Below, in pieces: positions 1 to 64,000 of a stretch of DNA of 64,000 nt. The position numbers were made by a program, and so were the translations under genes. Numbering within the stretch: position 1 is the stretch's first letter; each line of letters starts with the position of its first letter. The notes beneath the pieces are model-generated. The model did not search any database, had not been told where the DNA came from, and saw nothing but the letters and a program-made list of their open reading frames with translations. The DNA comes from Halopiger aswanensis (GTDB lineage Archaea > Halobacteriota > Halobacteria > Halobacteriales > Natrialbaceae): assembly GCF_003610195.1 (NCBI RefSeq), contig NZ_RAPO01000003.1, forward strand, positions 1-64,000. Direction: 5' to 3'.

Positions 1-1658
1 TCGCGGACCGTCTGGCCGACGCGTTCGATCCAGATCCGGTCGATGTTCTCGTACTCGAGAATCTCGAGGACGGTGTCCATGTGCTCGTTAAACGACTCGA
101 CGGCCTCGCGCTCGATCCGGTCGATCCGGGTGCGCAGGTCCTCGAGTTCGTCGCGGATCTCCTCGCGGCGAGCCTCGAGGTCGTCCTGCTCCTCGAGGGC
201 CGATTCGATCTCCTCGATCTCCTCGGTCGTCGTCTCCAGCTCCCGCTCGAGCCGCCCCAGCGAGAACTCGAGTTCGTTGGCGCGGCGGTTGAGTTCCAGC
301 AGGCTCTCCTCGTCTCCGTCCTCGTCCTCCTCGGGTTCGGCCTCGGCTTCCAGCGCCGCGGCCTCGTCCTCGAGTTCGTCGATTTCGGTTTCTAGGTCGT
401 CCTGCTGTTCGGTCAGTTCCTCGAGATGCCCCTCGCGGCGCTCGATCTCGTTTTGAACGTCGGTCAGCCGTTCTCGGAGACGCTCGCGTTTGCGTTCCGT
501 CTGTTCGATCTCGCGTCGCTCGGCTCGCAGCGACTCGATTCGGTCTTCGATCTCGTCGCGCTCGCTCAGTTTCTCCTCCTGGAGCGAGCGGAGCCGTTCG
601 ATCGTCGCCTCGATTTCGCTGCGCTGGACCTCGCTGCCGCAGGTCCAACAGCGGACGGTCTCGTCGTCCTCGAGCAGCGCGTCGGTGACGGTCCCGTCGT
701 CGCTCGCGCCGTCGTCGCCCTCGGCCAGTAGCTCCCGAATCTCGGGGTGGGAGCCCTCGAGCATCTCCTCGTTGAACTGGACGATGCTCTGCAGTTGGCT
801 CACGACGCCGTCGATCGACTGGGACTGGCGCTGGAGCCGGTCGATCTCCTCGTCGATGGACTCCCGATCCATCGCGTCGGTCTCGGGTAACTCGTCGCGC
901 TCGGCTTCGATCTCCTCGCGCTCCTCGCGCAGCGCCGCGAGGCTCTCGCGTTCGGTCTCGAGATCGAAGCGGACGTCCTCGAGTTCCGAGCGGCGCTCGC
1001 GCAGTTCCTCGAGCTTTTCCTCGAGTTCGTCGGACTCGGCCTGCTGGTCGTCGGCCTCGTCTTCGGCCTCCTCGATGGCTTCCTTGACTTCCTCGAGTTC
1101 GGCGCGTTTCTCCTCGATCTGGGTCTCGATGTCGGTGCGCTGGCGCTCGAGTTCGGGCAGGTTACTCTTGAGCGACTCGAGGCGGTCGAGTTCGTCGGAG
1201 ATTTCGTCCTTTTCGGCCGTCAGCCGAGTGATCTCGGCCTCGATCTCGTCGGTGTCGATCGGCCGGAGGATGATCTCGCGGAGATCGTCCTGCGTCGTCA
1301 CCGCGCGCCGCGCCGGGTTCGACTCGAGCAGGAAGGCGAAGAGTTCGGCGAGTTCCGGATCGTCGAGGTACGGGTCGCCTTCCGTGACGACGGTGTTTCC
1401 GGCCCGTCGAAGTTGTCGGGTGTACGTGTCGCCGTCGAGTTCGAGTTCGACTTCGCCCTCCTCGGCGTCGGCCTTGAGAGACGCAGATTCGCCGCCGAGT
1501 GCGGCCATGAACGCCTGGAGCAGCGAGGTACGGTTGGTCGCGTTCTGCCCGGCCAGAACTGTAACCCCCGAATCGAGTTCGACTGTCGTTTCGTTGATGC
1601 CGCCGATATTTCGGGCCCAGAGTTGGGCCTCGCGTGGTACGGACTCCTGAGTGGCCAT
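1..1658 (-). CDS. Archaea-specific SMC-related protein, C-terminus cut by window edge
   Basis: SMC/Rad50-like coiled-coil ATPase, likely acting on chromosome structure or repair. Seen: an N-terminal ATPase half with a P-loop-like GQNATNRTS near residue 45, then very long Glu/Arg-rich coiled coils, and a Rad50-style zinc hook CWTC at about residues 337-340 in the middle of the coil. About 552 codons are present and the protein runs off the left edge, so the C-terminal Walker B half is not visible. The canonical P-loop Lys is Arg here, which I believe is usual for this haloarchaeal family, often found beside the rod-determining factor rdfA (not visible here). The start is the ATG at 1658. A TTTATC box lies about 25 bases upstream on the minus strand. 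The family assignment is fairly sure; the function is inferred. Confidence 0.85.
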   Translation of the reverse strand, partial: MATQESVPREAQLWARNIGGINETTVELDSGVTVLAGQNATNRTSLLQAFMAALGGESASLKADAEEGEVELELDGDTYTRQLRRAGNTVVTEGDPYLDDPELAELFAFLLESNPARRAVTTQDDLREIILRPIDTDEIEAEITRLTAEKDEISDELDRLESLKSNLPELERQRTDIETQIEEKRAELEEVKEAIEEAEDEADDQQAESDELEEKLEELRERRSELEDVRFDLETERESLAALREEREEIEAERDELPETDAMDRESIDEEIDRLQRQSQSIDGVVSQLQSIVQFNEEMLEGSHPEIRELLAEGDDGASDDGTVTDALLEDDETVRCWTCGSEVQRSEIEATIERLRSLQEEKLSERDEIEDRIESLRAERREIEQTERKRERLRERLTDVQNEIERREGHLEELTEQQDDLETEIDELEDEAAALEAEAEPEEDEDGDEESLLELNRRANELEFSLGRLERELETTTEEIEEIESALEEQDDLEARREEIRDELEDLRTRIDRIEREAVESFNEHMDTVLEILEYENIDRIWIERVGQTVR

Positions 1659-1897
1659 TGTTAGTTACTTTCCTATCCGAGTGATAAACCTTTGGTGGAA
1701 GGCGAAGCCGATGCCTCCGTGCGATACTCTCACGACTGAATTCGGCTGAACTGGGCCTATGCTTATCCCCGGAATAGGAAAGGTCGCCCGCGACCCTACG
1801 GCTTCGTCAACGCCCCGAATCGACTCGTTCGACTCACCGGTCGGCCGAATTCCGGCGGTGGTCCGTCGATCGTCGTGCGGCCGTTCCGGTGCTTCGG

Positions 1898-1905
1898 TTT
1901 ATATA
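1898..1905 (+). promoter_or_regulatory. TATA-like box for the DUF3006 gene
   Basis: TTTATATA ends 22 bases before the ATG at 1928. That is the usual haloarchaeal spacing for a transcript starting at or next to the start codon, and it supports the internal ATG over an upstream in-frame one at 1889. Confidence 0.6.
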
Positions 1906-1927
1906 CGAAGCCGCGGCCAAGCGCGGC

Positions 1928-2356
1928 ATGCCGACTCGAAACCGCCGGTCGCGGCGAACCGCGATACGGACGATCGGCTCGCTCAGCGTCGGAGCGCTCG
2001 GCCTCGCCGGGTCCGCGGGCGTACGAGCCGACTCGAGCGCTACCGGAGACGACTGTGATGGCGATGCGGGCGCCAGTGGCGGCGATGGTACCGATAGCGG
2101 CCACGACGACGCCGGTGACACTGTCGACGACGTCCCCGACGGCGCAACGCGCTACGTGGCCGTCGTCGATCGGATCGTCGACGGCGAACACGTCGTCCTC
2201 CTGCTCGAGAAGGAGGGCGAACTGGTCGACCAACTCGTGATTTCGGTCGACGAGTTCGACGAGATCGCGGAGGGAGACCTCCTGCTCGTCGACGTGAACG
2301 ACGGCGAGTTGCGCGACTACGAGCACATCGACGAGCGACCGCCCGGCGGCGTGTGA
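1928..2356 (+). CDS. DUF3006 domain protein with Tat-type leader
   Basis: 142-residue exported or membrane-attached protein of unknown function. Seen: an N-terminal RNRRSRRTAIR stretch followed by a short Gly/Ala/Leu-rich hydrophobic segment, which resembles a Tat signal. Then comes a low-complexity Asp/Gly-rich spacer (about residues 35-70), then a compact beta-rich C-terminal domain with the DUF3006 pattern (VDRIVDGEHVVLLLE ... GDLLLVDV). DUF3006 domains elsewhere are small and sometimes fused to metallo-beta-lactamase-fold hydrolases, but no such partner is adjacent here. The start was chosen from the promoter spacing. It lies between the SMC-like gene and a convergent deacylase gene and looks monocistronic. 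Confidence 0.7.
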   Translation: MPTRNRRSRRTAIRTIGSLSVGALGLAGSAGVRADSSATGDDCDGDAGASGGDGTDSGHDDAGDTVDDVPDGATRYVAVVDRIVDGEHVVLLLEKEGELVDQLVISVDEFDEIAEGDLLLVDVNDGELRDYEHIDERPPGGV

Positions 2357-2414
2357 GCGGACGCGTATGAACGGTCGATACGCGTGACGGGACGAACAGG
2401 ACGGACGAGACGAC

Positions 2415-3410
2415 CTACGCCTCGCGAACCAGCGCGACGCTCGCCAGCTGGTCGCCGGCCACGACGGTCGCCTCTCGCGTGAGGGCGTAGAGAATTCCGT
2501 CGCGGTCCGCGACGGCCTCCTGCAGCGGCTCGTAGGTCGTCGGGTTGTACACCGTTCCGAGGACCGTCCCCTCCATCACTCGATCGCCGACCTCGAGCGA
2601 CGGCTGCGGTCGGAACAGCCCGGAGTCGGCGGCGCTGACCTGCCCGAGGTGGTTGCGCGCGAGCGTCTGCTCGCGGTCGGGTACGTCGCCGGGGAGCATC
2701 TCGAGGTGCCGGAGCACGTCGAGCAGCCCGTCGACGCCGCTTTCGACGACGTCGTCGAGGATCTGCTTGTTGTGGGCGAGTTCGGGCGTGATCGAGGGGA
2801 TGCTTTCGTTCGAGGCGGCGACCCGGAGCTTCCCCGCGAAGTTCCGGCGGTGCCACTCGTCGTCGGCGTCGTCGTCCGCCTGTTCGCCGAGCAGGAGCGC
2901 AGTGCCGAACGCCTCGGCGAGCCGGCGGGAGCGCGCGTCGCCCTCGCGGAAGACGACGTGGGGGTGCATGTCCGGACTGCCGGTGTGGAGGTCGACGATG
3001 GCGTCGGCCCGTCCGGCGTACTCCCAGAGGCGGGCGGCCATGCGCTGGTGGAGGCTGCCGTCGGCGTCGCCGGGCCAAACCCGGTTCATGTTGGGGTTGA
3101 CGCTGTCGATGATCTCGGGCGTCGTGTAGGAGACGCGATCGAAGGTGAGCGGGTTCGCGACGGGGACCGCGACGACGGTTCCCGACAGGGACTCGAGCGG
3201 GAGGCGGTCGTGAAAGCGCCGGAGGACCTCGGTGCCGTTGACTTCGCGGCCGTGCTGGGCGGCCTGGACGTAGAGGGTCGGCGCCGGGTCGTCGGTCGGT
3301 TCGTCGGCCGATTCGTCGCCGCGGTAGGTGTGGACCGTCGTCGTGAGTTCGACGCCGGAGGGGAGTCGCGCGAGCGTCACCGTCTCGGACGTGTGCGTCC
3401 CGGTTCCCAT
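2415..3410 (-). CDS. Succinylglutamate desuccinylase/aspartoacylase family zinc hydrolase
   Basis: 331-residue cytosolic M14-fold hydrolase expected to cleave an N-acyl amino acid or related amide. Seen: the zinc site HGREVNG near residue 53 (His and Glu ligands), an Asn/Arg-rich substrate loop (NPNMNRVWPGD), VDLHTG near residue 141 carrying the third ligand, and a C-terminal beta domain (residues ~255-331) typical of the aspartoacylase/AstE group. The acyl substrate cannot be told from sequence. No arginine or ectoine operon is adjacent. It is convergent with the DUF3006 gene, and its start is the ATG at 3410, 140 bases from the divergent cyclophilin gene. Confidence 0.8.
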   Translation of the reverse strand: MGTGTHTSETVTLARLPSGVELTTTVHTYRGDESADEPTDDPAPTLYVQAAQHGREVNGTEVLRRFHDRLPLESLSGTVVAVPVANPLTFDRVSYTTPEIIDSVNPNMNRVWPGDADGSLHQRMAARLWEYAGRADAIVDLHTGSPDMHPHVVFREGDARSRRLAEAFGTALLLGEQADDDADDEWHRRNFAGKLRVAASNESIPSITPELAHNKQILDDVVESGVDGLLDVLRHLEMLPGDVPDREQTLARNHLGQVSAADSGLFRPQPSLEVGDRVMEGTVLGTVYNPTTYEPLQEAVADRDGILYALTREATVVAGDQLASVALVREA

Positions 3411-3550
3411 ACCGATCCTTTGCGATCCGGCGGTATGTACCTGCGGGGGCCGTTTGCCGGCCGCGGGGGCGGGTGCGGGACCGAGACGGCGGAAACTGAG
3501 CGAATCGCGAGACCACTACCGTTTTCACCCGCGCTGCCGTCGCGGTGGGT

Positions 3551-4069
3551 ATGGGAGACCTTACTGCAACCCTGCACACGAGCAAGGGCGACATCGACGT
3601 CGAACTGTACGACGAGCGCGCACCCCGCACCGTCGAGAACTTCGTCGGGCTCGCGACCGGCGAGCGGACCTGGACCGATCCCGAAACGGGCGAGGAAGTC
3701 GACGGCGAGCCGCTGTACGACGACGTGCTCTTCCACCGGATCATCGAGGACTTCATGATCCAGACCGGCGACCCGACCGGCACCGGACGGGGCGGCCCCG
3801 GCTACCAGTTCGACGACGAGTTCCACGACGAACTGCGCCACGACGACGCGGGCATCCTCTCGATGGCCAACTCCGGCCCGAACACCAACGGCTCGCAGTT
3901 CTTCATCACGCTCGACGCCCAGCCTCACCTCGACGACCGCCACGCCGTCTTCGGCAAGGTCACCGACGGGATGGACGTCGTCCGCGAGATCGGCAGCGTC
4001 TCGACCGACGCCAACGACCGGCCGCAGGAGGACGTGCTCCTCGAGTCGGTTACCGTCCACGACGAGTAA
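3551..4069 (+). CDS. Peptidyl-prolyl cis-trans isomerase, cyclophilin type
   Basis: 172-residue single-domain cyclophilin that catalyses proline isomerisation in protein folding in the cytosol. Seen: [11 protein letters not shown] near the N-terminus, [19 protein letters not shown] carrying the catalytic Arg and the Phe/Met/Gln pocket, [17 protein letters not shown], and [12 protein letters not shown] near the C-terminus. These are the classic signature blocks, at normal length. No signal peptide is present. An in-frame GTG lies two codons earlier (3545). The ATG at 3551 is preferred. It is transcribed alone, before the large kinase gene. Confidence 0.93.
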
Positions 4070-4241
4070 CGAACCCGGTCCGAACCGCGCCGTCCGATCG
4101 CTCCCCGCAGTTGCGACACCGTCACCGCTCGAGCGGGGGTCCGATCGGCCGGTCGCTGGCGGGTCGATCGGGAGCGGTTCGATCAAGTAGACGCTCGGTT
4201 CGCTGGCGGGTTTGTTTCGGACTGACGTACCAGACAAAGAC

Positions 4242-4249
4242 GTTTTACC
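4242..4249 (+). promoter_or_regulatory. TATA-like box for the PAS-domain kinase gene
   Basis: GTTTTACC sits 25 bases before the kinase ATG at 4274, the spacing of a leaderless haloarchaeal transcript. Confidence 0.5.
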
Positions 4250-4273
4250 GACGGCACTGCTGTATATCGGTGA

Positions 4274-7200
4274 ATGGGATCGTCGTCCACCGACGCGGAC
4301 CACAGCGCGCAACTTCGTCGTCAGGAAGCGATCGCGGATCTGAGTCAGCAGGCGCTCGAGACGGGAGCGGCGGCTATCGACCAGTTGTTGGACGACGTGA
4401 CGACCGCCGTCGCGGCGGCGCTCGACCTCGAGTACTGTACGATCGTCGAGAGCCAGGCCGACGGGACCGGCGCCGTCTACAGGGCCGAAGGCGGCCTCGA
4501 GACCGACCGCATCGGTGCGACGGTGACCGCAGACCGGTTGGCGCAGATCGAACGCGCCCTTCGCGCCGACGGACCGGTCGTCAACGAGTTTCCCGCAGAC
4601 GGGGGTGTCCCGACGCCGCTGGCCGATCGCGGCGTCATCGACAGCGCTGCCGTGCGGATCGGGCCGCGCGACGATCCGTGCGGCGTCCTGAACGCGTACG
4701 CGACCGATCGCCGCGCGTTCACCGAGGACGAGCTGGCCTTCCTCGAGCGGGTCGCAGCCGTCCTCGCGTCGGCGGTCGAAAACGCCGACGCGAGGCGCGA
4801 CCTCGAGCGGACGGAGCGACGGTTCGAGGCGATCTTCGAGGACCCGAACATCCTCGTCGGCCTGCTCGAGCCCGACGGGACGGTGATCGACATCAACGGG
4901 ACGGCGATGGAGTACGTCGCGGCGGACCTCGAGGACGTGACCGGCGAGCCGTTCTGGGAGACGCCGTGGTGGGGCGAGGGCGACGACGTTCGAGACGACG
5001 TCCGGGAGTGGACCGAGCGAGCAGCGGCCGGCGAGTACGTGACTTTCGAGGCCGATCTCACCCGTCCGAGCGGGGAGCAGTACACGCTCGAGGGCGCGTT
5101 CCGTCCGGTTACGGACGACGACGGAAACGTGACGTCGGTCATCGTCTCGGACCGCGACGTCACCGTACGCGAGGAGCGCGAGCGCCGGCTGTCGACGCTG
5201 ATGGACAACGTCCCGGGGATGGTCTACCGCTGCGAGAACGAGCGGGGGTGGCCGATGGAATTCGTCAGCGACGCTTGCGAGGATCTGACCGGCTACGACC
5301 CCGGGGCCCTCGAGCGCGACGAGGTTAGCTGGGGCGAAGACGTGATGGTGCAGGCGGACCGCGAGAAGCTGTGGCAGACGGTCCAGCGCGAGACCGTCTC
5401 GGACGAGGATGGTCACACGTTCTCCGAGACCTACCGCATCGAGACGGCCGACGGAGAACGACGCTGGGTCAGAGACTACGGGCGGGGACTCTTCAACGAA
5501 GACGGCGACCTCGTCGCCGTCGAAGGGATTATCGCGGACATCACCGAGCGCAAGCGCCTCGAAGCCGAACTCGCGGAGAGCGAGCAGCGCTACCGCACGC
5601 TGGTCGAGCACTTCCCGAACGGCGCGGTCGCGCTCGTCGACGAGGATCTGACCTACCGGACGGTCGGCGGCAGCCCGACCGACACGGCCGGCGTCACGGC
5701 CGACGAGGTCGAAGGAAAAACGGTTTCCGAGGCCGTGCCGCAGCCGCTCGCCGACGAACTCGTCCCCCGCTACGAGCGCGCCCTCGAGGGCGAGTCGAGC
5801 GCGTTCGAGACGGCGATCGACGGCCGCGTCTTTGACTTTCACGTCGTCCCGGTTCGGGACGACGACGGCGAGGTGTTCGCCGCGCTCGGCATGTCCCAGG
5901 ACGTCACCGAGCGCTACGAGTACGAGCGGGAGCTCGAGGACGCCAAATCGCGACTCGAGGCGGCGACCGAAGCCGGGGCCGTCGGAACCTGGGAGTGGCA
6001 CGTTCCCGAGGACCGGATGGTCGTCGGCGAGACGTTCGCCGAGACGTTCGGGGTCGATCCCGAGTCGGCCCGCGACGGCGTCCCGCTCGATCGGTTCCTC
6101 GAGGCGGTCCACGAGGACGACCGCGATCGAGTCGAACGGAAGATCGAAGCGGCCCTCGAGTCCTGCGGCGAGTACGAGGCCGAGTACCGCGTCCGCAACG
6201 CCGACGGCGAGATCCGCTGGGTGGTGGCCCGCGGTCGCGTCGAGTGCGACGCGGACGGCGACCCCGTCCGGTTCCCGGGTGCGGTCACCGACATCACGGA
6301 ACGGAAGCGCGCGCAACTGCAACTCGAGCGGACGACCGACCAGCTCGAGACGCTGTTCGACGTCCTCCCCGTCGGCGTCATCGTCGCCGACGGCGACGGT
6401 GAGATACTGCAGGCCAACGACACCGCCGAGGAGATCTGGGGCGGCACCGCGTTGGACGCCCGCTCCGTCGAGGAGTACGAGAAGTACCCGGTCTGGTGGG
6501 CCGACTCGGGCGAGCGGGCCGCGCCCGAGGAGTTGACCCTCGCGCGGGTGCTCGACGGCGAGGAGGTGACCGACCCCGACATCTTCGAGATCGAGACCGA
6601 CGACGGCGAGCGCCGGATCATTCGGGCGGAAGGAATGCCGATCCGGAACGACCGCGGGGAGGTGATCCGCGGCGTCGCCACCATCACCGACATCACCGAG
6701 CGCCGGGAGTACCGGCGCAAACTCGAGGAGAGCGAGCAGCGCTACCGGACGCTGATTGACAACTTCCCCAACGGCGCCGTGGCCCTGTTCGACGAGGACC
6801 TGCGTTACCGGATCGTCGGCGGCACCGCCTTCGAAGAGATCGGCGACGCCGCGGAGACGATCGTCGGCAAGACCGTCCACGAGCGGTACCCCCCAGAGCT
6901 GGCCACTCGGCTGGAGACGGCGTTCGAGGACGCGCTCGAGGGCGAGGCCAGTTCCTTGGAGATCGCGTTCTACGACCGCGACTGGATGACCCACACGGTC
7001 CCCGTCACGGACGACGACGGCGAGATCTTCGGCGGGATGGTGATGGTCCAAGACATCACCGAGCGCAAGGAACGCGAGCAGAAACTCCGCGAACGGGAGC
7101 GCCGGCTCGAGCAGTACAAGGAGTACACCGACGCGATTCTGGACGCGATCGACGACGTGTTCTACGTCGTCGACGAAAAGGGCGAGCTCCAGCGGTGGAA

Positions 7201-9256
7201 CCGGAGCGTGGCCGAGGTGACCGGCTACGCGGACGAAGAGATCGACGCGATGTCGCCGACGGAATTAATCGCGCCTGACGATCACGAGGCCCTGTTTGAG
7301 GCGATCCGGGACGGCTTCGAGACGGGTTCGACCAGCGCGGAACTGACGGTCCGGACCGCCGACGGCGAACACGTCCCCTTCGAGTTCAACGCCTCGCGGC
7401 TTGCGGATCCGTGGGGGAACACCGTCCTCGCGGGCATCGGACGCGACATCACCGAGCGGCTCGAGCGCCAGCGCCGACTCGAGGAGAGCGAGCGGCGCTA
7501 CCGGACGCTGGCTCAGCACTTCCCCAACGGCGCCGTCGGCGTCTACGACCGCGATCTCGCGTATACGCTCGCGGCAGGCGAGGAACTCGGCGCGACGCTC
7601 CCGCCCGCGGATCGGCTCGAGGGGAACCTGATGCCCGACATCTTCCCCGAGCACACGGTCGGGGACCTCGAGCCGGTGTTTCGGGCGGCCGTCGAAGACG
7701 GCGAGACCACCAGTACGGAGACAACGTTCGGCGGCCGCCACTGGCGCGTCTGGGCGACGCCGCTGCGCGACGCCGACGGCGAGATCTTCGCCGGATTGAG
7801 TTTCGCGCAGGATGTCACCGAGCAGGTCGAGCGCCAGCGCCACCTCGAGCGGTACGAGACGATCGTCGAGGAAGTTAACGACGGCGTCTACGTGGTCGAC
7901 GAGGACGGCCGCTTCACGACGGTCAACGAGACGTACGCTGACATGGTCGGCTACGACCCCGACGACCTGATCGGCGAACACGTCTCGCTCGTCGTCGACG
8001 ACGAGGTGGCCGACCGCGTCAGCGACCTCGAGGAGACCGTCGCCGGCGACGCCGAGTGGCCGACGGTCGAGGCCGATCTGCGGACCGCCGACGGCGACAC
8101 CGTCCCCGTCGAGGCGAGCTTCGCGATGTTGCCCGAGGACGGCGGCGAGTGGCACCGAGTCGGCATCGTCCGAGACATCAGCGACCGGAAGGAGCGGGAA
8201 CGCCAGCTCGAGGAGTCCGAGCGGCGCTACCGAACGCTGATCGAGAACTTCCCGGACGGCGCGGTCGGGCTGTTCGACGAGAATCTCACGTACACGGTCG
8301 CGGGCGGCCAGCTGCTCGGCGAAGCTGGCGTTCAGCCGGACGACCGCGTCGGAAATAGCGTGTACGACACCTACCCGGACGAGGTCGTCGAGGAAATCGA
8401 ACCCTACTACCGGGCCGCGCTCGAGGGCGAATCCAACACCTTCGACGTCGAGTTCTACGGGCGACAGCTCCACGCGCACACCCTGCCCGTCAGGAACGCC
8501 GACGGCGACATCTACGCCGGCATGGTCGTCGTGCAGGACGTCACCGAGCGCCGCGAGTACGAGCGGAAACTCGAGCAGTCCAACGAGCGCCTCGAGCGGT
8601 TCGCCTACGCGGCCTCCCACGACCTCCAGGAGCCCCTGCGGATGGTCACGAGCTACCTCCAACTCCTCGAGAACCGCTACGCCGAGGCCTTCGACGAGGA
8701 CGGCCAGGAGTTCCTCGCGTTCGCGGTCGACGGCGCCGACCGCATGCGCGACATGATCGACGGGCTGCTCGAATATTCGCGGGTCGAGACGCGCGGCGAT
8801 TCGTTCGAGCCGGCGGACCTGAACGCGGTCGTCGACGAGGTATTGGCGGATCTGCAGTTCCGCATCGAGGAGACCGACGCCGAGATCTCGGTCGCGGACC
8901 TTCCGGAACTCGAGGCCGACGCGAGCCAGCTCCGGCAGGTGTTCCAGAACCTGCTCTCGAACGCGCTCACCTACAGCGGCGACGAGCCGCCCCGGGTGCA
9001 CGTCAGTGCCGACCGGCGCGGCGACGAGTGGGTGCTCTCGGTCGAAGACGACGGGATCGGCATCGATCCAGCCGATCAGGATCGGGTGTTCACGATCTTC
9101 GACCGGCTCCACAGCCGCGCGGAGTACGACGGCACCGGGATCGGGCTGGCGCTGTGTGAGCGCATCGTCGAGCGCCACGGTGGCGAGATCTGGGTCGACT
9201 CCGAACCCGGCGAGGGCTCGACGTTTTCGTTTACGCTCCCTGCGTCTCGCGACTGA
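4274..9256 (+). CDS. GAF/multi-PAS sensor histidine kinase, ~10 PAS domains
   Basis: 1660-residue soluble sensor kinase with no membrane segment. Domains in order: GAF-like region (~30-170), then PAS-type modules starting near 183, 306, 435, 560, 692, 819, 948, 1072, 1194 and 1315, most ending in a D[IV]TER hinge. Next comes a HisKA-type helix with the phospho-acceptor His in ASHDLQEP at residue 1449, and a C-terminal HATPase (N box QNLLSNAL, G1 DDGIGI, F/G2 GTGIGLAL). Modules at 435, 819, 1072 and 1315 are close relatives of each other (SE[QR]RYRTL...FP[ND]GAV) and alternate with other PAS types, so the array grew by internal duplication. Ligands are unknown; oxygen, redox or light cofactors are possible. 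No response regulator gene is adjacent, so its partner must be elsewhere. Unusually long for the class. Confidence 0.93.
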   Translation: MGSSSTDADHSAQLRRQEAIADLSQQALETGAAAIDQLLDDVTTAVAAALDLEYCTIVESQADGTGAVYRAEGGLETDRIGATVTADRLAQIERALRADGPVVNEFPADGGVPTPLADRGVIDSAAVRIGPRDDPCGVLNAYATDRRAFTEDELAFLERVAAVLASAVENADARRDLERTERRFEAIFEDPNILVGLLEPDGTVIDINGTAMEYVAADLEDVTGEPFWETPWWGEGDDVRDDVREWTERAAAGEYVTFEADLTRPSGEQYTLEGAFRPVTDDDGNVTSVIVSDRDVTVREERERRLSTLMDNVPGMVYRCENERGWPMEFVSDACEDLTGYDPGALERDEVSWGEDVMVQADREKLWQTVQRETVSDEDGHTFSETYRIETADGERRWVRDYGRGLFNEDGDLVAVEGIIADITERKRLEAELAESEQRYRTLVEHFPNGAVALVDEDLTYRTVGGSPTDTAGVTADEVEGKTVSEAVPQPLADELVPRYERALEGESSAFETAIDGRVFDFHVVPVRDDDGEVFAALGMSQDVTERYEYERELEDAKSRLEAATEAGAVGTWEWHVPEDRMVVGETFAETFGVDPESARDGVPLDRFLEAVHEDDRDRVERKIEAALESCGEYEAEYRVRNADGEIRWVVARGRVECDADGDPVRFPGAVTDITERKRAQLQLERTTDQLETLFDVLPVGVIVADGDGEILQANDTAEEIWGGTALDARSVEEYEKYPVWWADSGERAAPEELTLARVLDGEEVTDPDIFEIETDDGERRIIRAEGMPIRNDRGEVIRGVATITDITERREYRRKLEESEQRYRTLIDNFPNGAVALFDEDLRYRIVGGTAFEEIGDAAETIVGKTVHERYPPELATRLETAFEDALEGEASSLEIAFYDRDWMTHTVPVTDDDGEIFGGMVMVQDITERKEREQKLRERERRLEQYKEYTDAILDAIDDVFYVVDEKGELQRWNRSVAEVTGYADEEIDAMSPTELIAPDDHEALFEAIRDGFETGSTSAELTVRTADGEHVPFEFNASRLADPWGNTVLAGIGRDITERLERQRRLEESERRYRTLAQHFPNGAVGVYDRDLAYTLAAGEELGATLPPADRLEGNLMPDIFPEHTVGDLEPVFRAAVEDGETTSTETTFGGRHWRVWATPLRDADGEIFAGLSFAQDVTEQVERQRHLERYETIVEEVNDGVYVVDEDGRFTTVNETYADMVGYDPDDLIGEHVSLVVDDEVADRVSDLEETVAGDAEWPTVEADLRTADGDTVPVEASFAMLPEDGGEWHRVGIVRDISDRKERERQLEESERRYRTLIENFPDGAVGLFDENLTYTVAGGQLLGEAGVQPDDRVGNSVYDTYPDEVVEEIEPYYRAALEGESNTFDVEFYGRQLHAHTLPVRNADGDIYAGMVVVQDVTERREYERKLEQSNERLERFAYAASHDLQEPLRMVTSYLQLLENRYAEAFDEDGQEFLAFAVDGADRMRDMIDGLLEYSRVETRGDSFEPADLNAVVDEVLADLQFRIEETDAEISVADLPELEADASQLRQVFQNLLSNALTYSGDEPPRVHVSADRRGDEWVLSVEDDGIGIDPADQDRVFTIFDRLHSRAEYDGTGIGLALCERIVERHGGEIWVDSEPGEGSTFSFTLPASRD

Positions 9257-9344
9257 GCGCCGCGACTGAGCGCGAACACGGGCCGATACCGGTAACGCCT
9301 CCAGCTACCCCATCCGTTTACTCGGAGCGGACCGTACCGTGCGT

Positions 9345-10334
9345 ATGGGCTGGACGGCCGACGACATCCCCGATCAGAGCGGACGCACCTTCGTCATCAC
9401 CGGCGCGAACAGCGGCATCGGCCTCGAGGCGACCCGCGAACTCGCGCGCAGCGGCGGCGCCGTCGTCATGGCGTGTCGGAGCGTCGAGCGCGGCGAGGAC
9501 GCGGCCGACGACGTTCGGGAGGCCGTTCCCGACGCCGACCTCCGCGTCGAGGAACTGGACCTGGCGGACCTCGAATCGATCCGGGCGTTCGCGGATCGCC
9601 TGAAAGACGACGCGACGATCGACGTGCTGATCAACAACGCCGGCGTGATGGCGATTCCGCGCAGCGAAACCGCAGACGGGTTCGAGACGCAGTTCGGCGT
9701 CAACCACCTCGGCCACTTCGCGCTCACGGGACTGTTGCTCGACCGGCTCGCCACCGGCGACGAGGGCGGGGACGACGACGGCGACGCCCGCGTCGTCACC
9801 GTCTCGAGCGGCGTCCACGAGCAGGGCGAGATCGACTTCGAGGACCTCCAAAGCGAGCGGACCTACGACAAGTGGGACGCCTACGCGCAGTCGAAGCTGG
9901 CGAACGTCCTGTTCGCGTACGAACTCGAGCGGCGGTTCCTCACGGGCGACATTTCTGCCAAGAGCATCGCGGTGCATCCGGGCTACGCGAACACGGGGTT
10001 GCAGACCCGCGGTCCCGAGCAGAGCGGCGACCGGCTGCGGAAGGCGGCGATGCAGCTCATGAACACCCTGTTCGCGCAACCGGCCGAGATGGGCGCGCTC
10101 CCGACGCTGTACGCTGCAACGTCGCCCGAGGCCGAGGGCGGCGCGTACTACGGCCCCGGCGGCTTCATGAACATGCGCGGGACGCCCGAGCGGCAGGCCT
10201 CTTCCGACCGGTCCTACAACGAGGAGACCGCCCGCCGGCTGTGGGCCGTCTCCGAGGAGCTGACCGACGTTACCTACGACCTGCCCCGGCCGAAGAACCA
10301 CGCGGATCTCGAGGAAGCGGTCGCGACGTCGTAG
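9345..10334 (+). CDS. Short-chain dehydrogenase/reductase (retinol dehydrogenase-like)
   Basis: 329-residue NAD(P)-dependent oxidoreductase of the classical/extended SDR group. Seen: the Rossmann glycine motif TGANSGIG near residue 18, NNAGVMAIP in the middle, and the catalytic Tyr-x3-Lys in YAQSKLANVLF near residue 183, plus a long C-terminal region (~residues 230-329) like that of retinol/protochlorophyllide-type SDRs. It is cytosolic. The substrate is not determinable. The start is the ATG at 9345; a GTG two codons earlier is possible. It is followed at 86 bases by a ferredoxin gene, which may be a chance neighbour. Confidence 0.88.
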   Translation: MGWTADDIPDQSGRTFVITGANSGIGLEATRELARSGGAVVMACRSVERGEDAADDVREAVPDADLRVEELDLADLESIRAFADRLKDDATIDVLINNAGVMAIPRSETADGFETQFGVNHLGHFALTGLLLDRLATGDEGGDDDGDARVVTVSSGVHEQGEIDFEDLQSERTYDKWDAYAQSKLANVLFAYELERRFLTGDISAKSIAVHPGYANTGLQTRGPEQSGDRLRKAAMQLMNTLFAQPAEMGALPTLYAATSPEAEGGAYYGPGGFMNMRGTPERQASSDRSYNEETARRLWAVSEELTDVTYDLPRPKNHADLEEAVATS

Positions 10335-10420
10335 CGCGGTGCTCGAGTTGGGGAATTGGATGTACGCGGACATTCGCCCCGACCGTAATGCGAAAGGCTG
10401 CTCGCCCGAATTCACGAGTA

Positions 10421-10765
10421 ATGAGCGACGACGACAGCGTCATCCAGCGCGCCAGCGACGTCGGGTCGGCGGAGGCGCCGCCGGTCGAGGAAAAGCCCTA
10501 CAAGATCATCTTCGAGGCCAACAAGTGCTTCGGCGCGGGCAAGTGCGCCGAGGTCAGCGACAACTGGGAGATGTCGATCGCCTCCGGGATGGCCCAGCCC
10601 AAAGCGTACTTCATCGACGACGAAGACCTCGAGCACAACGTCCGTGCGGCCGAGGTCTGTCCGGCCAAGAAGGACGACGGCTGTATCCACGTCGTCGACC
10701 GCCGGACGGACGAGGAGATCGCGCCGGATCCCCACGGCGACGGGACGCTGAGCGTCGACTGGTAA
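10421..10765 (+). CDS. Small single-cluster ferredoxin
   Basis: 114-residue acidic electron carrier. Seen: four cysteines arranged as Cys-x5-Cys (KCFGAGKC) and, about 55 residues later, VCP with a fourth Cys seven residues on (DDGC). The spacing of the first pair, with Gly/Ala where a CxxC Cys would sit, is that of monocluster (3Fe-4S or 4Fe-4S) ferredoxins used with P450s and other oxygenases rather than of the 2Fe-2S halophile ferredoxin. The ATG at 10421 follows a moderately AT-rich stretch. It lies directly before tRNA-Leu. The redox partner is not visible here, though the upstream SDR is a candidate. Confidence 0.8.
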   Translation: MSDDDSVIQRASDVGSAEAPPVEEKPYKIIFEANKCFGAGKCAEVSDNWEMSIASGMAQPKAYFIDDEDLEHNVRAAEVCPAKKDDGCIHVVDRRTDEEIAPDPHGDGTLSVDW

Positions 10766-10853
10766 CTCGAGCGGGTCCGGCGGTAGGACGAACCGCTCGA
10801 GACACACCGAAACGCACATCCCGACCCGGCGTCAACCAGCGATTGCCTTCTGT

Positions 10854-10937
10854 GCGAGGGTAGCCAAGCAGGCCAACGGCGGTGGGCTTAAGACCCGCTC
10901 CCGTAGGGGTCCTTGGGTTCAAATCCCAACCCTCGCA
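10854..10937 (+). tRNA. tRNA-Leu, anticodon UAA
   Basis: 84-base class II tRNA. The acceptor stem GCGAGGG pairs with CCCTCGC, with discriminator A at 10937. The anticodon loop CTTAAGA gives UAA. There is a long variable arm, the T loop is GGTTCAAATCC, and no CCA is encoded. No intron is seen. The 3' 22 bases recur at 11035-11056. Confidence 0.95.
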
Positions 10938-11034
10938 TGTCGCCGCGAACACACCGTGAGCGGCGACTGCGTTTGCGGATTTGAACTACGCCAGTCGCAG
11001 CGTCCGAACGTAGTGAGGACGACCGTCTGGAGGT

Positions 11035-11056
11035 GGTTCAAATCCCAACCCTCGCA
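11035..11056 (+). repeat. Exact 22-base copy of the tRNA-Leu 3' end (att-like scar)
   Basis: Bases 11035-11056 repeat the T-loop/acceptor end of the tRNA (10916-10937) without mismatch, in the same orientation, 119 bases downstream. Short direct copies of a tRNA 3' end are what tyrosine-integrase elements leave as attL/attR. Both copies are followed by a weakly similar stretch (GTGAGC...GCGACT), so a small tandem duplication is an alternative. No integrase gene lies between or nearby. The rest of the 430-base space before the stress-protein gene shows only AT-rich promoter sequence. Confidence 0.75.
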
Positions 11057-11210
11057 GATCTTTCCGAATCGCTCGTGAGCAGCGACTCCACGACGCGGAC
11101 GATTCTATCGGCGATTCTCCTCTCGAGCCCAGACGTCGCTCGAACTAGCAACTGATCCGGACCATCCCTGACCGACAACTCGTCTGGGTGCCGTCTATCG
11201 GAGGAGATCG

Positions 11211-11233
11211 TATATAACGATAGAGTATTTATT
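11211..11233 (+). promoter_or_regulatory. AT-rich promoter region of the UspA gene
   Basis: Two candidate boxes, TATATAAC (11211-11218) and TATTTATT (11226-11233), stand out in otherwise GC-rich DNA. They lie about 130-155 bases before the UspA ATG, which implies a leader of roughly 100 bases or more. This fits the Shine-Dalgarno sequence seen before that start. Confidence 0.4.
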
Positions 11234-11365
11234 CCTACTGTAGATTACCGATACCCGAATTAGATACGATTAAGTTACGGAATCAAGAAGGAAGCTGCAG
11301 AGACACATGATGACCGACACATGTCGGACCCATCTCGAGCGAGCGATCGAACGCGGAGGAAACAA

Positions 11366-11806
11366 ATGACGAAGTCGCTGCTCACCCACCTGCTCGTCCC
11401 GATAGCGAACGAGAAGGATGCCACCGCGACGTGTCGCGGCCTCGAGTCGTACGTCGGCGCCGAGACGGAGACGATCACCGTCGTCCACGTCATCGAGAAG
11501 GCGGGCGGCTACATGGATAAGGCGCCGCTCGAGGCGCGAGAACAGCAGGCCGAGCGGGTGTTCGAGATCGTCGAGGGCCACTTCGCTGACGGTCCGCAGG
11601 TGCGACGGGAACTCCGGTACGGAACCGACGTGATCGACGAGATCGTCGCAGCGGCCAACGAGTTCGACGTCTCGGCGATCGGGTTCACGCCGCGGTCGGA
11701 GAGCCGGGTTCGCGAACTGCTGGCGGGCGATCCCGCGTACCGGCTGATCACCGAGAGTCGGCATCCGGTCATCGTCTTCTCGGACGCGACGGAGCAGGAA
11801 TCCTAA
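11366..11806 (+). CDS. Universal stress protein, UspA family
   Basis: 146-residue cytosolic UspA-fold protein, often a regulator of stress or of membrane transporters. Seen: LLVPIANEKDA at the N-terminus, HVIEK after strand 2, and a C-terminal region ending in ITESRHPVIVF. The glycine-rich ATP-binding motif of ATP-type Usps is not clear (the loop reads RSESRVRELLAGD), so ATP binding is uncertain. The start was chosen at 11366 because GGAGGA lies 5 bases upstream; an in-frame ATG at 11321 is less likely. It is followed by a trkA relic and then the convergent trkH-trkA operon. UspA proteins commonly accompany Trk systems, so it was probably once cotranscribed with that trkA copy. Confidence 0.85.
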   Translation: MTKSLLTHLLVPIANEKDATATCRGLESYVGAETETITVVHVIEKAGGYMDKAPLEAREQQAERVFEIVEGHFADGPQVRRELRYGTDVIDEIVAAANEFDVSAIGFTPRSESRVRELLAGDPAYRLITESRHPVIVFSDATEQES

Positions 11807-11810
11807 CCTA

Positions 11811-11918
11811 ACGATCTATCTGGTAATCGTCGGCGCGGGCAACATCAGCACAAATCTGATTCGACCGCTTCCGGACGGCTATCTCGTCGTTGCACTCGAG
11901 CGAGACGGCGACGTGCGG
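11811..11918 (+). pseudogene. Relic of a trkA gene with large internal deletion
   Basis: An in-frame stretch of 36 codons reads IYLVIVGAGNISTNLI and then LPDGYLVVALERDGDVR. The first part matches the first 17 residues of the intact TrkA at 13638-14306 (MYIVIIGAGSIGSNLI). The second matches its RCK_C start (LPDGCLVVALERDGEVR). About 150 intervening residues are missing and the start codon is ACG. The frame continues into unrelated sequence to a stop at 11951. It lies 5 bases after uspA on the same strand, which suggests a former uspA-trkA pair. The remaining bases up to 12090 show nothing recognisable. Confidence 0.8.
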
Positions 11919-12090
11919 TGCGGTCTTCCGACGGTTGAATCTGTACCGTGATCGGCTCACCAGCTGCCGCCGCTCGGTCGACTATCGCTGCGGTCGCGAT
12001 GCTCGACTCATTGCTGGGACGCAATCGGTGTCGCCGTCTCGAGTGAAAGGAGAATCAAGCCGGCTCTGGGAATCCAGCCCCGTACCGAGG

Positions 12091-13638
12091 TTAGCGATAG
12101 AGCCCGGCGCGAAGCAACATCCCGCGGAACAGCACCAGCACGGGGATGATCTCGAGGCGACCGACCCACATGTTCAGCAGGAAGACGACCTTCGCGGGCG
12201 TGGGCATCTCCGGCCCCGTAATCCCGGCGGAGAGCCCGACCGTACTCTGGGCGCTCATCACCTCGAACAGCACGTACTCGGCGCGGACGTCGGTCGGCAG
12301 CGTCGCCAGTAGCACGGCGACGCCGACCGCCAAGAAGAGCAGCCAGAGAACGAACACGATCGCCGCCTCCTCGAGTTCCCTGCTGGCCTGGGCCTCGCTG
12401 AGCGATCGGTCGCCGATCCGGAGCCGGCGGACCGCCGAGGACGGCGTGAAGATCCCGGCGATCCGCCAGCGGGCGCCCCTGACCAGCGTGATCGCTCGGA
12501 TGAGCTTGATGCCGCCGACGGTCGACCCCGCCGCGGCGCCGGTGAGCATACCGGCGCAGACGATCAGCGTCGCGTCCGCGGTCCAGATCTGTTCGGCGCC
12601 GTTGCCGATCGCCGTCGTGCCGAATCCGGCGTTCGAGGTCCCCGAAACGAACTGGAACAGGCCGTAGCGGAACGACTCCTCGAGCGTGTCGTAGGTTCCG
12701 CGGAGGTAGAGCGTGCCCGTCAGGACCAGCGAGCCGATGGAGAACCAGATGAATACCCAGCGCGTCTGCAGATCGGTGTAGAAGTTCTCGAGTTCACCCT
12801 TGAACAGGAGGTAGTGAACGGGGAAGGCGATGCTGCCGGCAACCATGATCGGGATGACGGCGTACTCGATCGCGGCGCTGTCGTAGTGGCCGATCGAGTC
12901 GGCGTGAATCGAGAACCCGCCGGTGGCGATGCCGGTCATCGCGTGGTTGATCGCGCCCCACAGCGGCATGCCGGCGACGAAGAGCAGCGCGATCCCGCCG
13001 ACGGTGAGGATTACGTAAATCTTCCAGATTTCCCGGACCGTCGAGATGATGCTGGGATGAATCTTCGTCGACCGGGCCTCGCTCTCGTACAGCGTGAGCG
13101 AGCCGCTGCCAGGACGTGCCAGAATGGCGACGGTGAGGACGATGACGCCGACCCCGCCGATCCACTCGGTAAAGGAGCGCCACCACAGGAGCGTCGCCGG
13201 CAGTTGTTCCTCGGTGTGAGCCATCGTCAACCCGGTCGAGGTGAAGCCGCTGAGACTCTCGAAGATCCCGTTCAGCGGATCGCGGAAGGCGGCGGTCGTC
13301 TCGTTGAGTGCCGGGGCATTCGCCCACGCGGGGAACGGGTCTATCGCGATCGTCCACGCGATCAACAGGAACGGGAGGCCGCCGAAGACGCCCACCGCCG
13401 CCCACGCGGCTGCTGCGATGAGCATCCCGTGGAGTTTGTCCGGTTCGGGCGCGTCGGAAAACTGGCGTACGAGTCCGGCGCCGAGACCGAACACGATGAG
13501 CCCTGCGGCGATGAGGGGCGGAATCGCGTAGAACTCGTCGTAGAGAATCGCTACGCCGGTCGAAACGAACATCATCAGCGAAATGATCCGCAGGATGCGC
13601 CCGACGTCCCGACCGACCGTCCGAAACTCGACTCTCAT
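12091..13638 (-). CDS. trkH: Potassium uptake membrane subunit TrkH
   Basis: 515-residue integral membrane protein that conducts K+ inward, the channel-like subunit of the Trk/Ktr system. Seen: about ten hydrophobic helices and the four pore-loop signatures of the family (FTSTGLTM, IATGGFS, GTSNAGFG, QSTVGLS), each with the filter Gly, at normal length. Its ATG at 13638 overlaps the trkA stop by one base (TAATG), so it is translationally coupled to trkA. Potassium uptake is central to salt-in osmoadaptation in haloarchaea. Confidence 0.95.
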   Translation of the reverse strand: MRVEFRTVGRDVGRILRIISLMMFVSTGVAILYDEFYAIPPLIAAGLIVFGLGAGLVRQFSDAPEPDKLHGMLIAAAAWAAVGVFGGLPFLLIAWTIAIDPFPAWANAPALNETTAAFRDPLNGIFESLSGFTSTGLTMAHTEEQLPATLLWWRSFTEWIGGVGVIVLTVAILARPGSGSLTLYESEARSTKIHPSIISTVREIWKIYVILTVGGIALLFVAGMPLWGAINHAMTGIATGGFSIHADSIGHYDSAAIEYAVIPIMVAGSIAFPVHYLLFKGELENFYTDLQTRWVFIWFSIGSLVLTGTLYLRGTYDTLEESFRYGLFQFVSGTSNAGFGTTAIGNGAEQIWTADATLIVCAGMLTGAAAGSTVGGIKLIRAITLVRGARWRIAGIFTPSSAVRRLRIGDRSLSEAQASRELEEAAIVFVLWLLFLAVGVAVLLATLPTDVRAEYVLFEVMSAQSTVGLSAGITGPEMPTPAKVVFLLNMWVGRLEIIPVLVLFRGMLLRAGLYR

Positions 13639-14306
13639 TACTGTGAACCCGTAAACGCCGCGACCGCATCCGACAGCGTCGCGTCGTCGGTAAAGACAGT
13701 CACCGTATCGCCGGCGTGAATCGTCGTTCCTCCCTTCGGCGCTCGCACCTCACCGTCGCGCTCGAGCGCGACGACGAGACAGCCGTCGGGGAGTCGGCCC
13801 TTCTCTTGGGCCGTCGACAGCACCTGCCCGTTCATCGGGGCGTCGTCGGTGACGGTTAGCTCGATCAGTTCGGTCTGATCGTCGAGTTCGATGAAGTCGC
13901 TGACGTTCGGGTAACGAACGGAGTGATAGAGGTAGTCGGCGATCAGCCGCTGGGGGTTCTCGATCAGGGACACGCCGATCTTCTCGAACACCGGCAGGTT
14001 TTCCGGCTCGTGAACGACGCTGACGAGGTTGGGCACGTCGTGTTCCTGCGCGAGCAACATCACCATGATGTTGACCGCGTCGACGTCCGTCGTCGAAATA
14101 ACGGCGTCTGCACGGTCGATGTCGGCATCCTGCAGCGTGCCGTGGTTCGTCGCGTCGGCGTTCAGGACGAGGCAGTCGTACTCCGCCGAGACCTCGTTAG
14201 CCCGTTCCTCGTCGGTTTCGATGACGACCACGTCGTTGCCGTCGTTGACCGCGAGATCGATCAAATTCGAGCCGATGCTTCCCGCGCCGATGATTACGAT
14301 ATACAT
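13638..14306 (-). CDS. trkA: Trk potassium uptake NAD-binding subunit TrkA
   Basis: 222-residue cytosolic RCK protein that gates TrkH in response to nucleotide. Seen: the Rossmann motif VIIGAGSIGSNL at the N-terminus, acidic strand-2 end (VVIETDEE), and a C-terminal RCK_C domain (about 135-215) including LPDGCLVVALERDGEV and an AGDTVTVF ending. It is the first gene of the trkA-trkH operon. The leader region upstream is about 150 bases long before a TATA-like box. A truncated relative survives at 11811-11918. Confidence 0.93.
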   Translation of the reverse strand: MYIVIIGAGSIGSNLIDLAVNDGNDVVVIETDEERANEVSAEYDCLVLNADATNHGTLQDADIDRADAVISTTDVDAVNIMVMLLAQEHDVPNLVSVVHEPENLPVFEKIGVSLIENPQRLIADYLYHSVRYPNVSDFIELDDQTELIELTVTDDAPMNGQVLSTAQEKGRLPDGCLVVALERDGEVRAPKGGTTIHAGDTVTVFTDDATLSDAVAAFTGSQ

Positions 14307-14460
14307 GTGAATCTCACCAGGGAATGGCCGCCGGACGCGGCCCGCTTGCGCTCGTCAGCGCCACCGCAGCCGCGATCCGTCGACCGCGTGGAGGGCACGC
14401 CGATCCGGTTCGCTACCGGTATCGTCGTCGGATCTTATGCTATTGATTACGGATTGCCCA

Positions 14461-14470
14461 ATATAAACTC
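14461..14470 (-). promoter_or_regulatory. TATA-like box upstream of trkA-trkH
   Basis: GAGTTTATAT on the minus strand is the strongest TATA-like sequence between trkA and kptA. It would give a leader of about 130 bases. The 300-base space (14307-14607) holds no convincing gene. It is AT-rich only around 14430-14510. Confidence 0.4.
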
Positions 14471-14607
14471 ACCCATATTACGTATTCGATAATGCCGTCA
14501 GAATCCAAATGACATTCGGGCCACAGATGCGAACGGGACTACGGAGAGCCGCCGAGGTGCGCCACCGCTCTCGAGAAGCCGGGTATCCGCGATCGAGTGT
14601 CGGCGGA

Positions 14608-15303
14608 CTACGCCGCCGACGCTGCGCGCTCGAGGTACGCGGGCGGCACCGCGTCGGTCGTGTACGTTTCTTCGCCGCGCTTGGTGATCCGACGGCCATC
14701 TGCGAGCATCGCCGCGGCGTCGACGACTAATACGACCGGCTCGGCGGCGTGGCGCTGTCCGACCCGTCGGGCCGCCTTCCGGCTCTCCGAGAGGTGGACC
14801 TGCTGGCGCGACATCGGCTTGAGCCCCTCCTCGCGGATCGACGCGAGATTCTCGGGCGCGGTGCCGTGGTAGAGGTCGTCGGGCACCGGCGAATCCGTCG
14901 GGTCCGAGGCGCTTTGCGCCTCGCTCTCGAGGTCGACGTCGACCGAGTGGCCGTAGGCGGCGCGGACGCGATCTGCGTCGGAGCCGCCGTCGCTCCCCGT
15001 CCGCTCGAACCGTCCCTTCGGATCCGTCGCGATCACGCCCGCGACGTGGCGTTCGTCCGCCCAACCGTACTTGCGCTCGACCGCAGCCACGAGGTCCGCG
15101 TAGGCGGTCCAGCCGCGCTCGTCGAGGTCGATGCCGGCGTCGTCGGGGAAGTGCCGGAGCGCACCGCTCATGAACTTCGAGAGTCGCTGCCGGCGTTCAC
15201 CGGAGAGCAGTTCCGAGCCGCGCTCGCCGCAGGCGGGACAGCCGTCGCCCTCGTCGGCGGAGAACGGTCCGTGCGTCGGACAGGTTCGAATCGGTGCCGT
15301 CAC
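14608..15303 (-). CDS. kptA: RNA 2'-phosphotransferase (Tpt1/KptA)
   Basis: 231-residue enzyme that removes a 2'-phosphate from RNA splice junctions using NAD+, making ADP-ribose 1'',2''-cyclic phosphate. Seen: an N-terminal zinc ribbon (CPTHGPF ... CPACG), then the KptA domain with LSKFMSGALRHFPDD (Arg-His pair), LYHGT, and HLSESRKAARRVG near the C-terminus, which carry the conserved Arg/His set. The ribbon is typical of archaeal members. The start is the GTG at 15303; no ATG precedes the ribbon. It lies downstream of nadC on the same strand after 86 bases. Coupling with NAD synthesis is suggestive but may be chance. Confidence 0.9.
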   Translation of the reverse strand: MTAPIRTCPTHGPFSADEGDGCPACGERGSELLSGERRQRLSKFMSGALRHFPDDAGIDLDERGWTAYADLVAAVERKYGWADERHVAGVIATDPKGRFERTGSDGGSDADRVRAAYGHSVDVDLESEAQSASDPTDSPVPDDLYHGTAPENLASIREEGLKPMSRQQVHLSESRKAARRVGQRHAAEPVVLVVDAAAMLADGRRITKRGEETYTTDAVPPAYLERAASAA

Positions 15304-15389
15304 GGATATGCGGATGTGGACGCTCGAGCGGAAAAGGTCGCTTGGTCCGCAGTCATCTCGGCGCTCGACGCCGCCCGAGACCCGTACCG

Positions 15390-16205
15390 CTACTCGCCGG
15401 TCCGGAACGACAGATCCAGCGACGGCGCCGAGTGGGTCAGCGACCCCATCGAGATGACGTCGACGCCCGTCGCGGCGTAGTCGGCGACCGTCTCGAGGGA
15501 GATCCCGCCGCTGGCTTCCGCGAGCACCCCCTCGTAGTCGGCGAGCGCGTCGACGGCCTCGCGCGTCTCGGCGGGCGTCATGTTGTCCAGCAGGACGATG
15601 TCGGCGCCCGCGTCGGCCGCCCGCGGCGCGTCCGCAACCGTCTCCACCTCGACGTCGAGCTTCGTCGCGAACGACGTCCGCTCTCGGAAATGCGCGACGG
15701 CGTCCTCGAGCCCCATCTCCGCGATGTGGTTGTCCTTGACCATCACCATGTGCGAGAGATCGAGCCGGTGGGTGTCGCCCCCGCCGGCGACGACGGCTCG
15801 TTTCTCGAGGCCGCGCAGGCCCGGCGTGGTCTTGCGCGTCGCGGCGATGCGTACGTCGTCGGATTCGGTCCGGGCACGATCGACGACACGACGGGTCCGT
15901 GTCGCGATCCCCGAGGCGTGCCCGGCGAGGTTGACCGCGACGCGTTCCCCGCGGAGTACGTCCTGTGCGTCTCCCTCGACCGCGAGTAGTTCGTCGCCCG
16001 AATCGACGTGAGTGCCATCCTCGAATCGATCGACGACATCGACGCCGAGGTAGTCGAAGACGCTCGCGGCGGCCTCGAGGCCGGCGACGACGCCCGATTC
16101 CTTCGCAACGAGGCGGCCGCTCGTCTCGCCGGGGACGTGATTCGTCACGTCGTGGTGGCCGACGTCCTCGCGGAGCCAGCGGTCGATCTGCGCGTCGGTG
16201 ATCAT
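15390..16205 (-). CDS. nadC: Nicotinate-nucleotide pyrophosphorylase (carboxylating), NadC
   Basis: 271-residue enzyme converting quinolinate and PRPP to nicotinate mononucleotide, the third step of de novo NAD synthesis. Seen: an N-terminal domain with LREDVGHHDVTNH, the basic phosphate-binding segment ATRKTTPGLRGLEKRAV near residue 128, GGGDTHRLDLSHMVMVKDNH, VEVE, and a C-terminal barrel ending with SGGISLETV and TGVDVISMGSLTHS. Full length. It starts 6 bases after the nadB stop and is the last gene of nadA-nadB-nadC. Confidence 0.96.
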   Translation of the reverse strand: MITDAQIDRWLREDVGHHDVTNHVPGETSGRLVAKESGVVAGLEAAASVFDYLGVDVVDRFEDGTHVDSGDELLAVEGDAQDVLRGERVAVNLAGHASGIATRTRRVVDRARTESDDVRIAATRKTTPGLRGLEKRAVVAGGGDTHRLDLSHMVMVKDNHIAEMGLEDAVAHFRERTSFATKLDVEVETVADAPRAADAGADIVLLDNMTPAETREAVDALADYEGVLAEASGGISLETVADYAATGVDVISMGSLTHSAPSLDLSFRTGE

Positions 16206-16211
16206 GGCAGG

Positions 16212-17762
16212 TTAGTCGTCTGCGGGCTGCTCCCGTTCCGCGGGTTGTTCGTCGGTGTCGTCGACGACGTAGTGACACCCCCGCGATTCGGTGTTCTCGC
16301 TCGCGGCGCGGGCGATCAACAGCGCCGCGACGCTGGCGTTCCGAAGCTCGTAGAGCTCGCGCGACGTCCGCGTGCGGATGTACGCGTCGACCTCCCCCTT
16401 GAGCCGCCGGAGAACGCCGTGGGCGCGGGCGATCTCGTCCGGATCGCGCTCGAGGCCGAGGTACTCGTCCAACGTCGCCTGCAGCCGGGTGAACTTCTCG
16501 GCGGCGAACCGCTCGGGGAGGTCGGGGTCGCGGTTGCGGAGTTCGGGGGCGTCGACGATCTCGGGCTCTGGAGCAGTCTCGACCACGTCTTCGCCAGCGC
16601 GGAGCCCCCAGACCAACCCCTCGAGCAGACTCGTACTCGCCAGGCGGTTCGCGCCGTGGACGCCGGTGCGCGCGCACTCGCCGACGGCGTAGAGTCGGCC
16701 GAGCGTGGCGCGGCCGCGGTCGTCGACGTCGATCCCGCCACAGCAGAAGTGCTCGCAGGGTGCGACCGGAATCTCGCTCTCGAGGCCGCGCTCGCGGCAC
16801 TTCTCCGCGAGATCGGGGAAGTCGGCCTCGAACTCGAGGGGGCTGACGTCGAGGACGACCTCGCCCGTTTCCGCGCGCTCGCTCGCGACCGCGCGGGCGA
16901 CGACGTCGCGGGGGGCGAGTTCGGCGTCGGGGTGGTAGTCGGGCATGAACCGATCGCGGTCGGCGTTGCGGAGAACGGCGCCTTCGCCGCGCAGGGCCTC
17001 TGACAGCAGGAACGGGTCCTCACCCGCATAGGCCGTCGGATGGAACTGAACGTACTCCATGTCCGCGACGTCGGCCCCGGCGAGCGCCGCCATGGCGATG
17101 CCGTCGCCGGTGGCGTCGTCCGGGTTAGTCGACCGCGAGTAAAGGGCGCCGATACCGCCGGTCGCCAGAATCGTCGCGCCGGCGTAGATGGGGTGACCGT
17201 CGGGTTCCTCGTCGCTGAGAGCGCCGTATACTCGTCCCTCGTGGGTGATCAACTCGAGGGCGGCCGTGTCCTGCCGAACCTCGATGCGGTCGTGGTCGTC
17301 GACGTAGTGCAGGAACGGCCGCAGGATGTGCGAGCCGGTAGAGGCGTCGACGTGGAGGATGCGCTCCTCGGAGTGGGCGGCCTCGCGGGCGTAGTCGAAC
17401 GCGCCGTCGCCGTCGTCACTGCGCTCTGCCTCGTCGAACTCGATCTCGAGCGTGTCGATGAGCACGTCCTCGACGGCGTCGTCGGCGTTTTCGACGAGCA
17501 CGTCGACTGCGTCGGGATCGGCGGTACCGTCGCTGGCCGCGATGATGTCTTCCTTGAGCGACTCGGGATCGCCGCGGGTGGTCGAGATGCCGCCTTGCGC
17601 CCAGTCGGTACTGGCGTCGTCGGGGCGTTCGGCCTTGGTCACCAGGAGGACGTCGGCACCCTCGCGGGCGGCGGCGAGCGCGGCCGCGCAGCCGGCGATG
17701 CCGCTGCCGACGACGAGAACGTCCGCGGTGTCGTACGCGCGGTCTTGAATAGTATCTGTCAT
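16212..17762 (-). CDS. nadB: L-aspartate oxidase NadB
   Basis: 516-residue FAD enzyme oxidising L-aspartate to iminoaspartate for NadA. Seen: the dinucleotide-binding N-terminus VLVVGSGIAGCAAALAA, TDWAQGGIS with the flavin-contacting region, HFCCGGIDVDDRGR and TGVHGANRLASTSLLEGL near residues 345-395, and a helical C-terminal domain. These features match the succinate-dehydrogenase flavoprotein family member NadB rather than SdhA. It lies 15 bases after nadA and 6 bases before nadC in one operon. Confidence 0.95.
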   Translation of the reverse strand: MTDTIQDRAYDTADVLVVGSGIAGCAAALAAAREGADVLLVTKAERPDDASTDWAQGGISTTRGDPESLKEDIIAASDGTADPDAVDVLVENADDAVEDVLIDTLEIEFDEAERSDDGDGAFDYAREAAHSEERILHVDASTGSHILRPFLHYVDDHDRIEVRQDTAALELITHEGRVYGALSDEEPDGHPIYAGATILATGGIGALYSRSTNPDDATGDGIAMAALAGADVADMEYVQFHPTAYAGEDPFLLSEALRGEGAVLRNADRDRFMPDYHPDAELAPRDVVARAVASERAETGEVVLDVSPLEFEADFPDLAEKCRERGLESEIPVAPCEHFCCGGIDVDDRGRATLGRLYAVGECARTGVHGANRLASTSLLEGLVWGLRAGEDVVETAPEPEIVDAPELRNRDPDLPERFAAEKFTRLQATLDEYLGLERDPDEIARAHGVLRRLKGEVDAYIRTRTSRELYELRNASVAALLIARAASENTESRGCHYVVDDTDEQPAEREQPADD

Positions 17763-17777
17763 CGTTGGTCGGTATCG

Positions 17778-18911
17778 TTAGATCTCGAGCATTCGATCGA
17801 GCGCCACCTCGGCGAGTTCCTTCTCCTCCGGGGCGACCTCGATCACGTTGCGTTCGCGACCCGCGACGAGTTCCTCGAGGACCCACGTCAGGTAGTTGGG
17901 GTCGATCTGGCGCATGGCGTTGCAGTCCATACAGGCCTCGCCGCAGAGGGGCAGCACCTCGACCTCGGGGTGCCACCGCTGGAGGTGGTTCGTCAGGTGG
18001 ATCTCGGTACCGATCGCCCAGGTTTCGCCGGAGTCGGCGTTCGCGACGGTCTCGCAGATGGTGCTCGTCGAGCCGACGACGTCGGCGGCCTCGACGACCT
18101 CGCGGCGGCACTCGGGATGGACGACGACGTTCGCCTCGGGGTGGTCCTCGCGAATCTGGTCGATGTGCTCCTCGCGGAAGCGCTCGTGAACCTGGCAGTA
18201 GCCGTCCCAGAGGATGATGTCGCGCTGGGCGACCTCCGCGGCGTCCTTCCCCTCGGGGTCCCACGGGTCCCACTCGACGATCTCGTCTTCCATGCCGAGT
18301 CGGTGCGCGGTGTTCTCCCCGAGGTGCTTGTCGGGGAGGAACAGGACCTTGTCGCCCTTGTCGAAGGCGTACTCGAAGGCTTTGTGCGCGTTCGAGGAGG
18401 TACAGACGAGCCCGCCCTGGCTCGCGCAGAAGGCCTTCAGGTCCGCGTAGGAGTTCATGTAGGTGATCGGCACGATGTCGGCGTCGGGCGCGGCATCGGT
18501 GATCTCGGCCCACGCGCTGTCGACCTGCAGGGCCTCGGCCATCCCGGCCATCGGACACGACGCCTCCATCGACGGGAGAATCACCGTCTGGTCGTCGTCC
18601 GTGATGATATCGGCGCTCTCGGCCATGAACGTCACGCCGCCGAAGATCACGTACTCGGCGTCCGCGTTCGCGGCCTCCTTCGAGAGCTGGTAGGAGTCGC
18701 CGACGAAGTCCGCGTGCTCGACGATCTCCCGGCGCTGATAGTTGTGCCCCAGCACGACGACGTCGTCGCCCAACTCTTCGAGCGCCGCCTCGATGCGCTC
18801 CGTTCGCTCGTCCGCGTCGAGCTCCCGGTAGCGCGGCGGTAGCTGCTCGAGGTTGTCGTATTTGAACAGACTCAGATCAGTATCCAGTTCCGTCGTTTCC
18901 ATTGTGACCAT
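17778..18911 (-). CDS. nadA: Quinolinate synthase NadA
   Basis: 377-residue 4Fe-4S enzyme condensing iminoaspartate with dihydroxyacetone phosphate to quinolinate. Seen: LGHNYQRREIVEHADFVGDS near the N-terminus, EASCPMAG, VTYMNSYA-type loop (VPITYMNSYADLKAFC), TSSNAHKAFE, VVHPECRREVVEAAD, GTEIHLTNHL and CMDCNAMRQI near the C-terminus, with the cluster cysteines in these blocks. Two in-frame starts, 18911 and 18902, are both plausible. It is the first gene of the NAD operon, with a TATA-like box about 45 bases upstream. Confidence 0.95.
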   Translation of the reverse strand: MVTMETTELDTDLSLFKYDNLEQLPPRYRELDADERTERIEAALEELGDDVVVLGHNYQRREIVEHADFVGDSYQLSKEAANADAEYVIFGGVTFMAESADIITDDDQTVILPSMEASCPMAGMAEALQVDSAWAEITDAAPDADIVPITYMNSYADLKAFCASQGGLVCTSSNAHKAFEYAFDKGDKVLFLPDKHLGENTAHRLGMEDEIVEWDPWDPEGKDAAEVAQRDIILWDGYCQVHERFREEHIDQIREDHPEANVVVHPECRREVVEAADVVGSTSTICETVANADSGETWAIGTEIHLTNHLQRWHPEVEVLPLCGEACMDCNAMRQIDPNYLTWVLEELVAGRERNVIEVAPEEKELAEVALDRMLEI

Positions 18912-18954
18912 CGTGCGACACCTGTGGGTACTCTCATCTCACAGAGCACTATTG

Positions 18955-18960
18955 AATAAA
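18955..18960 (-). promoter_or_regulatory. TATA-like box of the nadABC operon
   Basis: TTTATT on the minus strand, in the run AAATTTATTC, lies 44 bases before the upstream nadA start. It predicts a transcript with a leader of about 20 bases. No repressor site could be recognised. Confidence 0.5.
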
Positions 18961-19115
18961 TTTTCCCTTCGATACCTGATTTCGGCGGATTACCATCGAC
19001 TGGTCACGGTATCGAATCATCAAAATCGGTCGTTCAGGCCTGAAAACAGGTCCTCGAGCCCGATTGTCCGCCGATCGTGGATTGCTGTCTTTTCGGTGCA
19101 GTCCCTAGCGGTGGT

Positions 19116-20186
19116 ATGGCACTCGAGGACGCGTTCGACGACTTCACGCGCCGCGACTGGGCGGAGACGACCGTCGACGGCACGGTTCGGCTCGCTATCG
19201 TCGGAATCGGGGGCTTCGCCCGCAACCGCGCGCTCCCCGGAATCGCCGCGGGGGAGTACTGCGAGACGACCGTGCTGGTCACGGGGTCGCCCGATCGCGC
19301 GCGAACGATCGCCGAGGAGTTCGACGTCAACCACGTCATCGACTACGACGCGTTTCGGGCCGGCGATCACGCGGAGACGTACGACGCGGTCTACGTCGCG
19401 ACGCCGAACGCGACCCACGGCGAGTACGCGATCGCCGCCGCCGAGCACGGCAAACACGTCCTCTGCGAGAAGCCGCTCGAGACGACGGTCGAGCGCGCCG
19501 AGGAGATCGTCGACACCTGCCGAGACAACGGCGTCGCGCTGATGACCGCCTACCGGCTGCAGACGGAGCCGGTGGTCCGCCGAACGCGCGAACTCGTCCA
19601 GAATGGGGCCATCGGGACCGTCGTCCAGGTTCACGGCGCCTTCTCGCACCCGTTGCTGGAACACACCGGGCCGGAGACGTGGCGGCTCGATCCCGATCTC
19701 GCCGGCGGCGGCGCGCTGGTCGATCTCGGCGTCTACCCGCTGAACACCACTCGATACCTCCTCGGGTGCGAGCCGACCGCGGTCTACGCGACGACCCACT
19801 CGAGCGGCGGCCCGTTCGCGGCCGTCGACGAACACGTCGCCTTCCAACTCGAGTTTTCGACGGACGCGACGGCCTCCTGTACGGCGAGTTTCGACGCCCA
19901 CGCGAGCAGCCAACTCGAGCTAGTCGGGACCAACGGCAAGATCGCGATCGCGTCGCCGTTCGGGGGCGTCGTCCCGCAGGATATCGTCGTCGAGAGCGGC
20001 GAGATGCGGATGGAGTACACCGGGCCGCCGGTCGACGAGGTGCGCGAGGAGTTCGACTACTTCGGCTACTGCGTGCTGACCGACACCGATCCCGAACCCG
20101 ACGGCGCGGACGGCGTGGCGGATCTACACGCGATCGAGGCGGCCTACGAGTCAGCCGAGACCGGACGGCGGATCGACCTCGAGTGA
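19116..20186 (+). CDS. Gfo/Idh/MocA oxidoreductase, probable D-xylose 1-dehydrogenase type
   Basis: 356-residue NAD(P)-dependent sugar dehydrogenase. Seen: the Rossmann motif LAIVGIGGFARNRALP at about residue 27, ATPNATHGEYA and the catalytic-Lys motif CEKPLETT near residue 124, and ALVDLGVYPLNTTRYLLG in the C-terminal domain. The N-terminus DDFTRRDW resembles the haloarchaeal Gfo6/XacA xylose dehydrogenases. No other xylose-pathway gene is adjacent, so the substrate is an inference and a glucose-fructose-oxidoreductase-like role is possible. The start ATG 19116 excludes an upstream in-frame extension. Monocistronic. Confidence 0.75.
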   Translation: MALEDAFDDFTRRDWAETTVDGTVRLAIVGIGGFARNRALPGIAAGEYCETTVLVTGSPDRARTIAEEFDVNHVIDYDAFRAGDHAETYDAVYVATPNATHGEYAIAAAEHGKHVLCEKPLETTVERAEEIVDTCRDNGVALMTAYRLQTEPVVRRTRELVQNGAIGTVVQVHGAFSHPLLEHTGPETWRLDPDLAGGGALVDLGVYPLNTTRYLLGCEPTAVYATTHSSGGPFAAVDEHVAFQLEFSTDATASCTASFDAHASSQLELVGTNGKIAIASPFGGVVPQDIVVESGEMRMEYTGPPVDEVREEFDYFGYCVLTDTDPEPDGADGVADLHAIEAAYESAETGRRIDLE

Positions 20187-20219
20187 CAGGTTGAAATCGC
20201 GGTTTGACCTTGGGTCAGG

Positions 20220-20227
20220 ACTTTATC
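20220..20227 (+). promoter_or_regulatory. TATA-like box for the lipoprotein gene
   Basis: ACTTTATC ends 21 bases before the GTG at 20249. It supports that GTG as a leaderless start rather than the ATG at 20204. Confidence 0.5.
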
Positions 20228-20248
20228 CCGAGCCGACGAGTAGCAACC

Positions 20249-20788
20249 GTGAACCGGCGCACCGTCATCGCGGCGAGCGCGTCCGGCATTGTCGCGGGAG
20301 TCGGCGGCTGCCTCGCACCGCTCGAGCGCCGGAACCCGTCCGCCGGGACGGACGACGGCGTGCGTATCCTCGGCGTCTACGCGGCCGACGCGGATCGTGA
20401 CTTCATCGACGGCCCGTATATCGCCCTCGAGAACGGCGCCGACGAACCCCGAACCGTCTCCGGATACGTCGTCGAGTATCCCGCCGATCGTCGGTACCGA
20501 ATTTCGGACCTGACGCTCGAGGCGGGGGCGCAACTCGCAGTCATCCACGAATACGGAGCCGATTCGACCCTGCTCTCGAGCCCACCGGTCTACCTCCGGT
20601 ATACGGGCGGTGAAAGCGACGAAGACACCGGTGCGGCAGGGTCCAGCCTCGAGCCGGACGGAACCGTCCGCGTCAAGGACCCAACTGGTGCCGTCGTGGC
20701 CGAAGCCCGCTACGAGGCGTTCGGGTGCGACGGCGGGACCGCGACGACTGCGGCGGGCGACGAACTCGAGTGCCGACACGGAGGGTAG
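20249..20788 (+). CDS. Putative lipoprotein with lamin-tail-like domain
   Basis: 179-residue protein. Seen: a signal beginning NRRTVIAASASG and a lipobox ending in Cys21 (AGVGGC), so it is probably Tat-exported and lipid-anchored. A beta-rich domain follows (YIALENGADEPRTVSGYVV ... LTLEAGAQLAVI), with the rhythm of an intermediate-filament/lamin-tail domain. That domain in haloarchaeal exported proteins is often near nucleases, but no nuclease is here. The tail contains a Cys pair (FGCDGG, LECRHGG). GTG start chosen from promoter spacing. Function unknown. It is convergent with the DUF2267 gene, with 4 bases between stops. Confidence 0.6.
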   Translation: MNRRTVIAASASGIVAGVGGCLAPLERRNPSAGTDDGVRILGVYAADADRDFIDGPYIALENGADEPRTVSGYVVEYPADRRYRISDLTLEAGAQLAVIHEYGADSTLLSSPPVYLRYTGGESDEDTGAAGSSLEPDGTVRVKDPTGAVVAEARYEAFGCDGGTATTAAGDELECRHGG

Positions 20789-20792
20789 CGAT

Positions 20793-21260
20793 CTATCCCT
20801 GTTGCTGCTCCCAGGGCGTCGTCTCGGCGTCGACGAGTTCGAACAGTTCGCCGTACTCCTCGGGGAGCTGGGCTTCGATGTTGCCCATCTCGCCGCCGGG
20901 AACCTGCTCGTTCAGCAGCGCCACGACCGCCTTGGCTCGGAACACCGCGTCGGATTCATCGATTCCCGACGGCCGGCCGTAGCCGGTCTCGAGGTCCAGA
21001 TCCTCGTAGTTCAGCCGCTCGTGGACGCGGGTGACGAACTCGTCGAAGTCGAACTGCTGGCCGTGGTCGGCCTCGAGCAGGTAGCGATCGATCTCCATCG
21101 GCAGCGGGCTCGCGATGTCCGTCGCGGCGCCCTCGCCGATCCGTTCGCCGAGCGTCTCGAGGACGGCCCGCGTCGTGCGGACGGCTTCGGCCTGTCGGCC
21201 GGCTTCGATGCGGTGCTGTACTTCGCCCACGAAATCGGTGTAGCTCGTATCGGACGCCAT
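20793..21260 (-). CDS. DUF2267 family protein
   Basis: 155-residue acidic cytosolic protein of unknown function. Seen: YTDFVGEVQHRI near the N-terminus, AVRTTRAVLETLGERIGEGAATDIASPLP in the first half, and FDFDEFVTRVHERL then RAKAVVALLNEQVPGGEM in the second. These two helical halves are the DUF2267 pattern, in which the second half repeats the first. Full length for the family. It is transcribed alone, with the nearest upstream gene 105 bases away. Confidence 0.8.
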   Translation of the reverse strand: MASDTSYTDFVGEVQHRIEAGRQAEAVRTTRAVLETLGERIGEGAATDIASPLPMEIDRYLLEADHGQQFDFDEFVTRVHERLNYEDLDLETGYGRPSGIDESDAVFRAKAVVALLNEQVPGGEMGNIEAQLPEEYGELFELVDAETTPWEQQQG

Positions 21261-21365
21261 GGTGGATCAAAAGGCACTGAGGACGGCACCGGGGAAAGCC
21301 ACTCCACCGGAATGCGCAAGTTTGAGCGGCCGCCGTAACGGGGCAGCATCGGCTCGACCGCGTCC

Positions 21366-21761
21366 TCAGTTGCGTTCGGCGTCGGTTCCGGAATCGTGTG
21401 CTGTCTCGACTCCGGATGCGGAGGCGGACTGCGCCGACGGCTGCGGTAACGCGGCCGTCACGGCATCCGCGCCGGGACGATCGTAGATCGAAATTCGACC
21501 GTCGGACACCACCCGGACGTCCAATCCTTCGACGACGGCAGTCGCGTCAATCACGGACCCGGTCGTGCGCGCGTGGTTAACCAGTGCCTCGAGCGCGCCG
21601 GTGTCGGTCGCCTCGACCAGCGGCGGGATCGACGCGGGGTCCCGATCGGCGACGGTCGCGATCGCAGTGACGATCGCATCCAGCAGTTGGTCGGGTGCGG
21701 ACGGATCGAAGTGAGTGCGGTGGACGAGCGCCCGATCGTGATCGTCGAGAACGGAGTTCAT
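21366..21761 (-). CDS. HalOD1 output domain protein
   Basis: 131-residue small protein. Seen: a HalOD1-like core (LLDAIVTAIATVADRDPASIPPLVE, then GALEALVNHA and a beta hairpin DVRVVSDGRISIY), followed by a Ser/Ala-rich acidic tail. HalOD1 domains are haloarchaeal output modules found at the ends of two-component regulators and as stand-alone proteins; their biochemical role is unknown. The start was placed at 21761, where the conserved part begins. A TATATAAA box about 55 bases upstream fits. It sits downstream of an HTH regulator on the same strand. Confidence 0.75.
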   Translation of the reverse strand: MNSVLDDHDRALVHRTHFDPSAPDQLLDAIVTAIATVADRDPASIPPLVEATDTGALEALVNHARTTGSVIDATAVVEGLDVRVVSDGRISIYDRPGADAVTAALPQPSAQSASASGVETAHDSGTDAERN

Positions 21762-21865
21762 GGGGTGTGTACTCCCGTTGACCGGTTGAATCGGCGTGCG
21801 GCATATGCCCGGTTTTATATAGCCCGGCTGGACGGTGCGGTCAGTGGCACGCCAGCGGCCCACGG

Positions 21866-22522
21866 TCACCGGCGAACGGTGTTCTCGACGAGCGCACGCA
21901 GTCCCCGCCGGAGCCGGCTGCTCACCGCGGACGACGAGACGCCGAGCCGATCGGCGAGATCAGCGATCGAGGCGTCCCGCGGCTCGTTGAAGTAGCCAGC
22001 ATCGTACGCGGTCGCGAGCGTTTCCCGCTGAACCGGCGTCAACCCGTAGCCGCCCGAGTCCCCATCGCCCTCGTCGGCGTGATAGAGCCGGTCGACGATA
22101 ACGTCGACGTCCTCATCCCGGCAGTAGGTTCGAAACGCCCGCAAGTCGTCGAGGTCGGGCACCTCGAGGGTCGCCGCCCAGCCGCCGGGTGCGCTCTCGG
22201 CGCGGAGGACGCGCATGCCGAGGTCCGCGGCGCGGGGCAAGACGAGTCGCTCCCGCGACGTCAGGCGCATCCGATAGACGCGGAAGTCGCCGCCGTCGAT
22301 GATGATCGACGGCTCCGACACCGTCGGATCGTCGGCGATGGCCCGATCGAAGCGATCGAAATCGCCGCCGTACACCTCGAAGAAGAGGTAGTACTCGCCC
22401 GGCCCGGCGATCGTCTGGTACTCGAGTTCGGCGGTCACCTCGGGAACGGCCTCGATCGTCGGTGCGAGCACGAGCTCCGGATGGGCGAGCGTGAGTTCGG
22501 CGATGACTCGCGAGGCGCTCAT
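21866..22522 (-). CDS. Bacterio-opsin-activator-type HTH regulator
   Basis: 218-residue DNA-binding protein. Seen: an N-terminal sensor-like alpha/beta domain (about 1-150, with LTSRERLVLP and DEDVDVIVDRLY) and a C-terminal HTH_10 domain with the typical LTPVQRETLATAYDAGYFNEPR and ADLADRLGVSSSAVSSRLRRG. The family includes Bat and many haloarchaeal one-component regulators. The absence of GAF or PAS domains makes this a short member. Its target is unknown. The neighbouring HalOD1 gene or the divergent-side amidohydrolase are candidates by position only. Confidence 0.85.
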   Translation of the reverse strand: MSASRVIAELTLAHPELVLAPTIEAVPEVTAELEYQTIAGPGEYYLFFEVYGGDFDRFDRAIADDPTVSEPSIIIDGGDFRVYRMRLTSRERLVLPRAADLGMRVLRAESAPGGWAATLEVPDLDDLRAFRTYCRDEDVDVIVDRLYHADEGDGDSGGYGLTPVQRETLATAYDAGYFNEPRDASIADLADRLGVSSSAVSSRLRRGLRALVENTVRR

Positions 22523-22582
22523 ACCGCAGCGTTGACCGCCGAAGACAATGAGGGTTGGTACCGATCCCCGATACCCAATCGG

Positions 22583-24157
22583 CTACCGGTCTCGGGCGTC
22601 GAAGACCGGCTCTCCGTCGACGACCGTCATCGCCACGTCGATCTCGTCGATTCGGTCGGGATGCTCCCACGGCGACTCCTCGAGCACGACCAGATCCGCT
22701 CGTTTGCCGACCTCGAGGGTCCCCAGCCGGTCTTCGTCGAAGCCGGCGTAGGCGGCGCCGAACGTGTACGCGCGCAGCGCCTCGGTCACCGAGAGCCGCT
22801 GGTCTTCGGTCGGTGCGTTGACCGCGTAGTGGATCCCCAGCAGCGGGTCCAGCGGCATGCAGTCCGAGCCGAACGCGAGCGGGGCACCCGCCTCGAGGGC
22901 TTGCCGGAACCGGTTGGTCCGCTTGCGTCGCTCCTCGCCGAGTCGCTGGTCGTAGAGGCCGCCCTCGTCGGCCCACCGGTGGAAGTTCGGCTGCATCGAG
23001 GCGACGATGCCCGCGTCGGCCATGCGCTCGAACTGTTCGTCGGTCGCGAGTTCGGCGTGTTCGATCCGGTGGCGGCTCCCGGCGGGATCGGCGGTGTCCT
23101 CGAGTCGCGTCAGCGTCTCTTCGATGGCTTCGTCGCCGATAGCGTGGACGGTAAGCTGGAAGCCTTCGTCGTCGGCGGTCGCGACGAGGTCACCGAGTTC
23201 GTCGGGATCGACGACCCACTGGCCGGTGGCGCCGTCGGCGGCATCGGCGTCCGCATCTGCGTAGGGTTCGCGGAGCTTCGCCGTCTGGCTCCCCAGGCTG
23301 CCGTCCGAGAAGGACTTGATCGCGCCCGTCTGCACCAGGTCGCCGCCGGCGTCGGTCGTCAGCCCGACGTCGACCAGGCTCTCGAGGTGGTCGCTCCAGT
23401 AGTCGATCCGCACGCGCAGCGGGAGGGCGCCGTCGGCGGCCAGTTCGCGGTAGACGCGGGGCGCCTTCGAATTGCGAACCTTGTCGTGGACGCCGGTGAC
23501 GCCGAGTTCGACCGCGCGCTCGGTCGCCGCCTCGAGCACCTCGCGCATCGCCTCGCGGTCGGCCGTGATCGTCCGTCTGACCGCTTCGGCGGCGTCCTCA
23601 ACGGCGACGCCGGTCGGCTCGCCGTCCTGGTAGTGGAGGTCCGACTCCGGAAGATCGTCCGCCAGCCGCTCGAGCGCGACCGAATTCAAGGAGGCGGTGT
23701 GCAAGTCGACCCGCAGGGCGGCGACCGGCCGATCCTCGCTCACTGCGTCGAGATCGTCGCGGGTGAGCCGGCTCGAGCGATCCGCCCACTCGCTCTCGTC
23801 GTAGCCGAAGCCGAGGATCCAGTCGGTACTCGCGTCATCGTCGACGATTCGCTCGGCTTCGGCGCCGAGCAACTCGAGGCACTCCTCGGCGCTGTCGGCC
23901 TGCGAAAGGTCCGCGTGGACGAGGTGCTGGCCGAGTTGCTCCATGTGCGTGTGGGCGTCGATGAAGCCGGGCAAGACGACCCGTCCGTCGCAGTCGATCA
24001 CCTCGGTCTCGACGCCGTCGAGGAACTCGACCTCGTAGGCGTCCGCGAGACGGACGATTTCGCCGTCGCGGACGGCCATGGCTTCGTAGACGGTATCGGG
24101 CTCCGTCAGCGAATGGATCTCCGCGTTCGTAAACAGGCGGTCTGCGGCCTCGGTCAT
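22583..24157 (-). CDS. Amidohydrolase, YtcJ/N-substituted formamide deformylase-like
   Basis: 524-residue metal-dependent hydrolase. Seen: an N-terminal beta sandwich, LPGFIDAHTHMEQLG near residue 65 (HxH metal ligands), a central TIM barrel with HAIGDEAIEETL and HRIEHAEL (His ligands), SDCMP near residue 425 (metal Asp), and the closing AYTFGAAYAGFDEDRLGTLEVGKRADLVVL typical of the YtcJ group (amidohydrolase_3). Substrate unknown. The ATG at 24157 is preferred because the in-frame sequence before it is not protein-like. It is divergent from a small membrane protein gene. Confidence 0.87.
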   Translation of the reverse strand: MTEAADRLFTNAEIHSLTEPDTVYEAMAVRDGEIVRLADAYEVEFLDGVETEVIDCDGRVVLPGFIDAHTHMEQLGQHLVHADLSQADSAEECLELLGAEAERIVDDDASTDWILGFGYDESEWADRSSRLTRDDLDAVSEDRPVAALRVDLHTASLNSVALERLADDLPESDLHYQDGEPTGVAVEDAAEAVRRTITADREAMREVLEAATERAVELGVTGVHDKVRNSKAPRVYRELAADGALPLRVRIDYWSDHLESLVDVGLTTDAGGDLVQTGAIKSFSDGSLGSQTAKLREPYADADADAADGATGQWVVDPDELGDLVATADDEGFQLTVHAIGDEAIEETLTRLEDTADPAGSRHRIEHAELATDEQFERMADAGIVASMQPNFHRWADEGGLYDQRLGEERRKRTNRFRQALEAGAPLAFGSDCMPLDPLLGIHYAVNAPTEDQRLSVTEALRAYTFGAAYAGFDEDRLGTLEVGKRADLVVLEESPWEHPDRIDEIDVAMTVVDGEPVFDARDR

Positions 24158-24296
24158 GCTTGCAAGCGCGCGTGCGAGGCGCAAAACGGTTGTGAAGGCG
24201 GCCGTTCGCTCGCGGTAGTGCACGACGGTACACCGAAGGAATGTCCACCGTGTAACAAGAAGCAACGTTGATAGTTCCGCGATACGATTCGCCCCT

Positions 24297-24716
24297 ATGG
24301 TCTCCCGCGAGAACCGCGTCATCGCCGGTTCGTTCGTCCTCTTCGTGCTCGCGATGGTCGGATGGTTCGTCCTCGAGAATGCAACCGGTATCGCCGACGG
24401 CGATCACCCTCTCGTCATGTTTCTCGTCCTCTACGGGCTACCGGTCGTCCTCCCGCAACTGTACCTCGCGGCCACCGGCGACGGGGGCGTGACGCCGCGG
24501 ACGCGGGTGCGGTTCGCGGTGGCCTTCTCCGGGCTGTTCGCGCTCGTCACCGTCGGCAGCGCCGGCGTCCGGTGGTCGTGGTCGACCGCGTTCGACGACC
24601 TCGAGATGCTCCAGTACACGCTGCTCGGCGCGATCGGTATCGGCGCGTTCGGCGGCTTGTTCTGTTACGAGGTGCTCGCGGGCTATCGCTCGAGTATGGC
24701 GGATACCGCGCCGTGA
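24297..24716 (+). CDS. Small four-helix membrane protein, unknown function
   Basis: 139 residues with four hydrophobic segments at about 8-26, 39-57, 72-90 and 102-122, separated by short polar loops. No motif is recognised. The composition (few acidic residues in the helices, acidic loops) is normal for a halophile membrane protein. It lies between an amidohydrolase gene and hmgA, 88 bases before the latter. It could share regulation with hmgA but the spacing suggests its own transcript. Confidence 0.65.
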   Translation: MVSRENRVIAGSFVLFVLAMVGWFVLENATGIADGDHPLVMFLVLYGLPVVLPQLYLAATGDGGVTPRTRVRFAVAFSGLFALVTVGSAGVRWSWSTAFDDLEMLQYTLLGAIGIGAFGGLFCYEVLAGYRSSMADTAP

Positions 24717-24804
24717 GCGGAACCGGCGTCGAAACCGTCCCGCACCGCGTCGCCCCAGACGGGAATCAGCAATCCTTAGGACCGGGCGGCCGCTCCTCTG
24801 AGTC

Positions 24805-26055
24805 ATGACCAGCGATTCGGATTCGAATTCCGACCCGGCCACCCTCGCCGATCGGGTGCAGGACGGCGACCTCCGCATCCACGAGCTCGAGGAGCACGCC
24901 GACTACGACACCGCCGCCGAAGCCCGCCGGCTGCTCGTCGAACGGGAGACGGACGCCGACCTCGAGGCGGTCGGCGACTACACGTTCGACGCCGAGCAAG
25001 CGGACCCGAACATCGAGAACATGATCGGCGCGGCGCAGGTACCGATGGGCGTCGTCGGGCCCGTCCCCATCGACGGCAGTGCGGCGGACGGCGAGCACTA
25101 CCTGCCGCTCGCGACGACCGAAGGCGCGCTGCTGGCCTCGGTCAACCGCGGGCTCTCCGTGATCCGCTCGTCGGGCGGCGCGGACGCTCGGGTGACGAAA
25201 AACGGCATGACGCGCGCACCGGTCTTCCGAGTCGACGGCGTCGCCGAGGCCGCCGAGGTCGTCGAGTGGGTCAACGACAACGTCGCGGCGCTGCGCGAGG
25301 CCGCCGAGTCCACGACCAGCCACGGCGAACTGATCGACGTCGAACCCTACGTCGTCGGCGACTCGGTCTACCTGCGCTTCGCCTACGACACCAAGGACGC
25401 GATGGGGATGAACATGGCCACGATCGCCACCGGCGAGGCCTGCGAGGTCGTCGAAAGCGAGACGCCGGCCGACCTCGTGGCGCTCTCGGGCAACCTCTGC
25501 TCGGACAAGAAACCCGCCGCGGTCAACGCCGTCGAGGGCCGTGGCCGCTCGGTTACCGCCGACGTCGTCATTCCCGGCGAACTCGTCGAGGAGCGCCTCC
25601 ACACGACCGCCGATGCCATCGTCGAGGCCAACACCCGAAAGAACCTCACTGGGAGCGCCAAGGCCGGCAGCCTGGGTTTCAACGCTCACGCCGCCAACGT
25701 CGTCGCCGCGGCCTTCCTCGCGACCGGTCAGGACGAGGCCCAGGTCGTCGAGGGCGCGAACGCGATCACGACGATGGACACGCGCGATTCGGACGGCGAC
25801 GGCCCCGCGGACCTCTACGCCAGCGTCTCGCTGGCCTCCCTCGAGGTCGGCACCGTCGGCGGCGGTACGAAACTCCCGACCCAGGCCGAGGCGCTGGACG
25901 TCCTCGGGCTGCGGGGCGGCGGCGACCCGCCGGGCTCGAACGCCGACGCGCTGGCCGAGATCATCGCCGTCGGCGCGCTCGCCGGCGAGCTCTCCCTGCT
26001 CGCGGCGCTATCCTCGCGCCATCTGGCGAGCGCTCACGAGGATCTCGGTCGGTAG
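24805..26055 (+). CDS. hmgA: HMG-CoA reductase (NADPH), class I
   Basis: 416-residue enzyme reducing HMG-CoA to mevalonate, the committed step of isoprenoid lipid synthesis and the target of mevinolin in haloarchaea. Seen: ENMIGAAQVPMGVVGPVPI near the N-terminus, the catalytic Glu in TTEGALLASVNRG, DAMGMNM with catalytic Asp, LTGSAKAGSLGFNAHAAN carrying the catalytic Lys region, GTVGGGTKLPTQ, and the C-terminal catalytic His in SSRHLASAHEDLGR. Normal archaeal length. It is monocistronic, with the ATG about 22 bases after a weak AATCCTTAGG box. Confidence 0.97.
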   Translation: MTSDSDSNSDPATLADRVQDGDLRIHELEEHADYDTAAEARRLLVERETDADLEAVGDYTFDAEQADPNIENMIGAAQVPMGVVGPVPIDGSAADGEHYLPLATTEGALLASVNRGLSVIRSSGGADARVTKNGMTRAPVFRVDGVAEAAEVVEWVNDNVAALREAAESTTSHGELIDVEPYVVGDSVYLRFAYDTKDAMGMNMATIATGEACEVVESETPADLVALSGNLCSDKKPAAVNAVEGRGRSVTADVVIPGELVEERLHTTADAIVEANTRKNLTGSAKAGSLGFNAHAANVVAAAFLATGQDEAQVVEGANAITTMDTRDSDGDGPADLYASVSLASLEVGTVGGGTKLPTQAEALDVLGLRGGGDPPGSNADALAEIIAVGALAGELSLLAALSSRHLASAHEDLGR

Positions 26056-26100
26056 CGACTCGAGTGACTCGGGGACCGAACACCGGGACGGATGACAGCG

Positions 26101-26106
26101 TATATG
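26101..26106 (+). promoter_or_regulatory. TATA-like box for the GNAT gene
   Basis: TATATG ends 23 bases before the GTG at 26130, which supports that GTG as a leaderless start. Confidence 0.45.
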
Positions 26107-26129
26107 TTCCACCTGTGAGATGAACGCCT

Positions 26130-26615
26130 GTGTCGCTGGAGTGTACGATTCGTCCCGCCGCACCCGACGAGACGGAGGCCATCTTCGTCGTTCACGTCGC
26201 GGCGATTATCGCCCACGGCCCCTCAGCGTACACCGAGAAACAAGTTGCGGCGTGGGCCGCGAAGACGGACGGAACCGATAGATACGCGGCCTCGATCGAA
26301 GATCCGTCGACTGAAATCGTCGTCGCAGAGGTCAACGAGCGTATCGTCGGCTTCGGCGAACTCGACGTCGGAAACGGCGAGATCGAATCTATTTTCGTCG
26401 ATCCCGACTGGGGCGAACGCGGGATCGGGTCGTCGCTCCTCCGCCACTTCGAGCAGCGGCTCCGCGACGAGGGATTTAGCCGTGTTCGGCTCCGAGCCGC
26501 GCTCAACGCGGTGGGCTTTTACGAACGCCGGGGATACGACCCCGGCGAGCGAGTAACGACGCGGACGACGAACGACGTCGCTCTCGAGTCGCGCTGGATG
26601 GAGAAGCCGATCTGA
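26130..26615 (+). CDS. GNAT family N-acetyltransferase
   Basis: 161-residue acetyl-CoA-dependent transferase with unknown acceptor. Seen: an N-terminal IRPAAPDE segment, IVVAEVNERIVGFGEL and IESIFVDPDWGERGIGSSLLRHFE, which contains the acetyl-CoA pyrophosphate loop (GERGIGS), then RVRLRAALNAVGFYERRGYDPGE, the usual C-terminal GFYE motif. The start is a GTG. It is convergent with a DUF5817-like gene, with only 9 bases between the stops. Confidence 0.85.
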   Translation: MSLECTIRPAAPDETEAIFVVHVAAIIAHGPSAYTEKQVAAWAAKTDGTDRYAASIEDPSTEIVVAEVNERIVGFGELDVGNGEIESIFVDPDWGERGIGSSLLRHFEQRLRDEGFSRVRLRAALNAVGFYERRGYDPGERVTTRTTNDVALESRWMEKPI

Positions 26616-26624
26616 ATCGATAGC

Positions 26625-27149
26625 TTAGAGCAGTCGGTACCGCCCGCGACTCTCGCTCACGTCGCCGCGTCGCGTCAGTTTCTCGAGTCCCGTCCGAACG
26701 TCCTCGGCAGAAACGCCGCGCTCGCCGGCGTACTCGACCACCTCGTCCTCCGTCGGCCGCTCGAGTTCCCGCAGCGCGTCCCGGATGATTTCCTTCTTGC
26801 TCCCGCTGCGGGTCGGCCCGCGCGGATCGCGGTCGCCGGCGGCTTCGACCGCCTCGACGTCCAGTCCGGACTGCTCGAGGTACTCGTCGTCGTCGACGAC
26901 GCCGTCGGCGACCTCGTCCTCTAAGGCGTCGAACGAGTCCAGTTCGGCGAAGGCCTCGCCCTCGCCCTGGCGGTTCGCGAGCATCGAGGCGCGCACGTCG
27001 CGGGCGTGGCTCGCGTCGTCGGTCTCGACGAACTTCTTGCGCTTCTCGTAGGCCTTCCGGGCGCCACAGCGGGGACACTGGGTCGTCTCCGATCGCCCTT
27101 CGATGATCCAGAGGTTCGAACACTCGCTACAGCCGACGACGGCGTACAT
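26625..27149 (-). CDS. DUF5817-like protein: zinc ribbon plus winged helix
   Basis: 174 residues. Seen: an N-terminal zinc ribbon (two CxxC-like pairs, GCSECSN and CPRCGAR), a basic stretch KAYEKRKKF, an acidic middle, and a C-terminal wHTH-like segment (SKKEIIRDALREL ... DVRTGLEKLTRRGDVSESRGRYRLL). The layout fits the haloarchaeal DUF5817 family, probably a nucleic-acid binding protein. The role is unknown. Start ATG 27149; sequence further upstream in frame is not protein-like. It lies 86 bases after the RecA-like gene on the same strand. Confidence 0.75.
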   Translation of the reverse strand: MYAVVGCSECSNLWIIEGRSETTQCPRCGARKAYEKRKKFVETDDASHARDVRASMLANRQGEGEAFAELDSFDALEDEVADGVVDDDEYLEQSGLDVEAVEAAGDRDPRGPTRSGSKKEIIRDALRELERPTEDEVVEYAGERGVSAEDVRTGLEKLTRRGDVSESRGRYRLL

Positions 27150-27235
27150 GCTCGTCTCGAGGTGGGTTCGGGCGGTAGTTGAACCTTCGGACCGCGGCTC
27201 AGTCCACCGTCGCTCGACAGAAACGAACCGCCGCC

Positions 27236-27898
27236 CTACAGCGAAACCTCGAGCGTCTCGTCGGTGCCCGCGAGTCCCGACACCGAAAGCGTCGCCGATT
27301 TCCGCCCCGTCTTTTCGACGTCGATGCGAGCGGTGAACGAGGTCTCCATCCCGGTGAGCATGCTGTTGACGTCCGTCTCGAGGTCGGCGCTCGTGTCGAA
27401 CGCACAGATCCCGACGCCGTCGCCCCGGCGGAGTTCCGTCAGGAAGTTCGAGTTGAGGAATCGGTAGACCGAGCGCGCGTCCTCGATCTCTTCGCAGATA
27501 GTCGAGCAGAGGAAAATGCCGGTCCGGAACCGGTCGACGGACTGTTGCGAGGTGGCAACGAGACTCGAGAACTCCATCCCCAACCCCGTCAGATCGGAAA
27601 TATCGTCGACGATCGAGATACCGTCGCCGTTGCCCCGTCCCTCCCGGGCGAGCACCGACGACCGGGAGCCCGCGTCCGCACCCGCGCTCGCCTGATTCAG
27701 CGACCGCCGAACCGCGTGGCCGCGCTGTTCCGTGGTCAGAACGATACTTTGTTCGTCTTCCGACGCGGCGACGAGCGCGGCGAAGACGGCCTCGAGCGCG
27801 TCGGCGTCGTCGCCGGTCAGCAGGATCGAGGTTCCGCTGTCGATTCCCTCGATCGGGAGCGAGTCGACGCCGAACTGGCCGGATCCGGCGACGCTCAT
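27236..27898 (-). CDS. RecA/KaiC-like protein without a P-loop (DUF7504-like)
   Basis: 220 residues. Seen: the layout of a KaiC-type NTPase (a buried strand then TGDDADALEAVFAALVAA where a Walker A would be, IVLTTEQ, GISIVDDISDLTGLGMEFSSLV, GIFLCSTICEEIEDARSVYRFL, then a final beta sheet). The Gly-Lys-Ser/Thr of Walker A is absent, so ATP hydrolysis is unlikely. Its ATG overlaps the stop of the upstream pseudo-receiver/GAF gene by 4 bases (ATGA), so the two are translationally coupled and probably work together in signalling. The family name is from memory. Confidence 0.7.
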   Translation of the reverse strand: MSVAGSGQFGVDSLPIEGIDSGTSILLTGDDADALEAVFAALVAASEDEQSIVLTTEQRGHAVRRSLNQASAGADAGSRSSVLAREGRGNGDGISIVDDISDLTGLGMEFSSLVATSQQSVDRFRTGIFLCSTICEEIEDARSVYRFLNSNFLTELRRGDGVGICAFDTSADLETDVNSMLTGMETSFTARIDVEKTGRKSATLSVSGLAGTDETLEVSL

Positions 27899-28830
27899 CG
27901 GTCCACCTCCGCCTCTGCACCGGTACCGGCACCCGCCGGCGCGTCCGTCGCCGTCGCGCGGCTCTCTCGGACGGTCTGGCGAAGCTCGAGGATCTCCATC
28001 GCCGTCGCGGCGTACTGTTGGAGCGTCTCCCGCTCGGCCGGCGAGTAGCCCCGCGCTTCGTGGTCGAGCACGCAGACCTGGCCGATGACCTGCCCGTTCG
28101 GCGCGGTCATGTTCGCGCCGGCGTAGGAGACGATTCCCAGGTTCTCGAGTTGCGCGTTCCGGTTGAACCGCTTGTCGTCGGCGATGTCTTCGACGACCAT
28201 CACGTCCTCCTGAAGCATGCTGTGGGTGCACATGGTATCCTCGCGGGTCAGCGAGTCCCAGTCGGCGCCGGTGCAAGCCAGGAAGTTCTCCTCGTCCTCC
28301 TCGATCAGCCCGATAAAGGAGACCGCGACGTCGAAGTGGTCCGCGATCAGGTCGGTCAGCCGGTCGAAGCTCTCCTCGATCGGCAGTTCGTCGATATCGT
28401 ACTCCTCGAGCGTCTCGAGGCGCTCGTCCTCGTCGTCCGGCGCGAGGAAGCCGACCTGCGCGCTGTGATCGATCACGTCGTTGACGACGAAGCCCAGCCG
28501 ATCGTCGGCGTCGGGCAGGTCGCGGTTGAGGTACTCGACGATCACTTCCTCGAACGATTCGGTATCGATATCGGCGGGCGAGACGTCCGTAAAGAGGACG
28601 CAGGGCGTCTGCGGCGCCTCCGCGCGCAGCGCGTCGACGACGTCCATGCCGGTCCCGTCCTCGAGTTCGTAGGCGGTCACGACGCCGACGACCGGCTCGT
28701 CCGCGAGCGTTTCGGTCGCCGCGTCGACCGACGTAGCCTCGACCGCGGTCAGTCCGTCGTCCGCATCGATCGTCGACGCGACCGACGAGACGCGTTGGTC
28801 AGAATCCACACAGAGAACAGTTCTGGTCAT
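27895..28830 (-). CDS. Pseudo-receiver plus GAF domain signalling protein
   Basis: 311 residues, cytosolic. Seen: a receiver-like fold at about 1-115 that keeps the acidic pair (CVDSDQ) but has Ala-Tyr (VVTAYELEDGTG) where the phospho-acceptor Asp should be. A GAF domain follows (about 155-290; FDVAVSFIGLIEEDEENFLACTG, TMCTHSMLQEDVMVVEDIADDKRF, GQVIGQVCVLDHEARGYSPAERETLQQYA). The CTHSML...D pattern is that of GAF domains near phytochrome/LOV-type kinases. A short disordered tail ends the protein. No kinase domain is present. It is cotranscribed with the RecA-like gene through a 4-base overlap. Confidence 0.8.
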   Translation of the reverse strand: MTRTVLCVDSDQRVSSVASTIDADDGLTAVEATSVDAATETLADEPVVGVVTAYELEDGTGMDVVDALRAEAPQTPCVLFTDVSPADIDTESFEEVIVEYLNRDLPDADDRLGFVVNDVIDHSAQVGFLAPDDEDERLETLEEYDIDELPIEESFDRLTDLIADHFDVAVSFIGLIEEDEENFLACTGADWDSLTREDTMCTHSMLQEDVMVVEDIADDKRFNRNAQLENLGIVSYAGANMTAPNGQVIGQVCVLDHEARGYSPAERETLQQYAATAMEILELRQTVRESRATATDAPAGAGTGAEAEVDR

Positions 28831-28977
28831 TCCGCAGTAGATACCGAGAACCGTATTAAAAAGCGTCTGGCCAACGATAACGGACTGTTGACAGGTGCGA
28901 GCCGGCGAAGCCGGCGAATCCGGCGGCGTTCGACGACCGCCCCGAGAACTATAGGCTCTCGGCGGGTTCCCGTACGC

Positions 28978-29319
28978 ATGGAGCGGACATCGCTTTCCGA
29001 CCTCGAGATCGCGGAGGCAGCCGACGGCGTCCACCTGGCGCTGATGGCCGGCACCGAGTCGATGAACGTCCAGCACTTCGAGATCGAAGCCGGCGCGACG
29101 GTCGAGGAGCACAGCCACCCCCACGAGCAGACCGGGTTCATCTACGAAGGGGAACTAACCTTCCTGACCGACGGCGAGGAGCTCACCTGCGGCCCCGGCG
29201 ATTCCTACGCGATTCCGGGGGACCAGCCCCACGCGGCCGAGAACCGCGGCGACAAACCGGTCCGGGGCGTCGACATCTTCAGCCCGCCGCGGGAGAATCC
29301 GAGTTGGCAAGGGGAGTAG
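28978..29319 (+). CDS. Small cupin-domain protein
   Basis: 113-residue single cupin barrel. Seen: motif 1 EEHSHPHEQTGFIYEGEL (two His and one Glu as metal ligands) and motif 2 PGDSYAIPGDQPHAAEN with the last His. A metal-dependent fold, so it could be an enzyme, isomerase or sensor. Function unknown. Cytosolic. It is divergent from the pseudo-receiver gene, 147 bases away, and monocistronic. Confidence 0.85.
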   Translation: MERTSLSDLEIAEAADGVHLALMAGTESMNVQHFEIEAGATVEEHSHPHEQTGFIYEGELTFLTDGEELTCGPGDSYAIPGDQPHAAENRGDKPVRGVDIFSPPRENPSWQGE

Positions 29320-29611
29320 GGACTGTGTATCGACTGTTGACCACCGTTTTCTCGAGCGCTGCGGTATCGCGGCCGTTCGTAAACAGCTAGTTGACCGCCG
29401 CACTCGAGTTTCTGGTCGGGCCGAGGCGCCGCGGTGTCGACGCTCGCTTCGGCTGCCGGCGCGTTCCTGCAGGTGCTCGTCCTCGTGCCGGTAGTCGGAC
29501 TCGTCGGGCGGTACGCTCGAGAACAGATCATCGATACGTGACTGGTCATCTCCGAGTCACCGCCGGTAGGCGGTGATCGTAGAACTCGGTTGGAACCGGA
29601 GATCTGCGGTC

Positions 29612-30823
29612 TCAGATGTTCCCTTCGATGATATCACGTACGCGCTGTCGATCGAACAATTGGTTCGATTCCGGCACGTCAGGGAACGAATCTGCGTCGA
29701 ACTCGCCAAACTCCTCAGGGAACAACTGCTGACAGACCATCTCCGTCTGCAAGAGATTGACCAGCGGTCCCTGCGAACCGAAGGCGCCCGGATAGATCGC
29801 GCCATTCCGGACAGCAGTCAGTCGGTCGCCAACTGCGTACTCTTCCATCGGCGTAACATACTGTTCACGGAACGCCGCCGCCGAAAACCGGTCCGTGTCA
29901 CCCGTCGTTCCGATCCCCCAGTGGACGATGATCATCTCCGGATCGACTTCGAGCAGTTGTTCGTAATCGATCGTCCCCGCATCAACCATCTCGTCCGAGA
30001 ATGCGCTCTCGATACCGAGGTCTCGGTATGGCTTCATTTCAATGCCCTCGATCTGCGTGTTCATCGGATAGAAGGTCCCCTCGCTGGGGTCGGACGCACT
30101 GTTAATGAGCGCAATCTCCGGCCGTTCCTCTTCGGGGGGTAGTCGCGACCGAACTTCGGTCCGTAGCTCACGGTGGATGTCCGCCAGCGCTTCGTATCGG
30201 TCGTGCTCCTGAAAGAGGTCCGCGAGCCGTTCGAACGCGTCGTACAGCGAGTACAGTTTGTAATTATGCCACTCCCGCCGTCGAAGGATATTGTTCCCGA
30301 AGAACGGAGCCACATTCTGGCGGATCTCTTTGGTGTCCGATCGATCCCACGAGTCGTCCCACCCCGTTTCGTGCATATAGTTGGGATCCATCAGAATTAC
30401 GTCGGGGTCGAGTTCGTAGAAGATCTCCTTATCCCAGCCCCCCGCCGACAGCGATTCCGTTTCCGAGACCGGCGGGACGTCGAGTCCGTACGGCTCGAAG
30501 AGGAATCCCGGAATCATGTTCGTTGATGTCAAAAATCCGTTCCGCTTTCCGAGAGCAAACGCCATGTCTGCCCACTCGCCGTTGTTCACGATGTATGTCT
30601 CGGGGACGCCGTCGAAGGTATGACATCCCGAGGGTTCAATGCACGCTTCGTACGCTTCGTCCGTTCCCATTGACTGACCATCATCGGTCGTCGACTCAGA
30701 AGTGGAATCGGAACCGTTCCAGCCGGCACATCCTGCGAATAGGCCGCCGGTAACGACCGCCCCGCCGTACTTGATCCAATCGCGTCGCGTCGCCGCGTCC
30801 TGCGTCGCGTAATTGCGCTCCAT
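29612..30823 (-). CDS. Tat-exported iron-complex-type substrate-binding lipoprotein
   Basis: 403-residue ABC-transporter binding protein of the siderophore/heme/cobalamin class. Seen: twin Arg at 13-14 (TRRDWIKYGG), lipobox ending in Cys32 (LFAGC), and a two-lobed fold with ELDPDVILMDPNY, then VDPEMIIVHWGIG and YPGAFGSQGPLVNLLQTEM. It retains a longer than usual N-terminal lobe. No permease or ATPase gene is adjacent on either side, so it is an orphan that must use a transporter encoded elsewhere. A perfect palindrome of DtxR/Idr type begins 4 bases before its ATG, so iron control is likely. An upstream acetyltransferase gene on the same strand is 128 bases away. Confidence 0.85.
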   Translation of the reverse strand: MERNYATQDAATRRDWIKYGGAVVTGGLFAGCAGWNGSDSTSESTTDDGQSMGTDEAYEACIEPSGCHTFDGVPETYIVNNGEWADMAFALGKRNGFLTSTNMIPGFLFEPYGLDVPPVSETESLSAGGWDKEIFYELDPDVILMDPNYMHETGWDDSWDRSDTKEIRQNVAPFFGNNILRRREWHNYKLYSLYDAFERLADLFQEHDRYEALADIHRELRTEVRSRLPPEEERPEIALINSASDPSEGTFYPMNTQIEGIEMKPYRDLGIESAFSDEMVDAGTIDYEQLLEVDPEMIIVHWGIGTTGDTDRFSAAAFREQYVTPMEEYAVGDRLTAVRNGAIYPGAFGSQGPLVNLLQTEMVCQQLFPEEFGEFDADSFPDVPESNQLFDRQRVRDIIEGNI

Positions 30824-30826
30824 GTC

Positions 30827-30842
30827 TTTAGGCTAGCCTAAA
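30827..30842. promoter_or_regulatory. Perfect 16-base DtxR/Idr-like operator
   Basis: TTTAGGCTAGCCTAAA is identical to its own reverse complement. It contains the TTAGG...CCTAA half-sites of DtxR/IdeR-type iron-dependent repressors, whose haloarchaeal members (Idr/SirR) use similar sites. It starts 4 bases upstream of the ATG of the substrate-binding protein, where a leaderless promoter would place the transcription start, so bound protein would block initiation. Confidence 0.75.
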
Positions 30843-30951
30843 ACAACAAAGTAGTTACGGGTTCAACATATCGACACCACCCATACTGGCAATTAAATGT
30901 AAACAGAACCAGGCGGTCGGAACAGGAGTCAGACAACCGGTTGGAGGCCGA

Positions 30952-31404
30952 TCACTCGAGGGACTTGCGCATTTCGATGTGCGGAATTCCCGCTTCGTCG
31001 AACTCCTCGCCGCGACTTTCGTAGCCGAGCGAGCGGTAGAACCCCTCGACTCGAGTTTGGGCGTGGAGTTTGATCGCCTCGAACCCGCGCTCTCGAGCCG
31101 CCTCCTCGGTGGCACACATTAGTTCGCGGCCGACGCCGGCCTCGCGGTGGGACTCGAGGACGGCGACGCGTTCGACTTTCCCGACGACGTCACCGTCGTC
31201 GGTCTCGTACTCGCGCAGCCGCGCGGCGCCGACCGGCTGGCCGCCGGCGTAGGCGACGAAGTGGACCGCGTCCGCGTCCGGGTCGTCGTGTTCGTCGTAC
31301 TCGAGGTCCTCGTCGACGCCCTGTTCCTCGACGAAGACGGTCTGTCGGACGGCGAAGGCGTCCTCCCGTTGCTTATCGTCGTCGACGACGTGTACGTCGG
31401 TCAT
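30952..31404 (-). CDS. GNAT acetyltransferase, ElaA/YjcF-like
   Basis: 150-residue acetyltransferase. Seen: FAVRQTVFVEEQGVDEDLEYDEHD near the N-terminus, GAARLREYE, VERVAVLESHREAGVGRELM with the acetyl-CoA loop (HREAGVG), LHAQTRVEGFYRSLGYE and the diagnostic C-terminal EAGIPHIEMRKSL of the ElaA/YjcF group. Acceptor unknown. It starts at the ATG at 31404. It lies upstream of the iron-regulated lipoprotein gene but is separated from it by that gene's own operator. Confidence 0.88.
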   Translation of the reverse strand: MTDVHVVDDDKQREDAFAVRQTVFVEEQGVDEDLEYDEHDDPDADAVHFVAYAGGQPVGAARLREYETDDGDVVGKVERVAVLESHREAGVGRELMCATEEAARERGFEAIKLHAQTRVEGFYRSLGYESRGEEFDEAGIPHIEMRKSLE

Positions 31405-31539
31405 CGCGACGGGGTAGGGAGTCGCGTCGTGAGAACGTTACGACACGGTCCGACCGGTGCCGGAACGCGCAGTTCCCGCTGAGCCGCGAGGAGCGATAAA
31501 AACGAAAGAGAGCGATCTTGCGGATCGTCGCCGTACGAC

Positions 31540-32817
<1,278 letters not shown>

Positions 32818-32842
32818 TTCGTCTGTACGGTGCCCCGATGGG

Positions 32843-32850
32843 GGTAAAAG
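32843..32850 (-). promoter_or_regulatory. TATA-like box for icd
   Basis: CTTTTACC on the minus strand, 26 bases from the icd ATG, predicts a nearly leaderless transcript. A second AT-rich box (GTTTATAC, about 32973-32980) lies further upstream and could be an alternative start. Confidence 0.5.
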
Positions 32851-33080
32851 ACCTACCATTTCTCTCGCCGTCCGTGAACGTCGTTCGTCGATTAGCAGGG
32901 GTCGTATTCGTCGATAACGATGTGCGACAGCGCGTGTAATCGCGAAAATCCCGCTGGATCGGAATTCACGGTTGTATAAACATTCGTCGTATAACGGGCG
33001 TATCGGACTAAAGATCCAAACTTGGGGTCGACGATACTCGCGGGAGAACGCCGGCAAACCCGGCATTCGTCTATATTGTA

Positions 33081-33389
33081 TTATCGTGAAGGTCTATCCT
33101 GGTCGCACCGCGCCCGCTCTCGGCCAGTGTCGTCGTCCCAGTAGCGGACGATCGTCGCGACGCCGAGACAGACTGCTGCCAACCCGAGAACTCCAACGAC
33201 GATCCCGACGATGCTCGTCAGCCAGGATTCGGCGGATCCAACCCACAGGACGGTCCCGAGCGTAATTCCGACGACGACCTGTGCCGTACCGACGTCAACC
33301 GGATCCCGCGGCTCCGCGCGCAGCACGCGGCCGAGCGCAACCGCCGACATGACGGCACAGAATACGACGAGGAGGGCGACCGGCGTCAT
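33081..33389 (-). CDS. Small three-helix membrane protein, unknown
   Basis: 102 residues with hydrophobic segments at about 2-18, 34-50 and 58-82 and a charged basic C-terminal tail (DDDTGRERARCDQDRPSR). No recognised family. Frame and composition look coding, since the helices are Val/Gly/Leu-rich and the loops acidic. No strong promoter is seen upstream. It is divergent from the isoaspartyl peptidase gene, 92 bases away. Confidence 0.5.
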   Translation of the reverse strand: MTPVALLVVFCAVMSAVALGRVLRAEPRDPVDVGTAQVVVGITLGTVLWVGSAESWLTSIVGIVVGVLGLAAVCLGVATIVRYWDDDTGRERARCDQDRPSR

Positions 33390-33481
33390 CGTCGCCGTCG
33401 GTTCACAAGCCGCGGTCGTAAGTGTGGGGGTTTCGATTCAATCCCAGAAGATCGTTATCCCGGGCGTCCGTCCGACGGCGT

Positions 33482-34462
33482 ATGCAGCTACTCGTTCACG
33501 GTGGCGCCGGCAGCGAGCCTGACGAGCCAGAACCCAGGGCAGCGGTCCTCGAGCGGGCGGCCGAAGCCGGTGCGGAGCACTCTTCGCCAGTTGACGCGGT
33601 CGAAGCGGCGGTGAACGTCCTCGAGTCCTCGCCGCGGTTCAACGCCGGCGTCGGCGGCGCCGTCCAGAGCGACGGCGAGGTTCGGACGGACGCCGGGATC
33701 ATGACCGACGATCGGTCGGTCGGCGCGGCCTGTTCGATGCCCGGCGTCGAGCACGCGGTCAGCGTCGCCCGCGTCGTCATGGAAGAAACGCCCCACGGGT
33801 TCGTCTCCGCCGACCACGCCGTCTCGCTGGCCGAGGCGTTCGATATCGAAACCGGCGTCGACCTCTGGGCGGATCGCACGCGCGAGCAGTGGGCCGACCT
33901 CGAGCCCCCGACCGGCGGGACGATGGCGGAACTCGAGTGGATCCGCGAGCGGTACGGGAACGCGGATCCGGGCGGCCGTGAGTCCGATGCCGAGTCAGGC
34001 GCCGATTCAGAACGAGCGTCGACCACCGATACCGATGTCCACGACCACGACAACGCTGAACGAGGTCCAGCGAGCCGCGATCCGCGGGATCACGACACCG
34101 TCGGCGCCGTCGCAATCGACGGCGACGCCCTCGCGGCGGCGACCTCCACCGGCGGCCGGTGGCTCGCGCTCGCCGGGCGAGTCGGCGACGTCCCGCAGGT
34201 CGGGTCCGGCTTCTACTGCTCGCCCGCCGCGGCCGTGAGCGCGACAGGTGCAGGCGAGGATATCGCTCGAGTCACGCTCTCACGTCGGGTCGCGAGCCAC
34301 GTCGAGCGCGGCCTCGATGCCCAGACGGCGGCCGAAACGGCGATCGAGGAGTTCGCCGAACTGACCGGCTCGAGTGCCGGCGTCATTACCGTCGACGCGG
34401 CGGGAAGACTCGGCTCGGCGTACAACAGTGGGGCGATGCAAACGGCGCGAGCGGAACGCTAA
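33482..34462 (+). CDS. Isoaspartyl peptidase/L-asparaginase-type Ntn hydrolase
   Basis: 326-residue precursor expected to cleave itself into alpha and beta chains and then hydrolyse isoaspartyl dipeptides or asparagine. Seen: LLVHGGAGSEP at the N-terminus, SPRFNAGVGGAVQSDG and DAGIMTDDRSVGAAC, then HDTVGAVAID, where the Thr after Asp is the predicted new N-terminus and nucleophile. After it come STGGRWLALAGRVGDVPQVGSGFY and TGAGEDI. Before the cleavage site is a long acidic low-complexity linker (about residues 162-201). The C-terminal part is normal. ATG at 33482 chosen. Monocistronic. Confidence 0.9.
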   Translation: MQLLVHGGAGSEPDEPEPRAAVLERAAEAGAEHSSPVDAVEAAVNVLESSPRFNAGVGGAVQSDGEVRTDAGIMTDDRSVGAACSMPGVEHAVSVARVVMEETPHGFVSADHAVSLAEAFDIETGVDLWADRTREQWADLEPPTGGTMAELEWIRERYGNADPGGRESDAESGADSERASTTDTDVHDHDNAERGPASRDPRDHDTVGAVAIDGDALAAATSTGGRWLALAGRVGDVPQVGSGFYCSPAAAVSATGAGEDIARVTLSRRVASHVERGLDAQTAAETAIEEFAELTGSSAGVITVDAAGRLGSAYNSGAMQTARAER

Positions 34463-34833
34463 TTGGATCATCTACAGTCCGCAATCGATTTCGACTCCGA
34501 CTCCAACTTCGACTCTGAGTCCGAGTTCCATCTCAGGTTCTAGCTCCCGAGCGGAATCACCTCGAGACCGCGACGAGGGTCCACCTGTAGACGGACAATT
34601 CGGCGGTCTCGAGGCGACCCGGTTCACGATCACGACGCTCGTCGAACTGATCGCCCGGGGTAGTCGCTGGCGCTCTCGCGCCAGTCGAGAAACGGAGACA
34701 GGAGGGTATAATTCGGCGCGACCGTTTCGCAGCGTTCCGGGCGGTTTACGTGACGTTAGGGGGACAAACGACAGCATTCGATGCGCCACCCGGAGGCGGA
34801 ACCTCTTTTTGTCGACCGATCCAACCCGGGAAC
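34463..34833. other. Intergenic region with GACTCC-rich run
   Basis: About 370 bases without a convincing gene. The first 70 contain a run built from GACTCC/GACTCT/GAGTCC words (34488-34530). The last 40 hold the promoter of map (ACCTCTTTTTG). No terminator hairpin or RNA gene is recognised. Confidence 0.5.
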
Positions 34834-35748
34834 ATGGCCGAATCCGACGCAGACGTGGACCTCGAGTCCGAGAAGTACGAAAAACACCGCGAAGCGGGCG
34901 AGATCCTCGCGCAGGTACGCGAGGAAGCAGCCGAACGCGTCGAGGTCGGCGCGAGCCACCTCGAGGTCGCCGAGTACGCCGAGGATCGGATCCGCGAACT
35001 CGGCGGTGAACCGGCGTTCCCGGTCAACATCTCGATCGACGAGGAGGCCGCCCACGCCACGCCGTCGATCGACGACGACACCACCTTCGGCGAGGAGATG
35101 GTGAATCTGGACATCGGCGTTCACGTCGACGGCTGGCTCGCCGACACCGCGATCACCGTCGACCTCTCGGGTAACCCCGAACTGGCCGAAGCCTCCGAAC
35201 AGGCGCTGGAGGCCGCCCTCGAGGTCGTCGAACCGGGCGTCGAGACCGGCGAGATCGGCGCCGAAATCGAGGACGTCATCGACGGCTACGGCTACAACCC
35301 CGTCGTCAACCTCACCGGGCACGGCCTGGGCCACTGGGAACAACACACCAGTCCCAACATCCCCAACCGCGCCGTCTCGCAGGGGGCGACCCTCGAGGTC
35401 GGCGACGTCGTCGCCATCGAACCCTTCGCGACCGACGGCGGCGGCAAGGTCACCGAAGGCGCCAGCGAGGAGATTTTCGCGCTCGAGCACGAGGGAACCG
35501 TCCGGAACCGCCAGGCTCGCGCGGCGCTCGATCAGATCACCGAGGAATTCAAAACGCTCCCGTTCGCGACGCGCTGGCTCGAGACGGATCGCCCGGAAAT
35601 GGCGCTGCGACGGCTCAAGCGAAACGACATCGTCCACGGCTACCCCGTGCTCAAGGAGGACGACGGCTACCTCGTCAGTCAGAAGGAACATACCGTCATC
35701 GTCACCGAAGACGGCTGTGAAGTAACGACGAAGGGCGAGAACGAGTAG
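34834..35748 (+). CDS. map: Methionine aminopeptidase, type II
   Basis: 304-residue di-metal enzyme removing the initiator Met from nascent proteins. Seen: metal ligands Asp (NLDIGVHVDGW, then LADTAITVDL), His in TGHGLGHWEQH, Glu in AIEPFATDG and the final Glu near the C-terminus, with the helical insert (about 195-265) that defines the archaeal/eukaryotic type II enzyme. The start is the ATG at 34834, because the sequence in frame upstream is not protein-like. Single gene. Confidence 0.96.
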   Translation: MAESDADVDLESEKYEKHREAGEILAQVREEAAERVEVGASHLEVAEYAEDRIRELGGEPAFPVNISIDEEAAHATPSIDDDTTFGEEMVNLDIGVHVDGWLADTAITVDLSGNPELAEASEQALEAALEVVEPGVETGEIGAEIEDVIDGYGYNPVVNLTGHGLGHWEQHTSPNIPNRAVSQGATLEVGDVVAIEPFATDGGGKVTEGASEEIFALEHEGTVRNRQARAALDQITEEFKTLPFATRWLETDRPEMALRRLKRNDIVHGYPVLKEDDGYLVSQKEHTVIVTEDGCEVTTKGENE

Positions 35749-35854
35749 TCCAGTATCGCGGTTCCCCAACCGGTGACGCCCGTGCGGGCGGCGATCTGGA
35801 GCGGAGAGCGGAGAGAGATCGGGGCGGTGGTTCGATTGCAGTTCTGGGGCCGGA

Positions 35855-36055
35855 TTACGCGTTGTTCATCCGCGGACTCGTGCGGTTGCCACAGCGCTGG
35901 CACTCGCTGACGCGGTAGGGCTCGCGGGAGAACTGTGAGTTTTCCTCTTTGAGGCTCTCGGTTCGAATCTGGACCGACACCTCGTGGAGCGTCTCCAGGT
36001 CGCAGTCGTCACAGTATTCGGTCATCCCATTGAATGAGTCATCTGTCGTTGCCAT
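35855..36055 (-). CDS. Small zinc beta-ribbon protein (DUF7835-like)
   Basis: 66-residue protein with two CxxC knuckles, CDDC near residue 15 and CQRC near residue 53, joined by a charged middle. This is the pattern of haloarchaeal mini zinc-ribbon proteins, many of which affect biofilm or transcription; the role here is unknown. A GGCTTTAAGC box 26 bases before the ATG supports a leaderless transcript, which makes the short gene credible. Confidence 0.8.
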   Translation of the reverse strand: MATTDDSFNGMTEYCDDCDLETLHEVSVQIRTESLKEENSQFSREPYRVSECQRCGNRTSPRMNNA

Positions 36056-36080
36056 TACCGGTTTACTTGCGTTAGTCTTA

Positions 36081-36090
36081 GCTTAAAGCC
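36081..36090 (-). promoter_or_regulatory. TATA-like box for the small zinc-ribbon gene
   Basis: GGCTTTAAGC on the minus strand lies 26 bases before the ATG at 36055. The core resembles the CTTTAAGT that begins the repeated elements at 38.2-39.9 kb, but the downstream conserved part of those elements is absent. Confidence 0.55.
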
Positions 36091-36332
36091 CCGCTTCATT
36101 TCGAGATCTGAGTCGAAACGCCCCGGAGCGGGCCGCTCCGGGACGAAACGTCCTAAGATAGTTCGATATCGTTTATGTGTATTTCTCAGCGCGTATGTAA
36201 CGTGAACAGGAATTTCCTGAAATCGTAGTAATTTGCTATTACCAACGGCCGCTGTCGGCAGTTCTTGCCACGACTCGTCGCGTGCCGCGCTCGTGCGCAA
36301 CCAGTATAGGGCCGGCGCGAGTGACCTCGCGT

Positions 36333-36872
36333 ATGGAGCAGGTGTTCGCACCGTGGCGGATCGAGTGGATCAGACGCGACGAGACGAACTCCGACATCGA
36401 GGACTGCGTCTTCTGTGAGTTGCCCGAACGGGACGACGACCGGGAAAACCTGCTCGTCGCGCGTAGCGAGCACGCCTTCGTCATGCTGAACAACTACCCC
36501 TACAACCCGGGCCACCTGATGGTTATTCCTCACTGTCATACCGGCGACTACGGTGAACTCGAGGACGAGCAGTTGCTCGACCACGCCCAGTTGAAACAGC
36601 GCACGTTCGACGCGCTCGAGGAAGCGCTCGAGCCCGACGGCTTCAACGCCGGACTCAACCTCGGCGACGGCGCCGGCGGTTCGATCGACGACCACCTGCA
36701 CACGCATGTCGTCCCGCGCTGGGAGGGCGACACGAACTTCATGCCGGTCATCAGCGATACCACGGTTATCGTCGAAGCGCTCGAGGACACGTACGACAAT
36801 CTCCACGATGCGTTCGCCGGGCAGGACGGGGCGGTCGTCTCGGACGAAGACAGCGCCGTCGTCTTCGAGTGA
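36333..36872 (+). CDS. HIT family hydrolase/nucleotide-binding protein
   Basis: 179-residue histidine-triad protein acting on nucleotide phosphate esters such as AMP-lysine or dinucleoside polyphosphates. Seen: a zinc pair CVFC near residue 27, HAFVMLNNYPYNPGHLMVIP, GLNLGDGAGGSIDDHLHTHVVPRW with the catalytic HxHxH triad, and a C-terminal extension. This long form with a CxxC ribbon is the Ap4A-phosphorylase-like branch. Start ATG 36333. Cytosolic. Monocistronic. Confidence 0.92.
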   Translation: MEQVFAPWRIEWIRRDETNSDIEDCVFCELPERDDDRENLLVARSEHAFVMLNNYPYNPGHLMVIPHCHTGDYGELEDEQLLDHAQLKQRTFDALEEALEPDGFNAGLNLGDGAGGSIDDHLHTHVVPRWEGDTNFMPVISDTTVIVEALEDTYDNLHDAFAGQDGAVVSDEDSAVVFE

Positions 36873-36983
36873 TCGGCTGAGTCGACGTCCAGTTCTCAGG
36901 TCGACCGCATCGGATCATCACCGCGAGCAGGAGGGCGACTGCCGGCCGAATCCTTGTCCCTCTCGCCGTCGAACCCGGCTGGC

Positions 36984-37907
36984 GTGTACGTACTGACCCG
37001 ACTCGAGGAACTGCTCGCGGCGTACCTGACGCTGCTGGACAACGTCGCGACATTTCTCTTGACGGCCCTCCTCGCGTACGCGGTCGGTCGCGTCGTCGTC
37101 CTCCCGCTGCTCGGACTCGCGATGGACTACCGCGGGACCGAGCGGACACTCCGCGAGGGGCTCGAGCAGGTCGCAGCCGCCGGCGTCATCGTCGGCGCGG
37201 TCGTCGTCGGGCTCTGGATCGCCGGCCTCGACTTCCTCCTCGAGCGAGCGGCGATCCTCGTCGCCGGGTTGACGGTCGCGCTCGGCTTTGCGGCGCAGAA
37301 CGTCGTCGGCAACTTGGTCAGCGGCGTCTTCATCGTCACCGATTCGACGTTCAATATCGGCGACTGGATCCGCTGGTCGGAGCAGGAGGGGGTCATCGAG
37401 GACATTCGCTTCCGATCGACGCGGGTCCGGACCTTCGACAACGAGGTGATCACGGTGCCCAACTCCGAACTGACCGCGAACGCGGTCACCAACGCCGTCC
37501 TCAACGAACGGCTTCGGCTGACGGTCCCCGTGTCGGTCAACTACGACGACGACCTCGAGACAGTTGCCGCGGTGCTCACGGACGCGGCGGACGACCACCG
37601 CGATATCCTCGAGCACCCCGAGCCGACTGTCCGTATCGCGGACCTCGGCGACACCGTCGACGTCGTCGCGGCCTTCTGGATCGCCGATCCCGACCGCGAC
37701 ACCTACGCTCGAGTCCGGTCGTCGTACGCCCGCGAGATCGTCGACCGCCTCGATGCCGCGGGGATCGATCTGGGGCAGGCGAATCCCCAGGCGCTCGAGG
37801 GAGAGATCGGCGTAGTACCGCCATCGGAAGTCGCGTCAGAATGGGGCCCGGCGTGGCTTTCGACCGCCGAGTCGGGATCGGAGGCGTCGGAATCCGACGT
37901 CTCGTAG
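36984..37907 (+). CDS. Small-conductance mechanosensitive channel, MscS family
   Basis: 307-residue membrane channel that opens under membrane tension, protecting against hypo-osmotic shock. Seen: TM helices at about 17-38 and 55-76, the pore-lining TM3 with AGLTVALGFAAQNVVGNLVSGVFI, then the beta domain (DSTFNIGDWIRW, VEDIRFRSTRVRTFDNEVITVPNSELT motif) and a C-terminal alpha/beta part. The start is uncertain. GTG at 36984 is preferred (after it the sequence is hydrophobic and typical); a TTG at 36954 would add ten residues. It is convergent with a glutaredoxin gene. Confidence 0.92.
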   Translation: MYVLTRLEELLAAYLTLLDNVATFLLTALLAYAVGRVVVLPLLGLAMDYRGTERTLREGLEQVAAAGVIVGAVVVGLWIAGLDFLLERAAILVAGLTVALGFAAQNVVGNLVSGVFIVTDSTFNIGDWIRWSEQEGVIEDIRFRSTRVRTFDNEVITVPNSELTANAVTNAVLNERLRLTVPVSVNYDDDLETVAAVLTDAADDHRDILEHPEPTVRIADLGDTVDVVAAFWIADPDRDTYARVRSSYAREIVDRLDAAGIDLGQANPQALEGEIGVVPPSEVASEWGPAWLSTAESGSEASESDVS

Positions 37908-37913
37908 TCTGGT

Positions 37914-38150
37914 TCAGGCGTAGCTCGTCTCGAGGAAGTCGAGAATCCGCTCGGATTCGGCCATCGTCACGCCGTACTCCTCGTCGACGATGACCGGGAC
38001 CTGTCGCTGCCCGGAAACGCGCTTGACCTCGTCGCGCTCGGAGTGGGGCGCGTCGACCCAGACGCTCTCGTAGTCGATGTCGAGCTCCTCGAGTCGGTCG
38101 GCGACGGCCTCGCAGTACGGACAGCCGTCGAGCTGGTACAGCGTTACCAT
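37914..38150 (-). CDS. Glutaredoxin-like thioredoxin-fold protein
   Basis: 78-residue redox protein. Seen: LYQLDGCPYCEAVADRL with the CPYC active site at the N-terminus, VPVIVDEEYGVTMAESERILDFLE with the cis-Pro and the GSH-site-like helix. Length and layout are those of glutaredoxins and of the N-terminal domain of glutathione transferases. Haloarchaea use gamma-glutamylcysteine, so the thiol partner is inferred. ATG at 38150. Convergent with the MscS gene, 6 bases apart. Confidence 0.9.
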   Translation of the reverse strand: MVTLYQLDGCPYCEAVADRLEELDIDYESVWVDAPHSERDEVKRVSGQRQVPVIVDEEYGVTMAESERILDFLETSYA

Positions 38151-38272
38151 AGGCGCCCGTTCGCGTCGAATCGACAAAAGGGTAGGTGCCCGCGTTACAC
38201 CAGGGTTCGTACGTAGCCTCCGATCGTCCGACGAATACCCTCCATCTCGATACAGCGAGCACCCCTGGCCCG

Positions 38273-38312
38273 CTTTAAGTGTCTCTGGTCACAAGGTGGA
38301 GCTATGACGGAG
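38273..38312 (+). repeat. TTTAAGT element, copy 1 (array A)
   Basis: First of six gap-free copies of a ~40-base element. It begins CTTTAAGT (TATA-like), continues with CTGGTCACAAGG at positions 14-25 region and ends AGCTATGACGG. Its first 32 bases are identical to copy 6 (39860-39891). An ATG lies at the predicted start of transcription (38304), 24 bases after TTTAAGT, opening a ten-codon micro-ORF that reads MTEECRFSW (38304-38333). Confidence 0.85.
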
Positions 38313-38393
38313 GAGTGCCGGTTCTCGTGGTAAACTTCACTTCTAGTGTCGACTCCGGCGTTCGACGGGCCCGCCCACCGCGAACCCGTATCG

Positions 38394-38433
38394 CTTTAAG
38401 TGCCTCTACTCACAAGGAGTAGATACGACAGGA
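38394..38433 (+). repeat. TTTAAGT element, copy 2 (array A)
   Basis: Second copy, 121 bases after copy 1. It is the most diverged in the middle: TCTACTC, ACAAG, GAGTAGA forms a perfect 7-base-pair inverted repeat that the other copies lack. The position of the start codon of copy 1 is ACG here, so it is noncoding. It is followed by GAAG-TT-CTTC, a small inverted repeat. Confidence 0.8.
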
Positions 38434-38527
38434 AGTTCTTCAGCCGAATTTTCCTCTTCGGGTTTCGTCGCTGCCAGCGACAGCTAATTCGAACGACGGT
38501 CAGCACCTGACCTCGACCCCGTTGTTC

Positions 38528-38567
38528 CTTTAAGTGCTTCTGGTCACAAGGTAGAGCTACGAAGGGA
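38528..38567 (+). repeat. TTTAAGT element, copy 3 (array A)
   Basis: Third copy, 134 bases after copy 2 and 97 bases before the rlaP ATG, so it is also the likely rlaP promoter with a leader of about 65 bases. It is followed by the palindromic GGGAGA-T-TCTCCC (38564-38576), shared in shortened form with copy 5. ACG replaces the start codon. Confidence 0.85.
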
Positions 38568-38624
38568 GATTCTCCCGGTCCTCGCTGTCTTTTCCGCAGG
38601 GCGTGCCGTAATCTCGGTCAGTAC

Positions 38625-39554
38625 ATGGTAGCCGTTCCGGACCGCGTCCGCAAACGGATCGACGAGCAACTCACGTCCCTCGAGCAGCGCCACGACATCA
38701 CTGTCGCGTTCGCGGTCGCTCGCGGCAGCCACGCGTGGGGCGCTGCGAGCCCGAAGAGCGACTACGACGTCGGCTTCGTCTACGTCCCCGACGACCTCCG
38801 GACCTACGCGCACCTTGAAGGGGCGAGCGAGACGATCACCGAGAGCCGCAGCGATGTCGAATATCAGGGCTCGAACGTCCGCAAGTTCGCACAGTTGCTC
38901 GCCGACTCTAACGAGGGCGCGATCGAGCTCCTGCGGAGCCCGGTTCGGTACCGCGTCGCGTACGACCCCGCCGACCTAACTGATTACGTCACGCGCGCGT
39001 ACAACCCGATCGAGTGCTACCACGACTGGCGGGCGATCGCCGCAAACAACTACCGGAAGTACCTCTCGGACCACCTGGTCCGCAGCGACGACGCGATTTT
39101 CCCGATCCTCGAGCGGACCGAGGACGGGTACGTCGTCGAAGCGGACGACAGCAACGCCGAGACGGTGACGATCGCAGCCGACGACGAGCGCTTCGAGGAA
39201 ACGCAAACCCGGCCCACAGTCAAACGGAATCTCACCGTTTACCGTGCGGCGATGTACGCCCGCTACCTGAAAGAAACCGGGGAGCGGGGTGGCCACGACC
39301 TGCCGGCGATCGACTTCGGAGCGTTTCTGGCTGAACAGGCACCCTCCGTCTTCGACCCCGATCGAATCGATCGGGCGCGGGTGCTGCTCGAGCGGAAACG
39401 TCGCGGCGAGGGTGGCGTCCGTGTCGACGATCAGGTCGGGCGCGAGTTCGCCCACCCGCCGAAGCAAATCGATCCTGCGGTCCACGCGCGGGAGGGCCCT
39501 GATCACGAGCGATTGAACGCGTTCATCGACGACGTAATCGCAGCGGTTCGATGA
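38625..39554 (+). CDS. RlaP-family RNA-repair nucleotidyltransferase (PF10127-like)
   Basis: 309-residue cytosolic DNA-polymerase-beta-fold nucleotidyltransferase. Seen: the active site VARGSHAWGAASPKSDYDVGF, with Gly-Ser at 34-35 and the metal Asp pair at 46 and 48, then the family block GSNVRKFAQLLADSNEGAIELLRSPVRYR (two stretches), NYRKYLS and the C-terminal RNLTVYRAAMYARYL, DLPAIDF. These match the RlaP/YcgL family that accompanies RtcB-type RNA repair operons in bacteria. An extra segment (about 149-201) sits between NYRKYLS and the last helices. No rtcB, slipin or Ro gene is adjacent. The gene is flanked on both sides by arrays of a repeated promoter-like element. Start ATG 38625. Substrate unknown. 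Confidence 0.85.
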   Translation: MVAVPDRVRKRIDEQLTSLEQRHDITVAFAVARGSHAWGAASPKSDYDVGFVYVPDDLRTYAHLEGASETITESRSDVEYQGSNVRKFAQLLADSNEGAIELLRSPVRYRVAYDPADLTDYVTRAYNPIECYHDWRAIAANNYRKYLSDHLVRSDDAIFPILERTEDGYVVEADDSNAETVTIAADDERFEETQTRPTVKRNLTVYRAAMYARYLKETGERGGHDLPAIDFGAFLAEQAPSVFDPDRIDRARVLLERKRRGEGGVRVDDQVGREFAHPPKQIDPAVHAREGPDHERLNAFIDDVIAAVR

Positions 39555-39604
39555 TCGGGCCCCTCGCCGATGGCGGACGCACCAGTCGCCGACCGTCGAC
39601 GCTC

Positions 39605-39644
39605 CTTTAAGTCACTCTGGCCATAAGGTAGAGCTATGACGGGA
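39605..39644 (+). repeat. TTTAAGT element, copy 4 (array B)
   Basis: First copy after rlaP, beginning 50 bases from its stop. It reads CTTTAAGT, then CTGGCCATAAGG and GAGCTATGACGG. Like copy 1 it has ATG at the predicted transcription start (39636), opening a 22-codon frame that begins MTGGRRFSRS (to 39704), similar at its start to the micro-ORF of copy 1 (MTEECRFS). Confidence 0.85.
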
Positions 39645-39724
39645 GGTCGTCGTTTCTCACGTTCTCAGCTCAGTAGCAATGGCCATCAGGAGGTCTCACT
39701 GTGAGTATCGGTGTCCTCGGCCCG

Positions 39725-39764
39725 GTTTAAGTAGTGCTGGTCACGAGGCAAAGATACGAAGGAG
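39725..39764 (+). repeat. TTTAAGT element, copy 5 (array B)
   Basis: 120 bases after copy 4. It reads GTTTAAGT, CTGGTCACGAGG, then AGATACGAAGG. It is followed by GGAGA-T-TCTCC (39761-39771), like copy 3. The spacer after it (containing GTCGCTGC, TACGAC, TCGAACG words) resembles the spacer after copy 2. Confidence 0.8.
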
Positions 39765-39859
39765 ATTCTCCCGCGCGCTATCCTCCGTAGTCGCTTGTCC
39801 GTCGCTGCTACGACTACTACGTCGAACGTGATTTGATACGCCCGATCATCGCCGGCGTT

Positions 39860-39899
39860 CTTTAAGTGTCTCTGGTCACAAGGTGGAGCTACGAAGGGC
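39860..39899 (+). repeat. TTTAAGT element, copy 6 (array B)
   Basis: 135 bases after copy 5. The first 32 bases are identical to copy 1. ACG stands at the start-codon position, followed by AAG-GG-CTT. It lies 171 bases before the RNA polymerase epsilon gene, which has a TTTATT box of its own (39963). Confidence 0.85.
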
Positions 39900-40030
39900 T
39901 TTTCGAGACGACTCCTCCGATCGATCAGCGACGGTACTCTCGTCGATCACGGATGATTGCGGTTTATTCGTAGAGACCCCGCAGAAACGAGCGAGCCTTT
40001 TTCCGTCTCCCTGTCTGAGCGAATACCAAG

Positions 40031-40846
40031 ATGAGAGACGACGGTTCCGAACCCGGTCCGGGCGGTCCAGACGGTGTCGGCCGCGACGCGGCCGTCGCCG
40101 ACGAGTACGGCGACGAGTCGTACGGAGCGCCCGGCACCGGCGTCGACCCTGACCCCGAACGCCGCCTCGAGACCCGTCCCGGGTCCGGATCGCTCTCCCG
40201 CGCGGACGTCCAGCGCGACTCGACGGTCCGCCAGTGGGGCGTCGTCACGCCCAGCGCGACCGTCATCGGTCGTCCCGAGTCCCCCGACGCGGACCTTTCG
40301 GAGAGCGTCCGCCGCCTCCACGACGAACAGCACGCGGCGACGCCGGGCTACAGCGAGCGCGCCCACCGGCTGGACCGACTGCGAACGACTCAGGCGCTGT
40401 GCAACGCCCTCGAGGTGACGCCGTGGCAACGGGACCTCGCGCTCGGCGTCATGGACGAGATCGATCTGACGGCGTTCGGCAGCCAGCGCGCGATCGAGAA
40501 GGTCGCGCTGGTCGTGATCCGTCACGTGGTCGACGTCGACCGGCGCTCGTACTTCGGGCTGGACGACATCGACGCGCAGGCGCTGTCGGCCGACCGCATG
40601 GAGGAACTGTTCGCTCAGTACCGCGCCCACGACATCACCGAGGAGGAGACGTTCAAGAAGCTCGCCGCGAAGTACGGCCTCGATACAACGAGCCTGAACC
40701 GGCTCCGGCGCGTCCTGAAGGAACAACTCGAGGACGAACTGCCGGCCTACGGTCGCAACCCGTACCGCGACCCGAACCTGCCGGGCGTGACCGACCGCAA
40801 CGAGTCCCCGAACCCGGCCGACGAGGCCGACAGCGAACCGGCCTGA
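40031..40846 (+). CDS. rpoeps: DNA-directed RNA polymerase subunit epsilon (haloarchaeal)
   Basis: 271-residue protein. Seen: a disordered Gly/Asp/Pro-rich N-terminus (about 1-55), the VQRDSTVRQWGVVTPSATVIG segment, a cyclin-fold-like helical core (LRTTQALCNALEVTPWQRDLAL ... AIEKVALVVIRHVVDVD) and a C-terminal helical region with FKKLAAKYGLDTTSLNRLRRVLK. It matches the family annotated in haloarchaea as RNA polymerase epsilon. The core resembles a TFIIB cyclin repeat, so a role in transcription initiation is inferred. Start ATG 40031. It follows array B on the same strand. Confidence 0.85.
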   Translation: MRDDGSEPGPGGPDGVGRDAAVADEYGDESYGAPGTGVDPDPERRLETRPGSGSLSRADVQRDSTVRQWGVVTPSATVIGRPESPDADLSESVRRLHDEQHAATPGYSERAHRLDRLRTTQALCNALEVTPWQRDLALGVMDEIDLTAFGSQRAIEKVALVVIRHVVDVDRRSYFGLDDIDAQALSADRMEELFAQYRAHDITEEETFKKLAAKYGLDTTSLNRLRRVLKEQLEDELPAYGRNPYRDPNLPGVTDRNESPNPADEADSEPA

Positions 40847-40864
40847 GATTCGGACGCGACGCAA

Positions 40865-42337
40865 TCAGTCCCACGTCGGTGGCCAGATCTCCGCCGCTCG
40901 CATTCCCGGCTCGTACTCCTGTTCTCGGAGGCGCTCGCGTAATGCTTCCTCGTCGATTCGCGGCACCGACCGGTGCGTTAACTCGCGCACGAGCAGCGCC
41001 GTCAGCATGGCGTGTTCGCGCAGATTTCGCGGATCGACCTTGTCCCGCGTGTCCGCGGTCGTGTGCCCCCAGCCGCGGCCCCGCTCGCGTCCCTCGGGCG
41101 GCTCGCTGTGGAGTTGCAGCGACGGAACGCTAGCGCGCAGGAACGGCCAGTGGTCGCTGAACGGGTGCGGGTCGGGTTCACGAACAACCGGCTGTCCCGC
41201 CTCGCTCGCGACGTCCTCGGCGAGATCGGCGAGCGGCTCGGACCCGTGGGAAAGCGCCCGCAGGTTCCGGAACCGACCCGCGCCGTCGACGTTGACGACG
41301 GCCCGCACCGACTCGAGGTCCAGTCGGTCGGCCAGCGCCTCGGCACCCAAGAGGCCGATCTCCTCGCAGCCGACGCCGACGATCCGGACGGTACACTCGA
41401 GAGCGTCCTCGATGTCGGCGAGGATCTCGCTCGCGGCGGCGACGGTCGCGATGCCGCAGCCGTTGTCCAGCGCGCCCTCGGTGATGTCGTGGGCGTCGTA
41501 GTGGGCGACGACCACCACCTCCTCGTCCGTCTCCGGCCCGAGTTTCCCGTAGACGTTCTGACTCGAGCCCTCTCGAGTCTCCGCGTCGAACCGAATCCGC
41601 GCTCGCGTGCCCCGTTCGGCGTACTCCGAGAGCCAGTCGCCCGTCTCGGCGCTGACGCCGATTCCGGGGACGGCCGCCTCGGCGTTGAACTTCAGCGCGC
41701 CCGTCGGCGGGAGTTGGCCGGGAACGTGATTGGCGAAGACGAACGCCTCCGCGCCAGCGTCGACGGCGTGGCCGAACTTCTCCATGCGGTGGACGAACCG
41801 CTGGCCCTCCGGCGTGGTCGTGCTCGCGAGGGCGATCGCCCCCTCCAGATCGGCGTCCTCGATCTCCGCGGGGGTTCCGTGACCGACGTCGACGAGCGGC
41901 CCTTCCACCTCGGCGGGCGGCGCGTACGGGAGCGCGATCGCCTCGAAGGAGCGCTCGACGCGGCCCGCATCCGTCGCGTCGCCGTCCGCGTCTCCGTTCT
42001 CGTCGTCGCGCCGATCGTCGGTCGCGCCGGTCGCCGGATCGCCACCCAGAACGGTGAACGCCGTCGTGCCGCGTTCCCACCGCTGCATCGGAAACTCCTC
42101 GAGCCGGACGTCCTCGAGACCGACCGCCGAAAACGTCTCGCGGACGATCTCGGCGGCTCGGCGCTCACCAGCGGAGCCGCCCATCCGATGGGGGAGTTCG
42201 GTCAGTCGCGTCAGCAGCTCCCAGGCTCGATCGTCGGTCCACGCGCGACCGAGCGCGCGCTCGAGGGTCGCGTCGTGGTTGCCGTCGCGCTCCCGATCGT
42301 GGTCGCGGTCACCGTCGGAATCGTCCGCCCCGTCCAT
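40865..42337 (-). CDS. M28-family zinc aminopeptidase
   Basis: 490-residue metallopeptidase. Seen: an acidic N-terminus, a helical lead-in (WELLTRLTELPHRMGGSAGE), a protease-associated domain (about 140-250), then the M28 catalytic core with HYDAHDITEGALDNGCG (His and Asp ligands), GCEEIGLLGAEA (catalytic Glu pair), VVNVDGAG (Asp) and WGHTTADTRDKV (His). Without a signal peptide it is cytosolic. Start ATG 42337; it is divergent from the pepF gene by 96 bases, so the two peptidases probably share a control region. Confidence 0.92.
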   Translation of the reverse strand: MDGADDSDGDRDHDRERDGNHDATLERALGRAWTDDRAWELLTRLTELPHRMGGSAGERRAAEIVRETFSAVGLEDVRLEEFPMQRWERGTTAFTVLGGDPATGATDDRRDDENGDADGDATDAGRVERSFEAIALPYAPPAEVEGPLVDVGHGTPAEIEDADLEGAIALASTTTPEGQRFVHRMEKFGHAVDAGAEAFVFANHVPGQLPPTGALKFNAEAAVPGIGVSAETGDWLSEYAERGTRARIRFDAETREGSSQNVYGKLGPETDEEVVVVAHYDAHDITEGALDNGCGIATVAAASEILADIEDALECTVRIVGVGCEEIGLLGAEALADRLDLESVRAVVNVDGAGRFRNLRALSHGSEPLADLAEDVASEAGQPVVREPDPHPFSDHWPFLRASVPSLQLHSEPPEGRERGRGWGHTTADTRDKVDPRNLREHAMLTALLVRELTHRSVPRIDEEALRERLREQEYEPGMRAAEIWPPTWD

Positions 42338-42433
42338 ACGAACGCATTCGCCTCGAGCGGCAAAAATTTCCGGCGCGCACACCGCCTGTGGGTCTCCGAC
42401 ACGCTTTACCACCTTCGTTCCGAAAACCGGGCT

Positions 42434-44227
42434 ATGAGTTCCGTACCCGAACGTTCCGAGATCGACGAGGAGTACACCTGGGATCTCGAGAGCGTCTACG
42501 CGACCGACGAGGACTGGGAGGCGGCGTACGAAGCGGTTGCCGAGCGCGTCGAGGAGCTACAGACCTACGAGGGACAGGTCACCGACGACGCCGAGACGCT
42601 GCTTTCGGTCCTCCAGTTGCGCGACGAGATCATGCGCGAGGTGTCGACCGTTTCGGCCTACGCCCGGATGCGCCGCGACGAGGACACGACGAACCAGCAG
42701 TACCAGGCGCTGACCGCCCGCGCCCAGTCGCTGGCGGCCGACGCCCAGTCGGCGGCGTCGTTCATCGACCCCGAGATTCAGGAACTCACCCGCGAGGAGT
42801 TCGACGAGATGGTCGAGGCGGAACCGGACCTCGAGACCTACGACCACTACGTCGACGACGTCCTCCGGATGAAACCCCACACCCGCTCGGCCGAGGTCGA
42901 GGAGGTGCTCGCGGAACTGAGCGAGGTCACCGGAGCGACCGGCGAGGTGTACAACATGCTCTCGAACGCGGACATGGAGTTCCCGACCGTCGAAGACCCT
43001 GAAGGTGAGGCGGTCGAGATCACCCAGAGCAACTTCACGAACCTGCTCAAACGGCCCGATCGGGATTTCCGTCAGCGCGTCTACGAGGGCTACTTCGACG
43101 AGTGGGAGTCCGTCCGGAACACGGTCGCCTCCGCCTACAAGAACAGCGTCAAGGCCGACGTCAAGACGGCGCGCGCTCGCAACTACGACACCGCCCGCGA
43201 GGCCGCGCTGGACGGCCCGAACGTCCCCGTCGAGGTCTACGACACGCTCGTCGATACCGTCCACGACAACCTCGACAAGCTCCACCACCACACCGAACTC
43301 AAGCGCGAGGCGCTGGGCGTCGAGGACCTCCAGATGTGGGACCTCTACATGCCACTGACCGGCGACGAAGGCCCCGACCTCGAGTACGATCAGGCCACGG
43401 AGTACGTCGTCGACGCCCTCGAGCCGCTGGGCGAGGAGTACCAGTCCCGCGTCGCCGAGGGGCTCGACTCGCGCTGGGTCGACGTCTACGAGAACGAGGG
43501 CAAGCAGTCCGGCGCCTACTCGGGCGGCACCTACGATACCCAGCCGTTCATCCTGATGAACTACCAGGACGACATCTCCTCGATGTACACGCTGGCCCAC
43601 GAACTCGGCCACTCGATGCACTCCGAACTGACGAAGGAGGAACAGCCCTTCGTCTACTCGGGCTACGAAATCTTCGTCGCCGAGGTCGCCAGCACCGTCA
43701 ACGAGGCGCTGCTGACCAACCACCTCCTCGAGACCGTCGACGATCCCGAGTTCAAGAAGCACGTCCTCAACGAATTCTTAGAGCGCGTTCGCTCGACGCT
43801 CTACCGGCAGACGCTGTTCGCGGAGTTCGAACACGAGGCCCACCGCCTCGAGGAGGCGGGCGAGGCGCTCACCGCCGACCGACTGGACGAACTCTACCGC
43901 GAGCTCAAGGCCCAGTACTACGAACCCGCCGCGATCGACGACCGGATCGCCCGCGAGTGGATGCGCATCCCGCACTTCTACCGGGCCTTCTACGTCTACC
44001 AGTACGCGACCGGCATCTCGGCCGCGCTCGCGATCACGGACCGAATCTTCGATCAGGGTGCCGAAGCCGCCGACGACTACCTCGAGTTCCTCCGGCAGGG
44101 CTCCCGCGAGTACCCGCTGGAGCTCCTGCGGATCGCCGGCGTCGACATGAGCAGTTCCGAACCGATCGACCGCGCGCTCGAGACCTACGGCGACCGACTG
44201 GACGAACTCGACGCGCTGCTCGAGTAA
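42434..44227 (+). CDS. pepF: Oligoendopeptidase F, M3B family
   Basis: 597-residue zinc endopeptidase degrading peptides of about 7-17 residues in the cytosol. Seen: an N-terminal helical domain (ITQSNFTNLLKRPDRDFRQ region near 195), the catalytic AHELGHSMHSEL (HExxH at residue 389) with the downstream Glu ligand in FVAEVASTVNEALL, and the C-terminal YYEPAAIDDRIAREWMRIPHFYRAFYVYQYATGISAALAI typical of PepF (seen as successive blocks). Normal length. The ATG at 42434 begins just after a CGCTTTACC box. Confidence 0.95.
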   Translation: MSSVPERSEIDEEYTWDLESVYATDEDWEAAYEAVAERVEELQTYEGQVTDDAETLLSVLQLRDEIMREVSTVSAYARMRRDEDTTNQQYQALTARAQSLAADAQSAASFIDPEIQELTREEFDEMVEAEPDLETYDHYVDDVLRMKPHTRSAEVEEVLAELSEVTGATGEVYNMLSNADMEFPTVEDPEGEAVEITQSNFTNLLKRPDRDFRQRVYEGYFDEWESVRNTVASAYKNSVKADVKTARARNYDTAREAALDGPNVPVEVYDTLVDTVHDNLDKLHHHTELKREALGVEDLQMWDLYMPLTGDEGPDLEYDQATEYVVDALEPLGEEYQSRVAEGLDSRWVDVYENEGKQSGAYSGGTYDTQPFILMNYQDDISSMYTLAHELGHSMHSELTKEEQPFVYSGYEIFVAEVASTVNEALLTNHLLETVDDPEFKKHVLNEFLERVRSTLYRQTLFAEFEHEAHRLEEAGEALTADRLDELYRELKAQYYEPAAIDDRIAREWMRIPHFYRAFYVYQYATGISAALAITDRIFDQGAEAADDYLEFLRQGSREYPLELLRIAGVDMSSSEPIDRALETYGDRLDELDALLE

Positions 44228-44408
44228 CTGAGCCGCCCGCGAGCACGGCTGCGACCGTCGATCGCAGTTGAGTACAGAGTCACAGCCACCCGTCGTCTTT
44301 TCCGTCGACCCCGCACCGAGCGGCCGCCACTGTAATCACGGTGACACCGTCATTTGCAGGCTCCATACGCGTGACCGACCAGAAAACCGTCCGGGACCCA
44401 AAGGCACA

Positions 44409-44414
44409 TTTATC
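44409..44414 (+). promoter_or_regulatory. TATA-like box of pan
   Basis: TTTATC lies 28 bases before the ATG at 44442, which gives a transcript with a very short leader. It is the clearest box in the 214-base space after pepF. Confidence 0.55.
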
Positions 44415-44441
44415 GCCGGGGACTTATCCGTGTACGTCAAG

Positions 44442-45674
44442 ATGTCTCGAAGCCCCTCTCTTCCCGAACGACCCCATCGCGATATCGACCCCGATCTGCC
44501 CGACGACGAGCGGCTCGAGGCGCTGCGCGATCATTTCGACGATATCGTCGACGTCCACGAACAGCTCTCCGACCAGCTCGACGAGGCCGAGAAGCGCCGC
44601 GAGCAACTCCGCGAGAAAGTCGACCGCGTCGAGCGCGAGAACGAGACGCTCAAGAGTTCCTCGCTGTACATCGCGACCGTCGAGGACGTGATGGCCGACG
44701 ACGAGGTCGTCGTCAAGCAACACGGCAACAATCAGGAGGTCCTCACCGAGGTCTCGCCGCGCGTCGCCGACCGCGTCGAACCCGGCGATCGCGTCGCCGT
44801 CAACGACTCCTTTGCGATCCAGACCGTGCTGGACGCCGAGACCGACGCGCGCGCCCAGTCGATGGAGATCACCGAGAAGCCCGAGGTCGGCTACGAGGAC
44901 ATCGGCGGCATCGACGAGCAGGTCCGCGAGGTCCGCGAAGCCGTCGAGCAGCCCCTCTCCGAGCCCGAAGTCTTCGACGAAGTCGGCATCGAACCGCCCA
45001 GCGGCGTCCTGCTGTACGGCCCGCCGGGCACCGGCAAGACGATGCTCGCGAAGGCCGTCGCCAACAAGACCGACGCCACCTTCATCAAGATGGCCGGCTC
45101 CGAACTCGTCCGCAAGTTCATCGGCGAAGGCTCGCGGCTCGTCCGCGACCTCTTCGAGATGGCCCGCGAGCGCGAGCCCGCCATCATCTTCATCGACGAG
45201 ATCGACGCCATCGCCACGACGCGGTCGGAGTCCAAGACCTCCGGCGACGCCGAGGTCCAGCGCACCATGATGCAACTGCTCTCGGAAATGGACGGCTTCG
45301 AGGCCCGCGGTGAAATCCGTATCATCGCCGCCACCAACCGCTTCGACATGCTCGACCGCGCGATCCTTCGTCCGGGCCGGTTCGACCGCCTCATCGAGGT
45401 CCCCGAACCCGACCGCGACGGCCGCGAGCAGATCCTCGAGATCCACACCCGCGACATGAACATCGCCGATGGGGTCGACTTCGACGCCCTCGCCGACGAT
45501 ACTGAGGGCTACTCCGGGGCCGACATCGAGAGCCTCGCCACCGAGGCCGGCATGTTCGCTATCCGCAACGAGCGCAACGAAGTCACTCACCAGGACTTCG
45601 TCGAGGCCTTAGAGAAGATCGAGAACGACGACTCGAGCGACGTGATCTCTTCGGCCGGGTACTTCTACCAATAA
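44442..45674 (+). CDS. pan: Proteasome-activating nucleotidase (PAN)
   Basis: 410-residue AAA ATPase that unfolds substrates and opens the 20S proteasome. Seen: an N-terminal coiled coil (about 20-75; DQLDEAEKRREQLREKVDRV), an OB domain (about 80-150), Walker A GPPGTGKT, Walker B IIFIDEIDAI, RPGRFDR arginine finger, and a C-terminal HbYX-type tail (FYQ, residues 408-410) that docks in the alpha-ring pockets. Full length. A 9-base-pair hairpin follows the stop after 17 bases as a likely terminator. Confidence 0.97.
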   Translation: MSRSPSLPERPHRDIDPDLPDDERLEALRDHFDDIVDVHEQLSDQLDEAEKRREQLREKVDRVERENETLKSSSLYIATVEDVMADDEVVVKQHGNNQEVLTEVSPRVADRVEPGDRVAVNDSFAIQTVLDAETDARAQSMEITEKPEVGYEDIGGIDEQVREVREAVEQPLSEPEVFDEVGIEPPSGVLLYGPPGTGKTMLAKAVANKTDATFIKMAGSELVRKFIGEGSRLVRDLFEMAREREPAIIFIDEIDAIATTRSESKTSGDAEVQRTMMQLLSEMDGFEARGEIRIIAATNRFDMLDRAILRPGRFDRLIEVPEPDRDGREQILEIHTRDMNIADGVDFDALADDTEGYSGADIESLATEAGMFAIRNERNEVTHQDFVEALEKIENDDSSDVISSAGYFYQ

Positions 45675-45693
45675 GAACGAAGTTTTGCTCTAC

Positions 45694-45714
45694 GGGTGCG
45701 CCTTCGGCGCACCC
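45694..45714 (+). terminator. Hairpin downstream of pan
   Basis: GGGTGCGCC-TTC-GGCGCACCC forms a perfect 9-base-pair stem with a 3-base loop. No T run follows directly, so it may protect the 3' end or pause polymerase rather than terminate by itself. Confidence 0.55.
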
Positions 45715-45984
45715 TCGGCAAAAATCCGATTAAAAGCACTCCTCCTTCCTCTCCGCTCGCTGCGCTCGCTTCGAGTCAGTCGTCGGCCCGCTCGCTCAGC
45801 CTGCGGCTTCGCTCGCGGTCAATTTCGGTGGGATAGCCTGCCCTCCCCCGACTCGCAGCGTCCTCAGTTCTTCGGACACTGCTCGCGGCCACCGTGGTTC
45901 GATCAGGTGGGTTCGGTGTGATCCGTCCCCTTCGAGCCACCCGCGAATCGCAAGCCCTTACGCCGCTCGTCTCCGAACACGGAT
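45715..45984. other. Noncoding gap between pan and pdaD
   Basis: About 270 bases with no convincing gene. The content is the CGCTCGCTGCGCTCGCTTCG-type GC repeat common between haloarchaeal genes. Nothing else is recognised. Confidence 0.5.
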
Positions 45985-46470
45985 ATGACCTCGAGTACGA
46001 TTCGCGTCGTCTGGGGTGTCGCCTCGGCGCCCACGGCGATGGCCTCTTACGACGCCGCGCTGGCGGAAGCGGGCGTCGAGAACTACAATCTCGTTTCCGT
46101 TTCCTCCGTGATCCCGGCGGGTGTCGACGTCGAGGCCGTCGGCACGGCGCCCGACCTCGGTCCCGCTGGCGAGCGCCTGACCGTCGTCGAAGCGCGTGCC
46201 ACGTCCGCAGGACCCGGTCGGGTGAGCGCGGCGCTGGCTTGGTCCCAATCCGTCGACGACGGGCCGGGCCTGTTCTACGAGACGGCCGGTGAAATGGACC
46301 GCGAGGACGTCGAACGACGCGTCCGCGAGGGGCTGGCCGCGGGGCAGGAACTTCGCGACTGGGAGTTTACCGAGCCGCGGGTCGCGGTCGAGAGCGGCCA
46401 GGCCGAGTCCGGAACGTACACGACGGCGCTGGTGCTTGCCGTCTACGGCGAGAGCGAACCGATTCTCTGA
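45985..46470 (+). CDS. pdaD: Pyruvoyl-dependent arginine decarboxylase
   Basis: 161-residue proenzyme that makes agmatine from arginine, needed for the essential agmatidine modification of tRNA-Ile2 in archaea. Seen: WGVASAPTAMASYDAAL near the N-terminus, YNLVSVSSVIPAG with the Ser-Ser self-cleavage site that generates the pyruvoyl group, and a C-terminal beta domain ending TYTTALVLAVYG. Slightly short but complete. ATG at 45985. Monocistronic. Confidence 0.92.
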   Translation: MTSSTIRVVWGVASAPTAMASYDAALAEAGVENYNLVSVSSVIPAGVDVEAVGTAPDLGPAGERLTVVEARATSAGPGRVSAALAWSQSVDDGPGLFYETAGEMDREDVERRVREGLAAGQELRDWEFTEPRVAVESGQAESGTYTTALVLAVYGESEPIL

Positions 46471-46565
46471 CGCGCACGACAGCGCTCGAGACGGATGCGG
46501 AGGAAGACTGTACGAAGCCGAACCCTTTTGATCCGTCGGACCCATGATATCCATACACACTTCTC

Positions 46566-46964
46566 ATGAACGGAAATACGCCGTACGCAGGGTTGCCGGG
46601 AGAGACGGCCGCAGGGCAGCGCGCCGCAGCGGACGTTCCTGACATCTCGAGCGCACAGAAACGGCTGCTCCACCGCGACGTCTCCCGGATTGCGGCCCGC
46701 ACGCGGGAGTTCCTCCCCGACGAGTACGTCGTCGACTCCCAGATCTCGACCGGCGCCACCGGGCCGCAGGTGACCGTTGCCGTTCGCCCTCCGGTCGGCC
46801 ACGCCGTCAGTGCCGGCTTCACGCCGAATTTCGAGGACGACGCGTCCGAAGGCGAGGTTATCGATCCCGACGAACGCGACGAAGTTGCCCGCGGGCTGGC
46901 CGCCAGCGCCGCGCTCCAGATGAAACAGGCGATGAGCAGTAACGTCAAGCCGACCGGGAAGTAG
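46566..46964 (+). CDS. DUF5811-like haloarchaeal protein
   Basis: 132-residue protein of unknown function. Seen: MNGNTPYAGLPG at the N-terminus, a helix SSAQKRLLHRDVSRIAARTREFLPDEY, a beta region, and RDEVARGLAASAALQMKQAM near the C-terminus, ending in a Lys-rich tail. The N-terminal NTPYAGLPG is characteristic of the family (name from memory). It sits between pdaD and a convergent DUF6276-like gene. Cytosolic. Confidence 0.75.
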   Translation: MNGNTPYAGLPGETAAGQRAAADVPDISSAQKRLLHRDVSRIAARTREFLPDEYVVDSQISTGATGPQVTVAVRPPVGHAVSAGFTPNFEDDASEGEVIDPDERDEVARGLAASAALQMKQAMSSNVKPTGK

Positions 46965-47145
46965 ATCGAGAGTCGACCGCGGCGTTGCGGTAGGGTTTAC
47001 GATCGCTGACCCCCTCGTATCGCGATCGGGTCCCCATTTTGCTTCCGACTTCGGTTCCGTCTCTGACTCCAACTCTGACTCCGGTCTCACAGAACGGACC
47101 CTACTCTATGCACCTCGAGTCGAACGACGAGCGACGAGTGCACGT

Positions 47146-47580
47146 TCAGTACAGCAGTTGCTCGAGTTGGTGCTGGCGCCGCTCGAGATCGATCGCTGGC
47201 TCGACTTCGGGATCGGCAACAAGGCGGTCGATCACGAGAAGCGGATCCGTCCCGGCGCGTTCGACCGCGCGGAGCAGCGACTCGATCGCCGAGCGGTTCG
47301 TCGCTAGTGACGAACACAACCCGAGCGCGAGAGCCAGCGGGATCGCTCGCTCGGGTTCAGTTGGGAACGCATCGCTGACACGGCGGAAGTCGGGGTCGTA
47401 CTCATCCGCGTTCGGTTCTTCCGCTCTCGCGGTAGCAACGGACTCGAGCGTAAGACAGTGCGGACAGAACGCGACGGTTCGGGCTTCATCGGGTGCGTAG
47501 TCTCGGTACTCGTCGGGAACCGAAACGCAAAGCATCGACGTCCGACACTCGGGACAGGACTGAGATTGTGAATGGACCAT
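47146..47580 (-). CDS. DUF6276-like zinc-containing protein
   Basis: 144 residues. Seen: two CxxC pairs, CPEC near residue 9 and CPHC near residue 39, forming a probable zinc ribbon, followed by a short helical domain (ALALGLCSSLATNRSAIESLLRAVERAG). The arrangement is that of haloarchaeal DUF6276 proteins (family from memory). Function unknown. The last residues are Gln/Leu-rich. Confidence 0.75.
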   Translation of the reverse strand: MVHSQSQSCPECRTSMLCVSVPDEYRDYAPDEARTVAFCPHCLTLESVATARAEEPNADEYDPDFRRVSDAFPTEPERAIPLALALGLCSSLATNRSAIESLLRAVERAGTDPLLVIDRLVADPEVEPAIDLERRQHQLEQLLY

Positions 47581-47659
47581 CGAAACTGAAAGACAAATTG
47601 ACGGGCGACGAGGGTACTGGGGCGGCGGACGTCCGCTCGTGTGTACTGTGGTGGGAGCG

Positions 47660-48409
47660 TTACTGGTTCGCCGCAGGCGACTGCGCGGCGGTATCGGGCT
47701 GGACGTCCTCGAGTTCGTCCTGTTCTTCTTCGGCTTCCTTCGCCTCAGCTTCCTCGGCTTCCTTACGCTGTTCTTCTTTCTCCTCGGCTTCCTTCTTCTC
47801 CTTGATCTTCTTCAGGCGGAAGGTCTCCTCGCGCTCTTGCTCCTCGAGTTTCTGCTCGATGTACTCCTGGCTGTCGTAGAGTTCGGGCAGGAGCTTGAAC
47901 TCCAGCGCGTTGACGCGGCGCTTGGCCGTCTCGATCTCGCGGAGCATCTTTTTCATCGCCGTCTCGACCTCGGCGGCGAGAATGATGCTCTCGAGGAGGT
48001 CCTCGTAGGCTTCGGCGGCCTCGTCGATGCGGGCCGACGAGCCCATGATCCCGTAGCCGCGCTCGTCGAGACTCTTGGAGACGCGGGAGGATTCGATCTG
48101 CGGGACGACGACGCCCATGATGTTCTTGGACTCGGTGGTGATCTCGGGGTGTTCCTGCAGCGCGGCGGCGGCCCCGCGAACCGCGACGTCGCCCTCCATG
48201 GCCCGTGCCATGTTGATCTTCTTCTGGGCCTGTTCGTAGTCGTCGGCCAGATCACCGCGGACGTCCTGGGCCTTGTCCAGGATGTCCATGAACTCCATGA
48301 TCAGCCCGTCCCGTTTCTTCTCGAGTGTGCCGTGCCCCCGCTCGGAGAGTTCGATGCGGTCCTCGATCTCCATCAGGTTCTTGCGGGTGGGCTTGACGTC
48401 CTTGGCCAT
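47660..48409 (-). CDS. atpD: A-type ATP synthase subunit D
   Basis: 249-residue central-stalk subunit joining the A1 motor to the membrane rotor. Seen: [35 protein letters not shown] (in two parts) near the N-terminus, antiparallel coiled coils, VVVPQIES in the middle, and a charged Glu/Lys tail from about 205 to 249. Normal family layout. It is separated from the rest of the operon (atpB at 49328) by about 920 bases that hold a zinc-ribbon gene and an opposite-strand gene. Confidence 0.95.
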
Positions 48410-48562
48410 CTTGGGGGAACCTTGCGCCCCCAGTCGGATAACTGTTTACAGTTTTTTGCGGCGTCGGTCGCGAGAGCGCGTCCGTCGCCGTGCTCGTCCG
48501 GACAACGGCAGCGCCGCCGTCGAACTCGAGGCGGTGTACGAAACCGAGTCTCGACGACCGGC

Positions 48563-48766
48563 TCAGCCCAGGAAAAGGTCGACCATATTCCCCGAGGTCT
48601 GGCCGCGATACAGCTCGGAGTAGCCGCAGTTCGTACAGCTGACGACCATGAACTTGCGGTTCTGGATGTCGAACATCTTCGAGAGACCGGAGCCGGTCGT
48701 TGCGATCTCGTCCATTTCGGTCTCCGTGTGCCCACACTTCGGACAGCCGCGCTCGTCGTCTTTCAT
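48563..48766 (-). CDS. Small zinc-ribbon nucleic-acid-binding-type protein
   Basis: 67-residue protein with two Cys pairs, CPKC near residue 8 and CTNC near residue 44, and GLSKMFDIQNRKFMVVSCTNCGYSELYRG around the second (shown in parts as SKMFDIQNRK and GYSELYRG). This is the zinc-ribbon domain once called DUF2082. It is 153 bases upstream of atpD on the same strand and may share its transcript. Confidence 0.8.
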   Translation of the reverse strand: MKDDERGCPKCGHTETEMDEIATTGSGLSKMFDIQNRKFMVVSCTNCGYSELYRGQTSGNMVDLFLG

Positions 48767-48823
48767 ATCTCGACGTTCGTGTCATTCGATAAAGTCTTTG
48801 TGCTCGAGCGGACAGCGCTAGCT

Positions 48824-49171
48824 ATGTCCGCCGCGTTCGTCGTCCTCATGCTCCTGTTCGCAGTGGCGGTCCCGCTCGTGCTCTGGGTGGCGATCGAGAA
48901 CGAGACGTCGAATACAACGGTCGTCGACCGCGCGGACGCCGAGCGGATCGCGAAAGAACGCGGCGGCCGAGGTGGGTCACGATCGAGCACATCGGCTTCG
49001 GAGCCGACGGCTGACTCAAGCGGGTCCGACCGGGAGCACGCGATCGCGGATCGAGTCGACGACGATCGTGACGAGACTACCGGGTGGGGGAGTCCGTCGG
49101 AACACCGGGGGGACGATTCGTCGTGGGACGTCGACCGGGAGAACGGGACTCGAGACGACCGGCACCGCTAA
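48824..49171 (+). CDS. Single-pass membrane protein with acidic tail, unknown
   Basis: 115 residues: one N-terminal hydrophobic helix (about 4-25, FVVLMLLFAVAVPLVLWVAI) followed by a hydrophilic Ser/Asp/Arg-rich tail that looks disordered. It lies on the opposite strand between atpD-side and atpB-side genes, 57 bases from the zinc-ribbon start. No family recognised. It looks coding by composition, but the low-complexity tail makes the assignment moderate. Confidence 0.5.
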   Translation: MSAAFVVLMLLFAVAVPLVLWVAIENETSNTTVVDRADAERIAKERGGRGGSRSSTSASEPTADSSGSDREHAIADRVDDDRDETTGWGSPSEHRGDDSSWDVDRENGTRDDRHR

Positions 49172-49327
49172 TCTCCGTATCTTTCTCACACGGAAGCGGT
49201 TGTCGTAGACATGCGGGAATTGCATCGCGACGGAGAGCGACCGCTGACTGTTCGACGGTAAACCAAGGAAAAACGGTCGATCGAAAGTGCGATCCGAGAA
49301 TCGGAAGTGGCGAGCGACGAGCCGCGA

Positions 49328-50737
49328 TCAGTCGGCCGTCACTTCGGCCGCTTCGGTTTCGTCCTCGCGGTAGTGCTCCTCGATGAGTTCCTCGTCGATA
49401 CGGTTGAGTTCCGCCTTCGGGAGATCCGACAGCAGGTCCCAGCCGAGCTCGAGGGTGTCCTCGATCGAGCGGTTGGTGTCGTACCCCTGCTGGACGAACT
49501 CTTCCTCGAAGCGGTCGGCGAAGTCGAGGAACTTGTTGTCCCGCTCGGAGAGGGCTTCGCGACCGACGATGTTCACGAGGTCGCGCAGGTCCTCACCCTC
49601 CGCGTACGCGGCGTACATCTGGTCGGAGACGTCGCCGTGGTCCTCGCGGGTCAGGCCCTCGCCGATACCGTCGTCCATCAGCCGGGACAGGCTGGGCAGG
49701 ACGTTGATCGGCGGCTCGATACCCTGGCTGTTTAGGTCCCGATCCATCACGATCTGGCCCTCGGTAATGTAGCCGGTCAGGTCCGGAATCGGGTGGGTGT
49801 CGTCGTCGCCGGGCATCGTCAGGATCGGAATCTGCGTGACTGATCCGTCCTTGCCCTCGATACGACCGGCGCGCTCGTAGAGCTGGGCCAGGTCGGTGTA
49901 CATGTACCCGGGGTAGCCACGGCGACCCGGGACCTCCTCGCGTGCGGCACCGATCTCACGGAGCGCCTCACAGTAGTTGGTCATGTCCGTGAGGATGACC
50001 AGCACGTGGTAGTCCTTCTCGAAGGCCAGGTACTCGGCCGTGGTGAGCGCGAGTCGCGGCGTGACCTGGCGCTCGACGGCCGGGTCGTCCGCGAGGTTCA
50101 TGAAGACGACCGACCGCTCGAGTGCGCCCGTGCGCTCGAAGTCGTCCATGAACTCGTTTGCCTCTTCCTGAGTAATGCCCATCGCGCCGAAGATGACGGC
50201 GAACTCCGAGCCGCCTTCGCCCTCTTCTTCCGGCACGGTCGCCTGTCGCGCGATCTGGAGCGCGAGTTCGTTGTGGGGCAGGCCGGAGCCGGAGAAGATC
50301 GGCAGCTTCTGGCCGCGAACCAGCGTGTTCATGCCGTCGATGGCGGAGACGCCGGTCTGGATGAACTCCTCCGGATACTCCCGCGAGTAGGGGTTGATCG
50401 CCTTCCCGACGATGTCCTGTCGCTTGTCCGGGACGATCTCCGGGCCGCCGTCGATCGGGTTCCCGGAGCCGTCGAGCACCCGCCCGAGCAGATCCTCGGT
50501 GACGGGCATCTTCATCGTCTCGCCCAGGAAGCGCACGGAGGCGTTGCGGTCGATGCCGCCGGTCCCCTCGAACACCTGGATCGAGACGATGCCCTCGCTC
50601 GATTCCAGTACCTGTCCGCGCAGGGTCTCACCCTGCGGCGTTTCGATCTCGACGATCTCGTCGTACCCGACGGGCTCGTCGACCTCGGCGAACACCAGCG
50701 GACCGCTGATTTCCGTGATCGTTTGATATTCTTTCAT
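49328..50737 (-). CDS. atpB: A-type ATP synthase subunit B
   Basis: 469-residue regulatory, non-catalytic nucleotide-binding subunit of the A1 head. Seen: an N-terminal beta barrel ([20 protein letters not shown]), [20 protein letters not shown] (a degenerate P-loop region), [38 protein letters not shown] and a C-terminal helical part with [15 protein letters not shown]. Two bases after atpA, in one operon. Confidence 0.97.
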
Positions 50738-50739
50738 CG

Positions 50740-52503
<1,764 letters not shown>

Positions 52504-52506
52504 AGT

Positions 52507-52839
52507 TTAGCTCTCTTCGTCCTCTTCCATCAGGTCGATACCGATCGCACGCTTGATCTGGTCGCGCAGTCCGCCGCCACCGGTGCCGCTCCCGATGGTG
52601 ACGACGACCGGTTCGACGCTCGTCTCGACGTTCTGGCGAACGCCTCGAGAGAGGTACTCGAGGTCGTCGTCGTGCATGACGACGATGCCGACGTCGTCAT
52701 CGTTCAGAACGTCCGTGACGGCGTCGTCTAAGTCTGTGCCTTTCTCGTCGTCCGGCACGTTCTCGAAGCGACGGACTCCCGCGAGGCGGAAGCCGGTCGT
52801 AAACTCCGGACTGCCGACGACTGCGATTTCCTGGCTCAT
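52507..52839 (-). CDS. atpF: A-type ATP synthase subunit F
   Basis: 110-residue central-stalk protein with a Rossmann-like fold. Seen: IAVVGSPEFTTGFRLAGVRRF at the N-terminus and VVMHDDDLEYLSRGVRQ in the middle, then VTIGSGTGGGGLRDQIKRAIGID. The ATG overlaps the atpC stop by 4 bases. Confidence 0.95.
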   Translation of the reverse strand: MSQEIAVVGSPEFTTGFRLAGVRRFENVPDDEKGTDLDDAVTDVLNDDDVGIVVMHDDDLEYLSRGVRQNVETSVEPVVVTIGSGTGGGGLRDQIKRAIGIDLMEEDEES

Positions 52840-53885
52840 AGGATCACCAGTTCCTCCTCGATCTCGCTTTCCTCGAGTCCGACCTCGCGGCCCCGCGCGA
52901 TCGCGCGGATGTTCTCGACCTCGCGCTCCTTGGCGAGGATGTACGACAGCACGGCCGACACCGACACCGGGTAGATGCTCGAGAGGGTGTCCGCGTACTC
53001 GAGCAACGCAGCGTCTAGTGCGTGCTCGAACTGGATAAGGCTGTCAGCGTCGCGCAGCCGATCGAGTGCACCCGAGAGTCGATCGCCGTACCGACTGTCG
53101 TCGATGTGGTCGACGAGTTCGTCGTAGTCGGCGACGAGCCGACTCAGCTCCGATTCGTCGAACAACACGCCGCCTGCGATGTAGTAGGCCGCAGGATCGA
53201 GGTCGGCGCCGCTGCGTGCGAGCCGCAGGGCGTTGCGGGCGTTGCGGAAGTCGATCTCGGCTTCCAGAAACTCGACGTACTTCGCTTCCGGCCCCTCCTC
53301 GGGACGACCGAGGTCGTCGAGCAGGTGCTCGTAGAACTCCCGGTCTAAGGCGTTCTCGAGCGGGACGAGTGTGCCGGTCTCCTCGAACTCCTCGAGCCCC
53401 GCCGAGAGCGGCTCGTAGTAGATGGTGTCCGAGAGGAGTTCGACGACGTCTTCGATCTCGTCGACCTCGAGCAGTCGATCGAGCATCGCGTCGTCGAGTT
53501 CGCCGGCACGGATGAGGTCCGTCTGGATCTCCTCCGCGGGCGTGTCGGTGTAGATCCCGCGGATGATCGTCTTGACGTTCCAGACGTCGAACTTCCGGAG
53601 GTACCGGCTGATCAGGTCGTAGAGCCGTCCCTCCGCCCAGTCCAGCAGGTCCTGGAAGTGCTTCGCGAGGTTGCGGTTCAACGCGTACTCGATCAGATCG
53701 ACTCCCGAAAAGCGTGCCCCGAGCTCGTTGATCTCACGTTCGTACTCCGACTCCTCCATGAACCGAGCGATCTCGCTCGGCCCCATTCGGACCAGCTTGC
53801 GGTAATCCTCGTCGTCGAACAGCTTGGCTCGTCGCGACCGAACGCGAGCGTTGACGTACTCCGTGTTCGAGGCACCGAGGCTCAT
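52836..53885 (-). CDS. atpC: A-type ATP synthase subunit C
   Basis: 349-residue central-stalk subunit (d/AC39-like) linking the rotor ring to the A1 shaft. Seen: an all-helical protein of three repeated V-ATPase-C modules; NTEYVNARVRSRRAKLFDDEDYRKLVRMG at the N-terminus, FDVWNVKTIIRGIYTD, and IYPVSVSAVLSYILAKEREVENIRAIARGR at the end. It overlaps atpE and atpF by 4 bases each. Confidence 0.95.
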   Translation of the reverse strand: MSLGASNTEYVNARVRSRRAKLFDDEDYRKLVRMGPSEIARFMEESEYEREINELGARFSGVDLIEYALNRNLAKHFQDLLDWAEGRLYDLISRYLRKFDVWNVKTIIRGIYTDTPAEEIQTDLIRAGELDDAMLDRLLEVDEIEDVVELLSDTIYYEPLSAGLEEFEETGTLVPLENALDREFYEHLLDDLGRPEEGPEAKYVEFLEAEIDFRNARNALRLARSGADLDPAAYYIAGGVLFDESELSRLVADYDELVDHIDDSRYGDRLSGALDRLRDADSLIQFEHALDAALLEYADTLSSIYPVSVSAVLSYILAKEREVENIRAIARGREVGLEESEIEEELVIL

Positions 53886-54463
53886 TGTTCGAAGAGTCGG
53901 TTGCTGATCTCCTGGAGGTTATCTTCCCAGACGTCCTCGAGCACCGAGTCGAAGGTGTTGTTGACCCGGACGCGGGACTGGTCGCTCTCGACGACGACGC
54001 CGCCGAGGCAGTCGTACTCGCCGGCGTACTCGTAGCCGTCGTAGTCCTCGAGGATCGACTCGATCAGTTCCTGGTCGTCCTCGCGACCGTAGACGTTGAC
54101 GTCGTCGCCCGCGTCGAACTCGGTACCGGCGGCCTCGAGCAGGTCGCGAGTGAGCTCCTCACGGGAGTCTCCGTCGAGCGAGGCGAGTTCCTCCTCGACC
54201 TGCTCGCGGACCTCGCCGAGGACGTCTCGGCGCGCCTCCAGGCGCTTCTGTTTCGCCTCCAGCTTCGCGCTGGAGAGGCGCTGTTCGCGCAGTTGGTCGA
54301 TCTCGCGGTCGACCTCCCGCTCGGCCTCCTCGAGGGTCGCCTCGGCGTCCGCCTCGGCGGCCGACTCGATCTCGTCGGCTCGAGACTCGCCCTCGGCACG
54401 GATTTCCTCCGCACGCGCGTGGGCCTCTTCCCGAATGTCTTCAACGACTGTGTCCAAACTCAT
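53882..54463 (-). CDS. atpE: A-type ATP synthase subunit E
   Basis: 193-residue peripheral-stalk subunit: a long N-terminal coiled coil rich in Ala/Glu/Arg (IREEAHARAEEIRAEGESRAD), and a C-terminal alpha/beta domain with VNVYGREDDQELIESIL and CLGGVVVESDQSRVRVNNTFDSVL. Its stop overlaps the atpC start. It is 23 bases after atpK. Confidence 0.94.
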   Translation of the reverse strand: MSLDTVVEDIREEAHARAEEIRAEGESRADEIESAAEADAEATLEEAEREVDREIDQLREQRLSSAKLEAKQKRLEARRDVLGEVREQVEEELASLDGDSREELTRDLLEAAGTEFDAGDDVNVYGREDDQELIESILEDYDGYEYAGEYDCLGGVVVESDQSRVRVNNTFDSVLEDVWEDNLQEISNRLFEQ

Positions 54464-54486
54464 TGGTGAAAGAAACGGGAAAGGGG

Positions 54487-54759
54487 TTATCCGACGATGA
54501 AGACGACGACCAGAGCCAGGATCACGAGCGTCTCAGGCAGGACGGTCATGATCAGCCCGGGAACGAACAGGTCGTCGTCCTCGGCCAGTGCACCGACGGC
54601 AGCCGCACCGATACCGCGCTCGGCGTAACCCGATGCGAGCGCAGCGAGACCGACCGCGATCGCAGCGGCACCCGCGTCGTTCAGGAACGGCGCGGCTTCG
54701 CCGGCGGTTTCTCCGTTCTGCAGTACAACTTCCGTGAACGCTGTCAGTGGTTCCATCAT
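54487..54759 (-). CDS. atpK: A-type ATP synthase membrane rotor subunit K (proteolipid)
   Basis: 90-residue c-type proteolipid with two hydrophobic hairpin helices (about 29-48 and 64-90). Seen: AAAIAVGLAALASGYAERGIGAAAVGAL in the first and GLIMTVLPETLVILALVV in the second, with the ion-binding Glu in LPETL. The pair of adjacent Met codons leaves the first residue uncertain. It lies 3 bases after atpI. Confidence 0.94.
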   Translation of the reverse strand: MMEPLTAFTEVVLQNGETAGEAAPFLNDAGAAAIAVGLAALASGYAERGIGAAAVGALAEDDDLFVPGLIMTVLPETLVILALVVVFIVG

Positions 54760-54762
54760 TGG

Positions 54763-57015
54763 TTAGTCCTCGCTGTAGGTTCGATCGTGTCCGAACGGTT
54801 CGTATTTCTCCCCACCGCCGTCATAAAACTTGTTAAAGAACTCGACGTACTCGAGGCGCACAGCCTGTAAGCCGGCGCTTGTCACGCCAAGCGCTAACAC
54901 GACGAGGTGTCCGACGACTAGAATGACGAGGCCGCCGAGCAGCCCTGCGGTCCCCGAGTGCATGAGGCCGCCGAAGATGACCTCGGCGCCTTCGCCGTAG
55001 TGTTCGGCGACGTAGCTCGGTTCGTGGTTCCGCAGGAAGTGGAATGCGCCCTCAGGGTCCTCGTACCCGCCGAAGAACAGCAGGTTGACCACGAAGGCCA
55101 TGCCGGCCTTCGCGAGCAACACTGCGCCCATTCGGGTGTACGAGAAGACGTTGACGATGACGTCGATGAACTCGACTGCTTCGATCGGTTCGCTGATGAT
55201 CAGCAGCGCGAACCCGATGAAGAAGACGAGCAACGGCGCCGAGAGCGGGAAGTCGGCGAATCCAAGCGGAATCGTCACGAGTACCCACTCCGGGAAGCCA
55301 GTGAACCCGATGGGGAACGGACCATCGCTCGCGAACGTCTCGAACAGGAAGCCGGGCTTCGTGCCCGCTGCCTGCCGCGAGAAGATCCAGATCCAGATGC
55401 CGTTGAGCATCAGGAGCCACGAGCCGCTGTGGAAGACGGCGTCCTTGACGCCGTGGCTGAGGTTCTCGTAGAAGTCCAGGATGTACCCGATGTTCAGGTG
55501 GACGATCCCGGCGAGCACGCTCACGACCATCCAGCCGAGTGCGAAGTCAGCTGCCGCCGGCTCGAGACCCTTGTTGAGGGGCAGGAGCTCGCTGTGCAGC
55601 AGGTCGTGGAACAGCACTTCGCCGAGGATGTGCAGTCCGAAGATCTCGCCGTAGATGATCCCGAACAGGATCGTGAACACCCCGGCCCAGATGGCGACGC
55701 CGCCGAGGCTGGTGATGCCCTTGCTGTCGAACTGGGTGGCCATGTACGCGCCGATGGCGACGTACAGGATCCCGTAGCCGACGTCCCCGATCATGAACCC
55801 GAAGAACGCCGGGAACGTCAGGAACAGGAAGATCGTCGGATCGAGTTCGCTGTACTTCGGCCGGTTGACCGCCTGGACCAGCACCTCGAACGGCTTGGCC
55901 GGTCCGGGGTTGTTCTGGACCGTCGGCGGTTCGTCGCCCATCGTCACCGCGGAACCGCCGTCGGTGACGGCCTTCTGGGGCTCCTCGTCCGCCTCGGGGG
56001 ACGGCTCGTCGTCCTCGGCTTCGGCGGCGGGTGCGCCCTTCTGGACTTCCTCCGTGTGGGAGTGGGCACCGTGACGGTCGTAGTCGGCGCGCTCTAACTC
56101 CTCGATCTCGACGCTGTCGCCGACTGCGTCCCGCAGCGCGGAGCCAAGTCGGTCGTACTCGTCGGTCGGAATCCAGCCCTCGGCGACGAACGCGCGGTCC
56201 GTCGTCGCGAACTGCAGCGGCGCCTCCGCGCGCTGGACCTCGATCGACAGTTCGTTCTCCGCTTGCAGGAGGAACGGCCCCTCATCGAGGCGAATTTCTG
56301 CGAGTTCGGCGTCGATCTCCTCGAGACGCGACTCGAGGTCGGCCTTGCGCGACTCGAGTTCGTCGACGTAGGCCGACGGGCTCTTCTCGGTATCGGGCAC
56401 CTCGTGACGGGTGAACTCGACACCGACGAGTGCGTCGTCGATCGGATTCGCGCCGGCGTCCTCGGTCGGCGCGGCCGCGACGGCGACGACGTCGCCGCCG
56501 GTGAACGTCTCGTACGCGCGGATCTCGTCGGACGCTTCCAGGGCCTCTTCGATGGCGGCGACGCGTCCTTCGCCGACGACGACGTCGATCGTCTCGTACC
56601 CCGACAGCAGGTCGAGGTCGATGCCCAGCTCCGCAAAGGGTGCGACGCGGTCGATCCGCTCCTCGACCTGCCGCAGGTCGTCGCGCACGTCGCTGCGCTG
56701 GTCGTCGAGCTCGTTGACCCGCGTGCGGATCTCTTCGAGCCGGTTCTCCCAGTCCTCCGCGAGCCGTCCCCGTTGGGGTTCGACGTCCTCGGACTCGGAC
56801 AGGTCAAGCGTGCTCTCGAGGGCGCGAACGGTCACCAGCTTCTCGGAGGCGTCGTCAGCCCCTTCGATCGGGTTGCCGTTGTCGAAGCCCTCCCAGGAGC
56901 CGTCGTAGTCCGAGAGGTGGACGAGGTTCAGCTCGTGGATCGTCTCGATGACCGTGGGCATGACGCCCTTGGAACCGGCCACCGAGACCTTGCTCATGCG
57001 CTCAGGTCTGAGCAT
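54763..57015 (-). CDS. atpI: A-type ATP synthase membrane stator subunit I (a)
   Basis: 750-residue subunit. Seen: a soluble N-terminal half (about 1-355) of alpha/beta blocks with long helices (LEEIRTRVNELDDQRSDVR), an acidic linker with EDDEPSPEADEEPQ, then a membrane half (about 385-735) with eight hydrophobic helices including FGFMIGDVGYGILY, VFSYTRMGAVLLAKAGMAFVV with the conserved Arg facing the rotor. It overlaps atpH by 14 bases; the start could be the ATG at 57015 or the Met six codons on. Confidence 0.97.
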   Translation of the reverse strand: MLRPERMSKVSVAGSKGVMPTVIETIHELNLVHLSDYDGSWEGFDNGNPIEGADDASEKLVTVRALESTLDLSESEDVEPQRGRLAEDWENRLEEIRTRVNELDDQRSDVRDDLRQVEERIDRVAPFAELGIDLDLLSGYETIDVVVGEGRVAAIEEALEASDEIRAYETFTGGDVVAVAAAPTEDAGANPIDDALVGVEFTRHEVPDTEKSPSAYVDELESRKADLESRLEEIDAELAEIRLDEGPFLLQAENELSIEVQRAEAPLQFATTDRAFVAEGWIPTDEYDRLGSALRDAVGDSVEIEELERADYDRHGAHSHTEEVQKGAPAAEAEDDEPSPEADEEPQKAVTDGGSAVTMGDEPPTVQNNPGPAKPFEVLVQAVNRPKYSELDPTIFLFLTFPAFFGFMIGDVGYGILYVAIGAYMATQFDSKGITSLGGVAIWAGVFTILFGIIYGEIFGLHILGEVLFHDLLHSELLPLNKGLEPAAADFALGWMVVSVLAGIVHLNIGYILDFYENLSHGVKDAVFHSGSWLLMLNGIWIWIFSRQAAGTKPGFLFETFASDGPFPIGFTGFPEWVLVTIPLGFADFPLSAPLLVFFIGFALLIISEPIEAVEFIDVIVNVFSYTRMGAVLLAKAGMAFVVNLLFFGGYEDPEGAFHFLRNHEPSYVAEHYGEGAEVIFGGLMHSGTAGLLGGLVILVVGHLVVLALGVTSAGLQAVRLEYVEFFNKFYDGGGEKYEPFGHDRTYSED

Positions 57016-57334
57016 GGACGTCCTCCTGGAACAGTTCGACGACGTGGTCGGTCACTTCGTCGACCCGATCCCGCGCGCGGTCGGCGAGTTCCGCCCGCTC
57101 GCGCTCGCCCTCCTCGAGGACGCGCTCGCACTCCTGATCGATTTCTTCGCGCGCCTCCTCGAGGCGGCGCTCTTTGAGTTCCTGTGCCTCTTGGTCCGCT
57201 TCCGTGCGAATCTCCTCGGCTCGTTCCCGGGCCTCGGCTATTCGCTCGTCGCGGTCCTGTTCCGCCTCTGCGACGATTTCATCGGCGTCCGACTCCGCCG
57301 ACTGTATTCGTTCGAGAACCTCTGGCCTCGGCAT
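57002..57334 (-). CDS. atpH: A-type ATP synthase subunit H (peripheral stalk)
   Basis: 110-residue coiled-coil stator subunit, Glu/Arg/Ala-rich throughout (ERIQSAESDADEIVAEAEQ, DQEAQELKERRLEEAREEI). First gene of atpH-I-K-E-C-F-A-B. A CATATACG box lies about 35 bases upstream on the minus strand. It is divergent from a methyltransferase gene 157 bases away. Confidence 0.93.
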   Translation of the reverse strand: MPRPEVLERIQSAESDADEIVAEAEQDRDERIAEARERAEEIRTEADQEAQELKERRLEEAREEIDQECERVLEEGERERAELADRARDRVDEVTDHVVELFQEDVHAQT

Positions 57335-57490
57335 ACTCTAAGCAAGCGAACGTTTGATAGAGCGCGTATATGGTAGTTGCGAAAGCCACCCGCGCACCGG
57401 TCGCGCGATCGACGGGTAGCTTTCGATTACCGAACCCCGACGGAACCGGGAACAGCAGACATATCCCGATCCGACCGAAACTCACTCCCG

Positions 57491-58114
57491 ATGGGAATTC
57501 TCGAGAACAAAGCCCGGGCCCGGCTGTTCTACAAGTACCTCTCGAAGGTCTACGACCAGGTGAACCCCTTCATCTGGACCGAGGAGATGCGCGCGGACGC
57601 CCTCGAGTTGCTCGATCTCGAGGACGACATGACGGTACTCGACGTCGGCTGTGGCACCGGGTTCGCGACCGAAGGACTGCTCGAGCACGTCGACGAAGTC
57701 TACGCGCTCGACCAGAGCGAACACCAACTCGAGCAGGCCTACGCGAAGTTCGGCAAGCGGGCGCCGCCGGTCCACTTCCACCGCGGCGACGCCGAGCGAC
57801 TTCCCTTCGCGACCGACACCTTCGACGTGGTCTGGTCGTCGGGCTCGATCGAGTACTGGCCGAACCCGATTCTCGCCCTGCGAGAGTTCCGTCGCGTCCT
57901 GAAACCCGGCGGCCAAGTGCTGGTCGTCGGCCCGAACTATCCCGACAACGTCCTCGCGCAGTATCTGGCCGATTCGATAATGCTGTTTTACGACGAGTAC
58001 GAGGCCGACGCGATGTTCAAGATCGCGGGCTTCGAAGACGTAAAACACGCGTTCATGGGCCCCTCCTACGATCCAGAGGTTGCGATTACGACGATCGGGC
58101 GTGCGCCGGAGTAA
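57491..58114 (+). CDS. Class I methyltransferase, likely quinone-ring methylase
   Basis: 207-residue SAM-dependent methyltransferase. Seen: an N-terminal FYKYLSKVYDQVNPFIWTEEMR, motif I VLDVGCGTGFATEGLL, DQSEHQLEQAYAKF, HRGDAERLPFATDTFDVVWSSGSIEYW and LREFRRVLKPGGQVLVVGP. The N-terminus (Y[RK]xLSxVYD ... WTEEMR) is that of plant/cyanobacterial MPBQ/MSBQ-type ring methylases (VTE3-like), so methylation of menaquinone precursors is inferred. Start ATG 57491 follows a promoter-like gap from atpH. Cytosolic, possibly membrane associated. Confidence 0.85.
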   Translation: MGILENKARARLFYKYLSKVYDQVNPFIWTEEMRADALELLDLEDDMTVLDVGCGTGFATEGLLEHVDEVYALDQSEHQLEQAYAKFGKRAPPVHFHRGDAERLPFATDTFDVVWSSGSIEYWPNPILALREFRRVLKPGGQVLVVGPNYPDNVLAQYLADSIMLFYDEYEADAMFKIAGFEDVKHAFMGPSYDPEVAITTIGRAPE

Positions 58115-58124
58115 GCCCCCTCGC

Positions 58125-58619
58125 TCATCTCGCAATCGCCTCTAGGTCCGCGATCACCCGGCCACCGATAACCAACCTGACCCGGACCGGATCCCCCATC
58201 TCGAGCGGCGGATCGTTCGTCGCGGCGACGGTAAACGACGCTCGTTCGCCAGCGCTCCACTGCGGATCGGCCTTCGCGTTGAACGGCCCCGTCGGCGCAC
58301 CGTCGTATCCGGTTGCACCGACGAACGGGACCGGCGGCTGCTCGGATAGCTCCGCCCCGTCGACGATCACCGTGATCGACAGTTCCCGAACGTCGACGGT
58401 CCCGCCAACCCGGTGTTCGATCGCAATCGTCGATCGGTCGCTATCGGCCGATAGTTCGAATGCCATTGTCGTCGCCGATGACGCGGGCACCCACGTCGAG
58501 ACGCCGACCAGAAGCACGCCCGCGACACAGACCGCGATGGCGAGCAGAAGAATCGTTCCCACGACGGGACTGACGCTTCGATCGGAAGGCCATCTGCGAA
58601 CCGGTGCTCGCCTGGTCAC
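58125..58619 (-). CDS. Type IV pilin-like protein (archaeal pilin N-terminus)
   Basis: 164-residue exported protein. Seen: a short charged leader (TRRAPVRRWPSDR), then SVSPVVGTILLLAIAV, the archaeal prepilin-type hydrophobic segment normally processed by PibD/prepilin peptidase, followed by a beta-rich extracellular domain. GTG start at 58619, 22 bases after a clear GTTTATATAG box. Its role (surface pilus or adhesin component) is inferred. Monocistronic and convergent with the methyltransferase gene. Confidence 0.85.
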   Translation of the reverse strand: MTRRAPVRRWPSDRSVSPVVGTILLLAIAVCVAGVLLVGVSTWVPASSATTMAFELSADSDRSTIAIEHRVGGTVDVRELSITVIVDGAELSEQPPVPFVGATGYDGAPTGPFNAKADPQWSAGERASFTVAATNDPPLEMGDPVRVRLVIGGRVIADLEAIAR

Positions 58620-58640
58620 GCCGGGTTTGGTTGCGGTTTA

Positions 58641-58650
58641 CTATATAAAC
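58641..58650 (-). promoter_or_regulatory. TATA-like box for the pilin gene
   Basis: GTTTATATAG on the minus strand ends 22 bases before the GTG start at 58619, one of the strongest boxes in the window. Confidence 0.65.
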
Positions 58651-58723
58651 AGTCGGATCGAAACGGCGATTCGAACTCCCGTCTCGCAGTACGAAGTAAC
58701 GAACCGAGAGGGGCGGTCGGTAA

Positions 58724-59992
58724 CTACTCGTCGGCGTCCGAAGGCGAAACGGTCGCGTTGAGGATTCCGGACGACGTCTCAGTCTGCAATTCGTACTCGT
58801 CGCTCGGCGGGATGATCCAGCGCGTCCCGTCATCGGCATCGGTCGTCCCGATTTCGACCCCGTCGATCGAGATCGTCGCCGATTCCGGCTCGTCCAGCGA
58901 ATCGGTAACGGTCACCTCGACGGGGCCGTTCGCGGGCGTTTCGTTGAGCGAGAGTTCGAGACCGTTGCCTGCGTACATCCGCTCATTGGTTACGGGCAGT
59001 GAACCGATCGAGAGCTTCTGAATCTCGTGATAGACGTTGCCCGTTCCAGCGTCGAGGTGGATCTCGAGCGTACCGTGATTGTGGAAGTACTCGATCGAGT
59101 AGAATCCGCGTTCAGCGCTGTGAGCCTGCATATTCGGGAACGGATCACTGATCGACTCCGAAGCCCACGGATACAGTTCGTCTGCGCGGTCGATCGATTC
59201 GTATTCCTCGAACTGATCCGGCTGAGTAAGGTCACGGTTGTCGAACCGAACCGTCTCGGAAAGGTAGTTTCCGCCGTCCACCATCGAAAGTCGATAGCCG
59301 TTCTGCGAGGTCTCAAGGCGCACCGAACTGGGCTCCGTCGCCGGATATTGTAGTGCAGTGGCGAGGTCGGTACGAATCGCGGTGCGGCGGAAGTCGAGGA
59401 CAGCCCGATCAGCGCCCAGGTTCGAGTTCGAAAGCGAATAATCATTTGTCCGGTATGATTTCGCTTCGAGATCGGCGATCGCACCGTCGAGTATCTCTGC
59501 CTTCTGGTAGTTTCGGGCAATCGTGCCAAGAACCTCAGCTGTCGATCGTTCGCCGTTAGCGTGTGCACGGACAGCCTCTCGTTCACTCTGCTCTAAGGTA
59601 TCGACCTGATCCTGAATTCGGGAGTAAGCTGTCTCGATCATCTCAACCCGTTCGTCAGGGGTCGCATCTTCGAACTCGCTATCGGCGAGGACATACTGCT
59701 CGTGATCGATCCGGAGGCCGTCGTCTGCGCTCGCGAGCGCCGCGCCGAGATCCGGCTTGTATTCGACGTGATCTTCTCGAACGTCACCAGCGAGTGGAAG
59801 CCGATTCGTTGTGTTCTCAATTTCGACTGGAGTTGATTGCGTCTCCGCCGTCTCTTGTTGGAGAGCAGGGAGTGTAGCGGACCCGTCCCGAACATGCTCG
59901 GTGTCAGTAGCCAACATCGCGCTACCGACCGTCGTCGCGGGAAGCGAGAGGACGAGTACCAACGCGAGGAGGGCAGGAATCGCGCGGTTCAT
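58724..59992 (-). CDS. Secreted haloarchaeal protein of unknown function (DUF7096-like)
   Basis: 422 residues. Seen: an N-terminal signal (RAIPALLALVLVLSLPATTV), a helical middle (about 85-185; ERVEMIETAYSRIQDQVDTLEQSEREAVRAHANGE in two parts) and a beta-rich C-terminal part (about 200-420). No catalytic motif. The family seems specific to haloarchaea. It faces a membrane-anchored HTH regulator on the opposite strand (191 bases between starts), an arrangement that suggests a sensing pair. Cell-surface or secreted. Confidence 0.7.
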   Translation of the reverse strand: MNRAIPALLALVLVLSLPATTVGSAMLATDTEHVRDGSATLPALQQETAETQSTPVEIENTTNRLPLAGDVREDHVEYKPDLGAALASADDGLRIDHEQYVLADSEFEDATPDERVEMIETAYSRIQDQVDTLEQSEREAVRAHANGERSTAEVLGTIARNYQKAEILDGAIADLEAKSYRTNDYSLSNSNLGADRAVLDFRRTAIRTDLATALQYPATEPSSVRLETSQNGYRLSMVDGGNYLSETVRFDNRDLTQPDQFEEYESIDRADELYPWASESISDPFPNMQAHSAERGFYSIEYFHNHGTLEIHLDAGTGNVYHEIQKLSIGSLPVTNERMYAGNGLELSLNETPANGPVEVTVTDSLDEPESATISIDGVEIGTTDADDGTRWIIPPSDEYELQTETSSGILNATVSPSDADE

Positions 59993-60183
59993 CGTCCTAC
60001 CGTATGTACTCCTGATATAAAAGCAGGTCGCACCAGTTGTACTCTTGCTTCTCCAGTTTTAGCGGTCGAATACGGCAAATAAGTGACTGGTATTTACGTT
60101 TTACGGCGTTTCACACGAGGAGGAGACGTTTTATTCGTCGATGGAAAGGGTTTTTTTCTCGGGGAAACCACCCGTTGGTACGC

Positions 60184-61494
60184 ATGCGGTTACTCCCCGC
60201 CGTTACGCTTGCCCTCACTGTCCTCCTCGCGACGGCTGCTTTCGGGCCAGTTGCCGTCGCATCGACGGCTTCGACTACCGGAGCCGACGACCACACACCG
60301 ACCACTATCGATCGATCTCTCTTGCAATCTCTTCCGATCGACCAATCGACCGCGGACACGACTCAGTTCCAGTCACAGCAACCAATCATCCAAGAGCAAG
60401 AACCGCTTCCCGCAGCCGATCCGAAACAGATCATTCGGTTGAACGTCTCCGAAAAGGGTGACGTTCGATGGACGATCGAAAGTCGGTTCATCGTAACCGG
60501 CGAAGATGATATCGAGACCCTCGAGGAGTATGCGGATGCTATCAGACGCGGCGATGAGGACACTCGGTACGACGCACAACTGTTCGAACCGTACGTCTCG
60601 CAAGCCGAAGCATCGACCGGTCGTGAGATGACGATCGAAAATGCAAAGCTGGCGGATCCTGAATTCCGCACGCTCGACGAAGAACACGCTAGTACCGAAG
60701 GCGATGAGGAAACACAGATTGGCGTCATCGCATACTCGTTTACATGGACGAACTTCGCGAGCGTCGACGGGGACCGGATCTACTTCGGTGATGCGTTCCA
60801 AGCAACCGACGAAGAGAATGAGGTTTGGCTCTCGCTATACGATGGACAACGGCTCGTCGTCGAGACACCTCAAAATTATGCGCTCGAGACCCCGTCGTCG
60901 CTATCATGGGACGGGCCCCATCAGTTCGAAGCCAGTGAACTCGAGATCGTCTTCCTCAGAGGATCGACCGGACCGTCATCGCCCGTGCCGAGTTCAGTAT
61001 GGTTGGTGGGTTTGATCGGCGTGATTTTGATTGCAGCCGGACTTGGCGGGTATCTGGCGTATCGCTACGCACAGCGGTCGGAGTCAATCGGAATTCCCCT
61101 CGATCCAGGACGAGTCACCGACGAAATCACGGTCAGAAGGCCTGAAGATCAGGTGACATCCGATTCGGCAGCTACCGATCCTGAAACGAGCGATTCTGCA
61201 CACAGGAACGATACCGGATCACCGGAGCCACCTAGTACACAGTTCGAATACGAGGAGTCCGACGACGATATCGACCCCGAACTGTTGAGCGACGAGGAGC
61301 GCGTCCACCGGATGCTCAAGCGAAACGGCGGACGGATGAAACAGGCGACGATCGTCAAAGAAACGGGCTGGTCGAATGCGAAAGTCTCGCAGTTGCTCTC
61401 GCAGATGGACGACGACGGCGAGATCGAAAAGCTACGGATCGGTCGGGAGAACCTCATCACGCTCCCCGAAGTCGATCCGACGGAAGTCGATTAA
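60184..61494 (+). CDS. Membrane-anchored HTH regulator with extracellular domain (DUF7345/7343-like)
   Basis: 436 residues. Seen: an N-terminal signal, an extracellular beta-rich domain (about 75-265; ADPKQIIRLNVSEKGDVRWTIES), one TM helix at about 272-294 (SVWLVGLIGVILIAAGLGGYL), an acidic linker, and a C-terminal winged helix (about 368-430; EERVHRMLKRNGGRMKQATIV, then SNAKVSQLLSQMDDDGEIEKL). A one-component sensor-regulator: ligand outside, DNA inside. The divergent secreted-protein gene 191 bases away is a likely target or partner (inference from layout). ATG at 60184. Confidence 0.85.
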   Translation: MRLLPAVTLALTVLLATAAFGPVAVASTASTTGADDHTPTTIDRSLLQSLPIDQSTADTTQFQSQQPIIQEQEPLPAADPKQIIRLNVSEKGDVRWTIESRFIVTGEDDIETLEEYADAIRRGDEDTRYDAQLFEPYVSQAEASTGREMTIENAKLADPEFRTLDEEHASTEGDEETQIGVIAYSFTWTNFASVDGDRIYFGDAFQATDEENEVWLSLYDGQRLVVETPQNYALETPSSLSWDGPHQFEASELEIVFLRGSTGPSSPVPSSVWLVGLIGVILIAAGLGGYLAYRYAQRSESIGIPLDPGRVTDEITVRRPEDQVTSDSAATDPETSDSAHRNDTGSPEPPSTQFEYEESDDDIDPELLSDEERVHRMLKRNGGRMKQATIVKETGWSNAKVSQLLSQMDDDGEIEKLRIGRENLITLPEVDPTEVD

Positions 61495-61540
61495 TCGCCG
61501 GTCCGGAGTGATTCCGAGTCCGGCCTCGAGATATTCGCAG

Positions 61541-62338
61541 TTAGTTCTCGCTCGCGTTCGAATCGTCCTCGGTGGTCGTCGCTGACTCCGTCCCCTCTCG
61601 ATCGTCGCCGTCATCGTCGGAATCCGCACTCGACTCGGGGTTGAAGTAGATCTCCGTCCCGACGGAGTCGTAGATGTCGTCCCAGTCCTTGTCCTCGTCC
61701 ATCAGGAAGACCTCGACGGTCAGTGGCCCCTCGCCGAACGCTTCGATGCCGGCCGGTCGAACCTCGATGTGGAACGTGCCGTTCTCCGCCATGCGGACGT
61801 GCTCCGTTCGCTCGACGATCTTCTGTTCGTCCTCGTTGATCTTGACGAAGAAGTACGGTTCGCCGACCACGTCACCGTGCTCCGCCGGATCGACGCGCTC
61901 CATGCTCGTGTTGACGACGACCTCGAGATTGAAGTTCGAGTAGCCCTCGCCGTCGGCCGCGGGTTCCGTGTCGACGAACTCGACGCTCTCGATTCGGTCC
62001 TCGCGTTTGTCTTCCAGCGGCCGGTTCGGCTCTTCCGGCGGGTACCACTCCGCGTCCGCCGTGTTATCGGCTTCGTCGCCGGTCGCGTTCTCCTCCTCTG
62101 TCTCGTTCGTCGGGTCGTCAGTGTCGGCCGTCCCCTCGTCGCTCAACTCGTCGTCCGGACTCGTCGACTCGTTTTCGTCCTCGGTTTCGTTCGTCTCGGT
62201 ACCCCCGACGGACTCGTTCTCGAGGTCCGCCGTCTCGTTCGATTGGCTCTCGGTGACGCCCTCGAGGGCGCTACAGCCCGAAAGGGCGACCATCAGTGCG
62301 ACTGCGACCACAGCGAGCGTTCGGACGTTGAATCGCAT
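61541..62338 (-). CDS. Putative lipoprotein with acidic Thr/Glu-rich linker
   Basis: 265 residues. Seen: a signal and lipobox (ALMVALSGC, Cys22), a long Asn/Glu/Thr-rich low-complexity stretch (about 25-95, many N-E-T/S sequons), then a globular domain (about 100-240; VEFVDTEPAADGEGYSNFNLEVVV, GEPYFFVKINEDEQ, FHIEVRPAGIEAFGEGPLTVEVFL) and an acidic tail. A surface protein, function unknown. ATG at 62338; a longer start is possible but the lipobox then loses its position. Confidence 0.65.
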   Translation of the reverse strand: MRFNVRTLAVVAVALMVALSGCSALEGVTESQSNETADLENESVGGTETNETEDENESTSPDDELSDEGTADTDDPTNETEEENATGDEADNTADAEWYPPEEPNRPLEDKREDRIESVEFVDTEPAADGEGYSNFNLEVVVNTSMERVDPAEHGDVVGEPYFFVKINEDEQKIVERTEHVRMAENGTFHIEVRPAGIEAFGEGPLTVEVFLMDEDKDWDDIYDSVGTEIYFNPESSADSDDDGDDREGTESATTTEDDSNASEN

Positions 62339-62564
62339 CGTAGTCGCTCGTAGCGGAAACGGCGCCATTATTACAACCTCGATAAGCGTCATCCGGGACA
62401 CCATCGAGAACCGGCAGGAGGAGCCCCGAGAATCGAATTTTTCGTCCGGTTGAGCGCAGCGGAACGGTCGTTGCGCGGCGGACAATCGAGATATCTCAAC
62501 TATAACCCTCGTTCTAGCACCAGTTTCTCGAGCGTAATCGCGAGTGTGCGTCGCCCATTACTGT

Positions 62565-62683
62565 TCCAAAAATCTGCACCAAAAAGCCGCCCGTTCGCTC
62601 CGCTCACTCGCGGTGCAACCACTACGCTAGCGGCGTCCGTTCGACGACCTGCCCGTCGTAACTCGGGTACTGCTCGACGATTT
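62565..62683. repeat. Direct repeat, copy 1 (downstream of the radical SAM gene)
   Basis: 119 bases identical to 62726-62844 except one base, in the same orientation, 161 bases apart. This copy contains a dead duplicate of the last 62 bases of the radical SAM coding region (62622-62683) plus the following noncoding bases. Between the copies are 42 unique bases. Confidence 0.9.
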
Positions 62684-62725
62684 ACGCGCACCTTTTTCTC
62701 GTCGGGTTCGCTCCGCTCACCCTCC

Positions 62726-62844
62726 TCCAAAAATCTGCACCAAAAAGCCGCTCGTTCGCTCCGCTCACTCGCGGTGCAACCACTACGCTAGCGGCGTCCG
62801 TTCGACGACCTGCCCGTCGTAACTCGGGTACTGCTCGACGATTT
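62726..62844. repeat. Direct repeat, copy 2 (overlaps the radical SAM gene 3' end)
   Basis: This copy includes the authentic C-terminal codons (62783-62844), so the gene end was duplicated to give copy 1. The near identity indicates a recent event. Confidence 0.9.
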
Positions 62845-63778
62845 CGCCGTCCTCGAGGTCGCCTTCCTCGATCATCTCCTCTAAGAGCCACCAGGCGACC
62901 TCGACGTGGTTCGACTTGACGGTGTAGAACTCCTCGGGGACGCCCAATTCTTCGAAGCGTTCGGGATCAGCGTACGTTTTCCCGTAGACGAGGGTGCCGT
63001 CGTCGGTAACGTCGTCGAACTCGCGGCGGACGTTGCGGGCCATGCGCTTCAGCCGACGGCGGTGCTGGGCGGCGTCCTTGAACACCGAGGTACAGAAGTA
63101 GACCTGCTCGTGATCGCCCATCACCTCGAGGATTTCCTCCCGCGACCCGTCGACGGCGCTCATGTGATCTTCCTTGAGTTCGAAGCCTTGCTCCTGCATT
63201 CGGCGGTAGTTGCCCTGGGACATCTCGAACTCGTTGACGTTACAGAAGTCGGCGGCGCCCTCGTCCAAGAACTCGAGGAATTCCTCTTCGGCCCGAATAC
63301 CCGGAATCTCGAAGGCGGGCGTGAGCCCCTCTTCGCGGGCGATGTACAGAATCTCCTCCCATTCGGTGCCGTGGAGGTCGCCCCACTGTTCGTAGGGCGG
63401 GTGGAACCGGATTTCGTCGAGTCCGGCCTCTGAGAGGCGGCGCATGTTCTCGCGGCCGCCGGTGATGCCGGTGTAGAGGTGGGTGTGGTGGTCCTCGCCG
63501 AACTCCTCTTTGAGCAGGGAGAGGTAGTGGCAGGTTCGGTCCAGCGCCTCCTGGGGCTCGCCGCCGGTGATCGAGGTGCCCAGAGCGTCCATCCGCTTTG
63601 CCTCGGCGATGACGTCCTGGTCGTCCTCGACCCGTCGCTCGTTGGCGTAGACGTCGGTGACGTTCTTGCGGTTCTCGCCGAGCGGGCAGTAGAAGCAGTC
63701 GCGCTGGTCGCAGTAACCGTAGACGAACAGGACCATCTTGCCGCCTTTCGCGCACTGCTCACAGCCCTTTGAGATCAT
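62783..63778 (-). CDS. Radical SAM protein
   Basis: 331-residue radical SAM-fold protein of unknown substrate. Seen: N-terminal CEQC, then LFVYGYCDQRDCFYCPLGEN, where the cluster cysteines are spaced C-x4-C-x2-C rather than the canonical C-x3-C-x2-C. A barrel follows with GTSITGGEPQEAL, the GGE motif contacting SAM, and IRFHPPYEQW, ADFCNVNEFEMSQGNY. The C-terminal region has no added cluster. A family conserved in archaea, function undefined. The last 62 bases lie in a repeated sequence. ATG at 63778; the remaining 222 bases to the window end hold nothing recognised. Confidence 0.85.
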   Translation of the reverse strand: MISKGCEQCAKGGKMVLFVYGYCDQRDCFYCPLGENRKNVTDVYANERRVEDDQDVIAEAKRMDALGTSITGGEPQEALDRTCHYLSLLKEEFGEDHHTHLYTGITGGRENMRRLSEAGLDEIRFHPPYEQWGDLHGTEWEEILYIAREEGLTPAFEIPGIRAEEEFLEFLDEGAADFCNVNEFEMSQGNYRRMQEQGFELKEDHMSAVDGSREEILEVMGDHEQVYFCTSVFKDAAQHRRRLKRMARNVRREFDDVTDDGTLVYGKTYADPERFEELGVPEEFYTVKSNHVEVAWWLLEEMIEEGDLEDGEIVEQYPSYDGQVVERTPLA

Positions 63779-64000
63779 CTACTCGCACTGAGCGGTTCCA
63801 GCGGAATAAGCGAACCGGGTTCGAAACGGTGTGTGAGTGGGTGTCCTCCGACGGACCGCGGTTCAATTCTCGAGAGCGAATCGGAACGAATAGAAGCAAG
63901 CGTCGGATGCGAGATGCGAGCGGATAGACGGGAGATAATGACTGTTTACGGCCGAGTAGTAGTCGCTATTACCTCACTCGATACCGATCGCTCGGGAACC

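Follow-up and report, generated by a model that had tools for sequence, protein, structure and literature searches.

Remnants of trkA and trkH behind an intact uspA gene in Halopiger aswanensis: a probable trace of a lost uspA-trkA-trkH operon between tRNA-Leu and kptA

A report on Halorubrum ezzemoulense describes TrkAH homeocassettes, i.e., alternative and diverged sets of K+ uptake genes found at one chromosomal place, together with an extra shorter trkA, a duplicated trkH and an island-encoded TrkA of 230 residues (PMC11078007). In other haloarchaea, an operon of the order uspA-trkA-trkH is seen in Natrialba swarupiae (L045), Natronoglomus (L046), Natronococcus pandeyae (L047) and Natronolimnohabitans innermongolicus (L048), which are the same places as those listed under genomes G086, G025, G126 and G021 in our comparison set of 125 genomes of the family Natrialbaceae. 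Our literature search found no work treating TrkA, TrkH and UspA together in haloarchaea. Here, we analyzed a 64,000-nucleotide stretch of the Halopiger aswanensis genome (the window), in which a short segment directly behind an intact uspA is almost certainly the dead remnant of a former plus-strand uspA-trkA-trkH operon that suffered two deletions.

Between tRNA-Leu and kptA, the window carries uspA and the relic on the plus strand, then trkH and trkA on the minus strand, followed by kptA, also on the minus strand (Table 1). An intact co-directional uspA-trkA-trkH is absent from the window: the order and the strand are kept, and trkA and trkH are present as scraps. The uspA ATG has GGAGG immediately 5' of it, and the gene is closest within the family to that of genome G109 (73%), the two being sisters in the tree (support 97/99). 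Since dN and dS against the G109 copy are 0.20 and 0.64, respectively, the comparison suggests that uspA is under constraint. In the facing operon, the intact trkA matches that of G001, the sole other genome of the window's genus compared, at 94%.

Table 1. Features of the variable interval between tRNA-Leu and kptA in the window
Feature	Position	Strand	Evidence
tRNA-Leu (TAA), left-hand limit of the interval	10853-10938	+	ARAGORN; Rfam tRNA 10854-10937
uspA, intact, 146 aa, Usp family	11366-11806	+	Pfam Usp, E 1.3e-9
Relic, TrkA residues 1-16 (IYLVIVGAGNISTNLI)	11814-11861	+	TrkA profile positions 1-16
First-deletion junction, codons CGA CCG	11862-11867	+	Net 459 nt absent vs intact trkA
Relic, TrkA residues 172-188 (LPDGYLVVALERDGDVR), start of the TrkA_C part	11868-11918	+	TrkA profile positions 172-189
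Relic, last trkH codons, stop and following bases	11923-11957	+	Alignment to G109 trkH
trkH, intact, facing operon, TrkH clade 1	12091-13638	-	Pfam TrkH, E 4.7e-73; 95% to G001
trkA, intact, 222 aa, facing operon	13638-14306	-	Pfam TrkA_N, E 9.3e-28; TrkA_C, E 1.4e-10
kptA, right end of the variable interval, start putative	14608-15303	-	

Several other elements were observed on the tRNA-Leu side of the window. Positions 10938-11060, behind tRNA-Leu, comprise a small hairpin and a long hairpin (GGATTTGAAC...GTTCAAATCC), followed by a duplicate of the 3' end of tRNA-Leu, with an RNA fold z of -5.66. The motif TTCAAAT(C/T)C recurs at most 170 bases behind tRNA-Leu in 18 of 24 family loci; the copied end is the genome's own tRNA end in 13 of these 18 (by eye), and the hairpin middles differ. 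The window's genome also carries a related hairpin middle behind tRNA-His, framed by the tRNA-His 3' end, and a similar hairpin unit behind tRNA-Gly. A candidate sR17 at 11278-11334 scored 16.5 bits for a gathering threshold of 36 and, being sub-threshold, was treated as chance. Farther upstream, a plus-strand frame of 1660 aa (4274-9256) resembles, on visual inspection, a sensor histidine kinase in which PAS-like modules are repeated, and G001 DNA matches shifted copies inside this frame at 65-80%, besides the true match.

Behind uspA, the plus-strand translation from 11811 reads TIYLVIVGAGNISTNLI-RP-LPDGYLVVALERDGDVR, which is to be compared with the N-terminus MYIVIIGAGSIGSNLI and the residues 172-188, LPDGCLVVALERDGEVR, of the window's intact TrkA. 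Both halves share one reading frame and are, as judged from homology, a trkA remnant. A TrkA profile matched 2 of the 1275 stop-to-stop frames of at least 20 codons scanned in the window at E < 0.1, namely, the intact trkA frame (13641-14306, minus strand; E 3.1e-137) and the relic frame (11748-11948, plus strand; E 5.7e-7, 25.7 bits). The first-pass annotation of this DNA, which had proposed a trkA relic joining the N-terminus to the RCK_C start, was right in this respect. The profile was built from 26 sequences of relatives, after 4 of 30 copies had been dropped: the window's own, both L139 copies, whose first five codons are unlike TrkA, and the L142 copy, whose frame is overlong. At L142 (G137), the frame of trkA at 7991 (minus strand) runs to 615 codons, and at L139 (G075), the minus-strand copies at 8072 and 11093 share the same five aberrant first codons, one copy being of 255 codons; these oddities could stem from frameshifts, insertions or errors in sequencing.

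Scored singly, the two halves of the relic are weak against the TrkA profile (iE of 0.015 for the N part and 0.0026 for the C part). Shuffles were used because short trk queries match other spacers at similar raw scores too, and the best frame in 1000 dinucleotide shuffles of 11807-12090 reached 6.0 bits, compared with 25.7 bits for the relic. Against the 30 trkA copies, 25-38 of 48 nt are identical in the N part (30-38 when the two L139 copies are left out, and 37 for the window's own intact trkA) and 33-43 of 51 nt in the C part; 15 of the 17 residues of the C part are identical to the window's own TrkA, among the best 12 of 183 matches in 11800-12100. Pfam TrkA_N on the relic gives E 0.11 and 13.3 bits for a cut-off of 23.8, only 16 residues of the incomplete domain being left. 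The net gap between the halves is 459 nt (153 codons) in 29 of the 30 copies compared, in agreement with the loss of some 150 residues and 450 bases estimated initially; the exception is the L139 copy at 11093, itself altered, for which the C part is placed elsewhere.

The relic extends beyond 11918, where the first-pass annotation had ended it, into a trkH tail that agrees with the G109 trkH at 29 of 35 aligned positions, including the stop and five bases beyond. One base is absent in the last codon, and the frame differs from that of the trkA part. G109 provided the best match among the 30 trkH tails compared, with an alignment score of 38, which was reached by 0 of 300 shuffles (shuffle maximum, 35). 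The seven top-scoring tails (38 to 25) all belong to TrkH clade 2, whereas the window's own clade-1 tail scores 14. Moreover, tblastn of 11919-12090 alone placed TrkH residues 506-515 at 11920-11949 with 23.5 bits, a value attained by 0 of 40 shuffles (maximum, 22.7). On both strands of the whole window, only the window's own trkH tail scores above 38 (54 and 40). Unrelated places reach 35, and it is thus the position of the match, more than its score taken alone, that makes it convincing. Read together with its position, this alignment indicates that the relic comprises trkH as well as trkA. A second deletion of ~1.6 kb (counted on the G109 sequence), extending between trkA residue 188 and the trkH tail, took the end of trkA and nearly all of trkH, so that the single deletion of about 450 bases postulated at first is real but has to be complemented by a larger one.

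The comparison with relatives gives this arrangement its context. At E <= 1e-35, uspA relatives were counted at 19 places in the 125 genomes, 18 of them outside the window's genome; trkA lies directly downstream on the same strand in 13 of these 18, and trkH comes next after trkA in all 11 uspA-trkA cases fetched. In G109 (L126), the order is ferredoxin, tRNA-Leu, uspA (+), trkA (+), trkH (+) and kptA (-), i.e., an intact operon at the same locus and in the same orientation as the relic. In G001 and G067 (L075, L135), the second of which belongs to a different genus, the locus holds only the facing trkA-trkH operon and no uspA. G001 matches the window at ~88% nt through the locus, the ~1 kb with uspA and the relic being absent from it. 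The TrkH tree resolves two clades (support 100/100), with the window, G001 and G067 in one and G109 in the other.

We further surveyed the loci in which the ferredoxin/tRNA-Leu side faces kptA with up to ~10 kb between them. This arrangement was found in 24 of the 125 genomes, and all 24 were read; the definition leaves out G084 and G086 (markers near but not convergent) as well as G025 and G066 (markers 46 to 51 kb apart). Four of the 24 intervals (window, G001, G067 and G109) contain trk genes, which represent the two TrkH clades in opposite orientation, and the other 20 gave no TrkA, TrkH or UspA relative at E <= 1e-3. Among the genomes searched, the relic is carried by one only. We also searched 14310-14607, 5' of the intact trkA, for uspA traces and the G067 and G001 spacers for trk or uspA scraps; nothing beyond shuffles was obtained, 7, 5 and 3 of 40 of which, respectively, scored as well or better. 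Elsewhere in the family, uspA survives as a 3' scrap (starting at about residue 87 or farther on) directly upstream of an intact or nearly intact trkA at L129 (G074), L139 (G075), L143 (G068) and L142 (G137). Such loci are the mirror image of the window's relic, with decay in the other direction.

These data bear on whether the two sets of trk genes in the window could go back to a single operon. An inversion scar, in which the trkA-trkH part of one ancestral uspA-trkA-trkH was inverted and a staggered break left behind uspA a second trkA that later decayed, appears very unlikely. Such an event would be in line with G025 (L077), the one genome in which a clade-1 trkA-trkH, similar to that of the window, accompanies uspA, and with the C part of the trkA relic, which is nearer to the clade-1 copies L132 and L136 (43/51 nt) than to G109 (37/51). 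However, the plus-strand trkH tail after the trkA scrap fits the G109 and other clade-2 tails and not the window's own, G001 and G067 have the facing trkA-trkH at the locus but no uspA, and in G109 a clade-2 operon lies behind the sister uspA. A recent copy is also unlikely because dS is 0.67 between the relic and the window's own trkA and 0.29 between the latter and G001 over the same codons (~26 synonymous sites). As a point against a G109-like origin, in a nucleotide maximum-likelihood tree of 99 aligned nt with 27 intact copies (the L139 and L142 copies, 3 of 30, being dropped), the trkA part stood beside G130 and G131 and not beside G109, with support of 56/46, too low to fix its place. 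Gene conversion may blur the origin of the trkA scrap, since in G024 (L133/L134) the trkA copies are sisters (100/97; 94.3% nt) and their trkH genes fall in different clades (73.3% nt), as if gene conversion had homogenized trkA only. More broadly, trkA is more alike than trkH in 7 of 8 two-copy genomes, the exception being G032 (72.4% versus 75.0%), and the same pattern was noted at L127, L128, L129 and L139; in some two-copy genomes, this may reflect no more than a better-conserved trkA.

We give slightly less credit still to the proposal that the short frame or its RNA was kept for a function, as a real small protein or as a regulatory leftover, e.g., in the uspA 3' untranslated region. Admittedly, no stop interrupts the frame between 11748 and 11948, the first deletion is in frame (an outcome with one chance in three), and amino acid changes in the relic are in only modest excess (pN of 0.10-0.17 in seven comparisons versus 0.03-0.10 in five between intact copies). 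Nevertheless, the usual start codon is gone: TAACG-ATG-TAT in G109 aligns with TAACG-ATC-TAT in the window, which puts the lost trkA start at ATC 11814 and shows that ACG 11811, initially taken for the start, is the preceding codon. The sole ATG, GTG or TTG in the open frame is GTG 11913, two codons before the end of the trkA part. The GxGxxG sequence, which we take to be the nucleotide-binding motif of TrkA, is broken as well, with Gly7 and Gly9 retained and Gly12, a glycine in 26/26 TrkA of relatives, replaced by serine. The short form occurs in no relative among the genomes searched and is absent from G001; a relative sharing this frame with an ATG and under purifying selection, the finding that would have spoken for a small protein, turned up neither in G001 nor in the 20 other tRNA-Leu/kptA intervals. 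At the RNA level, 11804-11950 shows no structure beyond shuffles (z -0.83; 36/200 shuffles fold equally well), and Rfam gave no match on the relic. In the syntenic place behind uspA, the stretch combines homology to trkA and trkH with disabling changes, as a pseudogene remnant would: two deletions, a lost start and a trkH of which only the tail is left.

The possibility that unrelated intergenic DNA resembles trkA and trkH by accident, to which the shortness of each piece, the weak single scores (iE 0.015 and 0.0026 for trkA, 38 against a background of up to 35 for trkH) and the Pfam E of just 0.11 might lend color, can practically be dismissed: the three pieces follow one another in the expected order on one strand, immediately after uspA, at the position that trkA-trkH occupies in relatives; the joint TrkA score is far above the best of the 1000 shuffles; and there is synteny with G109.

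Altogether, we propose a model in which the remnant of uspA-trkA-trkH dates from an ancestor that would have carried this operon facing the still-intact trkA-trkH, the two converging between tRNA-Leu and kptA. The first-pass annotation had suggested an ancestral uspA-trkA pair opposite the intact operon; synteny in relatives, above all in G109, agrees with that arrangement, with the amendment that the lost unit also held trkH. Because none of the genomes examined combines the two operons, intact and convergent, at this locus, the two-operon ancestor is a step that we infer, and the synteny check advised at the outset delivered the intact operon of G109 but no genome with the pair. With two adjacent K+ uptake operons, one would have been redundant and could be deleted, and uspA was probably kept under selection while the neighboring operon was lost. 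In the simplest history, the lineages would then have lost different parts of the two-operon ancestor. The remnant yields no TrkA; at most, it would be carried along at the 3' end of the uspA transcript, and K+ uptake at the locus would depend on the intact TrkA-TrkH pair. A more ambitious hypothesis, on which we would not count, is that the tRNA-Leu/kptA interval serves, in this family, as a place where rival operons for K+ uptake replace one another, with the help of the hairpin repeats copying the tRNA-Leu 3' end; uspA and the scraps could then be the footprint of a displaced operon whose replacement is nearly finished.

Our study describes an ordinary pseudogene that is useful for gene history. 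Where one locus had two K+ uptake operons, the relic allows the loss of one of them to be ordered, and it accounts for an orphan uspA that has been left without its usual partners. A function given to the window's uspA from its operon context would mislead.

With respect to known systems, the relic retains the gene order of the uspA-trkA-trkH operon of relatives, all on one strand. Unlike in those operons, in which trkA and trkH are intact, ~33 trkA codons and ~9 trkH codons remain recognizable here. Compared with TrkA proteins (Pfam TrkA_N plus TrkA_C), residues 1-16 and 172-188 can still be identified, and the relic is without 153 internal codons (net), the last 34 codons and the start codon, with Gly12 replaced. 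The locus may be comparable to the homeocassettes of Halorubrum ezzemoulense, in which alternative K+ uptake gene sets occupy one site (PMC11078007); in contrast to them, the second operon of the window is dead, and the comparison is made between species and genera rather than between strains.

Follow-up and report, generated by a model that had tools for sequence, protein, structure and literature searches.

The element array in Halopiger aswanensis

The DNA analysed here, hereafter the window, is a stretch of 64,000 nucleotides from the genome of Halopiger aswanensis. On its plus strand it carries six ungapped copies of a short element, three located 5' and three 3' of a gene for an RlaP-family nucleotidyltransferase, and the last copy is followed by the gene for RNA polymerase subunit epsilon (rpoeps). 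The features are as follows:

38264..38316, + strand: element 1, putative promoter; TTTAAGT at 38274-38280, conserved block at 38284-38296, presumed start A at 38304
38385..38437, + strand: element 2; TTTAAGT from 38395, presumed start A at 38425
38519..38571, + strand: element 3; TTTAAGT from 38529, presumed start A at 38559; 66 nt 5' of the RlaP start codon
38625..39554, + strand: RlaP-family nucleotidyltransferase gene (PF10127), inside the array; same-strand elements also lie around RlaP in related loci
39596..39648, + strand: element 4; TTTAAGT from 39606, presumed start A at 39636
39716..39768, + strand: element 5; TTTAAGT from 39726, presumed start A at 39756
39851..39903, + strand: element 6; TTTAAGT from 39861, presumed start A at 39891; 140 nt 5' of the epsilon start codon
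40031..40846, + strand: gene for RNA polymerase subunit epsilon (rpoeps), with a predicted single cyclin-box, TFIIB/TFB-like fold; proposed trans-acting factor for the elements

The original prediction had described six gap-free TTTAAGT copies of an element of about 40 bases. Their number and the lack of gaps stand, while each copy begins one base later than first given and the conserved stretch actually extends from -40 to about +12 when 354 copies are aligned. The spacing of the window copies repeats, with 121 and 134 nt on one side of RlaP and 120 and 135 nt on the other, and the spacers between the elements are unlike one another. Tandem Repeats Finder reported no repeat for the array because the likeness is confined to the elements themselves. 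In profile searches the window copies were recovered with E values of 1e-11 to 1e-15. Scanning the 4.87 Mb genome with a 34-base degenerate pattern, allowing up to 3 mismatches, yielded ten matches, namely the six window copies and four more, and the reversed pattern yielded none. Of the four additional copies, three are located next to MptA on contig C6 and the fourth on C4; RlaP is near none of them.

Anatomy of the element

An alignment of 354 element copies from many genera, comprising single copies as well as tandem arrays, showed that the bases around a fixed A are conserved without gaps from -40 on, fading past about +12, with the stretch from the TATA box to this presumed start free of gaps throughout. 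From 5' to 3', the element consists of an upstream CC, a BRE-like YC, TTTAAGT at -30 to -24, TCTGGTCACAAGG at -20 to -8, AG[CA]TA[CT]GA around the presumed start and finally GGGA. The TATA box is centred about 27 bases 5' of a purine start, as in archaeal core promoters, and the A is invariant in all 354 elements. Judged from sequence, this geometry is the one of archaeal promoters, except that the bases from TATA box to start are conserved to an unusual degree. The earlier view that each copy looks like a core promoter whose start is fixed agrees well with this ungapped register and with the spacing of TATA box and A, which suits archaeal promoters. Further, the conservation goes far beyond the needs of an ordinary promoter and suggests, as had been proposed, a bound protein and small RNAs.

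Among the matches listed in a scan of a genome collection, all of at least 120 stretches belong to the class Halobacteria, and the element seems to represent a new promoter class that is haloarchaea-wide. Its -9 to +5 half occurs in two main variants. Type II/III promoter variants read ACAACGG...TAGTGAG, a mixed element of the GTAAG type occurs in family f14, and the Halobacterium salinarum element upstream of rpoeps reads TTTAAGT-GGTTCTGGCGACAAGGAGTAGATACGA (L234, 780-813). The literature searched (TTTAAGT, haloarchaeal tandem sRNAs, rpoeps) held nothing relevant beyond a 2021 annotation paper, and the literature searched contained no description of a promoter class, a regulon or small RNAs for epsilon.

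Co-distribution of element and subunit epsilon

Using 292 Halobacteria genomes with a completeness of at least 90%, the presence of elements and epsilon was determined. Model R1 detected type I elements in 105 of the 292 genomes. Epsilon genomes with no R1 match carry the variant TTTAAGTNNTTCTCGYSACAACGGTTCRTAGTGAGG and its relatives, either before the epsilon gene or elsewhere, and models R1 and R2 together found elements in 122 genomes. All 122 encode epsilon, which is present in 123 of the 292 genomes, and elements were found in none of the 169 epsilon-less ones. The sole epsilon genome without an element (G196) encodes a distant epsilon-like protein with 39% identity. The constant partner of the element is the gene for the RNA polymerase epsilon subunit. 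Fisher's test gives p 1.7e-83 for this association, a statistic that ignores kinship and is unusable as a phylogeny-corrected one. On an RpoB tree of 30 genomes picked from mixed families, presence switches at least eight times, with element and epsilon always switching together; only three of these joint switches fall on well-supported branches, too few for significance (sign test p 0.25). The co-distribution is partly due to shared ancestry and to the adjacency of element and epsilon gene. In genus g63 (family f4), elements are located elsewhere in the genome and none was found upstream of the epsilon gene. Genus g12 offers a good natural comparison, with two species (G094, G123) that lost epsilon and all elements and sister species (G012, G223) that retain both.

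The promoter variants agree more closely with the phylogeny of epsilon than with that of the species. The epsilons encoded in genomes that have type II/III promoters, 17 in number and drawn from families f1, f4 and f7, fall into a single clade (support 94/90, 96% of bootstraps), while the RpoB tree demands four changes of promoter type. Both promoter types occur within family f1 and also within f4, and the type goes with epsilon. These data bear on the idea that the -20 to -3 block is an operator of an unknown regulator, or a site for a special TFB, that has been inherited together with epsilon by chance. Haloarchaea carry many TFB genes, conservation from TATA box to start would suit an operator, and co-inheritance is not fully separable from cause. 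However, the match with epsilon is near-perfect across 292 genomes, also where the genes are unlinked, and the promoter variants follow the epsilon tree, which makes such a chance association distinctly improbable. Another co-inherited factor, for example a TFB paralogue, could still be the reader of the motif.

RlaP and the array

Membership of the RlaP protein in PF10127 is clear (E 2.4e-29; score of 103 bits, family cut-off 23), and its sequence shows an SDYD nucleotidyltransferase motif. The product of 38625-39554 also matches the MntA adenylyltransferase antitoxin model, but only weakly and short of the cut-off of that model (E 2e-4). RlaP is located inside same-strand arrays in most Natrialbaceae examined, an arrangement that would suit the initial proposal that RlaP processes, guards or modifies structured RNAs made from the array, or that the array forms a unit resembling type III toxin-antitoxin systems. 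The association of RlaP with the array is genuine but subordinate. As a functional partner, RlaP was rejected based on its distribution across genomes: it is missing in 63 of the 122 element-bearing genomes (present in 59) and is found in 15 of 170 element-free ones. The window genome holds a single RlaP gene, yet also RlaP-free element copies on C6 and C4, and several genomes show the order MptA-array-epsilon without RlaP, so that the arrays do not always flank PF10127 genes. Type III toxin-antitoxin RNA arrays and RlaP RNA-repair operons are alike in having tandem units beside a gene for an RNA-related enzyme. They differ from the present case, where the repeats appear to be promoters with unlike spacers instead of near-identical RNA units, neither a toxin gene nor a ligase partner is found and the array also occurs where RlaP is missing. 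Given that each of the two, array and RlaP gene, is found in genomes lacking the other, and that no folding signal was detected (see below), we consider an RlaP-centred RNA system highly improbable.

Some loci contain lipoprotein or ABC transporter genes inside the array instead of RlaP. Together with the RlaP-free arrays this makes RlaP look like one captured gene of several and like a later arrival in an older array. In one genome (G020; L061, 4292-10855), two element clusters flank RlaP and an ABC transporter gene pair between epsilon and MptA, a layout that shows repeated gene capture into one array.

Short RNAs or mRNA promoters

Downstream of the presumed start, an AGCnRC motif peaks at +30 to +49, clearly over the upstream background, so the presumably transcribed part carries a signal too. 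At its flexible distance, the motif could be a protein site or a pairing site. The structured RNA that had been suggested as an alternative to a bound protein was not borne out: minimum free energies of +0..+34 and +0..+64 were not below those of shuffled sequences (mean z -0.02 and 0.02). Two further candidates were rejected. Small hairpins visible by eye in some copies, such as GGGAGATTCTCCC at element 3, do not generalise to a conserved fold, and a small peptide encoded from the ATG of CTATGACGG onwards is contradicted by the many copies with ACG or ATAG at this site and by third codon positions that do not vary. Rfam 15 covariance models gave no match in window positions 37500-40500, and in three further loci only a tRNA and a sub-threshold match, both away from the elements. 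In genus g7 (L339, L340, L350), strong hairpins of 7-9 bp follow the elements (GACGCCGAC-GTG-GTCGGCGTC and variants), often with T-runs near +45, a picture compatible with short, terminated RNAs.

In all 45 measured loci an element lies 32-125 nt before RlaP, and in 71 loci one lies 37-299 nt before epsilon (some loci are counted twice), with the start codons at a median of 61 and 146 nt past the nearest element, respectively. The elements share their strand with both genes. Such placement favours an explanation in which the elements are tandem promoters of the downstream protein genes epsilon and RlaP, acting for example in positive feedback on epsilon, and not small-RNA genes. However, the epsilon gene often has its own TATA-like box about 30 nt 5' of the ATG (GGATTTATT in case of Halobacterium salinarum), genus g63 has elements of which none precedes epsilon, and the AGCnRC motif sits in the part that would be transcribed. 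Some of the copies away from epsilon, RlaP and MptA likewise argue against mRNA promoters. Using crude gene calls, none of 61 such unlinked copies was located inside a called gene and 22 point into a convergent gene end, where no mRNA is possible; another 28 precede a gene at a median of 170 nt and 11 precede another element. Based on this placement and on epsilon's own TATA-like box, most elements are best read as short RNA genes, and we consider tandem mRNA promoters a rather unlikely general explanation. RlaP and some other genes may nevertheless be read from an element.

Identity and predicted fold of subunit epsilon

Since the 1980s, haloarchaeal RNA polymerase has been known to include a subunit epsilon. 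The product of window positions 40031-40846 is homologous over most of its length to four plasmid-encoded proteins annotated as 'DNA-directed RNA polymerase subunit epsilon', with 56-61% identity, and belongs to the same family as haloarchaeal epsilon (rpoeps, OE_1279R). A homologue is encoded in Halobacterium salinarum DSM 3754 (L234), and this species carries both element and epsilon. Epsilon is reported to be a physical part of the purified Halobacterium polymerase, and on native templates polymerase with epsilon transcribes efficiently while polymerase without it does not; the subunit is restricted to some haloarchaea and its role was called enigmatic in 2021 (PMC8305020). Since elements are found only in epsilon species and the epsilon gene adjoins the array, the repeats hint at what this role may be.

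An AlphaFold model of epsilon is confident at residues of about 107-230 and poor at the N-terminus. Alignment of model residues 106-237 with the first cyclin repeat gave Z scores of 9.5-10.5 for TFIIB, Brf2 and archaeal TFB. Helical folds easily reach middling Z scores, cyclins score as well as TFIIB against the cyclin-box model, and the best E value in a Foldseek search was only 0.2. The Pfam TFIIB family (PF00382) had no match in 31 epsilon homologues up to E 1, and comparison with haloarchaeal TFB profiles was not significant (hhalign probability 0.2%). Epsilon is predicted to contain one TFIIB/TFB-like cyclin box; unlike TFB, TFIIB and Brf2, it would have only this one and matches neither the Pfam TFIIB family nor the TFB profile. 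In TFIIB and TFB, the first cyclin repeat is located downstream of the TATA box. The conserved block of the element would occupy this very place, a correspondence that is suggestive only. Brf2 serves TATA-containing promoters of small RNAs.

A proposed role for epsilon

The explanation that we regard as reasonably probable is that epsilon is a sigma- or Brf2-like promoter-specificity subunit, that the array groups together several of its promoters, from which short RNAs are made, and that RlaP was captured in the Natrialbaceae. TTTAAGT would be bound by TBP, perhaps together with TFB, while epsilon-bearing polymerase would read the -20 to -3 stretch downstream of the TATA box; the recognition block of the promoter would span -20 to -8, and a second block, from -4 to +12, would cover the start site. 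Transcription would then begin at the conserved A, a fixed purine. We infer that most copies drive non-coding RNAs about 50-70 nt in length, in which the 5'-most dozen bases are conserved and AGCnRC follows 30-50 nt in, and that this transcription depends on epsilon. Copies are located either alone in intergenic positions or as tandem sets 5' of the epsilon gene, and the latter arrangement suggests feedback on epsilon. In the Natrialbaceae, the array would in addition have acquired RlaP; with an element about 60 nt 5' of its start, this gene is probably a member of the regulon as well.

More tentatively, though still as a serious possibility, epsilon may be a dedicated specificity subunit that reads its own promoter class downstream of the TATA box and drives a small-RNA regulon, with epsilon and promoter having co-evolved into distinct specificities. 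If this model is right, epsilon would resemble bacterial alternative sigma factors as a polymerase-bound factor with a dedicated, co-evolving promoter motif, but would differ from them in its unrelated fold and in acting together with a TATA box. The archaeal polymerase would gain a sigma-like specificity subunit, the closest archaeal counterpart of sigma factors, and haloarchaea would gain an unannotated small RNA gene family with up to about 15 members per genome. An enigmatic polymerase subunit is thereby given a concrete candidate function, as the element supplies candidate target promoters for epsilon and its natural variants predict which epsilon reads which promoter.

Epsilon genes are additionally found on the haloarchaeal plasmids NZ_CP100002, NZ_CP044526, NZ_CP096020 and NZ_CP095010. 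Some genomes of family f6 (G260, G266, G224) carry three or four epsilon-like genes, and different epsilons might therefore read different promoters.
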